This document shows, in pieces, positions 1 through 64,000 of a stretch of 64,000 nt of DNA. Under the pieces are notes generated by a model. The model was not told the DNA's origin, searched no databases, and saw only the letters and a list, made by a program, of their open reading frames with translations. The stretch is from contig NZ_JAKCFB010000009.1 in assembly GCF_024198235.1 (NCBI RefSeq), positions 62,001 through 126,000 on the forward strand. Direction: 5' to 3'. The stretch is from Myxococcus dinghuensis. Its GTDB lineage: Bacteria; Myxococcota; Myxococcia; Myxococcales; Myxococcaceae. Position 1 is the stretch's first letter. Each line of letters starts with the position of its first letter. The translations under genes and the position numbers were made by a program.

Positions 1-821
1 CCACCTTGCCGAAGTCGTGCAGGAGCGACGCGTAGCGCAGCTCCTGGATTTCGGTGGAGGAGAAGCGCACGCGGGCGTAGGGGCCGGTGGACAGGTGCTC
101 CAGGGACTGGGCGAGCGACACGGTGAGCGACGCGACGCGGCCGGAGTGGCCGGCGGTGGTCGGGTCGCGCGCCTCGATGGCGACGACGGAGGCGGAGACG
201 AAGCCCTCGAAGAGGTTGTTGATCTCCTCGTGGAGCAGGGCGTTCTCAATCGCGCCGGCGGCCTGGGCGCCCAGGGCCAGGAGCAGCTCCTCGTCCTCGG
301 AGTTGAAGCCCTGGCCGTCGAGCTTGTTGAGGGCCTGGATGACGCCCGTCACGTCGCCGTTGGCGTCGCGCATGGGGACGCAGAGGATGGTCTTGGTCTG
401 GTAGCCGCTGGAGATGTCGAACGAGCGGTTGAAGCGCGCGTCGGCGTAGGCGTCCGGGATGTTGATGATGGCGCCCGTCTGCGCGACCTGGCCGGCGATG
501 CCGCTGCCCACCGGGAGGCGGATTTCGCTCTTGGAGCCCTGGGCCACCTTGCTCCACAGCTCGTTGCGCTCGCGGTCGAGGATGAAGAGCGAGCAGCGGT
601 CCGCTTCGACGACCTTGGTGGCCTCGAAGAGGATGAGCGGGAGCAGCAGGTCCAGGTCTCGCTCGGCGCTCATCGCCTTGGCGACGTCGAGGATGGACGT
701 CAGCTTCGCCAGACGGCGATTGAGGTCGGGCTGGACCGAGGAGGTGGGTGAGAGCACCGGGCGGCTCCGAGCGATGTTGCCCTGCGGCCGTGCAGGACCC
801 CGGAGTTGTAACACGTCCATC
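1..821 (-). CDS. GAF and HD-GYP domain protein, c-di-GMP phosphodiesterase-like (3' end outside window)
   Basis: The reverse strand reads openly from an ATG at 821 to the window edge, about 273 residues, so the C-terminus is missing. Residues of about 30-190 look like a GAF sensor domain (for example ADRCSLFILDRERNEL, PVGSGIAGQVAQTGAIIN and NGDVTGVIQALNKL). This is followed by the start of an HD-GYP module: IEARDPTTAGHSGRVA and then LLHDFGKV, which carries the metal-binding HD pair right at the edge. GAF plus HD-GYP proteins usually hydrolyse cyclic di-GMP in the cytoplasm under control of a bound ligand. The GYP motif itself lies outside the window, so activity cannot be judged. It is divergent from rpe, with about 110 bp between them. 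No strong ribosome binding site precedes the ATG. Confidence 0.85.
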
Positions 822-930
822 CAGGTGACCGCCCGGGGCCACGACCTGCTTGGTTTCCTGCTTTGGAGTGGACGTCCTGGAATACCTTCCGTGCCCATGC
901 GGGTGGGAAATGGGTATGTAGGGCCCCCAT

Positions 931-1587
931 ATGAGCCGTCGCCCCGTGCGTATCTCTCCCTCGCTCCTCTCCTCTGACTTCGGCCGGCTGGCCGAGGAGG
1001 TCCGCGACATCGAAGCGGCGGGAGCGGACTGGATTCACGTCGATGTGATGGATGGGCGGTTCGTGCCGAACATCACGATTGGCCCGGTGGTGGTGGAGGC
1101 CATCAAGAAGGCGGCGACGAAGCCGCTGGACGTGCACCTGATGATCGTCGAGCCGGAGAAGTACGTGGAGGCCTTCGTGAAGGCGGGGGCGGACGTGCTG
1201 ACGGTGCACGTGGAGGCGAGCCCGCACCTGCACCGGACGTTGCAACACATTCGTCACCTGGGGGCGAAGGCGTCGGTGGTGTTGAATCCGGGCACGTCCC
1301 TGTCCTCCATCGAGGAGGTGTTGGGGGACGTGGACATGGTGTTGTTGATGAGCGTGAACCCGGGGTTCGGGGGGCAGGCGTTCATCGAGGCCACGGTGGA
1401 CAAGGTGCGCCGGCTGCGCGCGATGTTCGACGCGCGGGGGCTGGACACGGACATCGAGGTGGACGGCGGCATCAACGCCGACACGGCGAAGAAGGTGGTG
1501 GCGGCGGGGGCGACGGTGCTGGTGGCGGGCAGCTACGTCTTCGGGGCGAAGGACCGGGCGGCGGCCATCCGTTCGCTGCGGCCGTGA
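931..1587 (+). CDS. rpe: Ribulose-phosphate 3-epimerase
   Basis: A 218-residue protein of normal length for this TIM-barrel family. It interconverts ribulose 5-phosphate and xylulose 5-phosphate in the pentose phosphate pathway in the cytoplasm. Family signatures are all visible: [12 protein letters not shown] near the N-terminus, [12 protein letters not shown] with metal-binding His and catalytic Asp, DVHLMI, the phosphate loop region VNPGFGGQ, and EVDGGIN with the second catalytic Asp. The start ATG has only a weak upstream purine stretch. It stands alone, divergent from the HD-GYP gene and convergent with the receiver protein just downstream. Confidence 0.96.
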
Positions 1588-1605
1588 CGGGCGTGTGACG
1601 CGGGG

Positions 1606-2007
1606 TCAGACGCGGGCGCGGTCCACGGCGGTGGCGAGCCGGGCGACGCGGGTCATGAAGGTGGGGTCGAAGGGCTTCACCTCGTAGTCGTCCGCGCCGA
1701 GCTCGAAGCAGACGTGTCGGGTGAACTGGTCCTCGACGCCGCTGAGGATGATGACCTTGCAGTCGCGGGTGGACGGGTCCTGCTTGAGCTGGGCGAGCAG
1801 GTCGCGTCCGTCCTGGTGCTGGTTGATGTCCAGGATGATGACGGCGGGGCGGTGGACGCGGGCCAGCTCGAGGACGCGCTCCGACGTGGTGTCCGAGATG
1901 CACGTCAGGCCGGACCGCTTCGCCTCCCGGGCGAGGGCCGACACGATGAGCGGTTCATCATCGGAGATGAGGACGACGGGGGGCATGGTCGATTCGAGCT
2001 GCACCAC
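1606..2007 (-). CDS. Single-domain response regulator (receiver only)
   Basis: A 133-residue protein that is nearly all one CheY-like receiver domain: VVLISDDEPL has the acidic pair, VIILDINQHQ the phospho-accepting Asp, and VKPF the conserved Lys after beta-5. There is no output domain, so it should signal by protein contact. The GTG start at 2007 has AGAAGG nine bases upstream; an ATG at 1986 is the alternative but lacks a ribosome binding site. No histidine kinase is adjacent, so its partner is unknown. It converges on rpe with an 18-bp gap. Confidence 0.88.
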   Translation of the reverse strand: MVQLESTMPPVVLISDDEPLIVSALAREAKRSGLTCISDTTSERVLELARVHRPAVIILDINQHQDGRDLLAQLKQDPSTRDCKVIILSGVEDQFTRHVCFELGADDYEVKPFDPTFMTRVARLATAVDRARV

Positions 2008-2252
2008 AGACTACCTTCTCGGCCCGGAGCAAGGCTTGTACCTGTCCGGAAGTACCGGAATATCCGGGTGTTTGGAAGAGGGGACGCGGGTCGGGGAGGG
2101 AATCAGGGTTATTCCAGACCCTGGGAGGGCGTCCATGCGGGGTGGGAAAGAAAAGGTGATCCGAGGACGTTGACTCAGCCGGGCGGCTCGGGTACTACCG
2201 CCCGCACTTTTCGCCGGTCCCGAGGAGCATCCACCGGCGGAGAGGGACATAT

Positions 2253-2329
2253 CGGGGAGTGGCTCAGCCTGGTAGAGCACTTGGTTCGGGACCAAGGGGT
2301 CGCAGGTTCAAATCCTGTCTCCCCGACCA
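2253..2329 (+). tRNA. tRNA-Pro (anticodon CGG)
   Basis: A complete 77-nt cloverleaf can be drawn: acceptor CGGGGAG pairs with CTCCCCG, the D stem is GGCTC/GAGC, the anticodon stem CTTGG/CCAAG encloses loop TTCGGGA with anticodon CGG followed by G37, and the T arm contains GGTTCAAATCC. The discriminator is A and the CCA end is encoded. It decodes CCG, a common codon in GC-rich genomes. Confidence 0.97.
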
Positions 2330-2339
2330 TGTAGGAACG

Positions 2340-2380
2340 CGGGCTGGAGATCCTTCGGGTCTCCAGCCCGTTTCCGTTTT
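2340..2380 (+). terminator. Intrinsic terminator after tRNA-Pro
   Basis: A perfect 11-bp stem, CGGGCTGGAGA with TCTCCAGCCCG, encloses a nine-base loop and is followed by TTTCCGTTTT. It begins 11 bases after the tRNA. Confidence 0.9.
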
Positions 2381-2749
2381 GGGCCTTCCTGCTTCGGCCC
2401 CTCCAGCATCCGGATGGCCGCTGGCTTGGTCGCCGTCCTCCGACCTCCTCCGCCCCAGGGATTCCTGAGACACCTCTCTGGGGCGGAGGAGATGTGCCTT
2501 CTCCAAGATGGTTTCCGCGCGTGCCCAGTGCAAATCACGCGGCACGCTCTCGGTGAGCACCTCCCAACAGCCGCGCCACCGTCTGAACCCACAGTCCACA
2601 CGAAGTGCGGGAGAGCCACGGAAGCGGGGGACTCTCACAGGGTGTTGCGGTCCGCCGAGTCCGCAGGGGAGGAGTCCTCCTGTCTCGGCCCTCGCTCTTT
2701 GGCCGGTTTTCACCTGACCATTGAGGCGGTAGGGACCTGTCCGTTCGAG
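2381..2749. other. Intergenic region without a convincing gene
   Basis: No reading frame here shows family features. The only structure seen is the perfect inverted repeat at 2445-2491, listed separately. Confidence 0.5.
2445..2491. repeat. Perfect 14-bp inverted repeat
   Basis: CTCCTCCGCCCCAG at 2445-2458 is exactly complementary to CTGGGGCGGAGGAG at 2478-2491, with a 19-base loop. There is no T-run on either side, so it may be a Rho-independent-like hairpin or a structured element of unknown role. Confidence 0.7.
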
Positions 2750-3031
2750 ATGGGGGCTCCACCAGTTCCTCTTCCGAAATCGGAGCGCGTTGTCCTGACC
2801 GAGGCATTGAAAGCCGCTGGCATTCCCATCCGACAGGAAGGGTCCATCGCACGGGTGCTGTCGCTGGCCGGAGTGTTGGCACTCAGTCTTGGCGCGCTCA
2901 CCGTCGCGCGAGTCGCCCTCGCATCGGCAGCCACAGTTCTCGCCGCCGCCCTGTCATTGGGAGGGTTCTTGGCTGCAACATGGGTGACCACGCTCATCGC
3001 GGCCAGCTGGTGGGCCACGCGTGATACCTGA
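2750..3031 (+). CDS. Small predicted membrane protein of unknown function
   Basis: From ATG 2750 the frame gives 93 residues. Residues about 35-82 hold two hydrophobic stretches rich in Ala, Leu and Val (RVLSLAGVLALSLGALTVA and FLAATWVTTLIAASW), which look like two membrane segments. The N-terminus is polar. No family is recognised. The same frame continues open upstream to 2414, and no strong ribosome binding site is visible, so the start and even the reality of the gene are uncertain. Confidence 0.4.
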   Translation: MGAPPVPLPKSERVVLTEALKAAGIPIRQEGSIARVLSLAGVLALSLGALTVARVALASAATVLAAALSLGGFLAATWVTTLIAASWWATRDT

Positions 3032-3174
3032 CGCCGTCACTTCGAAGCCGCGGCTCCAATGCGTGCGAAAAAGCAGGGAACGAGTTCTCGCAGGACTTCA
3101 TTCGGGGAGCAGAACGAAGTGTGATGGACCTACCCATCGGATCGCTCCAGCCGCAAGCGGCCAATCCTATGAGA

Positions 3175-4647
3175 TCAAGACTCGCGATCCGTCTGGCCGA
3201 CCCGCGCGCGCTCCATGACCCCGGTCCCTGACACCTCGCCCCGGTGCAGCCGCCGGACGAACCCACGCAGGTTGTCCCGGACCACGCGCGGCCAGATGCT
3301 GGATGGAAAGGGCTCCGTCGGGCCCCGGTGATTGACGATGACCGCGCGCAGCGCGGGCAGTGCTTCGAGCGAGGTCATGTCCACGAGCCCGGGACACTCG
3401 CGCAGGTCGATGGAGCGCAGCTCGTTCATTCCCTCCAGTCCCCATAGGGATGTGAGCTCGGTGCAGTTGCGGAGGTCGAGGTGCTCAACGCCCCGCAGGT
3501 TGCCGAGCTGTCGGATGGAAGTGAGCGGAGCGCTCTGTAGCACCAGTCGGTTGGGGCCGTCCGGCACGCGTGGGTCGTCGAGGAAGGTGGCGCTCGGCAC
3601 CCGGTCAAGGGAGCGAAGATTCCGGGCGACGTTGAAGCGGAGACCGCGAAGCTCCGGAAGGTCCGCGATGGGGGCGAGGTCGGTCGCCGCAAGTGCGTGG
3701 ATTCGGAGGGTTCTCAGTCGAGGCGCGTGCTCCAGGTGGCGAAGTCCCTCTTCATCGACGCAGCGGAGTTCGAGCGACGTCATGGGAAGTCGTCCCGCCC
3801 GAGCAGACGTCGCGTCCAGTGAATAGGCCACAAGCTCGAGCTCCTCGGTGTCCGGGAGCGCGGAGATGGGCTCCAGCTCTGGAGTCGACCCAAGGAGGGG
3901 CATGCGCAGGATGGGGATGCGGCACCTCGCGATGACCTTGGCATCCGTGACGGAGATACGTTCGCGCAGAGAGAGGGAGCGCAGCGAGCGGAGCTCCGGA
4001 AGCGCCGAGAGGTCGTTATTCGTGGTGCAAAGCCAGAGCTCCAGTTCCTCGATGGGAAGGCCTTCGAGCCCCCGCATGGAGAGGGGCTGGCTCTCGTAGA
4101 CGACGAGCTTTCGGAGCGTCTCCAGCCCGGACAGTGCGCGAAGGTCGCCGAGGCCGCCAAAGCTGAGCTGGAGCGACTCCAGGCTTCGGCTTCTCGAGAT
4201 TCCGTCGAGGTCCCGGATGCTGTTCCGCCCTCTGGCGAAGAGGGATGCATGACGCAGCGCGGGCAGCTCCGAGAGGGCCGATGCGCCGACGATGCCGGTG
4301 TGCGAGAACACCCCGACGCGCTCGAGCTCCGTCAGGCCCGTGAGCCAGCGGACATCGAAGGGCCCGCCCAGTCGCGGCCAGGTGCCCACGCCCAGGGAGC
4401 GGATCTGCTTGCGGAGCTCGGCTGCACGGGGCCCGTTCGCGTCGCGAAAGCGCCGAAGCACCTCGATGGTTCGCTGCTCGCGCACGTCCACGTCATGCCA
4501 GGAGTCGTCCTTGTCGCCCTCGAAGCAGAGCTGTCCAGGTGTGGCATGAGCGCCTTCAAGGATGTTTCTGTTGGGCTCGGGGTCGTAACGCACCGTCGCG
4601 AACAGTGCCTCATCGCTTTCCCCCACCCACCGTCCTGCGTCCCACAT
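3175..4647 (-). CDS. Leucine-rich-repeat-like protein
   Basis: A 490-residue soluble protein with no signal peptide or membrane segment. From about residue 95 onward it is built from irregular repeats of 20-25 residues of the form LxxLxxLxxL (for example LPALRHASLF, LRALSGLETLRKLVV, LRSLRSLSLRE, LRGVEHLDLRNCTEL, MNELRSIDLRECPGL), typical of a bacterial LRR solenoid used for protein binding. The N-terminal 90 residues contain a charged region (FEGDKDDSWHDVDVREQ) of unknown fold. The ATG at 4647 has GGGGGA close upstream and is preferred over a TTG at 4683. It stands next to an IS remnant and its partner is unknown. Confidence 0.75.
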   Translation of the reverse strand: MWDAGRWVGESDEALFATVRYDPEPNRNILEGAHATPGQLCFEGDKDDSWHDVDVREQRTIEVLRRFRDANGPRAAELRKQIRSLGVGTWPRLGGPFDVRWLTGLTELERVGVFSHTGIVGASALSELPALRHASLFARGRNSIRDLDGISRSRSLESLQLSFGGLGDLRALSGLETLRKLVVYESQPLSMRGLEGLPIEELELWLCTTNNDLSALPELRSLRSLSLRERISVTDAKVIARCRIPILRMPLLGSTPELEPISALPDTEELELVAYSLDATSARAGRLPMTSLELRCVDEEGLRHLEHAPRLRTLRIHALAATDLAPIADLPELRGLRFNVARNLRSLDRVPSATFLDDPRVPDGPNRLVLQSAPLTSIRQLGNLRGVEHLDLRNCTELTSLWGLEGMNELRSIDLRECPGLVDMTSLEALPALRAVIVNHRGPTEPFPSSIWPRVVRDNLRGFVRRLHRGEVSGTGVMERARVGQTDRES

Positions 4648-4769
4648 CGTGTGTCCCCCGGGCGGCAGTGTACCTGGTGTCAAGGAATGGTGTCATGGGG
4701 CACATGCGGTTCGGCCAAGCTGCTCTGGAGTTACACCGCCCAGCGCGGGCTCACGACACCAGCAGCACA

Positions 4770-5024
4770 CGACGGCGCAACACGTCGAAGCAGGCACGCC
4801 CGTCCTTCGTCCGCAGCCCCGAGGGCAACGGCTGCGCCGAGCGCTTCATCCGCTCCCTCAAAGAGCGGCTGCTCTGGGCGCGCACCTTCTCCACCGTGGA
4901 GGAACTCCGGGGCCTCCTGGAGTGGGCCCACCGGTACAACGAGCGCTGGCTGTTGGAGCGCCATCACTTCCTCTCGCCGAGTCAGGCCCGACGAGAGCTG
5001 CTGCCGTCGAAGCATGCAGCCTGA
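4770..5024 (+). pseudogene. C-terminal remnant of an IS3-type transposase (integrase core)
   Basis: The frame ending at 5024 contains RPSFVRSPEGNGCAERFIR, LKERLLWARTF and YNERWLLERHHFLSPSQAR, the characteristic end of the rve/DDE integrase core of IS3-like elements; the Glu in CAERF is the last catalytic acid. The two catalytic Asp residues and the whole N-terminal part are missing, and the upstream sequence does not resemble the rest of the family. No flanking terminal inverted repeats were found by eye. It cannot be active. Confidence 0.8.
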
Positions 5025-5435
5025 TGACAACCAGCCTGGTGCCTCAATGATCCGGTGCGGTACAGGTCCTCCAATCCTTGCGACGCAATGGATTGAGTGT
5101 CGGGCGATGCACTGGGGCAGCGATGGCTGGTTCCTTCGCGGCGAAACAGCAGACATCGTCCAAAGGCTTGCGCATGGCCTGCTCATGGGTTTGCGCCTGT
5201 CTGGATTCCGCGGCCCGCGAGGGGTGTGCCGTCAGCCCCACTGGCTCTTGGTTGACTCCCGAGGGAAGTCTTCGACCCGGCGGGAATCCCCTAGGTGGAG
5301 AGCGTGCAATTGGAACGCAATGATCCGACTATTCTGAATTTACTGCTATTTCGTGTTTGGATTTGAACTTGAGTTGAGTTTGATGTTAGGACAATCGCGG
5401 CTCAGGCCAAAACAGACATCACTAGGAGGAGTTCC
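5025..5435. other. Intergenic region with an AT-rich promoter-like end
   Basis: No gene is supported. The last 110 bases before the next start are unusually AT-rich for this genome (around 5330-5395, for example GTGTTTGGATTTGAACTTGA), which suggests a promoter, but no clean -35/-10 pair can be fixed. Confidence 0.4.
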
Positions 5436-6017
5436 ATGACGCGTAACGTGAAGCGTTTCCTGGCCGTCTCCCTGTTGTCGCTTGCCCCGTCCATCGCCGC
5501 CGCCGAGCAGTTCGACTTCGGCTATTTCGACCTCGGCTACAACGGGCTCGTAGGTCCCGTGAAGACGGAGACCATCGAGGTCCCCGCGAGGCACGAGGAG
5601 GGTGGTGCGTCCTTCCTGGCCAATCCCGTGCAGGTCTTCGGCATTGGTAACTGGACCGGCGTGAATACCTTTCCCATCTACTCGCTGAGCGGCATCACCC
5701 TCGACGTCCCCCCGCCGAATCCCCTGCTTCCCGTGCTGAACCCGGGCCTGTCGGGCATCTTCCAACTCACGGTGGCCCCGGCGACGTCCGTCTCCCAGAC
5801 GTACCTCTACACGAACAACACGCTGGACCCGGCTGGCAACGCGAAGACCTGTCGTTGGCAGGTCGTCGTCAACTACAACGCCACGACCGCCACCTGCTCG
5901 GCGGTCGTCAACCAGACGGCCTTCGGGACGCAGGGCGTCCTCTGCGGAATCGACACGACGCGGACGTTCATCAACCCGACCACCTGCAACCTCCAGGTCG
6001 TGACGAACCTGACCTGA
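5436..6017 (+). CDS. Secreted protein of unknown function
   Basis: A 193-residue protein with a clear Sec signal peptide: basic MTRNVKR, hydrophobic FLAVSLLSLAPSIA and a likely cut after AAA. The mature part is rich in Asn, Thr, Pro and Val with four cysteines (near TCRWQ, TCSAV, LCGID, TCNLQ) that could pair in the periplasm or outside. It is predicted to be beta-rich. AGGAGGAG lies at a good distance upstream of the ATG. No family is recognised. Confidence 0.75.
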   Translation: MTRNVKRFLAVSLLSLAPSIAAAEQFDFGYFDLGYNGLVGPVKTETIEVPARHEEGGASFLANPVQVFGIGNWTGVNTFPIYSLSGITLDVPPPNPLLPVLNPGLSGIFQLTVAPATSVSQTYLYTNNTLDPAGNAKTCRWQVVVNYNATTATCSAVVNQTAFGTQGVLCGIDTTRTFINPTTCNLQVVTNLT

Positions 6018-6029
6018 TGTCGTACGGCC

Positions 6030-6062
6030 ACCGCTGGCGGTGCAACATCCTCCGCCAGCGGT
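6030..6062. terminator. Stem-loop between convergent genes
   Basis: ACCGCTGGCGG and CCGCCAGCGGT form a perfect 11-bp stem with an 11-base loop, 12 bases after the secreted-protein stop. No T-tract follows, so it is only a probable terminator for one or both convergent genes. Confidence 0.6.
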
Positions 6063-6116
6063 AGTCATCTGGGGCCGTGTCCGCCCGCGTCGAGCACGGA
6101 GGCGCGCGCGTCGTCC

Positions 6117-7976
6117 TCAGCCGGGCGTCGGGGCTCGCCGACGTCGGCGGTTCAGCACGAGCAACAGCAACGTCAACAGGGCGCCGCCCGGCGCGCCGGA
6201 CTGCTGACATCCGCAGCTCTTGTCGTTGTCTTCGACCGGAGGGGTGACGGGCGGCTCCTCCCGTGGCAGCACCTCCAGCGTCACCGGCGCCGCGTCGAGT
6301 CCACCGAAGAGGGCATCGCCGCTGTAGGTCGCGCCGAGGGTGTACTTCCCCGGAGCGAGCCGCGCGAGCGTGTGCGTGGCCTCGCGTGACTTCAGCGTGA
6401 CGACCTCCAGCACCTCGGTGCCGTTGAGGAACGTCACCGTCCCCGAGGGTTCTCCCACGCCGCCCACCACCCGCGCGGTGACGGACACGGGGTCTCCGTC
6501 ATGCGTGGGATTGGCAGAGACTTGGAACTCGAGCGTGGCCTCCTGGAAGTCGGCGGAGCGTGCGATGTCCAGGATGTAGCTCCGACTCGCCGCGCACCGT
6601 CCTCCGTCCGTCGCCGTCAGGGTGAAGGGGAAGGTCCCGGGTTGCGTGGGCATGCCGGTGAGGACGCCATGGGCCAGGTGGAGCCCGCGAGGCAACGCCC
6701 CGTCGACGACGAAGGTGGTCTCGCCCTCGCCACCCACATGTTCGAAGGGCGTCTCCGAGTAGGTCTGTCCCGTGGTGCCAGCCGCGAGGGTGGCGGGCTC
6801 CAGCGACATGGGCGGACAGGCGACGGAGAGCGTGAAGTCGCGCGAGGCCGAGCAGCCATTTCCATCCGTCGCCGTCACCGTGAAGGGAAAGTCGCCGCCC
6901 TCCTCGACAGTCCCCGCGAGGACGCCCCCCTCCAACTGGACGCCCCGAGGCAGCGCGCCCGTCACCGACGAGGTGACGGTGCCCATCGCCCCCAGGACGG
7001 AGAGCTCCACGGGGGCGACGACCCCGCCACGGGGAAGCCCAGGCAGCGCCGCGTCCTCCAGCAGGACGGCGCCCGTGGGGCACGTCGGCGAGGAGCCTCC
7101 CGCCATCCGGTTGTTGCCGAAGGACAAGACCGTGCCCGTGCCGATGAGCCGCGTCGTGGCGAGCACATTGGCGTCCACGGCGGCACGAGACAAGCGCAGC
7201 AGCGTCTGGCTCCCACCCCCCACCGAGGCCGCGTGCAGGCCCACGCCGTTGTGGGTGAGTCGGGCCCGCTCCACGTTGAGCTGGACCTTTCCGCCATCAT
7301 CGGTCCGCGCCCAGATGCCGGCCTCCGTGTTGTCGGACGCCGTCAACGCGTTCACCGTCACCGTGCTGCCCGCTCCGAGCCACAGCCCTTGTCGGTTGCC
7401 CGTGAAGGTTCCGCGCGAGATGACGGCCGTCACGGCTCCGGTGGTGCCGCCCACCCGGACCCCCGCGCCTCCATTGCCCGAGGCCACGACGTCGTCGACC
7501 ACGAGCTGCCCCCCCGCCTCGGGAGCGAAGCGGAGGCCGTCCTGCTCGAAGCCCTGGATTCGCGAGCGCTCCACGTGCAGCAGCCGCCCGCTGTCGAACG
7601 TGATGCCCGTCGTCCCGGGCGTCGCCGAGGTCCCGAGCAGCGAGAGCCGGCGCAGCACCACCACGTCCTGGGCGCCAGCGGCGACGGTGATGGCCGGACC
7701 GCCGGCGGCGAGCACCCTGCCTCGGTCGTGCCCACCATCAATGGTGATGGCCTTGGTGATGGTCACCGTGCCGAAGTCGCCGGGGTCCAGCACATCGATT
7801 TCTCCACCCGCCGCCGTCTTGGCGATGGCGCTCGCGAACGTCCGGCACGGCGCGGTGCGCGAGCAGGGATTCGCGTCGTCGCCCACGCCCGATACCCAGG
7901 TGCGCGAGGCCTGGGCGAGCGCGGGAGTGGACGCGCAGAGCGCGGCCACGAGGATACAGCGCAAGTCGACCCCCAT
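6117..7976 (-). CDS. Surface beta-helix protein with Ig-like domains and MYXO-CTERM-like anchor
   Basis: From ATG 7976 this gives 619 residues: signal peptide (CILVAALCASTPALA), then SRTWVSGVGDDANPCSRTAP and a right-handed parallel beta-helix region (CRTFASAIAKTAAGGEIDVL, repeated xITIDGG/GxGV turns) to about 300. Two putative-Ig repeats of the form GALPRGVQLxGGVLxGxxxxxGxFPFTVTATDGxGC follow, then a third beta domain (SGTVTFLNGTEVL). The end, CGCQQSGAPGGALLTLLLLVLNRRRRR, is broken here as Cys-x-Cys, hydrophobic segment and Arg cluster: the layout of MYXO-CTERM sorting signals. It begins 8 bases after the stop of its paralogue upstream, so the two are one operon. A TTG at 7988 is an alternative start. 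Confidence 0.85.
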   Translation of the reverse strand: MGVDLRCILVAALCASTPALAQASRTWVSGVGDDANPCSRTAPCRTFASAIAKTAAGGEIDVLDPGDFGTVTITKAITIDGGHDRGRVLAAGGPAITVAAGAQDVVVLRRLSLLGTSATPGTTGITFDSGRLLHVERSRIQGFEQDGLRFAPEAGGQLVVDDVVASGNGGAGVRVGGTTGAVTAVISRGTFTGNRQGLWLGAGSTVTVNALTASDNTEAGIWARTDDGGKVQLNVERARLTHNGVGLHAASVGGGSQTLLRLSRAAVDANVLATTRLIGTGTVLSFGNNRMAGGSSPTCPTGAVLLEDAALPGLPRGGVVAPVELSVLGAMGTVTSSVTGALPRGVQLEGGVLAGTVEEGGDFPFTVTATDGNGCSASRDFTLSVACPPMSLEPATLAAGTTGQTYSETPFEHVGGEGETTFVVDGALPRGLHLAHGVLTGMPTQPGTFPFTLTATDGGRCAASRSYILDIARSADFQEATLEFQVSANPTHDGDPVSVTARVVGGVGEPSGTVTFLNGTEVLEVVTLKSREATHTLARLAPGKYTLGATYSGDALFGGLDAAPVTLEVLPREEPPVTPPVEDNDKSCGCQQSGAPGGALLTLLLLVLNRRRRRAPTPG

Positions 7977-7984
7977 CGCGCGGC

Positions 7985-8914
7985 TCAATTCTGGGGCAGC
8001 GTGGTGGAGGGGGCGCCATCCATGCCGTTGCCGGCGGCGACGCGATTGTTGCCGAACGAGACGACCGGGCCGTCCAGCCCCAGGCCCGTGTTCTGGCCCA
8101 CGAGCGTGTCCGAGATGCGGACCTGCGCGGGCGCCTCCGCCTTGATGCCAGCGCCGTTCTGCGCCACCACGGCCCGCTCGAGGGTGACCTGCGCGCCGCC
8201 CACGGCCAGGACGCCCTGGTCGGAGTGGCCCATCACCGACGTGTCCGTCACGGTGACGCGCGCGCCGTTCAGCACGTTGAGGCCGACGAGGCCCGACGCC
8301 AACTGGCTGTTCTGGACCACGGCCCCGCCACTGGCCACCTGGATGCCGCCGGTGGTCTCGTCGGCGCTCGTGGGTGCCTTGGCGAACGCGCCATTGACGG
8401 TGGTGTTGCGAACCACGAGCTGCACGGTGCCCGCGGAGGGCAGGACGTTGATGCCCGAGCCGGTGAACCCCTGGATCGAGCAGTTCTCGACCTGGACCTT
8501 GCTCGCCGCGAGGATCCGGATGCCATCCAGGCCGGCGCCGATGCCCGCGATGCCGAGGTTGCGCAGGATGACGGTGCCTCCAGGCGCGTTCACGATGATG
8601 CCGTGGGTCCCCGAGAAGAGGACTCCTCCCGCATACGGCCCGCCATCAATCACGATGGACTTGGTGATGGTCACCGTGCCGTAGCCGCCCGGGTCCAGGG
8701 CGTCGATCTCCCCATTCGGGGCCGTCTTGGAGATGGCCCCCGCGAACGTCTTGCACGGGGCGGTGCGGGAGCAGGGGTTCACGTCATCGCCCACGCCGGA
8801 GACCCAGGTGCGGGTCGCCTGGGCGGAGGCGGAAGCGCTGAACAGCAGACACAACAGGGCGGGAAGCGCGGCGAGTCCCGTCGCGCGAGAACGAGCAGAT
8901 CCAGGAGTGGACAT
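7985..8914 (-). CDS. Secreted parallel beta-helix protein, paralogue of the next gene
   Basis: A 309-residue protein starting at ATG 8914. It has a signal peptide (LAALPALLCLLFSASASA) and then ATRTWVSGVGDDVNPCSRT and KTFAGAISKTAPNGEIDAL, nearly the same as the following gene. The rest is repeated short beta rungs (GGTVILRNLGIAG, ASKVQVENCSIQGF, GARVTVTDTSVMG) of a pectate-lyase-like solenoid ending at SFGNNRVAAGNGMDG. Unlike its paralogue it has no Ig domains and no sorting tail, so it is probably released or held non-covalently. It is first in the two-gene operon. Confidence 0.82.
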   Translation of the reverse strand: MSTPGSARSRATGLAALPALLCLLFSASASAQATRTWVSGVGDDVNPCSRTAPCKTFAGAISKTAPNGEIDALDPGGYGTVTITKSIVIDGGPYAGGVLFSGTHGIIVNAPGGTVILRNLGIAGIGAGLDGIRILAASKVQVENCSIQGFTGSGINVLPSAGTVQLVVRNTTVNGAFAKAPTSADETTGGIQVASGGAVVQNSQLASGLVGLNVLNGARVTVTDTSVMGHSDQGVLAVGGAQVTLERAVVAQNGAGIKAEAPAQVRISDTLVGQNTGLGLDGPVVSFGNNRVAAGNGMDGAPSTTLPQN

Positions 8915-9145
8915 GGCTGACAGGCTATACCCTCTCGCGCGGACCACGAATGCTTCCTTGCTCACGAAATCGAGCCGAGTCCTTTGATACTCAGAATCTT
9001 TGTTGTGTTGCTTTGATTCCGAAATGCACGGAATCTCCCGTGGATGTTTGTTTCACGCGGCACACGGGGATGGCGGGCCTCGTGGGCACGTGCCACGAAA
9101 AGCCTGTCATCACGGTTGGACAGGACGGCGCCGGACGCTCCCCGC

Positions 9146-10042
9146 TCAGTACCGGGAGTACGCCCCGGCTCGCGGCGTGTACACGTTCGCGCTCACGGAC
9201 CGTACGTCCACGTCGACGCCAATCAGGCTCTCCGCGTGTCCCAGGAAGAGGTGCCCGGTGGGCGCGAGTCTCCGGACCATCCCGTGAATCACGCGGTTGC
9301 GTGCGTCCGGCCCGAAGTAGATGAGCACGTTGCGGCAGAAGATGAGGTCGAACGGGCCCCCGGGCCACTCGCCCGTCGCGTTCAGGTTGACGCGCGAGAC
9401 GCGCAGGAGCGACCGCAGCTCCTGCCCCGCCTTCATGAGGCCTTCCTGGCTCCGCACGCCCTTGAGCATGAACTCGCGGAGCAGCGGCGGGGGAATCGTC
9501 GCCGCCCGGTCGAGACTCCAGAGTCCCTCCTGGGTGCGCTCCACCGCCCAGGTGGACAGGTCGGTGGCCAGGATCTCCACGTTCCACCCCGAGCCTCGTG
9601 GAAACGCGTCGAGCAGGCACATGGCCAGCGAGTAGGGCTCCTCCCCGGTGGAGCACGCCGCGCTCCACACACGGATGCTCCGGGCCCGGAGTCCCGCGTT
9701 CGCCTGCGCCTGCCACTCCGGGAAGACGCGCTCGCGCAGCAGCTCGAAGTGCTGGGGCTCGCGGAAGAAGGACGTCTCGTGGGTGCAGAGGCTGTCCAGC
9801 ATCCGCACCTTCTCCGCCTCGTGCCCCCGCTCGGTGACGTAGGCGTAGTAGTCGCCGAACGACGTCATCCCCAGCTCCCGGAGCCGGCGCGACAGGCGGT
9901 TGGCGACGAGCGCGTCCTTGGCGTCGGACAGGTGGATGCCCGTCTCGCGCTCCACCAGCGCCTGGAACAGCGCGAGCTCCCGGGGCTTCAGCACCGGGAT
10001 TCCGACGGGGAACAGGGCGGGCGGGCGCGTGGCGTCCGTCAT
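9146..10042 (-). CDS. cheR: CheR-type protein-glutamate methyltransferase
   Basis: A 298-residue protein with the CheR N-terminal helical domain (FQALVERETGIHLSDAK, LSRRLRELGMTSFGDYY) and the SAM-binding domain (VWSAACSTGEEPYSLAM, VEILATDLS, FDLIFCRNVLIYF). THETSFFREP is the family motif. It transfers methyl groups from SAM to glutamates of the chemoreceptor encoded in the same operon. It is the last of four genes, four bases after cheW. There is no TPR extension. Confidence 0.95.
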   Translation of the reverse strand: MTDATRPPALFPVGIPVLKPRELALFQALVERETGIHLSDAKDALVANRLSRRLRELGMTSFGDYYAYVTERGHEAEKVRMLDSLCTHETSFFREPQHFELLRERVFPEWQAQANAGLRARSIRVWSAACSTGEEPYSLAMCLLDAFPRGSGWNVEILATDLSTWAVERTQEGLWSLDRAATIPPPLLREFMLKGVRSQEGLMKAGQELRSLLRVSRVNLNATGEWPGGPFDLIFCRNVLIYFGPDARNRVIHGMVRRLAPTGHLFLGHAESLIGVDVDVRSVSANVYTPRAGAYSRY

Positions 10043-10046
10043 CGCA

Positions 10047-10628
10047 TCAGCCGTTCCCGGACGCCTCGCCCGGAGTGGCCTCGGAGGCAGCGGCCGGCGC
10101 GGGGACCGGCTCGGGGGCGGACGTGGGCTCGGACACGTCCGGGGGCGCGGCCGTCGTCAGGCTGAGCAACTCCTCCACGGACAAGAGCCGGTCCAGGTCC
10201 AGCAGCATGATGAACTTGGAGTCGTGCCGCCCCATGCCGAGCAGGAAGTCCAGCCGCACGCGCGTGCCGAAGGCGGGCGGGGTCTCGATGTCGTCCGACC
10301 CCAGCTCCAACACCTCGCTCACCGAGTCCGTCAGGAGGCCGATGGCGGTCTGCTTCCCGTCGAGGTTCACCTCGACGATGACGAAGCACGTCCACCGGGT
10401 GATGGGCCTCGGCGGCAGGCCGAACTTCACCGCCAGGTCCACCACGGGCACCACGCTGCCGCGCAGGTTGATGACACCCTGCACGGCCGCGGGCATGCCC
10501 GGCACGCGGGTGATGGGGCGGTGCTCGATGATCTCCCGCACCCGGAGGATGCCGACGCCGTACTCCTCGCCCGCGAGCATGAAGCTCAGGTAGTTCGTCC
10601 GCGTCGCCTTCTCGATGGAGTCGCTCAT
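10047..10628 (-). CDS. cheW: CheW-type coupling protein
   Basis: A 193-residue protein whose first 150 residues form one CheW domain (NYLSFMLAGEEYGVGILRVR, GVINLRGSVVPVVDLAVKFG, GLLTDSVSEVLELGSDDI). It links receptor to CheA. It has an extra C-terminal tail of about 40 residues rich in Ala, Pro, Glu and Thr that is probably disordered; ordinary CheW proteins are around 160 residues. It lies between mcp and cheR with gaps of 10 and 4 bases. Confidence 0.95.
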   Translation of the reverse strand: MSDSIEKATRTNYLSFMLAGEEYGVGILRVREIIEHRPITRVPGMPAAVQGVINLRGSVVPVVDLAVKFGLPPRPITRWTCFVIVEVNLDGKQTAIGLLTDSVSEVLELGSDDIETPPAFGTRVRLDFLLGMGRHDSKFIMLLDLDRLLSVEELLSLTTAAPPDVSEPTSAPEPVPAPAAASEATPGEASGNG

Positions 10629-10638
10629 GGCCCGCCGC

Positions 10639-12300
10639 CTAGAACCGCTGGAAGTCCTGGTTCGAATCCAGCGACGGTGACGTGGGCAGCGGCCCCCGCG
10701 CCGCCGCGAACAGCCCCTTCGCCGGCGACGGAGGCAGCCGCGAGGACGGGGCCTTCGGCAGCAACGGGCCCCGGCCCAGGCCGCCCGAGCCGTCCGCGAG
10801 GCGGAAGAAGGTCATCATCTGGAGCAGCGACTCGGCCTGCGTCGCCATCTCCTCGGCCGTGGAGGACAGCTCCTCCGCGGCGGATGCGTTGCGCTGGGTG
10901 ACCTGGTCCACCTGCACCATCGCGCGGTTCATCTGCGACACGCCGATGGCCTGCTCCTTCGATACCGTCGTCACCTGCTGTACCAGCTCCGCCGTGCGGC
11001 GGATGGCGGGCACCAGCTCCGTGAGCAGCTGACCGCTGCGCTCCGCCACGCGGACGCTGGAGGTGGCCAGGGCGCCAATCTCCTTCGCGGACTTCTGGCT
11101 GCGCTCGGCCAGCTTGCGCACCTCCGTGGCGACCACGGAGAAGCCCCGGCCATGCTCACCGGCGCGCGCGGCCTCCACCGCGGCGTTCAGCGCGAGCAGG
11201 TTCGTCTGGTACGCAATCTCCTCGACGATGGAGATGCGCTCCGCGATGGCGTTCATCGCCTCCACGGTCTCCTTCACCGCGCGCCCGCTCTCCTCCGCGT
11301 CGCGCGCGCCCTTGACGGCCATCTGCTCCATCTGCCGGCTGTTCTCCGCGTTCTGGCCGATGGTGACGTTGAGCTGCTCCAGGCTCGCGGTGGTCTCCTC
11401 CACCGACGCGGCCTGCGTGCTGGTGCCCTGGGACAGGCTCTGGGAGGCGGCGGCCACCTGGGTGGACGCGGAGGACAGCGAGCTGGCCGCGCCGCGCACC
11501 TCGCTGATGACCCCCGACAGGCGGTGGATCATCTCCCGCATGCCCGTCATCATCTGGCCCGTCTCGTCCTTGCCGCGGGAGGTGATGTTCGCCGTGAGGT
11601 CGCCGTTGGTGACCTGGTCGGTGACCTGCACGGCCTCCGACAGCGGGCGGACGATGCTGCGCGTGAGGACGTAGGACAGCAGGCCCGCGAGCACCACGCC
11701 CAGGGCACCGCCGAAGATGAGCGTGTCGTAGAGGACGGCCACCAGCTTGTTGAGCTCCTCCGTGCGCTTCGCCTGGATGGAGAGCTCCTCGCTGGCGACC
11801 TCGTCGAGGATGGCGCGCATCCGGTCGGCCATCTCCTTGCCCCGCGCCCCCTTCACCTCGTCGAAGAGCGCGTTCAGGTCCCCGTGGCCCGCGCTGACCT
11901 CGCGCCGGCGGGCGATGGTGGACTCGAGGTACTGCCCCTGCCACTGCTGCGCCAGGTCGCGGACTTCCTGGACGCGTTCCTGCTGGATGGGGTTGCCCGA
12001 GGTCAGCTCGCGGATGTGGTTGAGGTTCTGCGCGAAGTTGATGCGCGCGGACGTGTAGGGCGCCAGGAAGCGCTCGTCGCCGGTGATGAGGAAGCCGCGC
12101 TGGCCCGTCTCCAGGTCGGCGAAGTCACCCTCCAGGGTGCGCACGGCGATGATGACGTCGATGCTCTTGCGGTTGTCCTGGTCCGCGACGGACGTGCGGT
12201 TCAGCGTCGTGTACGTCGCCAGCACGATGGCGATGATGATGGCCACCATGGCGGTGAACGCCAGCAGCAGCTTGCGGGTGATGCTCAGGTTGTCGAACAT
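10639..12300 (-). CDS. Methyl-accepting chemotaxis protein with CHASE3-like sensor
   Basis: A 553-residue receptor. A first membrane segment ([20 protein letters not shown]) is followed by a helical periplasmic domain with [19 protein letters not shown], the signature of CHASE3 (five-helix) sensors, then a second membrane segment ([17 protein letters not shown]), a HAMP domain ([13 protein letters not shown]) and the signalling hairpin with the hallmark tip [21 protein letters not shown] short disordered, Ser/Pro-rich tail follows with no CheR-tethering pentapeptide. The ligand is unknown. It is three bases after cheA. Confidence 0.96.
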
Positions 12301-12303
12301 GGT

Positions 12304-14055
12304 TCACTGCTCCGTGTCGCGAAAGGTCGGGGCGCGGGTGGCGGCGTCGGACAGGTGCGCCGCCTCGCCCGGTTGGTAGTCGGAACGCTCGGCGGCCCGG
12401 CGGATGGCCCGGCGCACCAGCGAGGGGGTGTCCAGGATGAGGCCCACGCGGCCATCTCCCAGGATGGTGGAGCCGGAGATGCCCGGGGCGTCCTGGAACA
12501 GTCGCCCCAGGGGGCGGATGACGCGCTGACCATCTCCCTGGAGGTGGTCCACCGCGAGCCCGACGATGCCGTCCGGGTGGCGGAGCACGACGACGTTCTC
12601 CCGGGCCGGCGCCGTCCCTCCCAGCCCGAAGATGGTGCGCAGGCGCAGGTAGGGGAGCGGCTGCCCCCGCAGCGACAACATGCCGGCCTCCTCGGACGTG
12701 CGCTGCGACACGGGGAGCTCCAGGCACTCCTGCACCAGCTCGATGGGGACCACGTACACCTGGTCGCTCACGCCCATGGCGAAGCCCTGGATGACGGCGA
12801 GCGTGAGCGGCAGGCGGAGCGTCATCGTGGTGCCTCGCCCCTCCTGGCTCCGGACGGCCACCGTGCCGCGCATGGCCTCGATGTCCCGCCGCACCACATC
12901 CATCCCCACGCCGCGCCCCGACAGCTCCGTCACCGTCCTCGCGGTGGAGAAGCCGGGCTCGAAGATGAGCCGGTCCACCTCCTCGTCGCGCAGCCGCTCC
13001 GACGGGGACACCAGACCCAGCTCCCGGGCGCGCTCCTTGATGCGCTCGCGTTGCATGCCCCGGCCGTCATCGGAGAGCTCCACGACGACGCTCCCCGCAT
13101 CATGGACCGCCCGCAGGCGCAATCGGCCACACGCTTCTTTTCCCGCCGCGCGCCGCTCCTCGGGCGCCTCGATGCCGTGGTCCAGGGCGTTGCGCAGCAG
13201 GTGGAGCAGCGGGTCGCGCAGGGCCTCCAGCACGGCCGTGTCCAGGGTGACGTCCTCGCCCGCCAGCTCCAGCAACGCCTGCTTGCCCTGGTCCCTCGCC
13301 AGGTCGCGCACCGTGCGCAGGTGTTGTCGGAAGAGCGGCCCCACCGGCACCATGCGCACCTGCATCACCTCTTCCTGGAGCGCGTGGAAGAGGGAGTCCA
13401 TCTCCCGCTGCTGCGTGAGCGCCTCGTCCCAGCTCGCGCTGGACGCTTCGGCCTCCATCAGGAACTGCGTCATGCGCCCCCGCGCGATGGACAGCTCCGC
13501 GGTGAGGGTGACGATGCGGTCCAGCCGCTCGACGTCCATCCGCAGCGAGCGGCCGCGCGCCGCCGCGCGTGTCTCCACCGGTAGGGGGAGGTCCTCGACG
13601 GGGAGGACCCCGGGGGGCGGCGGGGTGCTCGGCCCACCCGTGGCGCCACCTTCCCGCAGGCGCGCGAGGTGGGCCTGGTGCGCGGGCCCCAACTGGTCCA
13701 CGCCCGCCACCGCCGCGCGCGACAGCTCCCGCAGGTGGTCCACCGAACCCAGCAGGAGTGAGGTCCAGGGCTCCCCCACGGCGAGGCGTTGGTCGAGCAG
13801 GGCCTGGATGACGTCCTCGGCGCCGTGGACGTAGTCCGTCAGCGCCTGGAAGCCCAGCGAGCTGCCGCTGCCCTTCAATGTGTGGGCCTGGCGGAAGAGC
13901 GCCCGCAGGCGCTCCTCGTCTGGCCGCGCCTCCAGGGCGATGAGCGTCTCCTCCATGGAGGAGAGCAGGTCCTCCGCCTCGTCGGCGAAGATGGCCAGCA
14001 CCTGTTGCCACTCGGCACCCAGGCCTGGCGGAGGTCCGCTGCCGCCGCCGCTCAC
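12304..14055 (-). CDS. cheA: CheA-type histidine kinase of a chemosensory system
   Basis: The GTG at 14055 has GGAGGAGG seven bases upstream and gives 583 residues; the same frame continues upstream but without family features. Domains in order: P1 with the phospho-His in QAHTLKGSGSSLG (about His58), a linker with no clear P2 (CheY/CheB binding) domain, P3 dimerisation helices (RLDRIVTLTAELSIARGRM), P4 ATPase with LRNALDHGIEAPEER, SDDGRGM and ELSGRGVGMDVV, and the CheW-like P5. It is the first gene of the operon cheA-mcp-cheW-cheR. The absence of P2 and of an adjacent cheY or cheB is unusual and suggests a non-flagellar output. Confidence 0.95.
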   Translation of the reverse strand: MSGGGSGPPPGLGAEWQQVLAIFADEAEDLLSSMEETLIALEARPDEERLRALFRQAHTLKGSGSSLGFQALTDYVHGAEDVIQALLDQRLAVGEPWTSLLLGSVDHLRELSRAAVAGVDQLGPAHQAHLARLREGGATGGPSTPPPPGVLPVEDLPLPVETRAAARGRSLRMDVERLDRIVTLTAELSIARGRMTQFLMEAEASSASWDEALTQQREMDSLFHALQEEVMQVRMVPVGPLFRQHLRTVRDLARDQGKQALLELAGEDVTLDTAVLEALRDPLLHLLRNALDHGIEAPEERRAAGKEACGRLRLRAVHDAGSVVVELSDDGRGMQRERIKERARELGLVSPSERLRDEEVDRLIFEPGFSTARTVTELSGRGVGMDVVRRDIEAMRGTVAVRSQEGRGTTMTLRLPLTLAVIQGFAMGVSDQVYVVPIELVQECLELPVSQRTSEEAGMLSLRGQPLPYLRLRTIFGLGGTAPARENVVVLRHPDGIVGLAVDHLQGDGQRVIRPLGRLFQDAPGISGSTILGDGRVGLILDTPSLVRRAIRRAAERSDYQPGEAAHLSDAATRAPTFRDTEQ

Positions 14056-15235
14056 GGCAGCGCCTCCTCCAGCAGGCGGACGGGTGCCCTCCAGCGTCGG
14101 GGCCCCGGGCCGGGGGCATCCACGAAACAGCGAATCATGTGGGAGGTCATCGAGGTACGCGTCGAACGTCAGGTGGGTGCGAGCGTGGCCACCACGCTCC
14201 AGCCGGCGGAGGATTCCTCCGCCCGCTCGGTCCACCCACGGAGGGCCGTGTCACGAGGCGGTCTCGACTGTATCTCTGGGTGATAAAAGTTTCAATGTGT
14301 CGCTTTGAGGGTCGCGGAGACCAAGGTCGTCGATTTGTGAGGCATTGAGGGGTGTTTCAGACCTTGGCTGGGGTGTGGCGGACCCTCCAATCGCAGCTCT
14401 CCGGCTCGCTCGGGATGTGCGGATTTGGAGCCGGGAGGCGGACTTCGCGTACGAAAAAATGGAGTGGACCTGTTGCGAGGTGCGTCGGGGGCAGGTGAGC
14501 GGGTGCGGCGGACGAGTCAGGTTGCCTGCCCGCGCCGGCCGTGAGGACGCGATGAGTCTCGCGATGCCGAATGTTTCGGATTGTGTCGCGCGATGCATCC
14601 TCATGAGTCGCGGTCGGTATCAGTTGCTCGAAAGATGCGACGTGTCGATGTTAGCGATTGCGTGGTGGACCGAAAATTCCATGCGTGCCGTCGTGCTCGC
14701 CCCCAAGTCGCGGTCGGCAAGCGCGCGCGGTGAGGGGACTGGGGCCGGCGACCAGGCGAGGCGGGGTTCCCATCCGCGCGCTGCCCCGGGCCGCCTCGAC
14801 TGCCTGTCCCGGGGAGGTCCGCCGGCGGGAGGCTGGCCGGTTCGAGCCCCCGGGCCCGCCGCCCTCCTCACTGGCGGCGCGTCGCGAGCGTCCCCGGCGA
14901 CACGCACGCGGTGAAGGCCGGCCATGACGTCGCGGGCGCGTCGCTCGCGCCGGGCGAGGCGGGCCGCGAGCCTCCCAGGTGTCTTCTCGTTCTGGGGTGA
15001 CATGGCCCGGACCTGGCCTCCGACAGGGGGGCGAGGAGGCCCGCGCGGCGTCACCGCTTCGTCACGGGCCCTCTGGCGCGGCCTGTCTGGTTGTGGCGGT
15101 GTTTGGCGGTTTTGCTGTCAAGTCATGAATTGGTAGGCTTTGGGCAGGCGCACGCGATTTCTTCAATGCATGACGAACCCGGGCGTGCGCCTCCTGCCCC
15201 GGGAGGGGGCGTTGCTCACGACAAGGGAGCCGTCC
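14056..15235. other. Long intergenic region (about 1.2 kb) without a recognisable gene
   Basis: Apart from the che promoter candidate, no frame on either strand here shows a plausible start, composition or family motif. The open frames near 14251-14604 and 14345-14914 are Arg/Ser-rich in the way non-coding frames of GC-rich DNA are. A weak promoter-like pair (TTGCTG and TAGGCT, 16 bases apart, near 15114-15141) precedes the LCCL gene. Confidence 0.5.
14267..14295 (-). promoter_or_regulatory. Candidate sigma-70-like promoter of the che operon
   Basis: On the reverse strand TTGAAA (-35, five of six) is followed after exactly 17 bases by TACAGT (-10, four of six). It lies about 210 bases before the cheA start, giving a long leader. 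Read from sequence only. Confidence 0.5.
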
Positions 15236-16306
15236 ATGCATCCGTCGCTTTGGAAGAAGGTGTTGTTTGCGTTCACCCTCGCCAGTCTTTCCGCCTGCGG
15301 AGGCGAATTCCCGGAGGATGACGGGAAGGCGGGCCAGGAGGAGTTCTATGTCCCGTCCTCGGACGGCGCGGAGGGCTCCGAGGTGGGGGGCCTCCACGAG
15401 GCCGCGCTCGCCGACCTGGTGGAGAGCTGCTCCACGTACAGCTTCCCGTCCTATCGCGGACAGAACGGGCTCCAAATCACGTGCGCCTGCGGCGCGGTGA
15501 CGGGAGGCTCCGCGTGGGGGACGGACCTCTACACGGATGACTCCAACGCTTGTGTGGCCGCGGTCCACGCGGGCGCGATTCCGGCCTCCGGTGGAACGGT
15601 GGTGGTGACCATCCAGCCGGGCCAGGGCAGCTACACGGCCTCCACGCGCAACGGCATCACCACGTATGCCTGGGGTGCCTGGGCCGGCAGCCTCTCGTTC
15701 TCCAGCGTGTTTCCGGCCTGCTCCAGCATCAACTTCGCGACCTACCGGGGACAGGACGACCTTCAGGTCCCCTGCACCTGCGGCGCGGTGACGGGCGGCA
15801 GCGCTTGGGGGTCGGGCATCTACACGGATGACTCCAGCGCGTGCGCGGCGGGTGTCCACTCCGGCGCGATTCCGGCCTCCGGCGGCACGGTCTCGGTCAT
15901 CATCCAGCCTGGGCAGGGCAGCTACACGGGCTCCACGCGCAACGGCATCACCACGTTCTCGTGGGGCGCGTGGAGCGGCAGCTTCTCCGTCATCACCTAT
16001 CGGACGCCGCCGACGGCAAGCTGCCTCTCCTTCAGCTATGCCGCCTACCGGGGCCAGGATGGCCTGCAGCTTCCCTGTGTCTGTGGCGCGGTGACGGGAG
16101 GAAGCGCCTGGGGGACGGACCTCTACACGGATGACTCCAACGCCTGCGTGGCCGCGGTCCACGCGGGCGCGATTCCCGCCAGCGGCGGGCCGGTGGTGGT
16201 GACCATCCAGCCGGGCCAGGGCAGCTACACGGCCTCCACGCGCAATGGCATCACCACGTACGCCTGGGGCGCCTGGGCCGGCAGCATCTCCCTGGGCTCC
16301 TGGTAG
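15236..16306 (+). CDS. Lipoprotein with three LCCL domains
   Basis: ATG 15236 has AAGGGAG upstream and gives 356 residues. A lipoprotein signal ends in the lipobox LSAC (Cys near residue 20). After an acidic linker come three tandem domains of about 95 residues, each with the LCCL pattern: YRGQxxLQxxCxCGAVTGG, WGxxxYTDDSxACxAxVH, GAIPASGG, IQPGQGSYTxSTRNG and ending in GAWxGS. LCCL domains bind polysaccharide or LPS in animal proteins; here the role is probably cell-surface binding. Domains 1 and 3 are almost identical while domain 2 differs more. The same domain occurs twice at the end of the M57 peptidase near 43.4-44.8 kb. Confidence 0.88.
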   Translation: MHPSLWKKVLFAFTLASLSACGGEFPEDDGKAGQEEFYVPSSDGAEGSEVGGLHEAALADLVESCSTYSFPSYRGQNGLQITCACGAVTGGSAWGTDLYTDDSNACVAAVHAGAIPASGGTVVVTIQPGQGSYTASTRNGITTYAWGAWAGSLSFSSVFPACSSINFATYRGQDDLQVPCTCGAVTGGSAWGSGIYTDDSSACAAGVHSGAIPASGGTVSVIIQPGQGSYTGSTRNGITTFSWGAWSGSFSVITYRTPPTASCLSFSYAAYRGQDGLQLPCVCGAVTGGSAWGTDLYTDDSNACVAAVHAGAIPASGGPVVVTIQPGQGSYTASTRNGITTYAWGAWAGSISLGSW

Positions 16307-16507
16307 TCGTCGGCGTGACGGGGTGTCTCCCATCCGGCGGTGACGCGATGGCCGGATGGGAGCGCCACGATGTGTCTGTGATTGCCTCGCGCCCCCCGTT
16401 CTTCCCGTCGATGCGCGACATGCCCGCCGCGGCGCCGACCCTGGAGCGGGTTCTCCGTGGTGGGGCGGGGCTCCAGGCCGACCCGGCGTATCCCTCCGAA
16501 TGGGGGG

Positions 16508-16883
16508 GCGTGCCTCGGGTACGCGGACATGTGCAACCAGGCCACGTCGATGGGGGTGGTCGGCTTCGCGCTCCAGCTCTTCAGCGACTTCGGGCGGACG
16601 TTCCCCAGGACGGGGAGCGACCACCACCCGGCGACGTGCGCCCTGCTCGTGGGCGGCGGCATCCAGGGGAACCAGATGCTGGGCGGCTACGACGAGACGA
16701 TGAACGGCCCCGCCCATGGGCGCTCCGGTCGACCTCGTCGAGGAGGGGGGAGCGCGGGTGCGGCGCGCGCCCCGTTCCCAGGATGTCGCGGCGACGGTGC
16801 TCAACGCCTTCGGGCTGCAACCAGGGAAGGACTTCTTCATCCCTGGGGTCCACGGCGTCTTCGATGGGGTCGTGAGGACCTGA
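16508..16883 (+). pseudogene. Frameshifted 3' remnant of a DUF1501-type gene
   Basis: One frame reads FALQLFSDFGRTFPRTGSD, then HHPATCALLVGGG and QMLGGYDETMNG, matching the end region of secreted DUF1501 (sulfatase-like fold) proteins. Just after DETMNG the match shifts frame to MGAPVDLVEEGG, RSQDVAATVLNAFGLQPG and KDFFIPG, and stops at 16883. Both halves are needed for one protein, so there is a one-base insertion (or two-base loss) near 16710. The N-terminal part of the gene is missing. Non-functional. Confidence 0.75.
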
Positions 16884-17006
16884 GCGGCACGGTGACGCGG
16901 GCGTGCCTCCCGGGCGCCCGCGTCCACGGCTCAATGCCGGGCGGGGATTGACTCCGAATCACTCCAGCAACGCGGTATCATCCGTGGCTCACCCACGGAG
17001 CATGAC

Positions 17007-17297
17007 ATGCATCCACGGCGTTTCCTCGGAGTCCTGCTGTCGGCCGGAGTCCTCGCGGGCTGTGGCACCACGAACGACGCGGGGGCGGAGCAGGCCCCCG
17101 CGCTCACGGGCGCGCTCGACGCCTGCGACGGGACCACGGCGTGGGAGTACAACTACTTCGACGACAGCTCGAAGACGAACCAGGTGGGCGGCATCATCTG
17201 CAAGTGTCGGGGCGTCATCCAGACCTGGGGAGACACGTCCACGCCGTACACCACGTACTGGAGTGAGCGCTGCGGCGGCGGTGAGGCCCTCCGCTGA
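17007..17297 (+). CDS. Small Cys-containing lipoprotein
   Basis: A 96-residue protein: MHPRRF, hydrophobic LGVLLSAGVLA and lipobox LAGC, so it is probably lipidated at Cys19. The mature part has four further cysteines (DACDG, IICKCRG, ERCGG) and aromatic residues (WEYNYF, TTYW). GGAGC precedes the ATG. No family known to me. A strong hairpin follows it. Confidence 0.7.
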   Translation: MHPRRFLGVLLSAGVLAGCGTTNDAGAEQAPALTGALDACDGTTAWEYNYFDDSSKTNQVGGIICKCRGVIQTWGDTSTPYTTYWSERCGGGEALR

Positions 17298-17305
17298 CCC
17301 CTCGT

Positions 17306-17329
17306 CCCCGCTCGGGCCTCCGAGCGGGG
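17306..17329. terminator. Hairpin terminator between convergent genes
   Basis: CCCCGCTCGG, loop GCCT, CCGAGCGGGG: a perfect 10-bp stem with a four-base loop, nine bases after the lipoprotein stop and 13 before the end of the convergent gene. No T-run. Confidence 0.65.
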
Positions 17330-17342
17330 GCGCCCGGGCCGC

Positions 17343-18005
17343 TCAGCCCGCCACCCGTGGAGCGTAGTGGCGCACGACGAGTGTCGCGAGCGGGTCGGGA
17401 TACTTCCAGAACGCCTTGTCCAAGGCGTACAGCCGTTCCCGTTCGGCGTCGGTCAGCATGCCCGGCAGGTCGGCCAGGGACACCATCTCCTCCGTCTCAC
17501 CGTAGTGGACGACGACGTGCAGCATGTCCTTCAGGCATTGCTGGGCGCTCCGGGCACCAATCCCACCCAGCGCCTCGATGGCCAGGTGGCAGGTCTCTTC
17601 GCCCCAGTTGCAGAAGAACTGCATGCAGCCCCCGTTGTTGATGTCGGCCTCCATGCGCCACAGCGCGACCAGCGCCTGCTCGTCGGGTGGCAGGGCCGAG
17701 AGGTCCCGGTGGACCTGTTGCAGCCTCGCGAGGGCGTGTTCGTAGAGCGCGTCCTGTTCGAGGGCCCAGACGCTGACCATGCCCTCGGGAGCAGGAGCCC
17801 AGAGCGCCGGCCAGTTCACGCCTCGGCCGTCCTCGGTGAGGACCCACTCGCGCCGTTGCTCGGGCGAGGCCTTGTCGACGCGGACGTAGCCGCTCAGCCG
17901 CGCTGTGAGCACGCGGCCGTCCGTCATGTGCAGCAGGATGTGCTGCTCGTCGAAACGGACGTCGATGATGCGATTGTCGTCGGGAGTCTTCTGGACGGGG
18001 CCCAT
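17343..18005 (-). CDS. DUF2442 and DUF4375 (DMP19-like) fusion protein
   Basis: A 220-residue cytoplasmic protein. Residues 10-85 match DUF2442 (RIIDVRFDEQHILLHMTDGR, LSGYVRV, GRGVNWPAL). Residues about 95-215 match DUF4375/DMP19 (ALWRMEADINNGGCMQFFCN, then EETCHLAIEALGGIGA), a helical domain seen in a DNA-mimic protein and in immunity-like proteins. Function is unknown. It lies downstream of the kinase gene on the same strand, 63 bases after its stop, so they may be cotranscribed. Confidence 0.75.
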   Translation of the reverse strand: MGPVQKTPDDNRIIDVRFDEQHILLHMTDGRVLTARLSGYVRVDKASPEQRREWVLTEDGRGVNWPALWAPAPEGMVSVWALEQDALYEHALARLQQVHRDLSALPPDEQALVALWRMEADINNGGCMQFFCNWGEETCHLAIEALGGIGARSAQQCLKDMLHVVVHYGETEEMVSLADLPGMLTDAERERLYALDKAFWKYPDPLATLVVRHYAPRVAG

Positions 18006-18068
18006 GGCGCTGTGCCCTATACGTGGAATCGACTGGCCGCGCTCCAGGGGATTCCCGGTCGGGCAGGC

Positions 18069-19823
18069 TCAGCGCCCCCGGTTCATGAGGCGCGTCGCCT
18101 GCTCCTCCGCCGCGCCCTCCCGTGGCTTCGCCATCAGCTCGGTCTTCGCCAACTGCGCTGGCGTCATCTCGCCCGACAGCAGCGCCTGGACCTCCTCCAG
18201 CGTCGGGTCCTCCAACTGCGCCAGGGCCCGCTCCCGGGCCCACTGCTCCTCGAAGTTCACGCGCAGCCAGCTCCCGAGCTCCACGTCGGGCAGCGCCTTG
18301 CGAACCGTCGCGAGCGCCTGTTCGAAAGCCCTCGCATCCGCGTACCGCTTCGCCGGCTCCGCGTGCAGCGCCGTGTTCAACACCTCCCGCAGCCTCCGCT
18401 GCGTGGGGGACGCCTGGGGGCCCTCCCATTCCGCGGCGTGGCGCGACGCCTGCGCGTCCCCTGGCAGCTCGCCGAAGAGCAGCTCGTGCAGCACGCACCC
18501 CAGCGCATACAGGTCGCCGGACACGGTCGCATCCGCGCCCTCCTGCCGTTCGGGTGGCATGTACGCCATCTTCCCAATCACGGCCCCGTCCTGTGTCAGT
18601 CGACTCACGGTGGGCACGGACGCCGTCGCCGCCATGGGCTCCTGCGGGCGCCCGACCCCGTGGGCGATTCCGAAGTCCACGACCTTCACCACGCCGTCGA
18701 ACGTCACCACCAGGTTGTCCGAGCTGATGTCCCGGTGGATGACGCCCCGCTCGTGTGCGTACGCCAGCCCCCGCAAGGCCTGCATGCACGCCTCCAGCGC
18801 CACCTCGAGCGGCACCGCCCCTCCTCGCCGGAGTCGCCGCGAGAGCTTCAGCGTGTTCACTCCGCTCAGGTACTCCATGACGATGAACCACGCCCCGTCG
18901 ACCTGCCCCAGGTCATGCACCGAGACGACGTTCGGATGGTGGAGCCGCGCGGCCGTCCGCGCCTCGCCGATGAAGCGGTGAAGCCGCACCGCCGGGTCCT
19001 CGCTGTCCTCGTCCACCATCCGCTTGAGCACCACGAGCCGATGGAAGCCCGCGCGCCCCGTCCTCACCGCCAGCCACACCTCGCCCATGCCCCCCCGCCC
19101 CAGCCGCGCGAGCCGGCGGTAGCGATGGATTCCCGTCCCCAGGTCGGCGCCCCTCAGCGAGCGGGCCGTGAGGATGGCCAGCGCGGTGGACGCCAGCAGC
19201 AGGAACGGCAGTCCCATCATGGCGAAGAGCGGCGGCCCCGATATCCAGCCCGTGTCCACCGCCAGCTCTCGTCCCAGCACCACCAGCGCGCACAGCGCGG
19301 CCACCAACACCGCGGCGGCCATGGCCCCCCGGCGTTTCAACAGGCGCGCCGCCTCCGCCGCCCACGTGCCCACGACGCCCACCGCCAGCAGCCAGAACAT
19401 CGGCAACCCCAGGCCCACCGTCGCGCGGGTCAGCTCCTCCGCGGTCACCTGGGGCCCCTGTCGGGCCGAAAGCACCGACACGAGGATGTCGACGATGCGC
19501 ATCGCCCCGAGCGCCACCGTCACGCCCAGGAGCACCTTCCGCCAACGCGTCAGCGGCAGGTCCAGCAGGGCCCACAGGACGCGCAGCAGGGTGTAGGGCA
19601 GGGGAATCGAGGTCAGCGCCCCCAACACCAGCCAGGGTCGCGTGTCCGCGAACACCCCGCTGGCCTCCCGACTCGACACGCCCACCGAGAAGCTCAGCGC
19701 GGCGAACCCCAGGAAACTCGTGGCCAACCACAACTGGACCCGCTGGCTGCGCACCGCGGCCCACGTCGCGAAATGCACCACCGCGAGCACCAGGAAGGCT
19801 CCCGCCAGTGCCAGATGCAGCAT
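18069..19823 (-). CDS. Membrane-anchored Ser/Thr protein kinase with multi-pass N-terminal sensor
   Basis: From ATG 19823, 584 residues; a GTG at 19838 right after CAGGGG is an equally good start. Residues 1-225 contain about seven hydrophobic segments, the layout of a 7TM sensor. The Hanks-type kinase follows: Gly loop GRGGMGEVW (242-250), Lys267 in VVLKRM, HRDISSDN (363-370) and DFGIA (383-387), then MAYMPPE. All catalytic residues are present. The C-terminal 80 residues are charged and helical. Here the kinase is C-terminal to the membrane part, opposite to PknB-type kinases. It is divergent from the Cys-rich peptide operon. Confidence 0.93.
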   Translation of the reverse strand: MLHLALAGAFLVLAVVHFATWAAVRSQRVQLWLATSFLGFAALSFSVGVSSREASGVFADTRPWLVLGALTSIPLPYTLLRVLWALLDLPLTRWRKVLLGVTVALGAMRIVDILVSVLSARQGPQVTAEELTRATVGLGLPMFWLLAVGVVGTWAAEAARLLKRRGAMAAAVLVAALCALVVLGRELAVDTGWISGPPLFAMMGLPFLLLASTALAILTARSLRGADLGTGIHRYRRLARLGRGGMGEVWLAVRTGRAGFHRLVVLKRMVDEDSEDPAVRLHRFIGEARTAARLHHPNVVSVHDLGQVDGAWFIVMEYLSGVNTLKLSRRLRRGGAVPLEVALEACMQALRGLAYAHERGVIHRDISSDNLVVTFDGVVKVVDFGIAHGVGRPQEPMAATASVPTVSRLTQDGAVIGKMAYMPPERQEGADATVSGDLYALGCVLHELLFGELPGDAQASRHAAEWEGPQASPTQRRLREVLNTALHAEPAKRYADARAFEQALATVRKALPDVELGSWLRVNFEEQWARERALAQLEDPTLEEVQALLSGEMTPAQLAKTELMAKPREGAAEEQATRLMNRGR

Positions 19824-20114
19824 CGTATAGGGCGTCACCCCCTGAAGCCTACCCAATACGAGGCGGCATCGCGAATGGCGGCATGCCCAGGGCTTGGTCT
19901 GTTCTGACCCGTGGGAGGGATTGGGAGGGAGGACGGCGAGCGTGTTTGCCGTCACGCTCTCGTCACGCCTGCTCGATAGCGTGGGTTCTGGCTGCACTCC
20001 CGACGAATGGAGCAGCGCCGTGCGCCTCCCTGCGCGCGCTGCTCTCCATCGTGGCAACTCCAGGGTGCGGTCGCAGTCCCATCACCCGACACATCGAAGC
20101 GAGAGAACTCAATC

Positions 20115-20342
20115 ATGAAGACGCGATTCTGGATGATGGTTGCCGTGGGCGTCGGTGTCCTCGGCGGTGTTGGCTCCGCGCTGGCCTTCCCCTCGGGGGC
20201 GGTCCAGCAGAGCGTGGTCGACACCACGCTGAATGCGCCCTGCCGTGAGTGCTGTGTGCCGTGTAATGGTTGGACCGCCTGCGGATGCGCGGTGGAGACC
20301 GAGTGTGGCTCGTGCTGTTGCTCCTGGGAAGGCTGCTGCTGA
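20115..20342 (+). CDS. Short exported peptide with 12 cysteines
   Basis: A 75-residue protein with a good signal peptide (MKTRFWMMVAVGVGVLGGVG, cut after SALA). The C-terminal 36 residues hold 12 cysteines, many adjacent (CRECC, CGC, GSCCC, EGCC), and two tryptophans. The pattern suggests a disulfide-knotted or metal-binding mini-protein, or a modified secreted peptide. GAGAG precedes the ATG. It is first in a tight operon of three genes (gaps 10 and 1 bases). No family recognised. Confidence 0.7.
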   Translation: MKTRFWMMVAVGVGVLGGVGSALAFPSGAVQQSVVDTTLNAPCRECCVPCNGWTACGCAVETECGSCCCSWEGCC

Positions 20343-20352
20343 GGTGCCGTCG

Positions 20353-20811
20353 ATGAATCGCATTCTCCTGTCCCTGATGCTGGTGTGCTGTGTGTGGGCC
20401 CGCCCCGCGTTCTCCGAGGAGCCCGCGCCAGCCTCCTCGGAGCCGCCTGCCGCGTGCTCGGGTGGCGGCAACGCTTCCACGAGCACCAAGAGCAAGGTGG
20501 GGTTCCGTGTCCTGTACGGAGACCTGGCGCCGCTGGTGCTGGGTGCCTCCGAGACGGCGCCGGTGAAGTGGCGCCGTCCGGAGTGGACCGCGCCGGTGTT
20601 CGCCGAGTTCAGCACGCAGCCTGACGGCTCGCTGCGAATCGCGGTGAGCATCGAAGCGGCGGGCGCGAAGAAGAAGGTGAAGGAGGCCACGCTCAAGGTC
20701 GGCGAGGCCATCGTGCTCGACCCGACCAAGGACGTGACGGCGGGATATTTTGGCGCCAACCCGTCCAGCCTGAAGATCGAGTTCACGGGGCCCCACAAGC
20801 CCAAATCCTGA
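20353..20811 (+). CDS. Exported protein of unknown function in the Cys-rich peptide operon
   Basis: A 152-residue protein with a signal peptide (MNRILLSLMLVCCVWARPAF, cut near FSEEP). The mature part starts with an acidic Ala/Pro/Ser linker, then a beta-rich domain (VGFRVLYGDLAPLVLG, APVFAEFSTQPDGSLRIAV, IVLDPTKDVTAGYFG). No known family. It starts 10 bases after the Cys-rich peptide and ends one base before the next gene, so translation is probably coupled. Confidence 0.7.
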   Translation: MNRILLSLMLVCCVWARPAFSEEPAPASSEPPAACSGGGNASTSTKSKVGFRVLYGDLAPLVLGASETAPVKWRRPEWTAPVFAEFSTQPDGSLRIAVSIEAAGAKKKVKEATLKVGEAIVLDPTKDVTAGYFGANPSSLKIEFTGPHKPKS

Positions 20812-20812
20812 G

Positions 20813-21580
20813 ATGCCTGAGCCCAAGCCAGACACTTCATCGCATCCTGTCCGCATCGTCGGCGGCGCCGCCTTCTTCCTGGGCGGCGCCGTCGTGTTTG
20901 CCTTGATGACCGCGCTCGGCCACCCGACGAGCCCGGTCGACGAGGCCGGACGCGCCGTGGACACGCCCTCGCTGCCCCCTGCCTGTCCTCCGCTCACGAC
21001 CCCTACCCGCGGCGAGGAGGAGGTGTGGCGGCAACGGGCGCTCGCGGCCGAGCAACGACTGGCCGCCGAACAGGCCGCCCGTCAGCGCTTGGAGCAGAGT
21101 CTGGGGGCGATGACGGAGCCCCCTCCACCACCTCCCGTGGCGAAGCGAAGGCGCTTCATCCGTGAGGAGACCGATCCGGAGATTCTCGAAGCCGCCAAGG
21201 AGCGGCTCTCCTTTCCCTCGGGCCTCGAGGAGAAGTTCACGCCCGAGGGCTTCCGGCGAATCGTCGAGGATTCCCTGCGGGAGTGTGACCTGGGCCTGTC
21301 ACTGCGCGAGCTCGACTGTTCGGAGTTCCCTTGTGTGGCCTGGGCCTCCAGCGGCAACGCGCCACCGAAGAACCTCCACCTCCAGGGCTGTCCCGTCTGG
21401 GCGGAGCAATTCCAGGACGCCCTTTCGATGGTGACGAGCAAGGGGAACGCGGACGGAGGGACGGAGAATCTCCTGGTGTTCTGGGCGCTGCCCCCCGGTC
21501 AACGCGAGCGGCGGATCGCGGCGGTCCGACAGGATGACCGCGTCCAGTCCATGTACGACACATATGTGCCGTCCCCCTGA
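20813..21580 (+). CDS. Single-pass membrane protein with coiled-coil stalk
   Basis: A 255-residue protein: 14 polar residues, one membrane segment (IVGGAAFFLGGAVVFALMTA), a Pro-rich stretch, a coiled coil (EEEVWRQRALAAEQRLAAEQ and on to about 95), a run of six prolines, and a C-terminal domain with four cysteines (LRECDLG, LDCSEFPCVAW, LQGCPVW). The topology predicts the domain outside the cytoplasm. It is last in the operon and has a truncated copy exactly 1000 bases downstream. Function unknown. Confidence 0.72.
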   Translation: MPEPKPDTSSHPVRIVGGAAFFLGGAVVFALMTALGHPTSPVDEAGRAVDTPSLPPACPPLTTPTRGEEEVWRQRALAAEQRLAAEQAARQRLEQSLGAMTEPPPPPPVAKRRRFIREETDPEILEAAKERLSFPSGLEEKFTPEGFRRIVEDSLRECDLGLSLRELDCSEFPCVAWASSGNAPPKNLHLQGCPVWAEQFQDALSMVTSKGNADGGTENLLVFWALPPGQRERRIAAVRQDDRVQSMYDTYVPSP

Positions 21581-21588
21581 GTCACGAC

Positions 21589-21615
21589 CGGAGGGCCGCG
21601 CCGGCGCGGCCTCCG
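21589..21615. terminator. GC-rich hairpin after the Cys-rich peptide operon
   Basis: CGGAGGGCCGCGCC pairs with GGCGCGGCCTCCG with one bulged G, nine bases after the stop. No T-run, so terminator status is inferred. Confidence 0.6.
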
Positions 21616-21780
21616 TCCTGCTCGTGGGGCGCGCGCCCCGAGCGTGGGGCGCACACAGGGCTTCGCGAAGGCGGGGCAGACGACCGCGCGATGAGTCGCC
21701 ACGCGGTCGAGGCCGAAGCCTCGTGCCGGACGAAGCACTCCCGTCGCCAGAGAGACGAGTTCCCACGTTCAATCGCGCGG

Positions 21781-22109
21781 GTTCACGGGGCCCAGCCAGC
21801 CCGTGACCCGGGATGCCTGAATCCAGGCCCTCCGCTTCGTGGCATCCTGTCGGCATGACGGACGGCGCCGTCGCACGCAGGGCCACGGCGAAGCCGCCTG
21901 ATGGCCCGGGGGCGCTCGTCGAGGCCCCCCCCGACGTCACCCCGCGTGTCCTCCCCTCATGGCGCCCCCCGCCCCGAGAAGGGCAGGGCGCGCTCGTGGC
22001 TGCACAGGCGGTCCGTCAGCGCCTGGAGCAGAACCTCGGGGCGATGACGCATCCTCCGCCCCTGTCCCCCTGCGTCGCGGTCGACGGCGCGGCTCGACGT
22101 GTCACCTGA
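21781..22109 (+). pseudogene. Truncated copy of the membrane coiled-coil gene
   Basis: From 21781 the sequence repeats that at 20781 with a constant 1000-base offset: both have GTTCACGGGGCCC and then, 32 bases later, ATGCCTGA followed by GCATCCTGTC. After a net loss of 66 bases the match resumes at CGTCAGCGC (22014; original 21080) through the coiled-coil sequence RQRLEQNLGAMT. The frame is still open for 98 residues but the membrane segment is destroyed and the C-terminal domain is absent, so function is unlikely. Similarity may begin further upstream near 21690. The end overlaps the convergent protease stop. Confidence 0.8.
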
Positions 22110-25100
22110 TGTACGGGCGGATGGTGAAGGTCTGGCTGGGGGAGGCGGTGCAGTTCCCCGCCAGGTCGCACGCCCTCACGAACCAGGTGTGTTCGTCGAA
22201 CTCCAGGAACTCCTCCAGGTAGAGCACTGAGTTCGCGTCGGGGACCTCGTACTGCCGGTCGTCGATGACCACCGTGTACTGGACGTAATGCTGGTCGTCG
22301 TAGGAGTGGATCCACTCGAAGATGTAGAGCGGGTTCTCCCACATGATTTCCCCTGGAGCCGGCGCCATGAGGAAGGGCGCTGTCGGCGCCTCCAGGTCCA
22401 CGACGAAGGACGCCCAGCCGCTGCTCGTGCACTGCGCGCTGGCATCGCAGGCGGTGACCCGCCAGGAGCGGGCGCCCGCGGCGACGTCCGTCGTGGGCGT
22501 GTACCGCGTCACCGTGCCCGCGAGCGACACCGACGCGCCTCCGCTCCACTCGAGGACATACGCCGTGATTCCCACGTCGTCCTGGGCCGGGGCCCAGGAG
22601 AACTCGGGCCGAGCGGTCCCGACGTAGACGCCCCCCGTGGGCGACAGGGGCACCGGGGCGGTGGGCTGCGTCCCGACGGCCTCGAACGAGCGTGTCGGTG
22701 TCGTCCGGCAGCGGTCGAAGCGGTCACACGCGGTGATGCTCACGGTGTGGATGCCCGGTGACAGGTTGGCCGCGGGGACGTAGGAGGTGACGCCCCCTCC
22801 CAGGAGGATGGCGGCGCCGCCATCGACACGAAGCTGTTGGGACGTGACACCCGTGGCGTCCTGCGGGGCCTGCCAGGAGAACGTCGGCCGGGCCACGGTG
22901 AGGGTGCCCTCCTCGGGGGCCAGCACCGCGAACGGGAGCGGCGGCTGCGTATCCACCGTGAAGGTGCGGGCGCCGGTGGTCGAACAGTTGCCCGCGGGGT
23001 CGCAGCCCTGGACCGTCCAGGCGTGGAGGCCGTCCGTCAGGCCCGTGGCCGCCGTATAGGACGTCGAGGGGCCGGTCGAGACGGAGAGGCCCGCGTCGAT
23101 GCTGATTCGATACGAGACGAAGTTCGTGTCCGTGGACGCGGACCACGTGAACGTCGGCTGCGCCGTGCCGATGGGGGCGGCATGCGCCGGGCTCGATTGC
23201 GCCGGGTAGGTGGGGGCGATGGAGTCCACGTAGAACGTCCGGCTGGAGGAGGAGGTGCAGTTCAGGTGCGTGTCGCACGCCACCGCGCGCCACGTGTGCA
23301 TCCCCTCGCTCAGGACCGTGGGCCAGTTGTAGCCCGCGGCGCCGCCGATGTTGCCGGTGCTGACGCCATCCATGACGACCTGGTAGCTGGAGATGCCACT
23401 GGCGTCCGAGGCGTGTTCCCAGCGCAGCGCGGGACGCGTGTCGGCCACGTACTGATAGGACGCGGGCACGGTGAGCACGGGCGCGGTGGGAGGAACCCGG
23501 TCGAGCACGAAGGAGGGCTCGTGCGTGGAGTTGCGCCAGTTGCCATAGACGTCCACCGCGCGCACGTACCAGCGATGGGTGCCGTCGCTCACGTTCATGA
23601 GGCTCAGCGCGGTGCCACTGGTCCGGGCGTAGAAGACGCCGTCCAGGAACACGTCGTAGTTCACGTAGGCGTCCGGGGCCGCCTGCCACGCGAGGTAGGG
23701 CGTCGAGTTGAGGCGCGCGGTGTGCGCCGGGCTCACGACGTCGAAGACCGGAGGCGGGGTCTGCTCCCCGAAGGAGAGCGCGCAGTCGGCGGCGAGCTTC
23801 GCGTTGATGATGCCGGGGAAGCGCATCAGCCCGTTGAGCTGGGGCGCGGACGTGTAGCCGAAGCACGACTGGTAGACGTACGGCGTGGCCTGCGGCCTCA
23901 AGCTCTTGATGAGGCTGGCGACACCGCTGACGAGCGGGGTGGCCGCGGAGGTCCCGCTGAAGGCGGCGAACTGGTTGCCGGGGAGGAGGGAGACCAGGTC
24001 GCTGCCGCCGCCTGGAAAGGCATCACTGCCGAACGCCGCGGAGTCCACGGACACCGCGCCGAAGTTGGAGGCGTGGACGGTGCCATTGGCCTCCGTGAAG
24101 AAGTGGGAGCGGTTGAAGTTGTCGTCCGCCGCGGCCACCGTCCACAGGTTGTAGAGCGTCATGCCGGCGGGGGAGACCTGACAGGAGGCGTTTCCGCAGT
24201 CCAGGTTGAGGTTCTCGTTCCCCGCCGCCGCGATGAACTGGATGTCGCGCTCCCCCGCGCGACGGATGGCCGCGTAGAGCGGGTCGTTGTCGTTGTTCTG
24301 GAAGCTGCCCACCCGGCCCCCGGAATAGTTGATGATGTGCGCGCCGTTGCGGGTCGCGTAGTCGATGGCGTTGAGGGTCTGGTAGCCGCCGAAGCTCCGC
24401 TCGGGGTCCGACGCCAGGGAGACGTTCAAGGCCAAAAGCCGCGCGGCCCAGTTCACGCCCGACATGCCCCACCCGTTGCCAGCGCGCGCGCCGATGAGCC
24501 CCGCGACCGCCGTCCCATGCGTGCGCGCCGTTTCCGGGGGCAGGCAGCTCGTGTCGTTCCAGGTATTCGAGAACGAACACGCGCCGACGAACTCCGGCAT
24601 GTCCGCGTGCCCCAGGTCGACTTGCGTGTCCACCACGGCGACCGTGGAGAAGTAGAACTGGCCCCGGCCGTGCGCCGCGAGCGTCACCTCCCAGGCTTCG
24701 TCGGCGTCGATGTCGTAGTCGTAGGGGCTGCCGGTGATGCTGGTGCGCTGACCGACGTTGTAGAGGTACCACTGGTTCAGTGGCCAGGGCGCGCTCGTCG
24801 ACAGGTAGGGGTCGTTCCAGACGACGGCCGCGTCCTGCGGTTCGTCCGGGACGTAGACGATGTCCTCATGGACGTCCTGGAGCAGCCCGCGGACCGCCGT
24901 CGGCGCGAGCGTCTGGGGCAGTTCGAAGAAGTGCCAGCCATAGAAGAGCTCATGCCATGCGACGGCGCCCAGCGCGCGCTGGACACGCTCTCGCTGACCC
25001 TCGAGGTCGTCTTCCGGGAGGCGGATGAGCGCCATGCGTGAAGGGCGCTCACGCTGCGACACGCGCAGCTCCTTGCCTCGCTTCACGGGTTGCTGCACCT

Positions 25101-25356
25101 CGCCCTGGAACGGCTCGATCTTCGGATAGGCCCCCTCCAGCCCTGGCCCCGGAGCGGGCGCGGCCGAGGGCAGCACGGGCCCCAGTTCATGCGCCGGGAC
25201 GGGCGGCAGGGCTCGAAGCCAATCCGTGCTGGTGGCGCCGGGGGCCGCCAGCAACTGGTCTGCCTTCAGTGACTGTGCCTGGGCGGGCGCCGCGAACAGC
25301 GTGACGAACGCCCCGGCCCAAAGCGCCGGGGCGAGTCTTCGACGGACATCGTGCAT
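22102..25356 (-). CDS. Secreted subtilisin-like serine protease with six Ig-like repeats
   Basis: A 1084-residue protein with a signal peptide (cut near AQAQ, residue 28), a prodomain to about 175, and an S8 catalytic domain with the full triad: Asp243 in VVDTQVDLGH, His280 in RTHGTAVAG, Ser470 in SGTSAATP, and oxyanion Asn380 in AAAGN. From about 535 to the end come six repeats of about 90 residues, each with a spacing like TAPVLTVPA, a WxAxxD core and a closing ACD or GCD with a cysteine, resembling fibronectin/Big-type domains in myxobacterial exoproteins. It is expected to be exported, to be self-processed, and to degrade proteins in predation. GAGGGGAA precedes the ATG. Confidence 0.93.
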   Translation of the reverse strand: MHDVRRRLAPALWAGAFVTLFAAPAQAQSLKADQLLAAPGATSTDWLRALPPVPAHELGPVLPSAAPAPGPGLEGAYPKIEPFQGEVQQPVKRGKELRVSQRERPSRMALIRLPEDDLEGQRERVQRALGAVAWHELFYGWHFFELPQTLAPTAVRGLLQDVHEDIVYVPDEPQDAAVVWNDPYLSTSAPWPLNQWYLYNVGQRTSITGSPYDYDIDADEAWEVTLAAHGRGQFYFSTVAVVDTQVDLGHADMPEFVGACSFSNTWNDTSCLPPETARTHGTAVAGLIGARAGNGWGMSGVNWAARLLALNVSLASDPERSFGGYQTLNAIDYATRNGAHIINYSGGRVGSFQNNDNDPLYAAIRRAGERDIQFIAAAGNENLNLDCGNASCQVSPAGMTLYNLWTVAAADDNFNRSHFFTEANGTVHASNFGAVSVDSAAFGSDAFPGGGSDLVSLLPGNQFAAFSGTSAATPLVSGVASLIKSLRPQATPYVYQSCFGYTSAPQLNGLMRFPGIINAKLAADCALSFGEQTPPPVFDVVSPAHTARLNSTPYLAWQAAPDAYVNYDVFLDGVFYARTSGTALSLMNVSDGTHRWYVRAVDVYGNWRNSTHEPSFVLDRVPPTAPVLTVPASYQYVADTRPALRWEHASDASGISSYQVVMDGVSTGNIGGAAGYNWPTVLSEGMHTWRAVACDTHLNCTSSSSRTFYVDSIAPTYPAQSSPAHAAPIGTAQPTFTWSASTDTNFVSYRISIDAGLSVSTGPSTSYTAATGLTDGLHAWTVQGCDPAGNCSTTGARTFTVDTQPPLPFAVLAPEEGTLTVARPTFSWQAPQDATGVTSQQLRVDGGAAILLGGGVTSYVPAANLSPGIHTVSITACDRFDRCRTTPTRSFEAVGTQPTAPVPLSPTGGVYVGTARPEFSWAPAQDDVGITAYVLEWSGGASVSLAGTVTRYTPTTDVAAGARSWRVTACDASAQCTSSGWASFVVDLEAPTAPFLMAPAPGEIMWENPLYIFEWIHSYDDQHYVQYTVVIDDRQYEVPDANSVLYLEEFLEFDEHTWFVRACDLAGNCTASPSQTFTIRPYIR

Positions 25357-25373
25357 GGGTTCCCCTCGAGGAG

Positions 25374-25397
25374 TCGGCGGAGCTGGGGCTCCGCCGA
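25374..25397 (-). terminator. Hairpin between the SDR gene and the protease gene
   Basis: TCGGCGGAGC, loop TGGG, GCTCCGCCGA: a perfect 10-bp stem with a tetraloop. It lies 18 bases before the protease start and after the SDR gene on the same strand, so it could end SDR transcripts or sit in the protease leader. No T-run. Confidence 0.5.
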
Positions 25398-25509
25398 TGC
25401 TTTACGGAATCACGAGGAGAGCAGATTTCACGCGGGTGTGTCTGTGAAGCCCGGGGAGGAGCCTGACCCATCCCGCTCGACCCACCCTTGCTTCAGCCTG
25501 GCATCGCGC

Positions 25510-26205
25510 TCACCCGCGCTGGAGGTAGACGCCGGCGGACAGGCCCTGCTTGACCTTGCGACTCACCTCGTCGGCGAGCACCTCGTCCTGGCCCGCCTCG
25601 AGCGCGTCCAGGGTCACGCGCACGACCTCGGCGGGGTCCGACTTCGGCGAGGTGATCTTCTCCGCCATGTCGGTGTCCATGTAGCCGACGTGCAGGGCCA
25701 CCACCTGCGTCTGCTGGGCGCCCAGCTCCTTGCGCAGCCCGTTGGTCAGCGCCCAGGCCGCGGCCTTCGAGGCGCTGTAGCTGGACGAGCCCGGGAAGGC
25801 CACCCAACTGAGCACGGAGAGCACGTTGATGATGGCGCCACCCCCGTTCCTCGCCAGCACGGGCGCGAAGGCGCCGCTGGTCGCCAGGGGCCCCAGGTAG
25901 TTCGTCTCCAGCTCGGCGCGCGCGGCGGACACCGCGTCCGCGCCCAGGAGGCTCGCGCCCTTCAAGATGCCCGCGTTGTTGACGAGGAGCGACACGTCCC
26001 CCGCCTCGCGGACCAGCGCCTCCAACTGCTCGGGGCGGGTGACGTCCAGGCGCACCGGGACCACGCCGGGGAGCGTCACGCTCGAGGGCTCCCGAGCCGC
26101 CGCGTAGACCTTGCGAGCACCCCGCTCCAACAAGGCCTTCGCGAAGGCGAGCCCCAACCCGCGATTGGCACCGGTAACCAAAGCGACAGCATCCTTGACC
26201 TGCAT
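25510..26205 (-). CDS. Short-chain dehydrogenase/reductase
   Basis: A 231-residue classical SDR starting at ATG 26205. Visible motifs: cofactor loop TGANRGLG near residue 10, LDVT, LLVNNAG, a catalytic Ser in NVLSVLSW and the Tyr-Lys pair in SSSYSASKAA, followed by LHVGYMDTDM. The lack of Asp at the end of beta-2 and the basic GARKVYAAAREP suggest NADP(H). Substrate cannot be told. The upstream region holds a tandem ATATGATGGG repeat that may regulate it. Confidence 0.92.
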   Translation of the reverse strand: MQVKDAVALVTGANRGLGLAFAKALLERGARKVYAAAREPSSVTLPGVVPVRLDVTRPEQLEALVREAGDVSLLVNNAGILKGASLLGADAVSAARAELETNYLGPLATSGAFAPVLARNGGGAIINVLSVLSWVAFPGSSSYSASKAAAWALTNGLRKELGAQQTQVVALHVGYMDTDMAEKITSPKSDPAEVVRVTLDALEAGQDEVLADEVSRKVKQGLSAGVYLQRG

Positions 26206-26305
26206 GACTCGACTCCCGCGTGACGAGGCGGACGGAGAACGGCCCGGACAATCCCTGTGGCACGTCATGGCGGGTGGGTCGGGCCGCGAGCACCCATCCT
26301 CCATG

Positions 26306-26329
26306 ATATGATGGGTATAATATGATGGG
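26306..26329. promoter_or_regulatory. Tandem ATATGATGGG direct repeat with embedded TATAAT
   Basis: Two exact copies of ATATGATGGG (26306-26315 and 26320-26329) are separated by TATA; the join makes TATAAT on the plus strand. It is an AT-rich island about 100 bases before the SDR start. It could be a regulator site, a promoter, or both. Confidence 0.55.
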
Positions 26330-26389
26330 CCGTGGGTCGCAGGAGAAAGTGGTCCACGGGAGGAACCTGGCCGCCGTGCGCCGGCTGGG

Positions 26390-26788
26390 TCAGCCTGGCG
26401 AGAGGCCCTCGGCATCGGGCTTGGGGCGCCGCGCCACGACGGGTGGGGTTCCGCCGAGCCAGTCCCACTTCTCGCCATTCCAGAGCTGCTCGCGCCAGCC
26501 CAGCGTGCCGGCGGCTTCACGCGCCCTGTCTCCATGGGGGATGAGCGCCCAGCCCACCCGGGACTGCTTGCACTCTCCGCTCTTGAACTTCAGCAGCCGG
26601 CGCTGGCCACACGCCTCGTCGCGCTCCGCGTCCCAGAGGGGCTGGTTCTTCGTCCCTGCGCCCTGGTAGTCCACGCCGTGCCACTCACACCAGGCGAACA
26701 CGTCCTTGAGGCGGACGAGCTTGCCGCTCCTCGAGAGTGAGAGCTCGGTGACGGCCGCCACGAGGAGATCAGCGGTGATGACGCGCAT
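26390..26788 (-). CDS. Small cytoplasmic protein of unknown function
   Basis: A 132-residue protein from ATG 26788. It starts MRVITADLLVAAVTELSLSR and has a Trp-rich middle and end (FAWCEWHGVDYQG, LGWREQLWNGEKWDWLGG) with cysteines in EACGQR and GECKQ. No signal peptide or membrane segment. No family recognised. It is divergent from the secreted repeat protein, and the region between carries three TGTCATGG sites. Confidence 0.6.
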   Translation of the reverse strand: MRVITADLLVAAVTELSLSRSGKLVRLKDVFAWCEWHGVDYQGAGTKNQPLWDAERDEACGQRRLLKFKSGECKQSRVGWALIPHGDRAREAAGTLGWREQLWNGEKWDWLGGTPPVVARRPKPDAEGLSPG

Positions 26789-27164
26789 GGACAAAACCCC
26801 GGTGCAGGTCAGCAGGTCGGACCAACCTACAGCGGTGGGGGAGGCCGCGGTCCATGAGACCCCCATGCCTTTGTCATGGTTCTGTCATGGAGCGCGCGCG
26901 CCGGAGCCTCCAATCACTGGCATCGAAGGACGGGCATCCGTCCGCTACACGGGGTTCGGGAGCACTCCGGTACCATGACAGCCGTGTCCGGCTGTGACGT
27001 CGGATGCTACAGAATCATGGTTGCGGAAGCGTGTTTCGGACACCGATGACAGGTCTGTGGCGTGGAGCGCTACAGCGGTATGGGTTTTGACGAAAGTGAT
27101 TCACGTTCAGGCTTGCTGACGGGCTATCCAATACATCAGATTGGCGACCTCTCCCGGAGGCAAC
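26789..27164. promoter_or_regulatory. Divergent intergenic region with three TGTCATGG motifs
   Basis: TGTCATGG occurs at 26872-26879 and 26883-26890 (11-base spacing, one helical turn) and inverted as CCATGACA at 26973-26980. A hairpin ACAGCCG-TGTC-CGGCTGT lies at 26978-26995, overlapping the third copy. No gene is seen. The motif cluster suggests a regulator acting on the 26390-26788 gene, the 27165 gene or both. Confidence 0.45.
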
Positions 27165-27860
27165 ATGCACATCGAATCGTCGTCTCGTCGTTTCAGCGCG
27201 TCTCGCGGCTGGTGGCTCGCGGCTGTGTCGGCCCTGATGCTCGTCGTCGCCGCGCCCGGTCGCGCGGAGGCCCAGTGTTCGAGCTGGCCCACCAACACGT
27301 CCGTGAGTCCGAGCGGGACCTTCTCCGACACCATCAACGTCTCGGGGCTCGCCGCCGGGACGTACTTCATCACCTCGTCGTTCTCGGGGAGCGCCGGCCT
27401 CATCAACCTCGCGTTCAGCGCCGTGCCTGGCTTCTCCTACAGCAATGGCCAGAAGGGCTTCACCGGCACGGGGAGCACGCTGTATCTGAGCTTCATCATG
27501 GCGGCCGGCGCGGTGCCGGGGAGCTCGTCGACGGTCTCCATGCAGGTGCTCAACACGCTGGGACAGGTCATCTGTAGCTCCAGCTTCGTGGTGACGGTGC
27601 CGGGGGATGCGTGCCCGCTCGACGCCACCTGGCTGGGGGCGCCCATCGATGCCACCTACGACGGCGCCAACTGCTTCGTCCACGCGCTCCCGCCGGGTGA
27701 TGGCGCGCCCTTCATGTACAACAACAACTATTACGTGACGCGCGGCCCCAACAACGTGTGCGAGGCCGGCTACTTCGACGGCGCGAACTGCTTCCTCGGC
27801 TCGCCTCCGAGCGGGAAGTCCGGCTTCTTCTGGGGCTCGGCCTTCTACTACACGCCCTGA
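27165..27860 (+). CDS. Secreted protein with two C-terminal DGANCF repeats
   Basis: A 231-residue protein from ATG 27165 with GGAGG upstream. A long basic leader and hydrophobic core (WWLAAVSALMLVVAAPG, cut near AEA) give a signal peptide. Residues 35-150 are Ser/Thr/Gly-rich and beta-like. The last 75 residues hold two similar units: YDGANCFVHALPPGDGAPFM with NNNYYVT, and FDGANCFLGSPPSGKSGFFW with SAFYYTP. Such units also occur at the ends of other myxobacterial exoproteins, by recollection, and may bind the cell surface. Function unknown. Confidence 0.72.
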   Translation: MHIESSSRRFSASRGWWLAAVSALMLVVAAPGRAEAQCSSWPTNTSVSPSGTFSDTINVSGLAAGTYFITSSFSGSAGLINLAFSAVPGFSYSNGQKGFTGTGSTLYLSFIMAAGAVPGSSSTVSMQVLNTLGQVICSSSFVVTVPGDACPLDATWLGAPIDATYDGANCFVHALPPGDGAPFMYNNNYYVTRGPNNVCEAGYFDGANCFLGSPPSGKSGFFWGSAFYYTP

Positions 27861-27872
27861 CGGACCTGACGG

Positions 27873-27912
27873 GCCTGGGCATCCGTGGGCGCGTGCGCAC
27901 GGGTGTCCAGGC
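27873..27912. terminator. Hairpin terminator between convergent genes
   Basis: GCCTGGGCATCCGTG pairs with CACGGGTGTCCAGGC over 15 bp with two G-T pairs and a 10-base loop, 12 bases past the upstream stop. Confidence 0.65.
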
Positions 27913-27945
27913 TGGCAGTCCCGGGCGGCCGGCGTGAGCCGTGCC

Positions 27946-29595
27946 CTACGGCGCGCGGCTGCGCCGCTGGAGCGGTGAGGGGAGCCGCGGTGTGGAATCG
28001 ACCACGTCGACGCGGACGTTGGCGGCCTGGACGGACGTGGCCCCGTTCGAGTCCCTCACCCGGAGCGACACGACGAACGTTCCGTTCGTGGTGTAGACGT
28101 GGCTCGTGGTGGGGGAGGACGTCTGCGTGAGGAGCGTCCCGTCTCCGAAATCCCACAGGTACGTCAGCGTGTCTCCGTCCGGGTCGCTGCTGGCGGCGCC
28201 GTTGAAGGCGACGGTCAGCGGTGCCTCGCCCTGGGTGGGCGCCGCGGAGAGCGAGGCCGCGGGCATGTGGTTGTGGTCGCCGGTGAAGGTGATGCGGCGG
28301 ACCTCTCCGCCCCCCGCGTAGGTCGTGTAGTAGAGCGCCTGTTCCGTGCCGGCGGGCCCGAAGCGCAGCGTCACGGCGGAGTTTGCGCCCAGGTCGGTGG
28401 CGAACGCCGCCACCGTCACGGAGTTTCCCGGGCCCCGCGTGAGCTTGAACAGCCTGCCGCAGACGTAGTCGCTGAAGAAATACGCGTTGTCGTCCGACGC
28501 ATCCCACGCCCCGACAGGGGCGAAGGCGCCCCCGGTGATGGATTCACACCCCTGGAAGGGGGAGCTCGCGGGGTTGGTGCCGTGCTTGTAGTCGAAGAGG
28601 GGGTTGGTCATCCCGGCGGGAGGCGCGCCACAGTCGGTGGTGGAGCCGGTGGCGCAGTGTCCCTCGCGCGTGTTCCAGCCGTAGTCCGCGCCCAGGGCGC
28701 CCTCGTCGATCTCCTCCCACGTGTCCTGGCCCACGTCGTTGATGAGGAAGCTGCTGGTGCCGGGCTTCATGGCGATGCGGAACGGGTTGCGCAGGCCGGT
28801 GGCGAAGATCTCCTGACAGGGCCCCGTCCCTGGAGGCACGCCCGCCGGGTTGGCGCAGCGGCGGCTGCCCGAGGTCGCCGCGAAGGGGTTGTCCGACGGG
28901 ATGCCGCCATTCTTGCGGACGCGGAGGATCTTCCCGAGCGGCACGTCCAGTCGGCGCGCGGTGGTGTTCTGGCTCGCGCACCGGCTCGGGTCCCCGAGCT
29001 GGCAGCCGCCGTCACCCACGCTGATGTAGAGGTACCCGTTCGAGCCGAACTGGAGGTCGCCGCCGTTGTGGTTGCTGGCGGTGGAGGGGAGGTTGTCCAG
29101 GAGGATCAGCTCGCTGGCCGGGTCCACCGTGTTGTCGTCGGCCAGCAGGAAGCGCGAGACGCGGTTGACGGGCACGGTGGGGGTGTTCGACACGCACGTG
29201 TTGAACTTGTTGAACGTGTAATAGAGGAAGACGTGGTGGGTGACGGCGAAGGCCGGGTCCACCGCGATGCCCAGGAGCCCGCGCTCCCCGTTGGCGCACA
29301 GCTTGGACGCGAGGTTCAGCGCGGGCGTCGGGAGGAGAACGCCTCCGGCGACGACGCGGAGATGGCCCGGCTGGGTGGTGATGAGCACCCGCCCATCCGG
29401 CGTGAAGCCGAGCGACGTGGGGCTCGCGACGCGCGCCACCGACACGTCGGAATAGTCCGGCGGCAAGGAGATGGCGGCGCTCGCGACCTCGGGCCCCTCG
29501 GGGGCCACGGCCTCGTCCGTGGACGAAGAGACGCAGGCCGTGTTCAGCAAGGCCAGGGGGACGAGCCGCGTGATGAGACGGGACCAGGACGCCAA
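27946..29595 (-). CDS. PQQ-type sugar dehydrogenase-like lipoprotein with PKD domain
   Basis: A 549-residue protein. The N-terminus (LITRLVPLALLNTAC) looks like a lipoprotein signal. Residues about 50-440 form the six-bladed soluble glucose/sorbosone dehydrogenase fold: LGFTPDGRVLITTQPGHL, NGERGLLGIAVDPAF, SNHNGGDLQFG, LYISVGDGGC, GLRNPFRIAMKPG and ADYGWNTREG. Residues 450-535 are a PKD domain (PLTVAFNGAASSDPDGD, YLWDFGDGT). The enzyme part would oxidise aldoses or similar in the periplasm or outside if PQQ binds; substrate is not predictable. A basic Pro/Arg tail ends the protein. Confidence 0.85.
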   Translation of the reverse strand: MASWSRLITRLVPLALLNTACVSSSTDEAVAPEGPEVASAAISLPPDYSDVSVARVASPTSLGFTPDGRVLITTQPGHLRVVAGGVLLPTPALNLASKLCANGERGLLGIAVDPAFAVTHHVFLYYTFNKFNTCVSNTPTVPVNRVSRFLLADDNTVDPASELILLDNLPSTASNHNGGDLQFGSNGYLYISVGDGGCQLGDPSRCASQNTTARRLDVPLGKILRVRKNGGIPSDNPFAATSGSRRCANPAGVPPGTGPCQEIFATGLRNPFRIAMKPGTSSFLINDVGQDTWEEIDEGALGADYGWNTREGHCATGSTTDCGAPPAGMTNPLFDYKHGTNPASSPFQGCESITGGAFAPVGAWDASDDNAYFFSDYVCGRLFKLTRGPGNSVTVAAFATDLGANSAVTLRFGPAGTEQALYYTTYAGGGEVRRITFTGDHNHMPAASLSAAPTQGEAPLTVAFNGAASSDPDGDTLTYLWDFGDGTLLTQTSSPTTSHVYTTNGTFVVSLRVRDSNGATSVQAANVRVDVVDSTPRLPSPLQRRSRAP

Positions 29596-29821
29596 GAGGA
29601 GCTCCAGGGAGGGGAGTGAGGTGCCCTGGCTTTGGCGATGCGACGGGTTTTTCGCGAGGCCCGTCTCGTGACGTGTGCGCGGGTGGACGGCGCGAGCCCA
29701 GGGGATGGGCCCGGCTGTCCGCTGGTGCCCAGAGAGGACGGCCTTTCGACGCGCGGAGTGTCGTGCGCGCGAATGCGCGCCGGAGGGCTCCGACCCGGGG
29801 GCGGAGCAGGGCCTCCGGGGC

Positions 29822-31165
29822 TCACGCTCCGCCGCGGAGGCGGACTCCCAACCGCTTCATCATCGTGCGCACCGTGCCGCCAGGGTCCTTCGCGGTGCCG
29901 CGACCGACCTGTCCCAGCAGTCGTGCGGCCTCCGCTGCGTTGCCGCTGGCGCGCCGGAGCGCGGCCTCGAGCGCCATGCGCTCGAACCGTTCGAGCTCGG
30001 CGCGCAGGTTCATCGTCCCGGAGGCCACCCGGCGCTCCATCTCCCGCTCGGATACCAATGCGGAGGGGCTCGCCCGCTCCCGCTGCCAGAGTCGTCGCGG
30101 CAGGTCCGAGACGAGCAGCTCGTCCCCGGCGCGTTTGGCCACCAGGGCTCCGTAGATGACGTTCCTCAGCTCGCGCACATTGCCGGGCCAGGGATAGGCG
30201 CGCAGCACGTCGAGCGCCTCGGGGGTCGCGCTGCTCACGCGCGGACTGTCCGGCGCCGGCTCCTCGACCGCGTAGAAGCGCTCCAGCCAGTGCTGCACGA
30301 GCGGCGCCATGTCCTCCTGTCGCTCGCGCAGCGGGGGCAGGTGGATCTGCACCGTGGCGAGGCGCTCGTAGAGGTCCTCGCCGAACAGCCCCCGCTCGAT
30401 GAGCTGCTTCAAGTCCCGATTCGTCGCCGCGAGGATGCGGAAGTCCACCTTGCGCCACGCGTTCTCGCCCAGCCGCGAGATGACGCGGTCCTCCAGCACA
30501 CGCAGCAGCTTGGACTGGAGCGCGTGGGGGGTGTCGTCGATTTCGTCCAACAACACCGTGCCGCCCTCGGCCGCGGACACCAGGCCGTCGTAGCCATGCA
30601 CGGCTCCGGAGAAGGCCCCCTTCGCATAGCCGAAGAGTTCCCCCTCCATGAGTTCGTTGGGGATGGCCGCGCAGTTGATGGGGACGAAGGTGCGGGCGCG
30701 CCGTTCCGACCACTCGTGGATGAGCCGCGCGGCGACCTCCTTGCCCGTCCCCGTCTCGCCGGTGAGCAGCACGGGCATCGACGTGCGCGCCGCCTGTGCG
30801 AGTTGGGCGATGAGCGCCTTGGCCGCCGCGCTGTGCGCGATGAGCGTGCCGGGCACCTGGGGCGCGGGAGTCTCGACGAGGCTCTCCTCCAGCCTGCGCA
30901 CCAGCCGTGCCTGCCAGCCCTGGGCGCCCTTCCAGAACACGTCCGTGGCCCCCTGCTCCACCGCGAGCCGGAGCGCGTCGACGGGCACGGGTCGCTCGCA
31001 CAGCCACAGCCACCGCTCCGCCTTCGGTGGGCTCGCCAGCCGGGGCTGTGCGGAGCACACCACCGTCACCCGAGGTTCCCCACCGCCGAGCCTCCACCCC
31101 GCGTCATTCAAATACTGGAGGAGGGTGGCCTCCGGAGCGGGGCCTTTCCACTGCAGCGTTCGCAT
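29822..31165 (-). CDS. Sigma-54-dependent transcriptional activator
   Basis: A 447-residue protein from ATG 31165. Residues 1-105 form an unusual N-terminal sensor without a receiver or GAF signature. The AAA+ domain follows: Walker A GETGTGKE (136-143), sigma-54 contact loop GAFSGA (183-188, Ser in place of the usual Thr), Walker B LLDEIDD, and ERLATVQIHLPPLRERQED. The C-terminal Fis-type helix-turn-helix is ALRRASGNAAEAARLLG. It should bind an enhancer and drive RNA polymerase-sigma-54 opening. It is divergent from the SPFH gene, whose promoter region has a near-consensus sigma-54 site, so that gene is its likely target. Confidence 0.93.
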   Translation of the reverse strand: MRTLQWKGPAPEATLLQYLNDAGWRLGGGEPRVTVVCSAQPRLASPPKAERWLWLCERPVPVDALRLAVEQGATDVFWKGAQGWQARLVRRLEESLVETPAPQVPGTLIAHSAAAKALIAQLAQAARTSMPVLLTGETGTGKEVAARLIHEWSERRARTFVPINCAAIPNELMEGELFGYAKGAFSGAVHGYDGLVSAAEGGTVLLDEIDDTPHALQSKLLRVLEDRVISRLGENAWRKVDFRILAATNRDLKQLIERGLFGEDLYERLATVQIHLPPLRERQEDMAPLVQHWLERFYAVEEPAPDSPRVSSATPEALDVLRAYPWPGNVRELRNVIYGALVAKRAGDELLVSDLPRRLWQRERASPSALVSEREMERRVASGTMNLRAELERFERMALEAALRRASGNAAEAARLLGQVGRGTAKDPGGTVRTMMKRLGVRLRGGA

Positions 31166-31201
31166 GGGCACGATTCGAACACGGACAGGGCCTGATTTGA
31201 A

Positions 31202-31216
31202 TCCGGGTCTCCCGGA
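31202..31216. promoter_or_regulatory. Palindrome, possible enhancer site for the sigma-54 activator
   Basis: TCCGGG-TCT-CCCGGA, a perfect 6-3-6 palindrome, lies 30 bases upstream of the sigma-54 element and between the divergent genes. Its use as a binding site is inferred. Confidence 0.4.
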
Positions 31217-31246
31217 GTGACTCCAACAGTTCCGGACACTTGGCCC

Positions 31247-31262
31247 TGGCAGGGGGCATGCA
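31247..31262 (+). promoter_or_regulatory. Sigma-54 (-24/-12) promoter of the SPFH gene
   Basis: TGGCAGGGGGCATGCA compares with the consensus TGGCAC-N5-TTGCA: GG and GC sit with the required spacing and only two positions differ. It would start RNA near 31274, leaving a leader of about 37 bases before ATG 31311. Confidence 0.75.
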
Positions 31263-31310
31263 GTCAGGGGGGCACACCCGCATTTCCGCGGGCCGCAGGA
31301 GAAGGGCCTC

Positions 31311-33233
31311 ATGGAATTCAACGTGGTTCTGGCCGGGGTCGCGGTGTTGTTGGGGGTCGGAGTGGTGCTCGTGCTCAGCGGTTTGCAGGTCATCGGCGAG
31401 AACGAGTCGGGGTTGGTCATCAAGAAGTTCGGCGCGTCGCTGCCGTCCGGTCAGTTGGTCGCGCTGGCGGGCGAGGCGGGCTACCAGGCGGAGCTGCTCC
31501 CGCCGGGGTGGCACTTCGGCTACCCGTTCTGGCGCTTCAAGGTGCTCCACGTCCCGGTGGTGGGGGTGCGGCAGGGGCACATCGCGCTCGTCGTGGCCAA
31601 TGGTGGCGCGGCCATCCCTCCCGGGAACATCCTCGGCCGCGAGGTGGACTGCGACGACTTCCAGGACGCCCGGGCGTTCCTCGTCGGTGGAGGGCAGAAG
31701 GGACGCCAGCTCGCGTTCCTCACCGCGGGCACGTATCGCATCAACCCCGCGCTGTTCACCGTCATCACGCCGGAGAACGCCGAGGCGTTCGACATGAGCG
31801 CGGAGGACCTGGAGGTCTTCGACCTGGGGCCCGACAAGGTGGGCATCGTGACGACGTTGGACGGCCGGCCGATTCCGCCCGGGGACCTGGCGGGGGCGCC
31901 GGTGGAGGGGCATGACTCGTTCCAGAGCGCCCAGCGCTTCCTCGACGAGGGCGGCTGCCGCGGCCTGCAGGAGCAGGTGTTGCTGTCGGGCTCGTGGAAC
32001 CTGAACCCGTGGTTCGTTCGCGTGGAGCAGTCGCCGATGACGGAGGTGCCGATCGGCTATGTCGGAGTGGTGGTCAGCTACGTGGGGCGCGAGCACCTGG
32101 ATGTGTCGGGTGACGAGTTCACCCACGGCGACCTGGTGGAGCGTGGGCGCAAGGGCGTGTGGATCGAACCGTTGCTGCCGGGCAAGCACCCGCTCAACAC
32201 GCGGGTGATGAAGGTGGAGCTGGTGCCCACGACGAACATCGTCCTCAACTGGGCGCAGCGGACCGAACAGCACAAGTACGACGAGAAGCTCAGTCCCATC
32301 ACGGTGCGCTCGCGGGACGGGTTCAGCTTCACGCTCGACGTGTCGCAGATCATCCACATCAGCATGAAGCAGGCGCCGCGCGTGATTTCGCGCGTGGGCT
32401 CCATGCAGAACCTGGTGGACCACGTGTTGCAACCCACGGTGGCGAACTACTTCCGCAACTCCGCGCAGCAGGTGTCGGTGCTGGAGTTCCTGTCGGCGCG
32501 CACGGACCGCCAGCGCGAGGCATACGAGGCCATCCGCGGGGCCCTGGGGGCGTATGACGTCGAGTGCATCGACACGCTCATCGGTGACATCCAGCCGCCG
32601 GCGGAGCTGATGAAGACGCAGACGGACCGGAAGATCGCCGAGGAGCTCCAGCGCACGTACGAGGTGCAGCGCGAGGCGCAGGTGCGGCGCCGCGAACTGG
32701 AGCGGGCGACGTCGGTGGCGAACATGCAAGGGGAGGTGGTGCGCAGCGAGCAGATGGTGGCCATCAGCGAGAAGGGCGCGCTCGCGGTGGAGGAGACGGC
32801 GAAGGGTGAGGCGGCGCGGACGCGACTGCACGCGGAGGCGGAGTCGCATGGTCTGCGGCTGCGCGCGGAGGCGGAGGCCCACGGCCTGAGGATGCGGGCG
32901 GAGGCGGAGGCGGCGTCGAAGCGGCTGCACGGCGGGGCCGAGGCCGAGGCGACGCGCCTCGTGGGTGAGGCGCGGGCGGAGGCGTACCGCACGGGCGTGA
33001 CGGCGCTCGGTGCCCAGGCCTTCACGGCCGTGCAACTGGCCACGGTGCTGGCGCAGCACGGGGTCAAGCTCGTCCCGGAGATCGCGCTCGGCCAGGACGG
33101 GGCGGGAGGGCAGGGGCTGTTGGGGGCGCTGATGGCGCGAGTGCTCCAGGGCGGGGTGGTGCCGCAGCTGCCTCAACGCCCCGTGAAGCCGCAGCAAGGC
33201 AACGGCGTGGAGCACGGCCACAAGGAGGCCTGA
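31311..33233 (+). CDS. Flotillin-like SPFH domain protein
   Basis: A 640-residue protein with an N-terminal membrane segment (FNVVLAGVAVLLGVGVVLVL). Two related blocks follow: one with GLVIKKFGASLPSGQ, LLPPGWHFGYP and GTYRINPALF, the other with KVGIVTTLDGRPIPPGDLAG and GSWNLNPWFVRVE. Then come the SPFH core (PIGYVGVVVSYVG, RDGFSFTLDVSQIIHIS) and a long Ala/Glu/Arg coiled coil (LHAEAESHGLRLRAEAEAHG) ending in TALGAQAFTAVQLATVLAQH. Flotillins scaffold membrane microdomains. The ordinary length is about 450-500, so the extra N-terminal blocks are notable. AGGAGAAGG precedes the ATG. Confidence 0.88.
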   Translation: MEFNVVLAGVAVLLGVGVVLVLSGLQVIGENESGLVIKKFGASLPSGQLVALAGEAGYQAELLPPGWHFGYPFWRFKVLHVPVVGVRQGHIALVVANGGAAIPPGNILGREVDCDDFQDARAFLVGGGQKGRQLAFLTAGTYRINPALFTVITPENAEAFDMSAEDLEVFDLGPDKVGIVTTLDGRPIPPGDLAGAPVEGHDSFQSAQRFLDEGGCRGLQEQVLLSGSWNLNPWFVRVEQSPMTEVPIGYVGVVVSYVGREHLDVSGDEFTHGDLVERGRKGVWIEPLLPGKHPLNTRVMKVELVPTTNIVLNWAQRTEQHKYDEKLSPITVRSRDGFSFTLDVSQIIHISMKQAPRVISRVGSMQNLVDHVLQPTVANYFRNSAQQVSVLEFLSARTDRQREAYEAIRGALGAYDVECIDTLIGDIQPPAELMKTQTDRKIAEELQRTYEVQREAQVRRRELERATSVANMQGEVVRSEQMVAISEKGALAVEETAKGEAARTRLHAEAESHGLRLRAEAEAHGLRMRAEAEAASKRLHGGAEAEATRLVGEARAEAYRTGVTALGAQAFTAVQLATVLAQHGVKLVPEIALGQDGAGGQGLLGALMARVLQGGVVPQLPQRPVKPQQGNGVEHGHKEA

Positions 33234-33254
33234 GGGCGTCGAAGTGAGTCGGGG

Positions 33255-33276
33255 CGTGCATCCGGGTGGGTGCACG
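33255..33276. repeat. Short inverted repeat after the SPFH gene
   Basis: CGTGCA and TGCACG enclose 10 bases, extendable by two G-T pairs. It lies 22 bases after the SPFH stop and could weaken read-through into the next gene. Confidence 0.4.
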
Positions 33277-33311
33277 GCCCTCCGTTGGATGCGTCGGATT
33301 CGGGAGGTCTG

Positions 33312-34103
33312 GTGGACGGCGAGGCGAGGACCCTGCTCCTGCGAGCGCTCCGGGAAGTACCCCATGGCGCGGGGCCTGGGGGCCTGCGCGGCCTCGGCCT
33401 GCTCCTCGAGTCCGCCGTGGCTGGGGATGCGGTGGGAGACTCGCGCCTCGCGGAGGAGTTCGTCCGGATTCTCGGCCCGGTGATGGGCGAGGCGACGCCG
33501 GTGACGGTCGTCGACGCGGTGGCGTTCATGACCGGCGTGCGGGCGGACCTCCTCGTCGTCGCGCTGCCCAGGCTCCGCGGCGCGCTCGACGAGGTTCGCG
33601 GCTCGAAGAGGCTCCTGACGCGCGAAGCTGTCGCCGTGCTGTCGGAAGCCGAGGCGCTGCTCCAGGAGGCGCCGGCCACGAAGACCCGCGAGGTGCTGGA
33701 GGCCGCCCTCGCCGAGGCCCGGGGGGGGCTCGCGAGGGAGCTGTCGCGGCTTCATTCGCCCGTCCCCGTCATCGCGGCGGAGGCGCTCCCTCTCGCGCGC
33801 TGGATGTTCGGGGTGGGACCACCGCCGAGGGGCGCGGCGGTGCTGGAGCTGGCGCGCTGTCTGGATGACTTCTGTCAGCGGTCGCCGCTGAGCCCGACGG
33901 ACCTGGAGGCGCTCCGGTCGCTCGCACGTCGGGCGGACGCTGAGCGCGACTGGCCCGGATGGACCCGGCTGTTGGAGCGGCTGCGCACGATTCGTCCCCG
34001 GTTGCTGCCCCGGAAGGCGCTGCCCCCACTCTATCGCTCCCTGGCGGGCGTCTCTGAATGGGGGAGCCAGGAACCCCGGTCCCTCGAGGCGTTGTTGCGA
34101 TGA
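33312..34103 (+). CDS. Helical protein of unknown function
   Basis: A GTG at 33312 with GGGAGG five bases upstream gives 263 residues; a GTG at 33270 is an alternative. The protein is rich in Leu, Ala, Arg and Glu, has no signal or membrane segment, and looks like repeated amphipathic helices (LLLRALREVPHGAG, ALPRLRGALDEVRGS, LLERLRTIRPRLL), as in HEAT/TPR-like scaffolds. No family recognised. It sits between the SPFH gene and the Omp85-like gene on the same strand. Confidence 0.65.
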   Translation: MDGEARTLLLRALREVPHGAGPGGLRGLGLLLESAVAGDAVGDSRLAEEFVRILGPVMGEATPVTVVDAVAFMTGVRADLLVVALPRLRGALDEVRGSKRLLTREAVAVLSEAEALLQEAPATKTREVLEAALAEARGGLARELSRLHSPVPVIAAEALPLARWMFGVGPPPRGAAVLELARCLDDFCQRSPLSPTDLEALRSLARRADAERDWPGWTRLLERLRTIRPRLLPRKALPPLYRSLAGVSEWGSQEPRSLEALLR

Positions 34104-34209
34104 CCCGGGGCTTCGAGCACCTGGCCCTCGGGCGGGAGCCTCGCCACTGTCACCGACTGTCGTCTGCTTGTGACATGGCGATCCCGTGGCGAAGACTGAG
34201 GATGGGCGC

Positions 34210-35964
34210 GTGTCACTCCCGTTGCTCGGTCTCCTCGTCGCGTCGCTGTCCACGACTCCTCCGGAGCCGCCGGCGGAGGCCGTCTCCTCCCAGGTGAACT
34301 ACGAGGACGCGCTCGTGCGCTGGGGCCTCGACAGCCTGGGATTGACGCGGGCCGAGACGCCGGAGGGCAAGCGGCTCGAGGCGGTGTGGGTGGCCCGCGA
34401 GGACGTCGTCTCCGAGAGCGACCCCTATCCGAACTTCCTCAACCTGCTGCACGCACGCACACGCGAGGAGGTGGTCCGGCGCGAGGTGCTGCTCACGCCC
34501 GGACAGCCCTACCTGGCGGCCCTCGCCGACGAGACGGCCCGGAACCTGCGGCGCCTGGGCATCTTCTCTGCGGTGCGGGTGGTGCCCGTGCGGGGCTCCG
34601 GGCCCGACACGGTGTCGCTGCTCGTCATCACCAAGGACGTGTGGTCGCTGCGGCTCAACAACGACTTCTCCGCGGTCGGGGCGCTGTTGCAGTACCTGCG
34701 GCTCCAGGCCACCGAGGACAACTTCCTCGGGCTCGCGAAGAAGGTGGCGCTCGACTTCATCCTGAACCTGGACACCTTCTCCGTGGGGCAGAGCTACGCG
34801 GACAAGCAGGTGCTCGGCAGCCGCTGGACGCTCACGGAGTCCGCGGCGGTCATCTTCGGCCGCGAGAGCGGCAGGGCCGAGGGCTCCCGGGGCGGCCTCA
34901 CCCTCAGCCGGCCGCTCTACTCCCTCTCCACGCCCTGGAGCGTCACCGCGCAGGTGGCGTGGAACGTGGAGACCTCGCGCACCTTCCAGGGCCCGGACGT
35001 GTGGCAGCTCCCGTACCCGGACGGGGCGCCCGTGCCCTACGTCTTCAACACGCGCGAGGTGACGGGCAGCGTGCTCTACGTGCGCTCGTGGGGGGACACC
35101 TCCAAGTGGGAGCTGGGCGGCGGCGCGGGGGCCTACAGCAAGGCCTACGCGCCCCCGGTGGCGGCGCCGCTCGACGCCGGACAGCGCGCCTGGTTCGAGC
35201 GCCACTACCTGCCGCGCTCGGAGGACGCGGGCTACGCGGTCACCACCCTGCGGGCGTGGCAGGCCCGGTACGAGGTGCTGCGCGACGTGGACACGTACTC
35301 GCTCTCCGAGGACTTCCAGGTCGGCCACTCGGTGTCGTTCACGCTGCGCTACGCGGCTCCCGTCTTTCCCTCCGCCGCGCACTTCGTGGAGGCGGGGGTG
35401 GGCGCGCGCTACCGCGTGCGCCTGGGGGACGCGCTCACCACCGTGGCCGCGGCCGGCTCGCTCCGGCGTCAGTTCGACGACCGGGACGGGTGGTCCAATC
35501 GCCGCTGGGCGGCGGAGGTCCACCAGGTCTCGCCGCGTGTGTTGGGCGGTCGCTTCGTCGCGCGGGGGCTCGTGGACGTGAACATCGACGACCTGGTGGA
35601 GCGGGTCGTCCTCCTCGGCGGTGGCAACGGATTGAGGGGCGCGAGGGTGGACGCCTACTCGGGACAGCGACTGCTCCTCTTCAACGTGGAGTACCGCACC
35701 GCGCCGCTCATCCTCCGCACGCTGCACGTGGGTGGGGTGCTCTTCTACGACGGCGGCAGCGTGTTCGAGCGCAGCCCCCGGCTCGTACACTCGGTGGGGC
35801 TGGGCGTGCGCCTGCTGCTCCCCCAATTCAACATCATCCCGTTCCGTCTCGACTTCGGCTACGTGCTCGACGACGACCGCCCCCCGGTGGGGAGCCGCTT
35901 CCTGGTGGGCGGTGGGCAGATCACCGACTTCCGGCCCGTGTTCCTGGAGACGCCGCTGCGCTGA
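34210..35964 (+). CDS. BamA/TamA-like outer-membrane protein (Omp85 family)
   Basis: From GTG 34210 (GAGGAT upstream; GTG 34186 possible) the protein has 584 residues with a short signal peptide (LLGLLVASLSTTPP). Residues about 60-145 look like one POTRA domain (REEVVRREVLLTPGQPYLAA, RNLRRLGIFSAVRVVPV, VSLLVITKDVWSLR). The rest is a beta-barrel with alternating strands and the surface-antigen region (RLLLFNVEYRTAP, GGVLFYDGGSVF, GLGVRLLLPQFNIIPFRLDF). It ends in TPLR rather than an aromatic residue. Such proteins insert or export proteins or lipids at the outer membrane; with a single POTRA it is a divergent member. Confidence 0.82.
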   Translation: MSLPLLGLLVASLSTTPPEPPAEAVSSQVNYEDALVRWGLDSLGLTRAETPEGKRLEAVWVAREDVVSESDPYPNFLNLLHARTREEVVRREVLLTPGQPYLAALADETARNLRRLGIFSAVRVVPVRGSGPDTVSLLVITKDVWSLRLNNDFSAVGALLQYLRLQATEDNFLGLAKKVALDFILNLDTFSVGQSYADKQVLGSRWTLTESAAVIFGRESGRAEGSRGGLTLSRPLYSLSTPWSVTAQVAWNVETSRTFQGPDVWQLPYPDGAPVPYVFNTREVTGSVLYVRSWGDTSKWELGGGAGAYSKAYAPPVAAPLDAGQRAWFERHYLPRSEDAGYAVTTLRAWQARYEVLRDVDTYSLSEDFQVGHSVSFTLRYAAPVFPSAAHFVEAGVGARYRVRLGDALTTVAAAGSLRRQFDDRDGWSNRRWAAEVHQVSPRVLGGRFVARGLVDVNIDDLVERVVLLGGGNGLRGARVDAYSGQRLLLFNVEYRTAPLILRTLHVGGVLFYDGGSVFERSPRLVHSVGLGVRLLLPQFNIIPFRLDFGYVLDDDRPPVGSRFLVGGGQITDFRPVFLETPLR

Positions 35965-36146
35965 GTCGGTGGGCCCGTCCGACAACACCGTCGCGTGGTT
36001 CGGCCCTCGGCGCACCGGGTGTCGTCGATTCCGTGACATGGGCAACTCCTTTGCGCCGGACCCGAAAGGCTTGTCTCATCGTCACTTCTCCCGCAGTGTG
36101 AGCAGGGCAATCCGGCCGTCCAGACATCTCGAGAGAGGCAGCGGCG

Positions 36147-36806
36147 ATGAACATGCGCAAGTCGATGTGGGTTCTTGGCTGTGGAGTCCTGGTTTCGTGC
36201 GGCGCTCCGATGCAGGACGAGGCGGCGGCGGTGCTCGACACGCAGCGGGAGGGCCTCGCCCAGGTCTTCACCGACCAGGCGGCCTTCGCGACGGCCACCG
36301 GAGCCACCCTGGTTCCGTTCCCCGCGGACGCGCACTCCGCCTACCCCAATCACTCCTCGGGCACGGGGTCGGGCTGCGTCGCGACACCGCCGGGCATCGA
36401 CCTGCCGTGGGGTGCCAGCGCGCCCACCATCAACGTCCTGGCGCCGCGCTCCAACGGCGTGCTCTGCTTCGTCGGGCCCCCCTGGAATCACGGCAACACG
36501 AACCCCGTGCCGGTGAAGACGACGATCCTCGCGAATGGCGAGGACGACTTCGAGATCGCCTTCCTGCGCCCCGTCTCCGCCGTGGGCCTGGAGCTGCTCA
36601 CGAACAACCAGGGCCAGCACAAGGTGACCCTGACCTTCACGGACGCCACGCAGGAGGTCTTCGACGACGCGGTCCTGGACACGAACCCCAACGCCTTCGA
36701 GTTCGTGGGGTTCCAGTCCTCCAAGCGCATCCGGTCCATCTTCATCGACACGGTGGGCGGCGCCACGACGAACGAGGGCATCGCCGCCATCTGGACCACC
36801 CCTTGA
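36147..36806 (+). CDS. Lipoprotein of unknown function
   Basis: A 219-residue protein. MNMRKSMWVLGCGVLVSC is a lipoprotein signal (Cys18). The mature domain is beta-rich (VFTDQAAFATATGATLVPF, FEIAFLRPVSAVGLELL, HKVTLTFTDATQEVF, RSIFIDTVGGAT), with the pattern of a PEP-CTERM-like or jelly-roll extracellular domain that detects nothing known to me. Gene is single, convergent with the RCC1 gene across a strong hairpin. Confidence 0.72.
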   Translation: MNMRKSMWVLGCGVLVSCGAPMQDEAAAVLDTQREGLAQVFTDQAAFATATGATLVPFPADAHSAYPNHSSGTGSGCVATPPGIDLPWGASAPTINVLAPRSNGVLCFVGPPWNHGNTNPVPVKTTILANGEDDFEIAFLRPVSAVGLELLTNNQGQHKVTLTFTDATQEVFDDAVLDTNPNAFEFVGFQSSKRIRSIFIDTVGGATTNEGIAAIWTTP

Positions 36807-36814
36807 GGCCTCGT

Positions 36815-36852
36815 CCGAGGTGACGCGAGGGGGCCCCCTCCCGTCACCTCGG
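36815..36852. terminator. Very long palindromic hairpin between convergent genes
   Basis: CCGAGGTGACG-c-GAGGGGG pairs directly with CCCCCTC-c-CGTCACCTCGG: 18 pairs and one C-C mismatch with no loop, within the 57 bases separating two convergent stops. A bidirectional terminator or DNA cruciform is likely. Confidence 0.75.
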
Positions 36853-36863
36853 GGGACGACACC

Positions 36864-39407
36864 TCAAGGTGTCCCTGGCAGTGACACGCGCTGGGGCTGG
36901 GTGAGGTATTCCGTCAGGCCGTTTCCGAGCTGCCCGAGCGGGTTGTTCCCCCACGCCCAGACGGTTCCATCTCCGGCCACGGCGAGCGAGTGGTCGGTCC
37001 CCGCCGCGACGACGCGAACGCTCGGGAGCGAGGCAATCGCCTCGGGGGACTTCCGGTCGGGGCCGGCTCCGAGCCCCAGCGCGCCGAAGCTGTTCCGCCC
37101 CCAGGCGCCCGGCGGGCTCCCCTCGCGTACGGCCAGCGAGTGGCGGCTCCCCGCCGCGACGGCCGTGACGCCGCCGAGCCCGGGCACCGGCCCGGGGATG
37201 GCCCTCGCTCCGGAGATGGACGCGTCGCCGAGCTGCCCAGCCAGGTTCCATCCCCAGGAGCGGACGGTGCCATCCACCAGGAGCGCCAGTGAGTGGTAGT
37301 CCCCGGCCGCCACGGCGACGGCGTTCGCCACGCCTTGCACCTGCACGGGCGTGGTGTGTTGGGTCTGGGTTCCATCCCCCAACTGACCGAAGGTGTTGTC
37401 GCCCCAGGCCCAGACGGTGCCGTCGCTCCGCACGGCCAACGAATGGCTGTGGTGGGTGGCGATGGCCGTGACACCCGTCAACCCCGGGACCTGCACGGGC
37501 CGATAGCGCGACTCGGTCGTTCCGTCGCCGAGCTGCCCGTAGAAGTTCGACCCCCAACCCCAGACGGTGCCACCGCCGCCCAAGGCCAGCGAATGGTCAC
37601 TCCCCGCGGCCACGGCCGTGATGCCGGTCAATCCCTCCACCGGCAAGGGGACGACGCGGCGGTATTCGGCCCCGCCTCCTCCTCCGAGCGCTCCCCCGTG
37701 GCCGGTCCCCCAGGACAGGACGGTGCCATCGCCGCGCAAGGCCAGCGAATGCTCGGCGCCCGTGGCGACGGCGCGGACCTGCTCGAGTGAGGGGACCCGA
37801 ACCGGCGAAGCGCTCCCGCCGAGCGCCGTGCCGATGCCCAGTTGGGCGGAAGCATTGTCGCCCCAGGCCCAGACCTGCCCCTCACCATCCACGGCCAGGG
37901 AGTGGCTCTTGCCCGCGGCCACGGCGGTGGCGCCCGTGGGCCCTGTCACCTGCACCGGCGTGCTGCGGCTCGCCTCCAGGGGAGTGCCCGCCTGTCCCCG
38001 GCGGTTGTCGCCCCAGGCCCACAGGCTCCCGTCCTCGAGTACCACCAAGGCATGGGCGCGCCCCGCGTCCATGGCGGTCACCCCCGCGACCCCGGGGACC
38101 CTCTTCGGCTGTCGCTTGAGGGTGGTCCCATCCCCCGCCTGACCCAGGGTGTTGAGGCCCCAGGCCCACACGCTGCCATCGCCCATCTGGACCATCGCGA
38201 AGGCGTTTCCCAGGCTGACGTCCACGGCACCGGCCACCCCTGGGAGCCGCGCGGGCTCGCGGCGCAACAGCACCACGTCGGCCCCCATGATGCCGCCCTC
38301 GTTGTATCCCCATGCCCAGAGCGTGCCGTCCATGAGGACCGCCAGCGAGAGGGTGCCTCCCGCGGAGACCGCGACCGCCTCCGTCAAACGGCTCACCGCG
38401 ACGGGCGTGAGCCTGGGACTGCCTCCTGGGCTTCCGCCGTCACCGAGTTGGCCATCGCTGTCGTCTCCCCAGGCCCGAACCCCGCCGTCCGCCAGCACCG
38501 CGAGCGAATGACTGGCACCCGCGGAGATGTGGGTGACCCGCGTCAGCCCTGTCACCTGCACGGGTTGCGAGCGGGCCTCTTGCGTCCCATCGCCGAGCTG
38601 CCCCTGGGCGTTGTCTCCCCAGGCCCAGACCGTGCCATCCTTCCGCAGCGCCAGGGAGTGGCGAGCCCCGGAGGAGAGGGCGACGACGTCCGTCAGTCCC
38701 GACACCCGCGCTGGCCGGCTCCGCGTCGTCGTCGTTCCATCGCCGAGCTGCCCTTGTGTGTTGTATCCCCACGCGGAGACGGTGCCATCGAAGTGGAGCG
38801 CGAGCGTATGGTAGGCACCGGCTGAAACGGCCATCACATCCTTCAGCCCCAGCACCTCCACGAACCCGTCGGAGCGCGAGGTCGTGGGCTCCCCGAGGCG
38901 GCTGAAGAGACTGTCGCCCCAGGTCCAGACGGTGCCATTCTCGCGCGCGACGACGGAGTGCTCCTCCCCCGCGGAGATGGCCAGGGGCCCCTGACACGGC
39001 ACGACGGCGATCCGGAAGGTCTTCTGGGTGGCGGGCGCCACGTCGTTGGTCAGGGTGACGGTCACCTCGGCCCGCGTCCCGGCGGGCAGGCAGTCCGGTC
39101 CCCGCCACGCGACGTCGCTGGTCGTCGCGCCGCTCTCGGCGGGCTCGAGGAGGCCCTCGCTGGCGTCCCAACTGAACGTGAGGGGCCGCCCGGCATCGTC
39201 CTTCGCCTCGACGTGGAGCTTCACCGTGTCGTAGGCCCGTGCGTTGAGTGCCGACTGGGTGCTCGCGATGACCTCGGGCGGTCGTGGAGCGGGCTTCGGG
39301 TCGGAGTCGGAACAACCGCTGCCCGTCGCCACCAGGGCCAGCAGCGCGAACTGGACCGCGTGAACCGACCACGAACGCCAGGAAGGAAGCTCACGGCTTC
39401 GATTCAT
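36864..39407 (-). CDS. Large RCC1-repeat lipoprotein
   Basis: An 847-residue protein from ATG 39407. A basic leader and hydrophobic core end at lipobox TGSGC (near residue 32). An Ig-like region (LNARAYDTVKLHVEAKDDAG) to about 150 is followed by some 13 RCC1-type repeats of about 50 residues, each of the form VxAVAAGxxHSLALxxDGTV, WAWGDN, GQLGDG. They form one or two seven-bladed propellers. Such secreted RCC1 proteins are common in myxobacteria; their ligand is unknown. The repeats are similar at base level, so recombination between them is possible. Confidence 0.88.
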   Translation of the reverse strand: MNRSRELPSWRSWSVHAVQFALLALVATGSGCSDSDPKPAPRPPEVIASTQSALNARAYDTVKLHVEAKDDAGRPLTFSWDASEGLLEPAESGATTSDVAWRGPDCLPAGTRAEVTVTLTNDVAPATQKTFRIAVVPCQGPLAISAGEEHSVVARENGTVWTWGDSLFSRLGEPTTSRSDGFVEVLGLKDVMAVSAGAYHTLALHFDGTVSAWGYNTQGQLGDGTTTTRSRPARVSGLTDVVALSSGARHSLALRKDGTVWAWGDNAQGQLGDGTQEARSQPVQVTGLTRVTHISAGASHSLAVLADGGVRAWGDDSDGQLGDGGSPGGSPRLTPVAVSRLTEAVAVSAGGTLSLAVLMDGTLWAWGYNEGGIMGADVVLLRREPARLPGVAGAVDVSLGNAFAMVQMGDGSVWAWGLNTLGQAGDGTTLKRQPKRVPGVAGVTAMDAGRAHALVVLEDGSLWAWGDNRRGQAGTPLEASRSTPVQVTGPTGATAVAAGKSHSLAVDGEGQVWAWGDNASAQLGIGTALGGSASPVRVPSLEQVRAVATGAEHSLALRGDGTVLSWGTGHGGALGGGGGAEYRRVVPLPVEGLTGITAVAAGSDHSLALGGGGTVWGWGSNFYGQLGDGTTESRYRPVQVPGLTGVTAIATHHSHSLAVRSDGTVWAWGDNTFGQLGDGTQTQHTTPVQVQGVANAVAVAAGDYHSLALLVDGTVRSWGWNLAGQLGDASISGARAIPGPVPGLGGVTAVAAGSRHSLAVREGSPPGAWGRNSFGALGLGAGPDRKSPEAIASLPSVRVVAAGTDHSLAVAGDGTVWAWGNNPLGQLGNGLTEYLTQPQRVSLPGTP

Positions 39408-39660
39408 ATGTGTCTCTCGAAAAGGGTGGAGTGGAAGCGTGGGGGTTCTAATGCGTGGCGTCTGTGTTTGCATCTGTGCAGCCGGCTTCACGCCTGGGGC
39501 AATGTCAGCCAAGAGGGGCGGCGTCGGGGATGTGCATGGGCCTGCACGGGCCTGCCGGAACTTGCATCAGCGAGCCCCACGCGGACGCCTCCGGTTTCCG
39601 CCGAGGCGTGCCCCCGATGCTCCTCTTCCCTCCTGGTCGGGTGCGGGCTAGATGCTCCTC

Positions 39661-40323
39661 ATGGCGAGTACGACGTGGCGAGAGGAGCTGAAGACCCTGC
39701 TGGAGACGATGGACGCCTGGGCGCGGCGGCGCGGCTGGCGACTGGTGCGGGAGGCGCCCCTGACGCGCGAGGAGGTGGACGCGCTGCCCCGGACGCTGAC
39801 GGGGTTCCCGTACGAGCTGCCGACGCCCTACCGTGAGGAGGCCTTCGTCATCCCGGACAGCTATCGCGAGTTCCTGCTGCTGCACCGCGAGGTCCGGCTG
39901 GAGTACCAGCCGGACGGCGAGACGTGGGAGCCGTATCGCCCCTTCCATGTCTGGTCACCCACGATGGACACCCTCTCGAGCGCCTGGACTCCGGCGGGGA
40001 CGACGGTGGACGACCGGGAGATCACCACCACGGACCTCATCGCCTTCGCGGACGCGTACATGGGGCTCGAGGCGTCGCGTTGGTGCTTCTACACACGGAC
40101 GGCCCCGAAGGACGGAGAGCTCCCCGTCTACTTCGAGGACAACGACTACGAGGTGCTCTGTGGCCACTACGTGGACGACGGCGAGTGGTTGGATTCGAAC
40201 GACCCGATGATGTTCGGCTTCGAGAGCTTCGAACACTGGTTCAAGAAGCTCTGCACGGTCCTGCGACGGGAGGACCTGGACCTGGAGGACCTCCAGGCCG
40301 TGGGCAACGCGATGCAGGGGTGA
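39661..40323 (+). CDS. SMI1/KNR4 (SUKH)-like protein
   Basis: From ATG 39661, 220 residues (an ATG at 39652 is also in frame). The segment YREEAFVIPDSYREFLLLHR with a following acidic beta region resembles the start of SUKH domains; ADAYMGLEASRWCFYT, the acidic YFEDNDYEVLCGHY and FESFEHWFKKL fit the rest. SUKH proteins often act as immunity proteins against secreted toxins, but there is no toxin gene beside this one. The match is by eye and weak. Confidence 0.55.
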   Translation: MASTTWREELKTLLETMDAWARRRGWRLVREAPLTREEVDALPRTLTGFPYELPTPYREEAFVIPDSYREFLLLHREVRLEYQPDGETWEPYRPFHVWSPTMDTLSSAWTPAGTTVDDREITTTDLIAFADAYMGLEASRWCFYTRTAPKDGELPVYFEDNDYEVLCGHYVDDGEWLDSNDPMMFGFESFEHWFKKLCTVLRREDLDLEDLQAVGNAMQG

Positions 40324-40456
40324 GCCCGACACCGTCAAAGGATGGGTGCGGGCACGGCGCTCCAATCCGCATCATCGTTGCCTGAGGCTACCTTTCCGGG
40401 GGGACTGTCGTCTTTGGGGCGGCCCGTGCCATGGTTGTCCTGGAGGCCTGACGCCG

Positions 40457-42124
40457 ATGACCACCCGCGAGCGATGGATTGCCGTCTTGGGAGTCGTTTG
40501 CTCCCTGGCCTGCGCCGCAGGTCTGCGAGAGTGGCTCGTGGAGAACCGGGATGGACGAAAGGGCGCCCTGCGGGAGGCTGCGCCCTTGGCCAGACAGGAG
40601 GAGGCGGGGCGCTCCGGTGGTGGGGAGCCACAGCGCATCCCACACACGCCCTCGCCCGTCATCTGGCCGGAGCCTCCGACGGTGGACGGGGTCGGGGACA
40701 TCACGGTGCAGGTGGTCTCCGCGACGACGCAGGCGAGGCTCGAAGGGGTCGCCGTGGCCCTCGTGGACGCGGCGAAGAGTCCCGTGCTCCCCGACTGGGA
40801 TTTGAAGGCCGCGATGTCCACGACCACCGACGTGACGGGCACCGCGTCCCTGCGGAACGTGCCCGCGGGCGTCTATCACCTCTGCGCGCAGGGCGCGGGG
40901 CACGCGGAGGTCTGCGAGCAGAACCTCGGTCTGGTGGCGCGCGGCAAGACGCGCCTGGTGCTCTCGCTACCGGAGGGCGCCACGTTGCGAGGCGTCGTCC
41001 GGGGGCCGGATGGGGTCGGCATGCCGGGCGTCGACCTCGAGCTGGGGCAGTGGGTCGCGTCGATGACGATGCACGCGGTGACGGACGCCCGAGGCGGCTA
41101 TGCGTTCAAGGGCGTGTCGCCGGGAGCCGTCTGGGTGGTGCCTCGGACGGAGGAGGGCGATGGCGAGCGTCGCACCACCGATATCCCCGAGGGAGCCCGG
41201 GACGTGCCCCTGGACATCTCCCTGCGGCCCTTCACCCAGGTGACGTTCATCCCGGTGCCGGCGCGGGGACCTCGTCGGCCCGTGGAGCTCTTCATGCCCG
41301 ACGCCGTCCTGGCGCGCGACGAGGAGGGGCACTGGCAGGGGCGGGTCGAGTCGGGGCTCCGCGAACTCGCCGTGAACGGGCCGGACGTCGAATATTCGAG
41401 AAGGAAGCTGATGCTGGACCCCGGTGCTCCGAACGTCATCCGGGTGAGCTACTCACGGGTCACGTCGCGGCCCTTCATCTGGGCCCCTCCCATGGCGTCC
41501 CATGTCCCCGGCGGCTACGAACTCGCGGGCCATGTGGCGCGGGAGGACGGGGTGCCGGTGGACGACTTCTATGTCTCCGTGCCGGAGCGATGGGATGGCG
41601 TCATGAGGCGGAGGTGTGGAAACTCCGGCCGCAACTTCCAGCGCTTCCGGTTCGGCGGCTCGGGGTTCGTGGTGCATCCGCAGGCGGAGCAGCCCCAGGT
41701 CATCTACGTCTGGACGGCGGATGGACGGGCCGGCTCCCTCTCCCTGCCTCCCGCGGCGGAGCACGAGCGCGTGGTGGCGAACATCCTGCTGCAGGAGACC
41801 GGGGGCGTCACGGGCAGGCTGGTGGCCCGGGATGACCTGCAGCGGGAGGAGTTCAGCCGTCAGGCGTTCGTCAACGAGGAGCGGTTCGTGGTCGACAACC
41901 GGTGGCTCGGCCCGACGTTCCGCTTGGATGGCGATGGGGTGTTCATCCTCGCTGGACTTGCTCCAGGGGAGCACCACCTGGGAGGGCTCTTGTCCGAGGG
42001 CGAGGACCCGTCTGAATCCACGAGGCGCGTCACCATCCTGCCTGGCTTCTCCACGCAACTCGGGCTCATTCCCCTCGCCCCTGGTGGCCCGGCACCGCCC
42101 CTGCTCCCCGCCTCCTCGAACTGA
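40457..42124 (+). CDS. Exported protein with carboxypeptidase-regulatory-like (Cna-B type) domains
   Basis: A 555-residue protein from ATG 40457 with GGAGG upstream. An N-terminal hydrophobic stretch (WIAVLGVVCSLACAAGL) is a signal anchor or signal peptide. Repeated beta sandwiches follow: ITVQVVSATTQARLEGVAVA with GTASLRNVPAGVYHLCAQG, then LRGVVRGPDGVGMPGVDLEL with GGYAFKGVSPG, and a later GYELAGHVAREDGVPVDDF and GVTGRLVARDDLQREEF. These are typical regulatory-like domains. It overlaps the end of the convergent HxlR gene by 59 bases. Function unknown. Confidence 0.72.
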   Translation: MTTRERWIAVLGVVCSLACAAGLREWLVENRDGRKGALREAAPLARQEEAGRSGGGEPQRIPHTPSPVIWPEPPTVDGVGDITVQVVSATTQARLEGVAVALVDAAKSPVLPDWDLKAAMSTTTDVTGTASLRNVPAGVYHLCAQGAGHAEVCEQNLGLVARGKTRLVLSLPEGATLRGVVRGPDGVGMPGVDLELGQWVASMTMHAVTDARGGYAFKGVSPGAVWVVPRTEEGDGERRTTDIPEGARDVPLDISLRPFTQVTFIPVPARGPRRPVELFMPDAVLARDEEGHWQGRVESGLRELAVNGPDVEYSRRKLMLDPGAPNVIRVSYSRVTSRPFIWAPPMASHVPGGYELAGHVAREDGVPVDDFYVSVPERWDGVMRRRCGNSGRNFQRFRFGGSGFVVHPQAEQPQVIYVWTADGRAGSLSLPPAAEHERVVANILLQETGGVTGRLVARDDLQREEFSRQAFVNEERFVVDNRWLGPTFRLDGDGVFILAGLAPGEHHLGGLLSEGEDPSESTRRVTILPGFSTQLGLIPLAPGGPAPPLLPASSN

Positions 42125-42503
42125 TGCGGCGCGTGGGCGTGTCGTGGCGGTGAGGCGCCCCCGACACCTCGCGCAGCCGGGTGCCCACCCGGACGATGGC
42201 GTCGATCACCGGCACCAGCTCCTGGCCGAGCGCAGACAGGGCGTACTCCACCGAGGGCGGCGAGGTGGGGAGGACCTCGCGCGTCACCGCGCCCTTCTCC
42301 GTCAGCTCGCGCAGCCGCGTGGTGAGCACCTTGGGGGAGATGCCTGGGATGTCATGAATCAGCTCCCCGAAGCGCCGCGGCCCCCCGGAGAGCTGCCAGA
42401 CGACGTTGGTGGTCCAGGCGCCCCCCAGCAATGACATGCAGGCACGGATGGGACAACCGGGTGGCGGTGGCGGGGCCTTGCTCTTCCTCAGCTTCAGGGA
42501 CAT
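42066..42503 (-). CDS. HxlR-family transcriptional regulator
   Basis: A 145-residue winged-helix protein. GCPIRACMSLLGGAWTTNVV with Cys17, LSGGPRRFGELIHDIPG, ISPKVLTTRLRELTEKG and YALSALGQELVPVIDAI are the HxlR signature. Family members often sense aldehydes or oxidants through that N-terminal Cys. The basic C-terminal tail overlaps the preceding convergent gene. It is divergent from a glutathione S-transferase, with a tandem 20-bp repeat starting five bases before its ATG, so it probably controls itself and that gene. Confidence 0.92.
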   Translation of the reverse strand: MSLKLRKSKAPPPPPGCPIRACMSLLGGAWTTNVVWQLSGGPRRFGELIHDIPGISPKVLTTRLRELTEKGAVTREVLPTSPPSVEYALSALGQELVPVIDAIVRVGTRLREVSGAPHRHDTPTRRISSRRRGAGAVPGHQGRGE

Positions 42504-42508
42504 GGGTG

Positions 42509-42548
42509 GTTACCGCGAGGTGAGTGGAGTTACCACGAGGTGAGTGGA
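42509..42548. promoter_or_regulatory. Tandem 20-bp direct repeat, likely HxlR operator
   Basis: GTTACCGCGAGGTGAGTGGA at 42509-42528 is followed at once by GTTACCACGAGGTGAGTGGA at 42529-42548, differing at one base. It lies right before the HxlR start and 90 bases before the GST start. Confidence 0.7.
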
Positions 42549-42637
42549 AAGTGCGCTTACCTTAGTCGCGCAGCTATCCAGAAGTAACCAGGCCCGTTAG
42601 CAATGCGCCGTCGTTCCCATCCACCACGAGGAAGCCG

Positions 42638-43246
42638 ATGAAGCTCTATTTCGCGCCGGGCGCCTGTTCGCTGTCTCCCCACATCGTCGCGCACGAGGCG
42701 GGGCTCGAGCTCCAGCTCGAGAAGGTCGACACCCAGACCAAGGTCCTCCAGTCGGGCGGGGACTTCTGGAAGATCAACCCGAAGGGCTATGTGCCCGCGC
42801 TGGAGCTCGAGCCGGGCGAGGTCCTCACCGAGGGTCCCGCGCTGGTGCAGTACCTGGCAGACCAGCGGCCCCAGTCCGGCCTGGTGCCTCCGCAGGGCAC
42901 GCGCGAGCGCTACCGCGTGCTGGAGATGCTCGGCTACATCAACTCCGAGCTGCACAAGACGTACTCCCCGCTCTTCCTGCCGACGACGCCGGAAGAGATG
43001 CGAGAGGAGCGCAAGGCGTACCTGCTCAAGCGCTACAAACTGCTCGAGGAGCGCCTGTCCGGCCGCACCTACCTCTTCGGTGACACCTTCACCGTCGCGG
43101 ACGCCTACCTCTACACCGTCACCCGCTGGGCGAAGTACGTGAAGGTGGACCTGTCCGGCTTCCCGAACCTGCTGGCGTTCATGGAGCGTGTCTCCGCGCG
43201 TCCGGCGGTGCGCAAGGCGCTCGCGGCCGAGGGGCTCGCGGCCTGA
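42638..43246 (+). CDS. Glutathione S-transferase, Beta-class-like
   Basis: A 202-residue cytoplasmic enzyme. MKLYFAPGACSLSPHIVAHE has the Cys10 typical of Beta-class GSTs, NPKGYVPALEL the cis-Pro region and EGPALVQYLADQ the glutathione gamma-glutamyl site. The helical C-terminal domain contains LFGDTFTVADAYLYTV. It conjugates glutathione to electrophiles or reduces peroxides. It is divergent from the HxlR regulator and probably under its control. Confidence 0.93.
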   Translation: MKLYFAPGACSLSPHIVAHEAGLELQLEKVDTQTKVLQSGGDFWKINPKGYVPALELEPGEVLTEGPALVQYLADQRPQSGLVPPQGTRERYRVLEMLGYINSELHKTYSPLFLPTTPEEMREERKAYLLKRYKLLEERLSGRTYLFGDTFTVADAYLYTVTRWAKYVKVDLSGFPNLLAFMERVSARPAVRKALAAEGLAA

Positions 43247-43356
43247 CGTCACGCGGCGCGGGGACTCGCCGCCTGCGGCGCCATCAGCTCGGGGGCAGCG
43301 CCGAGGCCACGGGCCTCCGCGCCAAGGACGGAAGCGACTGGCAGGGGTCCGTTCCC

Positions 43357-43385
43357 GTCCTCCGGGGAAGCTGCCCCCGGAGGAC
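43357..43385. terminator. Hairpin between GST and M57 genes
   Basis: GTCCTCCGGGG and CCCCGGAGGAC form a perfect 11-bp stem with a seven-base loop in the region between the convergent genes; no T-run. Confidence 0.65.
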
Positions 43386-43417
43386 GTCGACGCGGACCGC
43401 GTCAGTCGTCGGCGCGA

Positions 43418-44815
43418 CTACGGCCAGCGGACGGAGAAGCTCCCCGACCAGGCACCATAGGGATACGTGTTGATGCCGTTACGGGTGGAGCCGATGTAGT
43501 AGCTCTGTCCCGGATAGATGGTGATGAGCACCCCTCCACCAGAGGAGGTGATCACCCCCATGTGGGCCGCGGCCACGCAGACATTCGAGTCGTCGGTGTA
43601 GAGGTCCGACCCCCACACGCTCGCGCCGTAGGGCACCGTGGAGCAGTTGCACCGGAGCTGCGTCCCGTTCTGCCCGCGGTAGGCCATGACGTTGACGGTC
43701 GAGCATTCGGGCGGCGGTGCCCCCCCGCCACCGAAGGAGTAGCTGCCATCCCAGGCGCCGTAGGAATACGTGCTGAAGCCGTTGCGGGTGGTGCCGGTGT
43801 AGCTGCCCTGCCCTGGCCGGATGGTGAGGGTCACATTGCCGCCCGAGGCGGGAATCACGCCCGCGTGTACCGCGGCCGTGCAGACATCCGAGTCGTCGGT
43901 ATAGATGTCCGTGCCCCAGACCGCTCCGCCGCTCGCGGCTCCGCAAGCGCATTGGATCTGCGAGTTGTTCTGCCCCCGGTAGGACGGGATGTTGTAGTTC
44001 GAACAGCTCGGGAGCCCGCTGGGCACGGGCGGGTAGAGGGCGAGGAGCGCGGTGATGTCGCTGCTGGTGAGCTCGCCGGTCGCCTGGAGATCGGGACAGG
44101 AGTTCATGACCGACCCATACAGGACGGCGGTGGTCGGTGTCCCCGGGATGTGGTTGATGCCCACGCCTTCGTCGCCCTCGACCTGTGGGCCGCTTGGGCA
44201 ACTGATGTAGCGATTGTAGTAGTCCGAGTGACGGAAGCCGAGCGCGTGGCCGAGCTCGTGGGTGATGGTGTGCTCGTTGATGTCGGCGTTGTAGTTGACC
44301 AGCAAGGGGGTGAAGCGGAGGCGCCAGCCAGGAGCGCCGTTCGCCGGGTACTCCGCGTCGCTGTAGCCTCCGTCCCAGGTCTCGACGGAGATGTTCGCGG
44401 TGCAGCCGGTGGTCGGGCCGCGCGCGAAGGTGAGCCGGATACCCGCCCCATTGTAGTTGGCGATGGCGTCATCGAGCCCCTGGCTCAGCGAGGGGTAGCT
44501 GTTGAACGCCGCGGTGGGGTTGAGGCAGATCCTCGTCACGCTCGAACCCACGATGTTGTTCGAGCGGTACTGCTCGGCGCTCCCCTCGGGCGTCTGGAGC
44601 ATCTCGCGGGACGCCGCGAGCGACACGCGCCCATCACCGCCCACGTACACGGCACCGTCGATGACCTGGATGTCATCCTCCGGGAAGCCGGCTTCGATCA
44701 GGTTGGAGACAATCTCCTCCTGCTCCGTCAGCGGGCCTTCGTTGCCGCAACCGACCAACAACGCGCCACACGTCACCGCAAGGGCTGTTACCTGCTTGAA
44801 CATGGGAACTCGCAT
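43418..44815 (-). CDS. M57-type (HEIGH-like) metallopeptidase with two LCCL domains
   Basis: A 465-residue lipoprotein (lipobox VGC, Cys23). Residues 75-265 are a zinc peptidase domain with HELGHALGFRH (186-196), ICLNPTAAFNSYPSLSQGLD and a Met-turn-like VLYGSVMNSC, matching the dual-action HEIGH/M57 family. Then come two LCCL domains (YRGQNNSQIQCACGA with IYTDDSDVCTAAVHAGVI, and YRGQNGTQLRCNCST with LYTDDSNVCVAAAHMGVI). The LCCL parts probably hold the peptidase to a surface polysaccharide. Start may be at ATG 44803 instead. Combination of M57 and LCCL is unusual. Confidence 0.87.
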   Translation of the reverse strand: MRVPMFKQVTALAVTCGALLVGCGNEGPLTEQEEIVSNLIEAGFPEDDIQVIDGAVYVGGDGRVSLAASREMLQTPEGSAEQYRSNNIVGSSVTRICLNPTAAFNSYPSLSQGLDDAIANYNGAGIRLTFARGPTTGCTANISVETWDGGYSDAEYPANGAPGWRLRFTPLLVNYNADINEHTITHELGHALGFRHSDYYNRYISCPSGPQVEGDEGVGINHIPGTPTTAVLYGSVMNSCPDLQATGELTSSDITALLALYPPVPSGLPSCSNYNIPSYRGQNNSQIQCACGAASGGAVWGTDIYTDDSDVCTAAVHAGVIPASGGNVTLTIRPGQGSYTGTTRNGFSTYSYGAWDGSYSFGGGGAPPPECSTVNVMAYRGQNGTQLRCNCSTVPYGASVWGSDLYTDDSNVCVAAAHMGVITSSGGGVLITIYPGQSYYIGSTRNGINTYPYGAWSGSFSVRWP

Positions 44816-44991
44816 CTCTGACTGCGGGAAGATGCGGCGTCCGGCTCGACGCGCCGTCCGCCGCGCGGCGAGTCATAGCGCAAGCGGCTGACGTGATAAT
44901 GCTTCCTCATGAAACCCGTGGATTGCGCAGACCACGAACTGGAAACCCTGTTTCCAAGAAAGTGGAATCACAATCCATGGGGGGCGTGGGA

Positions 44992-45022
44992 CAGGACGGC
45001 GACCGGTGACCTCGCCGTCCTG
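44992..45022. terminator. Hairpin downstream of the carbonic anhydrase gene
   Basis: CAGGACGGCGA and TCGCCGTCCTG form a perfect 11-bp stem with a nine-base loop, 49 bases past the carbonic anhydrase stop. A short palindrome TGGAAAC-CCT-GTTTCCA lies at 44940-44956. Confidence 0.6.
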
Positions 45023-45070
45023 CCTTTGTCACGGCCGTGGTGCTGTGGCCGCGTTGCGCCGGGTCAGTCC

Positions 45071-45853
45071 CTAGTGCCCGGACTGGGCGCTCACGACGCG
45101 GCTGTTGAGCGGCTGCACCGGGCGGTTGTTCGGGTTGATGTGCGGCAGGCGCTCGAACGCGGCGATCTGCGAGTCGGACATCTGGATGGGGTGCTTCATC
45201 ACGAACCACTCGAGGCCCTCACTGCACGGGGGCGTGGTGAGCGAGCCCGCGTAGTGGAAGAAGGACCGGTTGAACGGGAGCAGCGCGCTGGCGTTGATGA
45301 GCGCGCCCACCGGCGAGCTCTCCTCGCCCTCGTGGCGGGGCAGGTGGCGGAAGGCGGAGAAGAGGGCCGCGTTCACCAGCCCCTCCTCGATGAGCACGCC
45401 CACGACGACCTTGGGGGCGCCCGCCGCGTCCGTGTGCACCAGGTGCACCTCGAGCGGGAAGTGCTCGCCATCCAGCGTGTGCTCGCTGGGCGTGTGGAAG
45501 TGGAACTGCGCCAGCTTGTACTCGTTGGGCCCCAGGCGCAGGGTGCTGCCCACGTCGTAGTTGAACTGCACGGTGTGGCCGTTGTTGACCATCCGCACGC
45601 GGCTGGTGCCGTAGTGGAAGCTCGGCGTGTAGCCGTTGGCGTGGACAGCGCTCGCCGTCGACAGCGCGATGGGCGACTGCTCCGCGCCCGCCGCGCACAT
45701 CGCGCCATTGGAGACCTCGCCCCAGTGGTCGGCGCCCACCGTCGACGCGTAACCCCAGTGGGCCTCTTCGGCTCCAGCGGCGGAAGAAAGGAACAGGGAC
45801 GTCAGCAGCGCGCTCGAAAGCGCGCGCACGGAACCAGCGCGGATGTGTGACAT
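45071..45853 (-). CDS. Alpha-class carbonic anhydrase, exported
   Basis: A 260-residue enzyme with a signal peptide (ALSSALLTSLFLSSAAGA). It interconverts carbon dioxide and bicarbonate in the periplasm or outside. Zinc ligands are visible as the two His in AQFHFHTPSEH and the His in EVHLVH; AEQSPIAL, HYAGSLTTPPCSEGLEWFV and PNNRPVQPLNSR are further family blocks, with cysteines in MCAAG and PPCSEG for the disulfide. The upstream region has two CGTTTCAT half-sites 10 bases apart. Confidence 0.94.
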   Translation of the reverse strand: MSHIRAGSVRALSSALLTSLFLSSAAGAEEAHWGYASTVGADHWGEVSNGAMCAAGAEQSPIALSTASAVHANGYTPSFHYGTSRVRMVNNGHTVQFNYDVGSTLRLGPNEYKLAQFHFHTPSEHTLDGEHFPLEVHLVHTDAAGAPKVVVGVLIEEGLVNAALFSAFRHLPRHEGEESSPVGALINASALLPFNRSFFHYAGSLTTPPCSEGLEWFVMKHPIQMSDSQIAAFERLPHINPNNRPVQPLNSRVVSAQSGH

Positions 45854-46201
45854 GGATGTATTCCCTTGAGCCAGACGCCAAGCATGGAGGGACAGTCCCG
45901 AGACAAGGCCAGGCGCGCCTCTTCATGAAAGAGGTGCGCCGTGTATCAAGCCCTCGGTGGGCGTCTGTGAAGACTTGTTCTGCCCTGAAATCCTTCGAAA
46001 TGCCACGGGCTCAAGGGGATTGAAATGAAACGCAATGAAACGGGTGTGTGACATTGGCGCAATGCCAATACGTGAGAAACCGTGTTCTCAACTGAGTACA
46101 CCCGGAGACATCGGACGTTGCCGCCGCGCGTCGAGCCTGGGGAGGGGCGGGGGTGTGGAATACTCAGGGGCGGGGAGGCCCCGCCCCACTCGGGGGAGGG
46201 C
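45854..46201. promoter_or_regulatory. Carbonic anhydrase upstream region with tandem repeat and palindrome
   Basis: ATGAAACG occurs at 46025-46032 and 46035-46042 (10-base spacing), and ATTGGC-GCAAT-GCCAAT, an inverted repeat, at 46053-46069. A weak promoter can be drawn on the minus strand (TTCACA, 17 bases, TGATAC) nearer the gene. No gene is seen in this stretch. Confidence 0.45.
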
Positions 46202-47632
46202 TCACCGACCGGGACAGACCGACTCCGTCTTCACGGCCCAGAGCGAGGAGCCGGTGTCTCCGGTCGCGAAGTACACGTACTCGCGGGTCCGGAAGAAGGT
46301 CTCATCCGTGTCCGGGTCGGAGCCGAGCACCTGGGGGGTCGAACCGCCGGCCCCCGCGACGATGTCCGCGAGCAGTCGGGCCCGGCCCTCGTACACCTTC
46401 CAGGGCTCCGCGCCATGCACGCCGTCGTCCGCGACGAAGTAGAGCTTCTGGTTCACCATGCGCAGGCCGTACGGATTCGAGCCATGGGGGCCGGGCCAGA
46501 TGTCCTCCACCAGCTGCGTGCCCTCCTCCGTGCCGTCCGTCGACCACAGCTCGCGTCCGTGGACGCCGTCGTCCGCCGCGAAGTAGAGCCGGCCCTCGAA
46601 CACCGTGAGGTCGGTGGGCACCGAGCCCTCCTTCACGCCGTGGCGCAGGTCGACGAGGACGTGGGTGCCCGCCCGGGTGCCGTCGCTCACCCAGAGCTCC
46701 GCGCTGCCGGCGTCCGTTCCGCTGGCCTCGGGCTCGGCGACGAAGAAGAGGCGGTCGTCGAACGCGGTGAACGCCCGGGCCGGGGTGGTGCCGTCCAGGT
46801 GCTTCAGGAGGGTGGTGCCGTTCGGGGTGCCGTCGCTGACATACAGGTCGCTGTCTCCCCGCCCCTCCCGTCCCAGGAGGAAGAAGACCTTGTCCCCCAC
46901 GCTCCTCAACTGGAGCAGCGACAGGTCGCAGTCGGAGGCCCGGAACAGCGTCACGAGCTTGTCCGAGCGCGTCAGCTTCATCACCGCGATGCCTTGTTCG
47001 TCCGAACCCAGCCGCGCGCCGAAGACGAAGTCCCCTCGGTCCGTCGTGGTGGCGGGGCCGACGTAGCTGGAGGGGAGGCCCGGGTTGAGGTCCGCCACGA
47101 AGCGCGTGCCCTTGCGGGTCCCATCCGTGGCCCACAGCTCCACGCCATGCATGGGGGCGTCCATCCGGAACAGGAGCTCACCGTCGTGCAGGCCCAGCGG
47201 CACGGGCGGGCCGTTCGTGCTCCTGGAGATGATGAGGGCGTAGGTCTCCTCCGGCGTCCCGTCGCTGCGCCACATCCAGGTGCCGGAGGCGAAGACGAGC
47301 AGGCCGCCCACCTCGGTGAGTCCCCGGATGCCGCCGTCCGGCTCGTCGGGGGGAATCTGGCGGACCCGCTCGGCGTGCCCCGTTCGCGCGTCGCTCTTCC
47401 ACAGCCAGGTGCCCACGGAGAAGAAGACGACGTCGTCCACCTCCACCATCCCGCTCACGTGCTCGGGCGCGAAGTCCCCCAGGGGGATGGCGGGCTGACA
47501 GGCCGCGCCACGGGGCAGCAGCAGCGCGCTGTCGGGGCCCGGCTCCTCGTCGGGCACTCCCGACGACGTGTCGCAGTGGACGAGCCCCAACGCGGCGAGC
47601 ACCAGTGGCAGCTGCCTGAATCCTCTTCCCAT
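46202..47632 (-). CDS. ELWxTDGT-repeat lipoprotein
   Basis: A 476-residue protein from ATG 47632 with AAGAGGGGG upstream. The signal ends LGLVHC (lipid-linked Cys). The rest is repeats of about 45-50 residues with the motif ELWxTDGTxxGTxxVxDI/DL and YFxADDGVHGxELW (for example VELWATDGTRKGTRFVADLN, YFAADDGVHGRELWSTDGT), a propeller seen in surface proteins of myxobacteria and others. Ligand unknown. The frame runs far upstream but without features. Confidence 0.85.
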   Translation of the reverse strand: MGRGFRQLPLVLAALGLVHCDTSSGVPDEEPGPDSALLLPRGAACQPAIPLGDFAPEHVSGMVEVDDVVFFSVGTWLWKSDARTGHAERVRQIPPDEPDGGIRGLTEVGGLLVFASGTWMWRSDGTPEETYALIISRSTNGPPVPLGLHDGELLFRMDAPMHGVELWATDGTRKGTRFVADLNPGLPSSYVGPATTTDRGDFVFGARLGSDEQGIAVMKLTRSDKLVTLFRASDCDLSLLQLRSVGDKVFFLLGREGRGDSDLYVSDGTPNGTTLLKHLDGTTPARAFTAFDDRLFFVAEPEASGTDAGSAELWVSDGTRAGTHVLVDLRHGVKEGSVPTDLTVFEGRLYFAADDGVHGRELWSTDGTEEGTQLVEDIWPGPHGSNPYGLRMVNQKLYFVADDGVHGAEPWKVYEGRARLLADIVAGAGGSTPQVLGSDPDTDETFFRTREYVYFATGDTGSSLWAVKTESVCPGR

Positions 47633-48083
47633 GGACGACCCCCTCTTCAGCGCGAAGCGGAAGGCCTCGCGTGGCAAGGGAAGCTGGGGGGCTGCAGGGG
47701 AGCCGACATCTGCTCGCCGGATGGGGTCAGTTGGCACGGCTCGGACGCGGAAAGGGGCCCGGGATACCTCCTGCGACGAGGGGCCGGAGGCTCGCACGGC
47801 CGCCCGGGGTCCCCTTCCTTCCCGGGGGCGTGGTCGCGCCCTCGGGGCGGCGTGGCCCGGCAAGCCCGAGCGCGCGGCGGACCGAGCCCCAACCTCTCCG
47901 CGCGCCGCGAGATGGTTGTCCCAGGAAACCATCTGCCGCCATGACGGAACGATGACCGTCCCATGGGGATGGACAGGCCTTGGCGCGGAGACCGCTCCGT
48001 AGGGTGGTCGGTGGCTGCTCCAGCCGTCATCCCCCACGGGCCCGCCCGGCCCACCGCGCGAGGAGGCGCGTCCCAATCCGACC
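47633..48083. other. Divergent intergenic region without a supported gene
   Basis: About 450 bases between the ELWxTDGT lipoprotein and the ExbB-like gene. Open frames here are coding-frame shadows with biased composition. No clear -35/-10 or sigma-54 site found. Confidence 0.5.
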
Positions 48084-48764
48084 ATGAACTTCACACTCGC
48101 GGGCCTCTGGGCCCATATGGGGTTGTTCGCGAAGGGCATCGTCATCGTGATGGCCCTGATGTCGATGGTCTCCCTGGTCGTCCTCGTCGAACGCGTGCTC
48201 CTCTTCCGCGCCGCGATGCGGCAGTCCCGCCGGTTCGCCGCGCAGCTCGGGCCGCTGCTCGCGCGAGGCGACCTCGACGCGGCCCTGGACGCGAAGACGG
48301 ACAAGGACGTCGGCTACCTCGGCCGGACCATCCGCGCGGGGCTGCTGGCCTACCGCACGGCCTCGGACGACACCCGGGACGAGGTCATGGAGGCGGTGGC
48401 GCGGAGCCTGGAGCGCCAGGCGCAACGCGAGGTCCAGGGCTTCAAGCGGGGCCTGGGGCAACTGGCCACCGTGGCCTCCACCGCCCCGTTCGTCGGCCTG
48501 CTCGGGACCACCATGGGCATCGTCTCCGCCTTCCAGGAGATGGGCGCGACGGGCGCCGGAGGCATCGGCACCATCTCCACCGGCATCTCCGAGGCGCTGG
48601 TGACGACCGCCTTCGGCCTGCTCGTCGCCATCCCCGCGGTCATGGGCTACAACTCCCTGCAGGGCTGGGTGGACGCCCGCGCGGTGGACCTCGCCGAGTC
48701 GAGCAACGAGCTCCTCGACGCCGTCGCCCGCGTCCTCAAGCGCTCGCGCTCCGTCGCCGCCTGA
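48084..48764 (+). CDS. MotA/TolQ/ExbB-family proton channel protein
   Basis: A 226-residue protein with three membrane segments: GIVIVMALMSMVSLVVLVE near the start, then LATVASTAPFVGLLGTTMGI and LVTTAFGLLVAIPAVMGYN, the two conserved TolQ/ExbB helices. It should form a proton-driven pentamer energising a partner through an ExbD/TolR protein. No exbD/tolR or tonB gene is adjacent on either side, which is unusual. Downstream genes on the same strand start 172 bases later. Confidence 0.9.
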   Translation: MNFTLAGLWAHMGLFAKGIVIVMALMSMVSLVVLVERVLLFRAAMRQSRRFAAQLGPLLARGDLDAALDAKTDKDVGYLGRTIRAGLLAYRTASDDTRDEVMEAVARSLERQAQREVQGFKRGLGQLATVASTAPFVGLLGTTMGIVSAFQEMGATGAGGIGTISTGISEALVTTAFGLLVAIPAVMGYNSLQGWVDARAVDLAESSNELLDAVARVLKRSRSVAA

Positions 48765-48936
48765 CGGGCCTTTGGCCCACGCTCCCGGCACCCGCGCGGT
48801 CGCGAGCGGCACGGTGAGGGGAACTCGCCCCGGGGGGCGTTGATGGGCCAAGGCCGGAGCGGGCGCGATGCGAGTCGCGTCCCTCCGGTCCTCCACCCAC
48901 CACACCCGCCCCGCTCCGGGGGGGGAGGCCCGGACG

Positions 48937-49818
48937 ATGAAGCTCCAGAAACGAACCAGCGCGTGGCGGTCCTGCGCGCTCACCGGCGCACTGCTCCTGC
49001 CCGCCGTGGGGCTCGCCGACGAGACCCACGTCTACGGCATCGCCAACTTCGGCAGCCCCGCGGCAGGCCTGTGCGAGGCCGACACCCATCCCGTCCATAC
49101 GAAGACGGCCAGCGCGTTCGTCAGCTACTTCTTCTCGCTCATCGACGCCGGGAAGTGGACCGACGCGCGCTCGCTCAACAACACCTTCGCGCGCGCGGAC
49201 CTCTTCACCGACGCGGCGAAGGCGCCGGCGGCGGACGCGAGGGACACCTCGGCCAACGCGGGCGTGGATGACGCGGACGTCATCTTCGTGCACACGCACG
49301 GCGGCCACAGCGAAGCCAACCTGCGCAGCTGGCTGGTGATGGGCTCCAGCATGGACGCGTGCAGCGCCGTCACGGACCTCCACATGCGCCTGGGCAACGG
49401 CAAGCTGGACATCGCCGTCATCAAGGCGTGCCAGTCCGGCGACTACCAGGTGTGGAAGCAGGGCGGCTACCGCACGGCCCTGGTGACGAGCACCAGCGGC
49501 TTCACCCTGTGGAACGCCTTCCATGGGAACTCCTCGTGCGGTGACTTCGTGACCAGCTACGTGAAGCGCTACGCCGCGAACTCGAAGAGTGCGGGCGTGG
49601 GGGAGAATTGGATCGACGAGGCCTACGACAAGGACTCCGGGACGAACGACGACGACTGCCCGGTGTCCATCGTCTTCGGCGACACGCAGGCTAGGCGCGT
49701 GAGGATGTTCGAATCCGGGGGCTGGCGCGACCGGCACGACACCGGCGCCAAGGTCGCCTCCACCTACTTCTACGTCGGCGGCTGCGACCCCTCCGGGGGC
49801 CAGGTGCTGCCCGAGTGA
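48937..49818 (+). CDS. Secreted caspase-like fold protein (putative cysteine peptidase)
   Basis: From ATG 48937 with GGGAGG upstream, 293 residues. The signal peptide is SCALTGALLLPAVGLA. The core has VDDADVIFVHTHGGHSEANL (His121-Gly) and, 40 residues on, DIAVIKACQSGDY (Cys165), then GGYRTALVTSTSGFTLW. A His-Gly after one beta strand and Ala-Cys-x-Ser after the next is the dyad layout of clan CD peptidases (caspase, gingipain, clostripain). Proteolytic activity is inferred only; it could instead belong to a DUF of that fold. Confidence 0.6.
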   Translation: MKLQKRTSAWRSCALTGALLLPAVGLADETHVYGIANFGSPAAGLCEADTHPVHTKTASAFVSYFFSLIDAGKWTDARSLNNTFARADLFTDAAKAPAADARDTSANAGVDDADVIFVHTHGGHSEANLRSWLVMGSSMDACSAVTDLHMRLGNGKLDIAVIKACQSGDYQVWKQGGYRTALVTSTSGFTLWNAFHGNSSCGDFVTSYVKRYAANSKSAGVGENWIDEAYDKDSGTNDDDCPVSIVFGDTQARRVRMFESGGWRDRHDTGAKVASTYFYVGGCDPSGGQVLPE

Positions 49819-49862
49819 CGTCCTCCTCCAGCCCGAATCCGCACAAGAGAGAACGAATCGCC

Positions 49863-50753
49863 ATGAAGACTCCATTCATCCGGCTGCTCACCGCGCTCCC
49901 CCTCACCGCCCTGCTCGGCTGCGACAGCGGCGCGCTCGTCGAGCCGGCGGTGCTCGACACCCGGGCCGCCCCCGCGGTGACCACGGGCTTCGTCTTCGAC
50001 GCCAGCTCGATTGCCACGCCCCCCACCGGAGGACTCCCCGCCAACCTGCTCGCGCGCACCGCCTTCGACGACTCCGCGCTGCAGGGCGCCCTCATCGGTT
50101 CGACCGAGGCCTTCTCCCAGACGGACGTGGTGGGGAGCCGCCGCGACCTCGAGTCCCGCACCTGGCTGCTCGAGAGCGACCCGTCCGAGGGCCAGGCGCT
50201 GGTGCTGAACAAGCTCGGCGCCGGGCCCGCCACGCCGCAGGAGCCCGCCGTGCTGCAGCGCACCGCCGTGGCCCGCCTCCAGCGCTGGGGCATCCCCGCC
50301 TCGGAGATGGGGCCCATCCTCCAGGTGAAGACGTACACCCAGGCGGAGGCCGACGGCGTCCTCGCGGCGCCCGAGCTCCACCGCTACAAGACGTTCGTCA
50401 TGCGCGCCATCAACGGCATCCGCGTGGAGGGGCATCGCGCGGTCGTCACCCACGGCGTGGATGGCACCTTCCAACGCGCGCTCATCGCCTGGCCGCCGCT
50501 GGCCCGGACCGGCCACCTGCTGCGCACGCGGCTGGCCACCGCGGACATCGAGCAGCGCGCCCGGGAGGCCCTCGTCGCGGAAGGGGAGTCCTCCGGGAAC
50601 GTGCGCCTCTTCTGGAAGTACGTCCCCGCGCGGCTCGCCACGGGCGAGTGGGCGCTGGCGCTCCGCGTCGGCGCCGCCATGCCGGCGGTCGACGGCGTGA
50701 ACGGCACCGAGGAGCCCCGCGTCGTCGACGTGGACGTGAGCGCGATTCCGTAG
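49863..50753 (+). CDS. Lipoprotein of unknown function
   Basis: A 296-residue protein from ATG 49863. The signal MKTPFIRLLTALPLTALLGC ends in the lipobox. The mature part has an N-terminal region (DTRAAPAVTTGFVFDASS) and a mixed alpha/beta domain (LESRTWLLESDP, AVARLQRWGIPASEMGPIL, HRYKTFVMRAINGIRVEGHR). It starts 44 bases after the caspase-like gene on the same strand, so they are probably cotranscribed and may act together. No family recognised. Confidence 0.72.
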   Translation: MKTPFIRLLTALPLTALLGCDSGALVEPAVLDTRAAPAVTTGFVFDASSIATPPTGGLPANLLARTAFDDSALQGALIGSTEAFSQTDVVGSRRDLESRTWLLESDPSEGQALVLNKLGAGPATPQEPAVLQRTAVARLQRWGIPASEMGPILQVKTYTQAEADGVLAAPELHRYKTFVMRAINGIRVEGHRAVVTHGVDGTFQRALIAWPPLARTGHLLRTRLATADIEQRAREALVAEGESSGNVRLFWKYVPARLATGEWALALRVGAAMPAVDGVNGTEEPRVVDVDVSAIP

Positions 50754-50770
50754 GGCCCCTGACGCCCCGA

Positions 50771-50809
50771 ACCCGGGAGTCCTCGCGGCGAGCGCGAGGG
50801 CTTCCGGGT
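50771..50809. terminator. Hairpin terminator between convergent genes
   Basis: ACCCGGGAGTCCTCGC pairs with GCGAGGGCTTCCGGGT over 16 bp with two G-T pairs and a seven-base loop, 17 bases past the lipoprotein stop. Confidence 0.7.
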
Positions 50810-50816
50810 CCGTTCC

Positions 50817-51989
50817 TCAGCCCGCCGCCTGGACCTGCTGTACGGGCGCCGCGGGAGGAGGAGGGGGGCGGGTCAGCAGGAGGGCGAGGACGGTGGGGTT
50901 GATCAGGTAGCGGTAGTGGGTCGCGCCGGAGAGCTGGTCGCCGAAGGAGGCCCGTTGCTCGATGCAGTGGTGCGTGCGCCGGGGCTCCTCGCTCGCGAAC
51001 GGTGTCTGGGTGCAGAACCAGTCATCCTTCGAATAGAAGTCGGCCCACTGAGTGATGCGCGGGTTGTTGGCGCACCCCTCGATCTCCTCCATCACCCACG
51101 CAGCCCGGCGCGCCAGCAGCTCCAGGGGACCGCCCAGGGTGACGAGCCGCAGCGCCGTGGGCGAAGGGGAGCGGTAGTTGGCGAGCACGTCCACGGCGAT
51201 GGCCGCCCCCATGCTGTGAGCGACCACGGTGACGCGTGAGTAGCTCCCGCTCTCCATGAGCGCCCGCAGCGGGCCGCTGATGCGCATGCGCAGCTTGCTG
51301 CGCAGCCCCACGGGGCTTTCTCCCATCTTTGCGTCGGCGAGATACCGCCGCGCGAAGTCCGCGATGTCCACCAGCCCGTTGACAGGAAGGAAGCCCACGA
51401 CGAGGGAGACGCCGACCCACACCTTCCAGCCGCCCATCCAGCCCCCCACGATGCCCATCCACGTCGTCACCTGCTTGAGGAGGTCTCCCGCCATGGTGCC
51501 AGTGGAGGTGGGGACCTGCATGCTCGCAGGAGCGCTCGTGGACAGCAGGCTCGGGTCCTGGCCCACGGCCGTGAAGAACAGAGCCAGCGTGCTCCAGTAC
51601 CAGGCCAGCAGGAGGACCATGCCCACCAGCATGCTCGTGGTCAGCGCCTTGCGCTGGGCGATGCCCCGCCACACCCCGGAGAGAATCCAGTAGGGGAGCA
51701 GCTCCAGGCCGCCGAACATGCGCGTCTTGATGTCCGCCTGTGCCAGCGAGGGCGCGAGGTCGCTCCAGAACGCCTCGTAGAGGTCGACCTGTCGCTGCAC
51801 GCCGTCCTCGGCGTGGGTGACGAGCAGCCGCAGGCCCTCCACCCCCTGGACCGTCGCCGGTCCCTCCTGTGTGACGGTGGCGTTCTCCGGCACCTGGAGC
51901 AGGCCCTGCAAAAGCTGCTCGCGCGCGGAGTCCCGCTCCTTGCTGCCCAGCCCGTGGACGAGGACGATGGCCTCCCTGCTCTCCGACAT
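50817..51989 (-). CDS. Membrane-associated alpha/beta hydrolase
   Basis: A 390-residue protein. EAIVLVHGLGSKERDSA at the N-terminus is the oxyanion-hole strand of alpha/beta hydrolases and VTVVAHSMGAAIAVDVLANY holds the nucleophile Ser. Between them lie two hydrophobic stretches (LTTSMLVGMVLLLAWYWST and WVGVSLVVGFLPVNGLVDI) that suggest insertion in the membrane. HHC and THYRYL regions near the end could supply the catalytic His. Lipase or esterase activity is plausible; substrate unknown. The Pro-rich tail is probably disordered. Confidence 0.78.
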   Translation of the reverse strand: MSESREAIVLVHGLGSKERDSAREQLLQGLLQVPENATVTQEGPATVQGVEGLRLLVTHAEDGVQRQVDLYEAFWSDLAPSLAQADIKTRMFGGLELLPYWILSGVWRGIAQRKALTTSMLVGMVLLLAWYWSTLALFFTAVGQDPSLLSTSAPASMQVPTSTGTMAGDLLKQVTTWMGIVGGWMGGWKVWVGVSLVVGFLPVNGLVDIADFARRYLADAKMGESPVGLRSKLRMRISGPLRALMESGSYSRVTVVAHSMGAAIAVDVLANYRSPSPTALRLVTLGGPLELLARRAAWVMEEIEGCANNPRITQWADFYSKDDWFCTQTPFASEEPRRTHHCIEQRASFGDQLSGATHYRYLINPTVLALLLTRPPPPPAAPVQQVQAAG

Positions 51990-52047
51990 GGCTCCCCCTG
52001 GACGAGAACGGCGTGCGTTGCTCGGAGCGCGATGATAGCCGGCTTCC

Positions 52048-53652
52048 TCAAGGGGGGCTGTGTCTCACCTCGGAGCCCAGGGTGCGCCGCCACAGGGGTC
52101 CCTCCTGGGTGAAGTGCTCCCGGACCCAGTGCTCGCTGGTGTCGGACAGTTGCCACTCGCCTCGCCATTGGAGGACCAGGGCGTCGCAGCGCTCCAGCAG
52201 GGGGCGGATGGTGCGCTGCGTCCCTTCGTGTTCGAAGGCGGCGGTGGCCGTCGCGAACCGCTCGGTGGCTCCGAGCGCGTCATGGAGCATGAGGCCGTAC
52301 GGGTCGACGAGCGCCGGCGTCCCGACGGGCACCCCGGGGAGCCGCCCTCCCGCGATGCCCCAGGCCGGCTCGAAGGCGCAGAGCGCGGCGGTCTCCGGCA
52401 CCGAGGCCCTCACCGCCCGTCCCATCTCGACGAGCCAGGGGGCCTCCGTCCGCCCCTGTCGGAGCGCGTCGGGCAGCGTGGCGAGCACGGCGAGGCCCAC
52501 CAGCGCGGTGGCGCCCCAGCCCACCCAGCGGGGGCGGGCGGACGCCCACGAGCGCACCACCGACGCCCCGAGCCCCGCGAGCAGCGCCGTCGTCGGCGCG
52601 AGGCTCGCGTTGTAGTGGACCCAGTAGCTGCGAGCGGAGAGGAACGTGGCGACGGTGAGCAGCCACGCCGCCCCGAAGAGCCGCTCCGCGAGGGCCTCGT
52701 CGCGCCGCCAGCGCACCAGGGCCACCACCAGCCCCAGGAGGCCCAGCGCCGCCACGCCCGCGTGGCCCTCCGCCAGCATCGACACCATCCGGCGTGAAGC
52801 GGACAGCTCTCCATCCGGCGGGCGCAGCAACTGGAAGCGCAGCAGTCCGTCGACCACCGGCCCGGGCGCCAGCGCGAGGAAGGGGCCCACGATGACGAGG
52901 CCCACGACGCCCGCGGTCCCCACCGTCCTCGCGACGCGCCGCCACGCGCCCACGACTCCACACGCGACCACGGCCGCGACCACCCACACCCCCGCGGTCA
53001 GCTTGAGGGCGCACGCGGTGGCGAGCAGCGCGCCGGCGGCGATGTCCCGACGCCGCGCCGCGATGCCCTCGGAGGGGCGCAGCCACACCCACGCGAACGA
53101 CAGGCAGACGAGGTTCAGCCAGGGCTCGAGGAAGATGCCGCGCTCGGCGTTCAGCGCCTCCGGATACAGGGCATACGCGAGCGCGGCCACGACGCCCGCG
53201 CGCGTGCCCCACCGCTCCTGGGCGATGCGACCGCTCAGCGCGGCGCTCAGCGCGCCCAGCACCGGCACGCACCAGCGCACCACGGCGAAGGCCGTGGCCA
53301 CGTCGACACCCCGCGCCAGCGCGGCCAGCGGCGCCCACAGGAGGGCGATGCCGGGCGGATGGGCGAAGAAGTAGTCGCGGTAGGGCAGCAGGCCATGCGA
53401 CAGCAGCGCGGCGGCGCTGAAGTACACGCCCTCGTCGTAGTCCACGGGCGGGCCGAGCGCCCCGTGGCGATGGAGGAAGCCCGCGACGCGAAGCCCCCAC
53501 GCCGCCACGGCGATGAGGAGCAGCGGCCACCAGGGCAGCCCCGAGGCGCGTGACAGAGGCTTCGAGCGGCCCGGGGTGCCCACCGGGCGGGCCCGTAGCA
53601 GAGCCCTCCCAGGGTGTCGAGGAGGCCAGCCCCGCCCGATTCCACCCCGCAC
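52048..53652 (-). CDS. GT-C family membrane glycosyltransferase (GT39/ArnT-like)
   Basis: A 534-residue protein with about ten hydrophobic segments. VDYDEGVYFSAAALLSHGLL has the Asp-Glu motif of the first outer loop typical of GT-C enzymes that use polyprenyl-phosphate sugars, followed by YRDYFFAHPPGIALLWAPL and an N-terminal multi-helix domain. The C-terminal domain (WLVEMGRAVRASVPETAALC to the end) is soluble and outside. It probably adds sugar to lipids, polysaccharides or proteins in the periplasm; acceptor unknown. Start is uncertain because the frame begins at a GTG without a clear ribosome binding site. Confidence 0.82.
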   Translation of the reverse strand: MRGGIGRGWPPRHPGRALLRARPVGTPGRSKPLSRASGLPWWPLLLIAVAAWGLRVAGFLHRHGALGPPVDYDEGVYFSAAALLSHGLLPYRDYFFAHPPGIALLWAPLAALARGVDVATAFAVVRWCVPVLGALSAALSGRIAQERWGTRAGVVAALAYALYPEALNAERGIFLEPWLNLVCLSFAWVWLRPSEGIAARRRDIAAGALLATACALKLTAGVWVVAAVVACGVVGAWRRVARTVGTAGVVGLVIVGPFLALAPGPVVDGLLRFQLLRPPDGELSASRRMVSMLAEGHAGVAALGLLGLVVALVRWRRDEALAERLFGAAWLLTVATFLSARSYWVHYNASLAPTTALLAGLGASVVRSWASARPRWVGWGATALVGLAVLATLPDALRQGRTEAPWLVEMGRAVRASVPETAALCAFEPAWGIAGGRLPGVPVGTPALVDPYGLMLHDALGATERFATATAAFEHEGTQRTIRPLLERCDALVLQWRGEWQLSDTSEHWVREHFTQEGPLWRRTLGSEVRHSPP

Positions 53653-53774
53653 CGTCCGCCGCGGGGCAGGTCAGGCCCGCAATCTCAATCTCCAAGAAAC
53701 CATGGACGGCGAACGTCGATAACCCATTTGTAGGTTTTTTGCTGCCGGCCCCCCACACCCCCTAGAGGCCAGTC

Positions 53775-54788
53775 ATGGGTTTCCGCATCCCGAGCTTCAA
53801 CGACGTGAAGAAAGCGGTGACGCACACCGCCAAGGACGTGAAGGACACGGTCGTCGACAAGGCGCAGGACGTGAAGAAGGCCGTCGTCGACACGACGAAG
53901 GACACCTTCGAGGTGGTGAAGCACAACCCCGTGACGGACGCCTTCAAGAAGGCCATCACGGACCCGAAGGACCTGGTGCGCGACACGTTCCAGACGGGCC
54001 TGCGGGTGGCCTACCACGGCGCGGAGAAGCTGCTGCCCAGTGGTGCGGCGGACCAGCTGCTGAAGGCGGCCGAGGGCGGCGTGGACGTGCTGGCGAAGAC
54101 GTCCGAGCTGCTCACCGGCAAGGACTCGAAGCTGACGCAGGGCCTGAAGACGCTGGGCAAGGTGGACCTCGAGGGCATCACCCGCACCAAGGACCCGGTG
54201 ACGGGCCAGCAGTTGAAGGGTGACTGGCCGAAGCTGTGGAGCACGTGGCTCCTGGAGGAGAAGCCCCAGGACCTGGGCACCTGGGACAAGACGGCCGACG
54301 GCACCGACCGCGTCACGGTGCGGGACAACGCGTACACGGAGGACCTGGCCGGCCGCCCGCACCAGCAGCAGGTGACGGAGGAGTTCTTCAAGATGTACCC
54401 GAACCCCAAGCCGGGCGACGTCTTCCCGCCGGCCAACGCCACCGCCGAGCAGCAGGACGCGGCGCTCTACCGCTTCACGGGGCCGGGCACGGACGAGGCG
54501 AACAAGAAGGACACGTACACCTCGCTGGAGTGGTTCATCGGCTCGTACCGCACGCAGGTGAAGTGCACCGGCATCGACGAGAAGACGGGCAAGCCGAACC
54601 TGGAGTACTCGGTGGAGAACAGCTCCCACTTCGAGTCCGGCACGCGCGTGCCCGCCACGTTCCAGGAGCAGGGCCTGCCGCCCGCGCTCATCGGTGACCG
54701 CAAGCGCGAGACGGGGCTGGGCGTCGGCGGGGATTGGCTCCAGCGCTACGTGTGGACCAACACCGGCGTGGACGACCCCAACAAGTAG
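53775..54788 (+). CDS. Protein with LEA-like amphipathic N-terminus, function unknown
   Basis: A 337-residue protein with no signal peptide. Residues 10-60 are an 11-residue-type amphipathic pattern (KKAVTHTAKDVKDTVVDKAQ, DVKKAVVDTTKDTFEVVKH) like LEA or apolipoprotein helices. The following part is polar, with DVLAKTSELLTGKDSKLTQG and a domain of about 150 residues (WPKLWSTWLLEEKPQDLGTW, TSLEWFIGSYRTQVKCTG) of unknown fold. It could bind membranes or act as a secreted effector through another route. It ends three bases from the convergent CAP gene. Confidence 0.68.
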   Translation: MGFRIPSFNDVKKAVTHTAKDVKDTVVDKAQDVKKAVVDTTKDTFEVVKHNPVTDAFKKAITDPKDLVRDTFQTGLRVAYHGAEKLLPSGAADQLLKAAEGGVDVLAKTSELLTGKDSKLTQGLKTLGKVDLEGITRTKDPVTGQQLKGDWPKLWSTWLLEEKPQDLGTWDKTADGTDRVTVRDNAYTEDLAGRPHQQQVTEEFFKMYPNPKPGDVFPPANATAEQQDAALYRFTGPGTDEANKKDTYTSLEWFIGSYRTQVKCTGIDEKTGKPNLEYSVENSSHFESGTRVPATFQEQGLPPALIGDRKRETGLGVGGDWLQRYVWTNTGVDDPNK

Positions 54789-54790
54789 AC

Positions 54791-55408
54791 TCAGAGCGCG
54801 CCGAAGTCCTGGGTCCAGTAGTGCCGGTAGGTGCTGTTGGGCGCGTGGAAGTAGCCGACGCCCAGGTGGACGAGCTGCGGGTTCATGATGTTGGTGCAGT
54901 GCCCGCTGCTCGCCATCCAGCCGGCCACCACCGCCGCCGGCGTGGAATATCCCGCGGCGACGTTCTCCGCCGCGCGCCGGTAGGCGTAGCCCGCGTCGGT
55001 GATGCGCTGCCACGGCGTGGAGCCGTTGGAGCCCGTGTGGCTCATGAAGTTGTTGGTGCCCATGTCCTTCGAGTGTCTGCGGGCCGCGCATTGCAGCTTC
55101 GTGTCGAGCACCAGCGCGGGGGCGGGGGCCTTCGTCACGCCCCCACACACGGCGCCCGCCACGCGGTGCTGGTTGACCAGCGTCAGCACCTCCGCCTCGA
55201 AGCCCGCCCAGGCCGGGTCCCACGTGGCCACGTCGTCGCACGCGGCCAGCGCGGACGTGCCCAGCCCCAGAGCGGCGCGCGCCTCCGTGCTCACGGAGGG
55301 GACGAGGGTACCTTCCTCCTCGGCGGGGGCCACGTCCTCCTGGGCCAGGGAGACACCACCGAACAACACCGCGCCGAGCAGCACCAGGGATACGGATGGG
55401 GAGCGCAT
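54791..55408 (-). CDS. Secreted CAP (SCP/PR-1) domain protein
   Basis: A 205-residue protein from ATG 55408 with AAAGGAC upstream. The signal peptide is VSLVLLGAVLFGGVSLA. After an acidic linker the CAP domain has LVNQHRVAGAVCGGV, CAARRHSKDMGTNNFMSHTG, WQRITDAGYAYRRAAENVAA and ASSGHCTNIMNPQLVHLGVG, all YkwD/CAP blocks with the conserved His residues and cysteines. Bacterial members act outside the cell; their activity is mostly unknown. Confidence 0.9.
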   Translation of the reverse strand: MRSPSVSLVLLGAVLFGGVSLAQEDVAPAEEEGTLVPSVSTEARAALGLGTSALAACDDVATWDPAWAGFEAEVLTLVNQHRVAGAVCGGVTKAPAPALVLDTKLQCAARRHSKDMGTNNFMSHTGSNGSTPWQRITDAGYAYRRAAENVAAGYSTPAAVVAGWMASSGHCTNIMNPQLVHLGVGYFHAPNSTYRHYWTQDFGAL

Positions 55409-55751
55409 GTCAGGTCCTTTCACGGACAGGATGGGATGTCCGCCTCGCACGAGACGGCCCCTTCATGCTGTTGACGCGCCTGCCATTGTCGAGAAGAGGC
55501 CATCCGCCCGGCCGGCCGCGCGCCCTCCAGCCCGCCCACTCCGATGCGAATGTTACCGCGAGGGCGTGAGGTGCCCCCGTGGGTCGTCATTCCCCCAAGG
55601 CCGTGTCGACGGGGTCCGCGGCGCCGTCCGGAGTCGTTGCTCCGTGGTCCCCATGGCCGGGGCATCTGTATATCACTTGCATGTGCAATCGGGCTCTGTC
55701 GGACTGACGTGGGGAGCATTGGGGCTCCCCGTGTGTCTGGAGACATCCCGA
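55409..55751. promoter_or_regulatory. Divergent region with palindrome TTGCATGTGCAA
   Basis: TTGCA-TG-TGCAA at 55677-55688 lies about 65 bases before the lipoprotein start, next to an AT-rich TGTATATCAC that could be a -10 region. The rest shows no gene. Confidence 0.4.
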
Positions 55752-56087
55752 ATGCGCAACATGATTCGCACCCTGGTCCTGATGAGCCTCTCGGTGGGCG
55801 TCCTCTCCGCCTGTGGCCCGAGCGCGGAGCCGGAGGCCACGCCGCCGGCCGCCGAGTCCACCCAGGTGGAGCAGGGGATTGGCGTCACGCCCAACTGTCC
55901 CATCGATGGTTACCTGGACGAGATGGTGGAGTGGGGCTCCACGTGCGCGGCGTGTCGCGAGGTCGGCGGCGACGGCTCGTGGGTGAACGGCTCCTACGGC
56001 CGCGCGGGGACGCTCTACAAGCGCTGCTGCACGGGGTCGAGCTGCGATAGCTGGCACCTCATCCGTCCCGTGTGCACGTCCTGCTGA
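55752..56087 (+). CDS. Small Cys-rich lipoprotein
   Basis: A 111-residue protein from ATG 55752. MRNMIRTLVLMSLSVGVLSAC is followed here as basic, hydrophobic and lipobox LSAC (Cys21). The mature part begins with an acidic Pro/Ala linker and ends with eight cysteines in NCPIDG, TCAACREVG, RCCTGSSCDSW and PVCTSC. It is probably a disulfide-linked surface protein. No family recognised. Confidence 0.7.
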   Translation: MRNMIRTLVLMSLSVGVLSACGPSAEPEATPPAAESTQVEQGIGVTPNCPIDGYLDEMVEWGSTCAACREVGGDGSWVNGSYGRAGTLYKRCCTGSSCDSWHLIRPVCTSC

Positions 56088-56119
56088 GCGGGGAGCCCCG
56101 AAGTCCCCCGACGTGAGGA

Positions 56120-56151
56120 GGACGACCCGGACGGTGGCATCCGGGCCGTCC
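56120..56151. terminator. Hairpin between lipoprotein and chitinase genes
   Basis: GGACGACCCGGA and TCCGGGCCGTCC form a 12-bp stem with one mismatch and an eight-base loop between convergent stops. Confidence 0.6.
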
Positions 56152-56177
56152 CTTCCTCGAGGGACGTCGACGCGCGC

Positions 56178-58205
<2,028 letters not shown>

Positions 58206-58341
58206 GTGTGCTCTCCTCGCTGAGCAGGATGGGAGCCCTGGCGACACCAGGGGCTCACAGGCCTAGAGAGGGAGCGTCCGGGAATTCCGGGTCAATGCCT
58301 CACACGGGGTCCCGCGGAAGGTGGAATCCGTGGCATGGACA

Positions 58342-59508
58342 TCAATGCCACTGTTCATTTCCACCGACCCAGGTGGCCAGGACGGTGAGGTCCTCGGCCA
58401 GGAGGGCGAGGTCCGCGCGCAGGCCCGGCGCGAGCCTGCCCCGCGAGTCCTCCAGGCCGAGCGCGTGAGCGGGGTAGAGGGAGGCCATGCGCAGCGCCTC
58501 GTCGAGCGACACGTCGAGCAGCCGGACGGCGTTGCCCACCGCGGTGGCCTGGTCGATGTCCGCGCCCGCGAGGGTGCCGTTCTCGGTCATCAGCCGTCCG
58601 TCGTGCCGGAGGATGTGCTTGCCGTAGAGGGTGAAGGAGGTGGCCTGGGTGCCCACCGGGGGCATGGCGTCGCTGACGAGCAACACCTTGCCCCGGGGCT
58701 TGGTCTTGAGGAGCAGCCGGAGGTTGGCGGGGTGGACGTGGTGGCCGTCCACGATGATGCCGCACCACGCCTCGTCCGCCTCGAAGCCCGCGAGCACGGG
58801 GCCGGGCTGGCGGCCGGTGATGGGGGGCATGGCGTTGAACAGGTGCGTGAAGCCGCGCACGCCCGCCTTCACGGCCTGGAGCGTGCGCTCGTGGCTCGCG
58901 GCCGTGTGGCCCACGGACAACACCACGCCACCCGCCGCGAGCCGCTGGAGGACGTCGTCCGCGACGTGCTCCGGCGCCAGCGTCACGAGCAGCCGTCCAC
59001 CCAGCCGGTCCAACTGCTCCGCGAGCGCGACGAGCGACTCGACGGCGCCGTCGTCGGGGGCGCGGATGAAGCGCGCGTCGTGGACGCCCGCGCGCTCGGG
59101 GCTGATGAAGGGGCCCTCCAGGTGCAGGCCGAGCACGCCCGCCTCGGGACGCGCGGTGGCCTCCAGCGCCGCCGCCTGGGCCTGGAGGGCGCGCCGCGGG
59201 TCGTCGGTGATGAACGTGGGCAGCAGGGCCGTGGTGCCGAAGCGGCGCAGGGTGGAGGCGATGGCGAGCGCCGCGTCCGGGGTGGGCGTCTCGTTGAAGA
59301 GCACGCCGCCCGCGCCGTTGACCTGGAGGTCGATGAAGCCCGGCGCCAGCAGCGTGTTCTCCGGTAGCCGGCGCGTCTCCACGCCCGCGGGCAACACGCT
59401 CTCCGGCACGACGTCGGCGATGCGTCCGTCCTCGAGCACCAGCGCATGTCCGTCGAGCTGCTGCTCCCCGGTGAACAGCCTGGCTCCCAGCAGCGCCTGT
59501 GTCGTCAC
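58342..59508 (-). CDS. nagA: N-acetylglucosamine-6-phosphate deacetylase
   Basis: A 388-residue cytoplasmic amidohydrolase. FIDLQVNGAGGVLFNE, LGLHLEGPFISPERAGVH, LSVGHTAAS, GFTHLFNAMPPITGRQPGP, IIVDGHHVHPANLRLLLK and KVLLVSDAMPP are the family blocks with metal and substrate ligands. It turns GlcNAc-6-phosphate into glucosamine-6-phosphate and acetate. It lies directly upstream of the chitinase on the same strand, with 136 bases between, so chitin breakdown and amino sugar use are linked. Confidence 0.96.
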   Translation of the reverse strand: MTTQALLGARLFTGEQQLDGHALVLEDGRIADVVPESVLPAGVETRRLPENTLLAPGFIDLQVNGAGGVLFNETPTPDAALAIASTLRRFGTTALLPTFITDDPRRALQAQAAALEATARPEAGVLGLHLEGPFISPERAGVHDARFIRAPDDGAVESLVALAEQLDRLGGRLLVTLAPEHVADDVLQRLAAGGVVLSVGHTAASHERTLQAVKAGVRGFTHLFNAMPPITGRQPGPVLAGFEADEAWCGIIVDGHHVHPANLRLLLKTKPRGKVLLVSDAMPPVGTQATSFTLYGKHILRHDGRLMTENGTLAGADIDQATAVGNAVRLLDVSLDEALRMASLYPAHALGLEDSRGRLAPGLRADLALLAEDLTVLATWVGGNEQWH

Positions 59509-60074
59509 GCCGTCTCCTCCGCTTCCGCGTGGGTGGGCCGCGCGGCGGGGCCTGGACCTCCTGGCTCCGCCGGCCGATGTCTCCGGTGTAGCAGCTCCCG
59601 GCCCGACCCGACGAGCCCGCCCGGCCGCAATGTGGAGGTCCTTACGAATGCGCCCGCGCGCGGGGCGGGACAGGCGGGGCGGGAGCGGCTTGACGCGGGT
59701 GAGGGTCTACCTGCCGCTCATGGTGATGACCGCGTCGGGGCTGCCCGTCTTCTCGCGCGCGGAGGCCGGCGGATGGGCCGAGCCCTCGGCGCTCGGCTGG
59801 GGGCTGATGTCCGCCTTCTGGGCGCTCGTGTGGTGGGGGCGGCGACGCTGGTCGTCCTCCTGTGGCCGGGGCAGCGCCAGCGCGCCTCCTGAGCGCGCAC
59901 GGCCTCGTCCGGGAGGGAGGGGCGGGCGGGACCGCGCGAAGGGCGCCATGCGCAGCGGGCCCTTCCTCCTTGCGTCCCTGGATGTTGCGGTGGTGGCGGC
60001 ATCGTCCCAGCTTGGCGGTGACGGGGGCCGGGTCGCGCGGATGCTCGACCGTCCACGCACTGGGGAGGTGCCAC
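59509..60074. other. Divergent intergenic region without a supported gene
   Basis: About 565 bases between nagA and the DUF1254 gene. One plus-strand frame near 59700-59850 encodes a Trp-rich hydrophobic stretch (WGLMSAFWALVWWGRRRW), but no start with a ribosome binding site is present. No promoter could be fixed. Confidence 0.45.
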
Positions 60075-61403
60075 ATGTTGGAGCAAGCCGCGTCGGGGCT
60101 GACGGCGCAGGAGGCGCGAGTCATCGCGCGCGAGGCCTATGTCTTCGGGCTGCCGCTCGTGGAGAACTACCGGCTGTTCGCCCTGGACCACCTGCCGGAC
60201 TCACCCCACTTCCGTCCCTCCAACACCTGGCGCCACGTCTCGCGGCTCGTCACGCCCGAGGACCGCGACGTCGTCACGCCGAACAGCGACACGCTCTATT
60301 CGGAGGCCTGTCTCGACCTGCGCGGCGCGCCGGTCATCATCGAGACGCCGGAGCTCGACGGGCGCTACTTCTGCATCCAGTTGGTCGACATCACGACCAA
60401 CAACCTCCCGTACATCGGCACTCGGGCCACGGGCACGTCTCCCGGGCGCTTCGTCGTCGTGGGGCCGGATTGGAAGGGCACCATGCCGGGCAACCTCCAT
60501 GGGGTCCCCGTCATCCACTCCGCGTCGCGCTTCGTGCTGGCCCTGCTGCGCATCGGCGTCGACGGCCCCCAGGACGTGCCCGTCGTCGCGGCGCTCCAGC
60601 AGCGCTTCCGCCTCCTGTCCTTCAGCGACTTCTCCGAAGGAGGCGCGCAGCGACTGCCCGATATCGCGTGGCCGCCCTACTTCGACCCGAAGAAGGACGA
60701 GACGCTCCGGGCCTTCGAGTACGTCAACTTCATGATGCAGTGGCACCGCTTCCTGGACTCCGCCCAGCCCGTGCTGGAGCGCTTCGCGCGCATCGGCGTG
60801 CGGGCCGGCGAGCGGTTCGACGCGAAGGCCCTGCCCTCCGACGTCCGCGCCGCGATGCTCGAGGGCGTGAAGGTCGCCCGGGACGACATCCGCCGCACGC
60901 CGACGCTGTACCAGGGCTGGGAGCTGCCGGACCCGAAGGTGGGCGCGTACGGCGATGACTACCTGCTGCGCGCGCACGTCGCCTGGAACTACCTGTACGC
61001 GAACTCCCCCGAGGAGGCCATCTACCCCATCACCCACCGCGACGCGGCGGACCAGCCCCTGGACGGGAGCACGGGGCGCTACGTGCTGCGCTTCCCCCGT
61101 GAGGCACTGCCGCCCGCGCGGTTCTTCTGGTCGGTGACCGCGTACGACACCCGGACCCGGATGCTGGTGGAGAACCCCCTCCAGCGCTATTCGCTGGGGG
61201 ACCGCTCGCGCGAGCTGAAGAAGTCGGAGGATGGCTCGCTGTCGCTGTTCCTCCAGCAGGAGGCGCCGGAGGCGCGGCGCATGGAGAACTGGCTGCCCGT
61301 CCCGGATGGGCGCTTCTATGTCGTCCTGCGCATCTATGGGCCGAAGGAGGAGGCCCTGCGCGGTCGGTACATCCCGCCCGCCATCGAGGCGCTCAGCGAC
61401 TGA
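60075..61403 (+). CDS. DUF1254/DUF1214 domain protein
   Basis: A 442-residue protein from ATG 60075 with GGGGAGG upstream. The N-terminal half is DUF1254 (REAYVFGLPLVENYRLF, DVVTPNSDTLYSEACLDLRG, FCIQLVDITTNNLPYIG), the C-terminal half DUF1214 (LPPARFFWSVTAYDTRTRML, VENPLQRYSLGDRS, RFYVVLRIYGP). Both domains together are common in bacteria, but their reaction is not known. No signal peptide is visible here, unlike many exported members. Confidence 0.9.
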   Translation: MLEQAASGLTAQEARVIAREAYVFGLPLVENYRLFALDHLPDSPHFRPSNTWRHVSRLVTPEDRDVVTPNSDTLYSEACLDLRGAPVIIETPELDGRYFCIQLVDITTNNLPYIGTRATGTSPGRFVVVGPDWKGTMPGNLHGVPVIHSASRFVLALLRIGVDGPQDVPVVAALQQRFRLLSFSDFSEGGAQRLPDIAWPPYFDPKKDETLRAFEYVNFMMQWHRFLDSAQPVLERFARIGVRAGERFDAKALPSDVRAAMLEGVKVARDDIRRTPTLYQGWELPDPKVGAYGDDYLLRAHVAWNYLYANSPEEAIYPITHRDAADQPLDGSTGRYVLRFPREALPPARFFWSVTAYDTRTRMLVENPLQRYSLGDRSRELKKSEDGSLSLFLQQEAPEARRMENWLPVPDGRFYVVLRIYGPKEEALRGRYIPPAIEALSD

Positions 61404-61430
61404 GCGTCCCGCTCCTGTCCAGGCGGGAAA

Positions 61431-61461
61431 CCTGCCCACGGAGACAGCGACCGTGGGCAGG
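61431..61461. terminator. Hairpin terminator after DUF1254 gene
   Basis: CCTGCCCACGG, nine-base loop, CCGTGGGCAGG: a perfect 11-bp stem 27 bases past the stop. Confidence 0.7.
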
Positions 61462-61545
61462 AGAGGGCGGCGGAGGGAAGGCTTTGTGGGGTGTGGGTGA
61501 CGATGCGTCCACGCCCGCCGCGCTCACGTCAGACGTGTCCGAGCC

Positions 61546-61845
61546 TCAGTGTACGAACGACTCCGCCTCGACCTCGCGGACCTCGTAGGTCGGCTTGCAG
61601 TAGTTGAGGCTGAGGGCCTCGGTGGTGCCCGCCGCGATGCTCGGGCCGGTCCAGTAGCAGCGCTGGGACGCGTTGCAGGCCTCGCGCGTGGTGTGGACCG
61701 CGCAGGCGCAGGCCCAGGCGTCGCCGGTGCAGATGGCCTCCTCGCGGACCTCCGGCGACTCCGGAGACAGGGTGGTGGACTCCGCGCCTCCGCCACAGGC
61801 GGAGAGGGTGAACATCAAGGCGGCAAGGGTGAGACTTCGATGCAT
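61546..61845 (-). CDS. Small Cys-rich lipoprotein, paralogue A
   Basis: A 99-residue protein from ATG 61845 with GGAGG upstream. MHRSLTLAALMFTLSAC is a lipoprotein signal. The mature part has cysteines in EEAICTGDAWACACAVH, REACNAS, RCYWTG and NYCKPTYE. The same skeleton (EAIC, AWxCxC, AC, CYW, CxPTYE) occurs in the next gene upstream on this strand, so the two are duplicates. Function unknown. Confidence 0.75.
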   Translation of the reverse strand: MHRSLTLAALMFTLSACGGGAESTTLSPESPEVREEAICTGDAWACACAVHTTREACNASQRCYWTGPSIAAGTTEALSLNYCKPTYEVREVEAESFVH

Positions 61846-61923
61846 GGTGAGACCTCCATGACGACAAGAGGAGTCATCGGAATGATGACTCCCACGGCAC
61901 ATCGACAGACATTCTCGCGGGGA

Positions 61924-62184
61924 CTACTCGTACGTCGGCAGGCAGCGGCCCGTGCTGAGGGTCAGCGACTGCCAATAGCAGTGCCAGCCATTGGTGGACG
62001 TCGCCTGGCGGCACGCGTCCTCCGTCTTCTGCGACGCGCAGAAGCACTCCCAGGCATTGGCGCTCCCACAAATGGCTTCCTGCTCCACCTGCGACAGCGC
62101 TCCGGGGGCACCAGGGGTGATGTCTTCGCTTCCACCACACGCGGTCAGTCCGAGCAGTGAGGCCAGCACGAGGATGCGACGCAT
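61924..62184 (-). CDS. Small Cys-rich lipoprotein, paralogue B
   Basis: An 86-residue protein with AGGAG upstream. MRRILVLASLLGLTAC is the lipoprotein signal. The mature part has EQEAICGSANAWECFCASQ, EDACRQ, HCYWQS and GRCLPTYE, matching paralogue A. Spacing between the two genes is 78 bases, so they may share a transcript. Confidence 0.75.
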   Translation of the reverse strand: MRRILVLASLLGLTACGGSEDITPGAPGALSQVEQEAICGSANAWECFCASQKTEDACRQATSTNGWHCYWQSLTLSTGRCLPTYE

Positions 62185-62309
62185 GATGTCAACTCCTGTT
62201 CAGCGAGGAGATGCCTCACGTCGTGTGAGGCGGCGCACCTTGCAACGAGAGGCGACGCGCTGTCGAGGATGCCCTGAGTCATCCCCCCTCAAGCGGATGA
62301 CGCTCTCCG

Positions 62310-62561
62310 TCACATGTCAGGGATTGAGCGCGTGGGTGTAACAATCAGGGATGAGGTGTCATCCGGGCGCTCGACCCACAGGAAGTGCGCGGCCCCCTCC
62401 ACCCGACAGTGGAGGAGGTGGGGGCCCTGGAAGGCGGGCTGCGACCAGGGCGTCTGCTGGACGATGCGGTCGTCGGCGCCGCTGAGGGTGTCGATCCCCG
62501 CGCGGGGGTTCTGGACAGCCTGCCAGCAAACCTGCCTGCTCAGGCTGTCCAGCGCGGGCAC
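62310..62561 (-). pseudogene. Possible alpha/beta-hydrolase C-terminal remnant
   Basis: An open frame ending at 62310 reads TLSGADDRIVQQTPW, FQGPHLLHCRVEGAAHFLW and VERPDD, resembling the end of alpha/beta hydrolases (an Asp in GADDRIV and a His in GAAHFLWVERPD). There is no nucleophile or oxyanion region and no clear start. Evidence is weak but the pattern is specific. Confidence 0.45.
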
Positions 62562-62588
62562 CTGCCATCCTCGGCCCGAACCGCCCGG

Positions 62589-63311
62589 TCAGGCAAAGAG
62601 CGGTCTACCCTCCTCCATGGCTTCGCGGATGGCACGCGCGTCGATGCCTTCTTCACCCTTGATGAGCGAGGGATGGAGGATGCCCCTGACCGAACTCGCT
62701 TCCTTCGGTGAGAAGCCGAAATAGCTCGGCTTCTTCACTTCCGTACCCTCTTCCTGGGCCCGCTTCTCCGCCTCCTCCGCGTACTTCGAGAACGCGTGGT
62801 AACTGCTCTTCTCGACGCGGAGCAGCCGCGCCTGGGGCTTCTGGCCAATCTCGAAGAGGCCATCCCCCGAAGCCTCGAGCCAGCTCCCGGCGACCAGCGC
62901 CTCCTTGACGGCGAAGTGCGCGGGCTTGCTGAGATGGGTGAAGGGCATCCCCTCGACATTCATCGACTTGCCGACATCGAGCATCGCGTCCATGTCGACG
63001 AAGGCCTGCTGACAGAAGATCGATCCTGTCACGAGGAGCGCACCATAGAAGTCGCCCTGGATGAAGAAGAGCGGACCGTTGACGGTGAGGTCACCGTCGA
63101 TGACATGCAGCGTGACGTCCCCTTCGTCGGCCGCACCGAAGTTCACGGGTCCGTCGATGACCACGTCGCCCTGGCGGACGAGGTAGTGCGGAGGGTCCTC
63201 GGGGAAGACCTCTCCGAGGCCGTCCTCGCTGATGCCGTTGAGCTCGTACTTCGCGCTCGCGTCCTCGAAGGGAATCTCACTCCATTCCAGTTCCTGGTTC
63301 TCGGTGAACAT
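62589..63311 (-). CDS. Beta-helix (polymer-forming-like) protein of unknown function
   Basis: From ATG 63311, 240 residues; the frame runs further upstream to 63398. No signal peptide. Residues about 45-130 form short beta rungs (QGDVVIDGPVNFG, LHVIDGDLTVNGPLFFIQGD, GALLVTGSIFCQQAFVD), like bactofilin or other polymer-forming solenoids. The C-terminal 100 residues are helical and charged (AFSKYAEEAEKRAQEEG). It is divergent from the DKNYY gene. A role in a toxin-immunity type locus is possible but not shown. Confidence 0.65.
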   Translation of the reverse strand: MFTENQELEWSEIPFEDASAKYELNGISEDGLGEVFPEDPPHYLVRQGDVVIDGPVNFGAADEGDVTLHVIDGDLTVNGPLFFIQGDFYGALLVTGSIFCQQAFVDMDAMLDVGKSMNVEGMPFTHLSKPAHFAVKEALVAGSWLEASGDGLFEIGQKPQARLLRVEKSSYHAFSKYAEEAEKRAQEEGTEVKKPSYFGFSPKEASSVRGILHPSLIKGEEGIDARAIREAMEEGRPLFA

Positions 63312-63436
63312 CGTTTCCTCGTTCAAGACGCGGTCGCGCCGGTATCGAAACTCGCCCGGAAACGTGTCAGTCGGTGTCCGACGCTGTTGAGGAATCAACG
63401 GCGAATGTGCCGTGAGCGGTATGTTCCGTCGAACCC

Positions 63437-64000
63437 ATGGATGACGAGATGCAGCGGACGAGCATGAGTCGTTACACCGAGCGCGATGGCGCCGTGGTCT
63501 GCACCCTCTCAGGCTTCGGAGCGGAGGTCGTCGTCGAGACGACCTTGGATTCGAAGACGTGGAGCGAGCTGGGGGATGGCTACGCCAAGGACGCTACGCG
63601 CGTGCTGTACGACGGCGAGGACATCGACGCGGACGCGGCGTCGTTCGTCGTCCTCCGTCACGGGTACGCGAAGGATGCGGCGACGGTGTTTTCACGGGGG
63701 ACGCCGGAGGAGACGGATGCTTGGGATGCGCCGAGCTTCGTCGCGTTCGGTAGGAGATACGTCGCCGATCGTCGTGGAGTCTTCTGCATCCGCTACACCT
63801 ACGACTGCTACGAAGCTGTCGAGGTCTCTGGCGCGGACCCCCGTGACTTCGAGGAGATCGGGCTCGCACTCGGCCGCGCGCCGCGCGCAGGTGTGGTCTA
63901 CAACAATGGTGTCGTCGAAGCGCGCCTCGAGGCGTCCTCCATCGAGCTTCGCGGCCGGTGTTTCGTCGTCGATCGCAACGGCGTCTACCATCTTCACTCC
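63437..64000 (+). CDS. DKNYY-repeat family protein (runs off the window)
   Basis: The frame from ATG 63437 stays open to the window end, 188 codons. It has repeated units of the DKNYY kind: LGDGYAKDATRVLYDGEDID, LRHGYAKDAATVFSRG, FGRRYVADRRGVFCI, and the spacing phrase VSGADPRDFEEIG. DKNYY domains are short beta units of unknown function in secreted or immunity-like proteins. ATGs at 63449 and 63464 are other possible starts; none has a strong ribosome binding site. C-terminus is missing. Confidence 0.72.
   Translation, partial: MDDEMQRTSMSRYTERDGAVVCTLSGFGAEVVVETTLDSKTWSELGDGYAKDATRVLYDGEDIDADAASFVVLRHGYAKDAATVFSRGTPEETDAWDAPSFVAFGRRYVADRRGVFCIRYTYDCYEAVEVSGADPRDFEEIGLALGRAPRAGVVYNNGVVEARLEASSIELRGRCFVVDRNGVYHLHS

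What the first reader, a model, noticed from the sequence alone, without database searches (positions are those of the whole stretch)
31311..35964. SPFH, helical unknown and single-POTRA Omp85 in one row
Three same-strand genes join an inner-membrane flotillin-like scaffold with two extra N-terminal related blocks, a helical protein of no known family and a divergent BamA-like barrel. If conserved together, this may be an undescribed envelope-spanning lipid or protein handling system under sigma-54 control.
Basis: inference. Interest (0 to 1): 0.7.

Follow-up and report, generated by a model that had tools for sequence, protein, structure and literature searches.

The report
Sigma-54-controlled, vault-like bacterial SPFH membrane protein
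The three neighbouring genes are not a conserved team; the lasting unit is a membrane-anchored SPFH protein, predicted to be built like a small half of the eukaryotic vault particle, paired with an activator gene that is transcribed away from it and probably switches it on.

Summary
The genes exist as described, but the trio is not conserved. In 146 Myxococcota genomes a close SPFH gene occurs in 18; Omp85 was seen beside it only in this genome, as an extra paralogue. The helical gene follows SPFH in 9 of 9 genomes compared but is fast-evolving and confined to three genera. The conserved unit is SPFH plus the divergent sigma-54 activator: both in 17 genomes, one alone in 2. Wider, 22 of the 80 best SPFH loci hold the activator, divergent in all 22, with a GG-N10-GC promoter in 19 (8 of 171 control upstreams) and paired operators. 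The activator's N-terminus is a predicted receiver fold without phosphorylation residues. Top SPFH homologues in other phyla are about 60% identical. The predicted N-terminal beta modules match major vault protein repeats best (Z 9.6), before an SPFH domain and long helix and behind a membrane helix: a possible membrane-anchored half-vault. Sequence profiles find no vault repeats, so this rests on predicted fold. A membrane-stress role is inferred.

The parts
29822..31165 (-). bEBP: sigma-54 activator (receiver-like N-terminus, AAA+ domain with GAFSGA, Fis-type HTH), divergent from SPFH
   Evidence: PF00158 E 1e-60, PF02954 E 3.5e-6; GAFSGA in 17 of 18 aligned orthologues, GAFTGA in one; divergent in 22 of 22 loci that hold it
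30866..31165 (-). Receiver-like domain (residues about 1-100) without phosphorylation residues
   Evidence: AlphaFold2 pLDDT 85.7; by their titles all 50 listed VIA rows are receivers or proteins with one, best Z 11.6, rmsd 2.2, 93 residues; no conserved acidic, Asp or Lys positions at the expected places in 17 sequences
31169..31206 (.). Paired operator-like sites (16-mers at 31169 and 31191, 22 bp apart), just upstream of the activator start codon
   Evidence: positions; information content 14.6 bits against 6.4 +/- 0.8 in control upstreams, 12.7 against 5.7 +/- 0.7 with two loci added back; exact pair found once in the 10.4-Mb genome
31247..31262 (+). -24/-12 type promoter TGGCAGGGGGCATGCA, 64 nt before the SPFH ATG
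   Evidence: footprint across genera; 18 of 21 loci against 8 of 171 control upstreams
31311..33233 (+). SPFH protein, 640 aa: membrane helix, beta modules, SPFH domain, long helix
   Evidence: PF01145 E 1.6e-24; model meff170e1c206
31314..31379 (+). N-terminal membrane helix (residues 2-23)
   Evidence: helix in the model; no Lys/Arg before it in 36 of the 38 homologues that could be scored, of 81
31386..31568 (+). First beta module (residues 26-86), resembles the SPFH1 part of HflC
   Evidence: VIA Z 6.3, rmsd 3.7, 61 residues with 7vhq_G, model range 5-83
31566..31769 (+). Repeat block 1 (residues 86-153)
   Evidence: block HMM E 3e-32; paired with block 2 at 98% probability
31830..32033 (+). 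Repeat block 2 (residues 174-241)
   Evidence: block HMM E 6e-33; lies in the region whose predicted fold matches vault repeats
32046..32681 (+). Band_7/SPFH domain (residues 246-457)
   Evidence: Pfam; this part of the model is poor, pLDDT under 50 over most of 307-440
32604..33008 (+). Long helix (residues 432-566), cap-helix-like
   Evidence: model secondary structure, pLDDT about 50-73
33285..34103 (+). Helical protein of no known family, lineage-restricted, directly after SPFH
   Evidence: 12 of 96 family genomes; dN/dS about 0.37 against 0.16 for SPFH, 8 genomes
34186..35964 (+). Omp85 paralogue with one POTRA; probably a chance neighbour, not part of the unit
   Evidence: second copy at G000:C45 66% identical; settings of the extra copies differ

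Best explanation
The functional unit is a two-gene divergent module. A sigma-54 activator with a receiver-like but non-phosphorylatable N-terminus binds a pair of operators between the genes and fires a -24/-12 promoter for an SPFH protein (shown as sequence footprints; binding and activity inferred). The SPFH protein is anchored by one N-terminal helix, carries a first beta module and two tandem blocks (three in distant homologues) of the SPFH1/vault-repeat kind, then the SPFH domain and a long helix, and most likely forms a ring-shaped, membrane-seated half-vault with its body in the cytoplasm (module fold predicted; assembly and topology inferred). By analogy with PspF-PspA, induction probably answers membrane damage: the cage encloses and stabilises or quarantines a membrane patch, and excess cage may switch the activator off (inferred). 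The helical protein is a lineage-specific, probably co-transcribed accessory; the Omp85 gene is unrelated.
For: Co-occurrence 17 both, 1 SPFH only, 1 activator only, 127 neither of 146, Fisher 4.8e-20. Divergent in 22 of 22 loci that hold the activator: one search gave 21, of which 17 adjacent and 4 with 1-5 genes between; one search added L106. Promoter: 18 of 21 against 8 of 171, p 2e-16; non-redundant 13 of 16, p 3e-12. Operators, exact pair once in the genome (relaxed hits). Distances of activator and SPFH correlate, Mantel rho 0.86 over 18 and 0.79 over 14 sequences, 0 of 5000 permutations each. Vault proteins fill the first 14 Foldseek rows, best E 1.7e-6, and the first 12 VIA rows, Z 7.5-9.6 against 6.3 for the best non-vault row. 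The block profile also hits the SPFH1 part in two distant homologues (E 1e-7, 3e-5) and block number varies. N-flank without positive charge.
Against: Vault repeats are not detected by sequence: Pfam Vault in 0 of 40 and 0 of 14 rows of two overlapping alignments (HMMER filters drop most weak matches), and the block HMM finds nothing in ten bacterial MVPs. The profile match to bacterial MVP (83%, E 8.4e-6; reversed control 4.9%) lies at the shoulder-helix end, falls to about 20% for sub-regions, and the beta-module region alone gives 0.5%; the MVP profile was shallow. Foldseek TM-scores are low (0.11-0.37) and rmsd over whole chains large, 80-97 in most rows. The SPFH core of the model is poor, mean pLDDT 64, pTM 0.48. 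The VIA note warns that Z under about 13 for repeats may mean only a common arrangement. In the loci titled cyanobacteria, Chloroflexi, Verrucomicrobia or Hymenobacter no such activator was found, so the control is not a property of the whole family. The palindrome-only operator test was weak. No stress link was tested.
Confidence: 0.55

Rival explanations
1. An ordinary SPFH microdomain scaffold (flotillin/HflC-like) with duplicated SPFH1 modules; the likeness to vault repeats is convergence of stacked small beta domains and says nothing of a vault-like cage.
For: The block profile hits the SPFH1 part in distant homologues; nearest solved sequence relatives are QmcA, prohibitin, HflC and flotillin; no vault Pfam hit.
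Against: Vault proteins outrank every SPFH structure listed in both fold comparisons, and one vault chain aligns co-linearly over residues 2-561 (Z 7.8, though rmsd 85.7).
Confidence: 0.35
2. A conserved envelope-spanning three-gene system of SPFH, helical protein and Omp85.
For: Same strand, short gaps, no terminator-like site found between the genes.
Against: Omp85 seen beside SPFH in 1 of 18 genomes; its extra copies in G000, G115, G125, G129 and G109 share with one another no homologous neighbour but one 30%-identical pair (G115, G129) in the stretches compared.
Confidence: 0.03
3. The SPFH-helical pair is the working unit and the helical protein is an NfeD-like obligate partner in these genera.
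For: Directly after SPFH in 9 of 9 genomes compared; purifying selection, dN/dS about 0.37.
Against: No match in 9 of the 18 genomes with close SPFH; a stop codon inside it in G109; 60-65% identity where SPFH is 89-94% (48 and 84 in G048); no family hit above cut-off.
Confidence: 0.12

Closest known systems
Major vault protein (MVP) and the vault
   Same: Predicted order of tandem beta modules, SPFH domain, long helix; best structural match. True MVP genes also occur in 13 of 146 Myxococcota genomes.
   Different: Membrane helix at the N-terminus; two or three blocks plus a first module, not nine repeats (nine: PMC13100048, Discussion); no sequence-level vault repeats.
HflK/HflC, QmcA, prohibitin cages
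   Same: N-terminal membrane helix and SPFH domain followed by a long helix; QmcA is the best solved sequence relative.
   Different: Extra beta modules between membrane and SPFH domain; N-flank without positive charge, suggesting the opposite topology from HflC (the charged HflC start is recalled).
FloT/YuaG bacterial flotillins
   Same: SPFH domain and Ala/Glu-rich helix; weak FloT hit.
   Different: 22.6 bits against a cut-off of 700.
PspF-PspA (phage shock) regulation
   Same: Sigma-54 activator controlling a membrane-protecting target (passages of PMC9239133); divergent gene order and UAS I/II of psp are recalled.
   Different: Activator carries a receiver-like domain; target is SPFH and not PspA.
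RtcR/PspF-type activators
   Same: AAA+ region hits PADLOC RtcR_PspF2 at E 1.5e-92.
   Different: The match starts at residue 100, so no CARF part is matched; a receiver fold is predicted there.

Membership tests
SPFH/Band_7 superfamily | PF01145 over its cut-off | tested here: met
   87.4 bits against 23.6; matched by 40 of 40 and 14 of 14 alignment rows
FloT flotillin (NF058507) | equivalog cut-off 700 bits | tested here: not met
   22.6 bits
Major vault protein | Pfam Vault repeat PF01505 | tested here: not met
   0 of 40 and 0 of 14 alignment rows, overlapping sets
Major vault protein | tandem vault-repeat fold before an SPFH shoulder | tested here: inconclusive
   Z 9.6, rmsd 4.9, 188 residues on a predicted model; the tool warns for repeats
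Major vault protein | 39-fold half-shells forming a closed barrel | not testable with these tools
   needs electron microscopy
Sigma-54 activators (bEBP) | Sigma54_activat AAA+ domain and Fis-type HTH | tested here: met
Sigma-54 activators (bEBP) | GAFTGA loop | tested here: inconclusive
   GAFSGA in 17 of 18, GAFTGA in one; tolerance of Ser is recalled only
Two-component response regulators | receiver fold | tested here: met
   VIA Z 11.6, rmsd 2.2, 93 residues on a predicted model
Two-component response regulators | phosphorylatable Asp and acidic pair | tested here: not met
   no conserved acidic residue at those places in 17 sequences (read with the strands)
Psp system | PspA target beside the activator | tested here: not met
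   target is SPFH
BamA (TIGR03303) | equivalog cut-off 297 bits | tested here: not met
   50.7 bits; Omp85 superfamily PF01103 is met
Three-gene SPFH/helical/Omp85 system | conserved adjacency | tested here: not met
   seen in 1 of 18 genomes

The most novel reading that the evidence does not exclude
Bacteria of several phyla possess a membrane-anchored half-vault: an SPFH cage lengthened by SPFH1-derived modules that are the same kind of stave as vault repeats, making it a living intermediate between membrane SPFH cages and the eukaryotic vault, and in Myxococcota it is wired to its own sigma-54 stress switch.
Probability: 0.3. Interest if true: 0.85.

Novelty: new variant of a known kind. 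Interest (0 to 1): 0.6.

Why it matters
The function and origin of vaults are open questions. A 2026 paper calls the MVP domains unique to the vault and contrasts the vault with membrane-anchored SPFH half-cages (PMC13100048, Discussion read). A conserved bacterial protein that combines anchor, vault-like modules and SPFH domain would make the origin of the vault testable in a tractable organism, and the adjacent sigma-54 switch offers a handle on when such a cage is needed.

Tried and rejected
Trio as a system: rejected on gene order. Anti-phage defence role: PADLOC gave no hit for SPFH, helical or Omp85. Receiver homology by sequence alone was not significant (hhalign 1.9% and hmmsearch E 0.006 at best; no receiver family in Pfam) and rests on the predicted fold. 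Operators scored as pure palindromes gave a weak result: combined p 7e-4 over 14 loci, many single loci unconvincing (for example L100, L101, L104, L111), this window's own pair not above shuffles (0.21), and SPFH-side sites in the four loci with inserted genes not significant. The fixed-position test used 14 sequences (window, 12 loci, G106); before it I left out L104 and L111, where I saw no site at that place, and L091, L100 and L141 as near-duplicates, and never stacked L090, L092, L093, L094. Adding L104 and L111 back gives 12.7 bits against 5.7 +/- 0.7, none of 3000 samples reaching it. Relaxed operator hits elsewhere in the genome: three other places with 2-3 mismatches, two of them tRNA-like by eye. 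L124 has a promoter-like site (score 14) without an activator found. For the topology test 43 of 81 proteins were dropped because motif or start was not found, and starts were picked by script. The co-occurrence count leaves out the 22 genomes with only weaker SPFH matches, among them G014 and G088 with distant homologues (30-44%) and no activator match. Prior-art searches; no listed title or abstract start describes vault-like modules in bacterial SPFH proteins, but most subscription papers and the bioRxiv library are not held. Bacterial MVP in the literature is recalled, not looked up.
Full report
What is there. The three genes are real and the description of their domains is right. The SPFH protein has two N-terminal blocks that are relatives of each other (98% profile probability). 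The upstream gene on the other strand encodes a sigma-54 activator.

Gene order. Of 146 Myxococcota genomes (drawn evenly from the phylum), 40 have some SPFH match at E 0.001 and 18 have the close protein (E below 1e-240, best matches 66-100% identical; in G131 and G055 the match is split in two pieces). Ten have a helical match; one of those, G038, is a short 30% match in a 3545-aa frame that I set aside, and in the other nine the gene lies within about 420 nt after SPFH (coordinates). Within the family the helical gene is in 12 of 96 genomes, three genera. Omp85 matches occur in 128 of 146, yet I saw one next to SPFH only in this genome. This genome has a second full-length copy (G000:C45, 66%), in the neighbourhood shared by the core copy of G109. 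The extra copies of G000, G115, G125, G129 and G109 share, in the 13-17 kb compared, no homologous neighbour except one 30%-identical pair in G115 and G129. The trio is therefore most likely a local arrangement.

The conserved pair. Activator orthologues (E under 1e-100) are in 18 of 146 genomes; 17 of them also hold the close SPFH, G106 does not, and G055 has SPFH only. In G106 the activator faces an OmpA-domain gene and an ABC-permease gene. Of these, 21 have the activator by gene calling and L106 by tblastn, 22 of 80, all divergent. Their record titles include Myxococcus, Corallococcus, Pyxidicoccus, Archangium, Hyalangium, Kofleriaceae, unclassified Deltaproteobacteria, Rokuibacteriota and an unclassified Proteobacteria; many are MAGs. 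Several of the 58 others lie on contigs too short upstream to tell. None of the loci titled cyanobacteria, Chloroflexi, Verrucomicrobia or Hymenobacter shows the activator in the DNA held.

Control region. Just upstream of SPFH lies a GG-N10-GC element (TGGCAGGGGGCATGCA here), aligned across genera. A consensus score of 13 or more of 16 is reached in 18 of 21 loci (19 of 22 with L106, whose score 15 is) against 8 of 171 upstreams of other called genes in the same loci, p 2e-16 for 18 of 21; the non-redundant figure is 13 of 16, p 3e-12. Among SPFH loci counted there as lacking the activator, L124 also reaches 14. Right before the activator start is a pair of A+T-rich sites with CG edges, 22 bp apart in this genome. 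At fixed offset, 14 sequences (window, 12 loci, G106) have 14.6 bits of information against 6.4 +/- 0.8 in samples from 128 control upstreams; with L104 and L111, first left out, it is 12.7 against 5.7 +/- 0.7. The exact pair occurs once in the own genome, so the activator is probably dedicated to this locus. The lay-out resembles pspF-pspA as recalled.

The activator. It has the AAA+ sigma-54 domain and HTH. Its first 118 residues find, by sequence, only 17 genomes of 146, all of them among the 18 with the orthologue. The predicted model (pLDDT 85.7) is a shortened receiver fold (Z 11.6) with no conserved phosphorylation residues. So it is not a classical response regulator; its signal is unknown.

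The SPFH protein. In an alignment of 40 (window and 39 of the 80 best loci), homologues from other phyla by title keep about 60% identity with it; the scan kept only the best matches, so this is the upper range. The AlphaFold2 model is confident for residues 1-250 and poor for much of the SPFH core. The first 14 Foldseek rows are major vault proteins, at low TM-scores; on re-alignment vault proteins hold the first 12 rows, Z 7.5-9.6, the next being HflC at 6.3. A block profile finds two strong copies here and four in two distant Myxococcaceae homologues (second SPFH of G067, and G088), where the last copy falls on the SPFH1 part itself, E 1e-7 and 3e-5; one search confirms the fourth copy in G067 (E 2e-6) and lists three for G088. 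So the modules are probably SPFH1 duplicates, and vault repeats may be the same kind of module. Sequence does not confirm vault membership. The N-terminal flank before the membrane helix has no Lys or Arg in 36 of 38 homologues that could be scored, of 81, which by the positive-inside rule favours a cytoplasmic body.

Mechanism. Shown: gene pairing, promoter and operator footprints, block duplication. Predicted: receiver fold, vault-like modules. Inferred: ring assembly at the membrane, induction by membrane damage, feedback on the activator. SPFH proteins and PSP partners are linked in print (passages of PMC11237479 and PMC9239133); those passages and the listings of the searches named do not describe this activator-SPFH pair.

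Verdict.

Noticed in passing
G122:C577, G058:C76, G078:C1 and others; loci L201-L210: True major-vault-protein genes (ten examined, 755-760 aa; Pfam Vault repeats over cut-off) occur in 13 of 146 Myxococcota genomes, in two genera, with no match in the window's genome.
   Followed up: partly
L184 5219-11662: In G106 the same activator type faces an OmpA-domain gene followed by an ABC permease, instead of SPFH, with strong operator palindromes.
   Followed up: partly
L087 2787-4841 and L088 5801-7894: Distant SPFH homologues with four block copies in all, without the activator in the stretch held.
   Followed up: partly
L079 between 7972 and 11886: Three genes lie between activator and SPFH in G118, one with a weak outer-membrane beta-barrel hit; G067 and G126 have other genes there.
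   Followed up: no
window 9146-14055: Row of minus-strand genes that look like a chemotaxis operon (CheR, CheW, MCP, CheA by eye), not tested.
   Followed up: no
window 36864-39332: Protein with many HSLAL and WGxNxxGQLG-like repeats, RCC1-like by eye, not tested.
   Followed up: no
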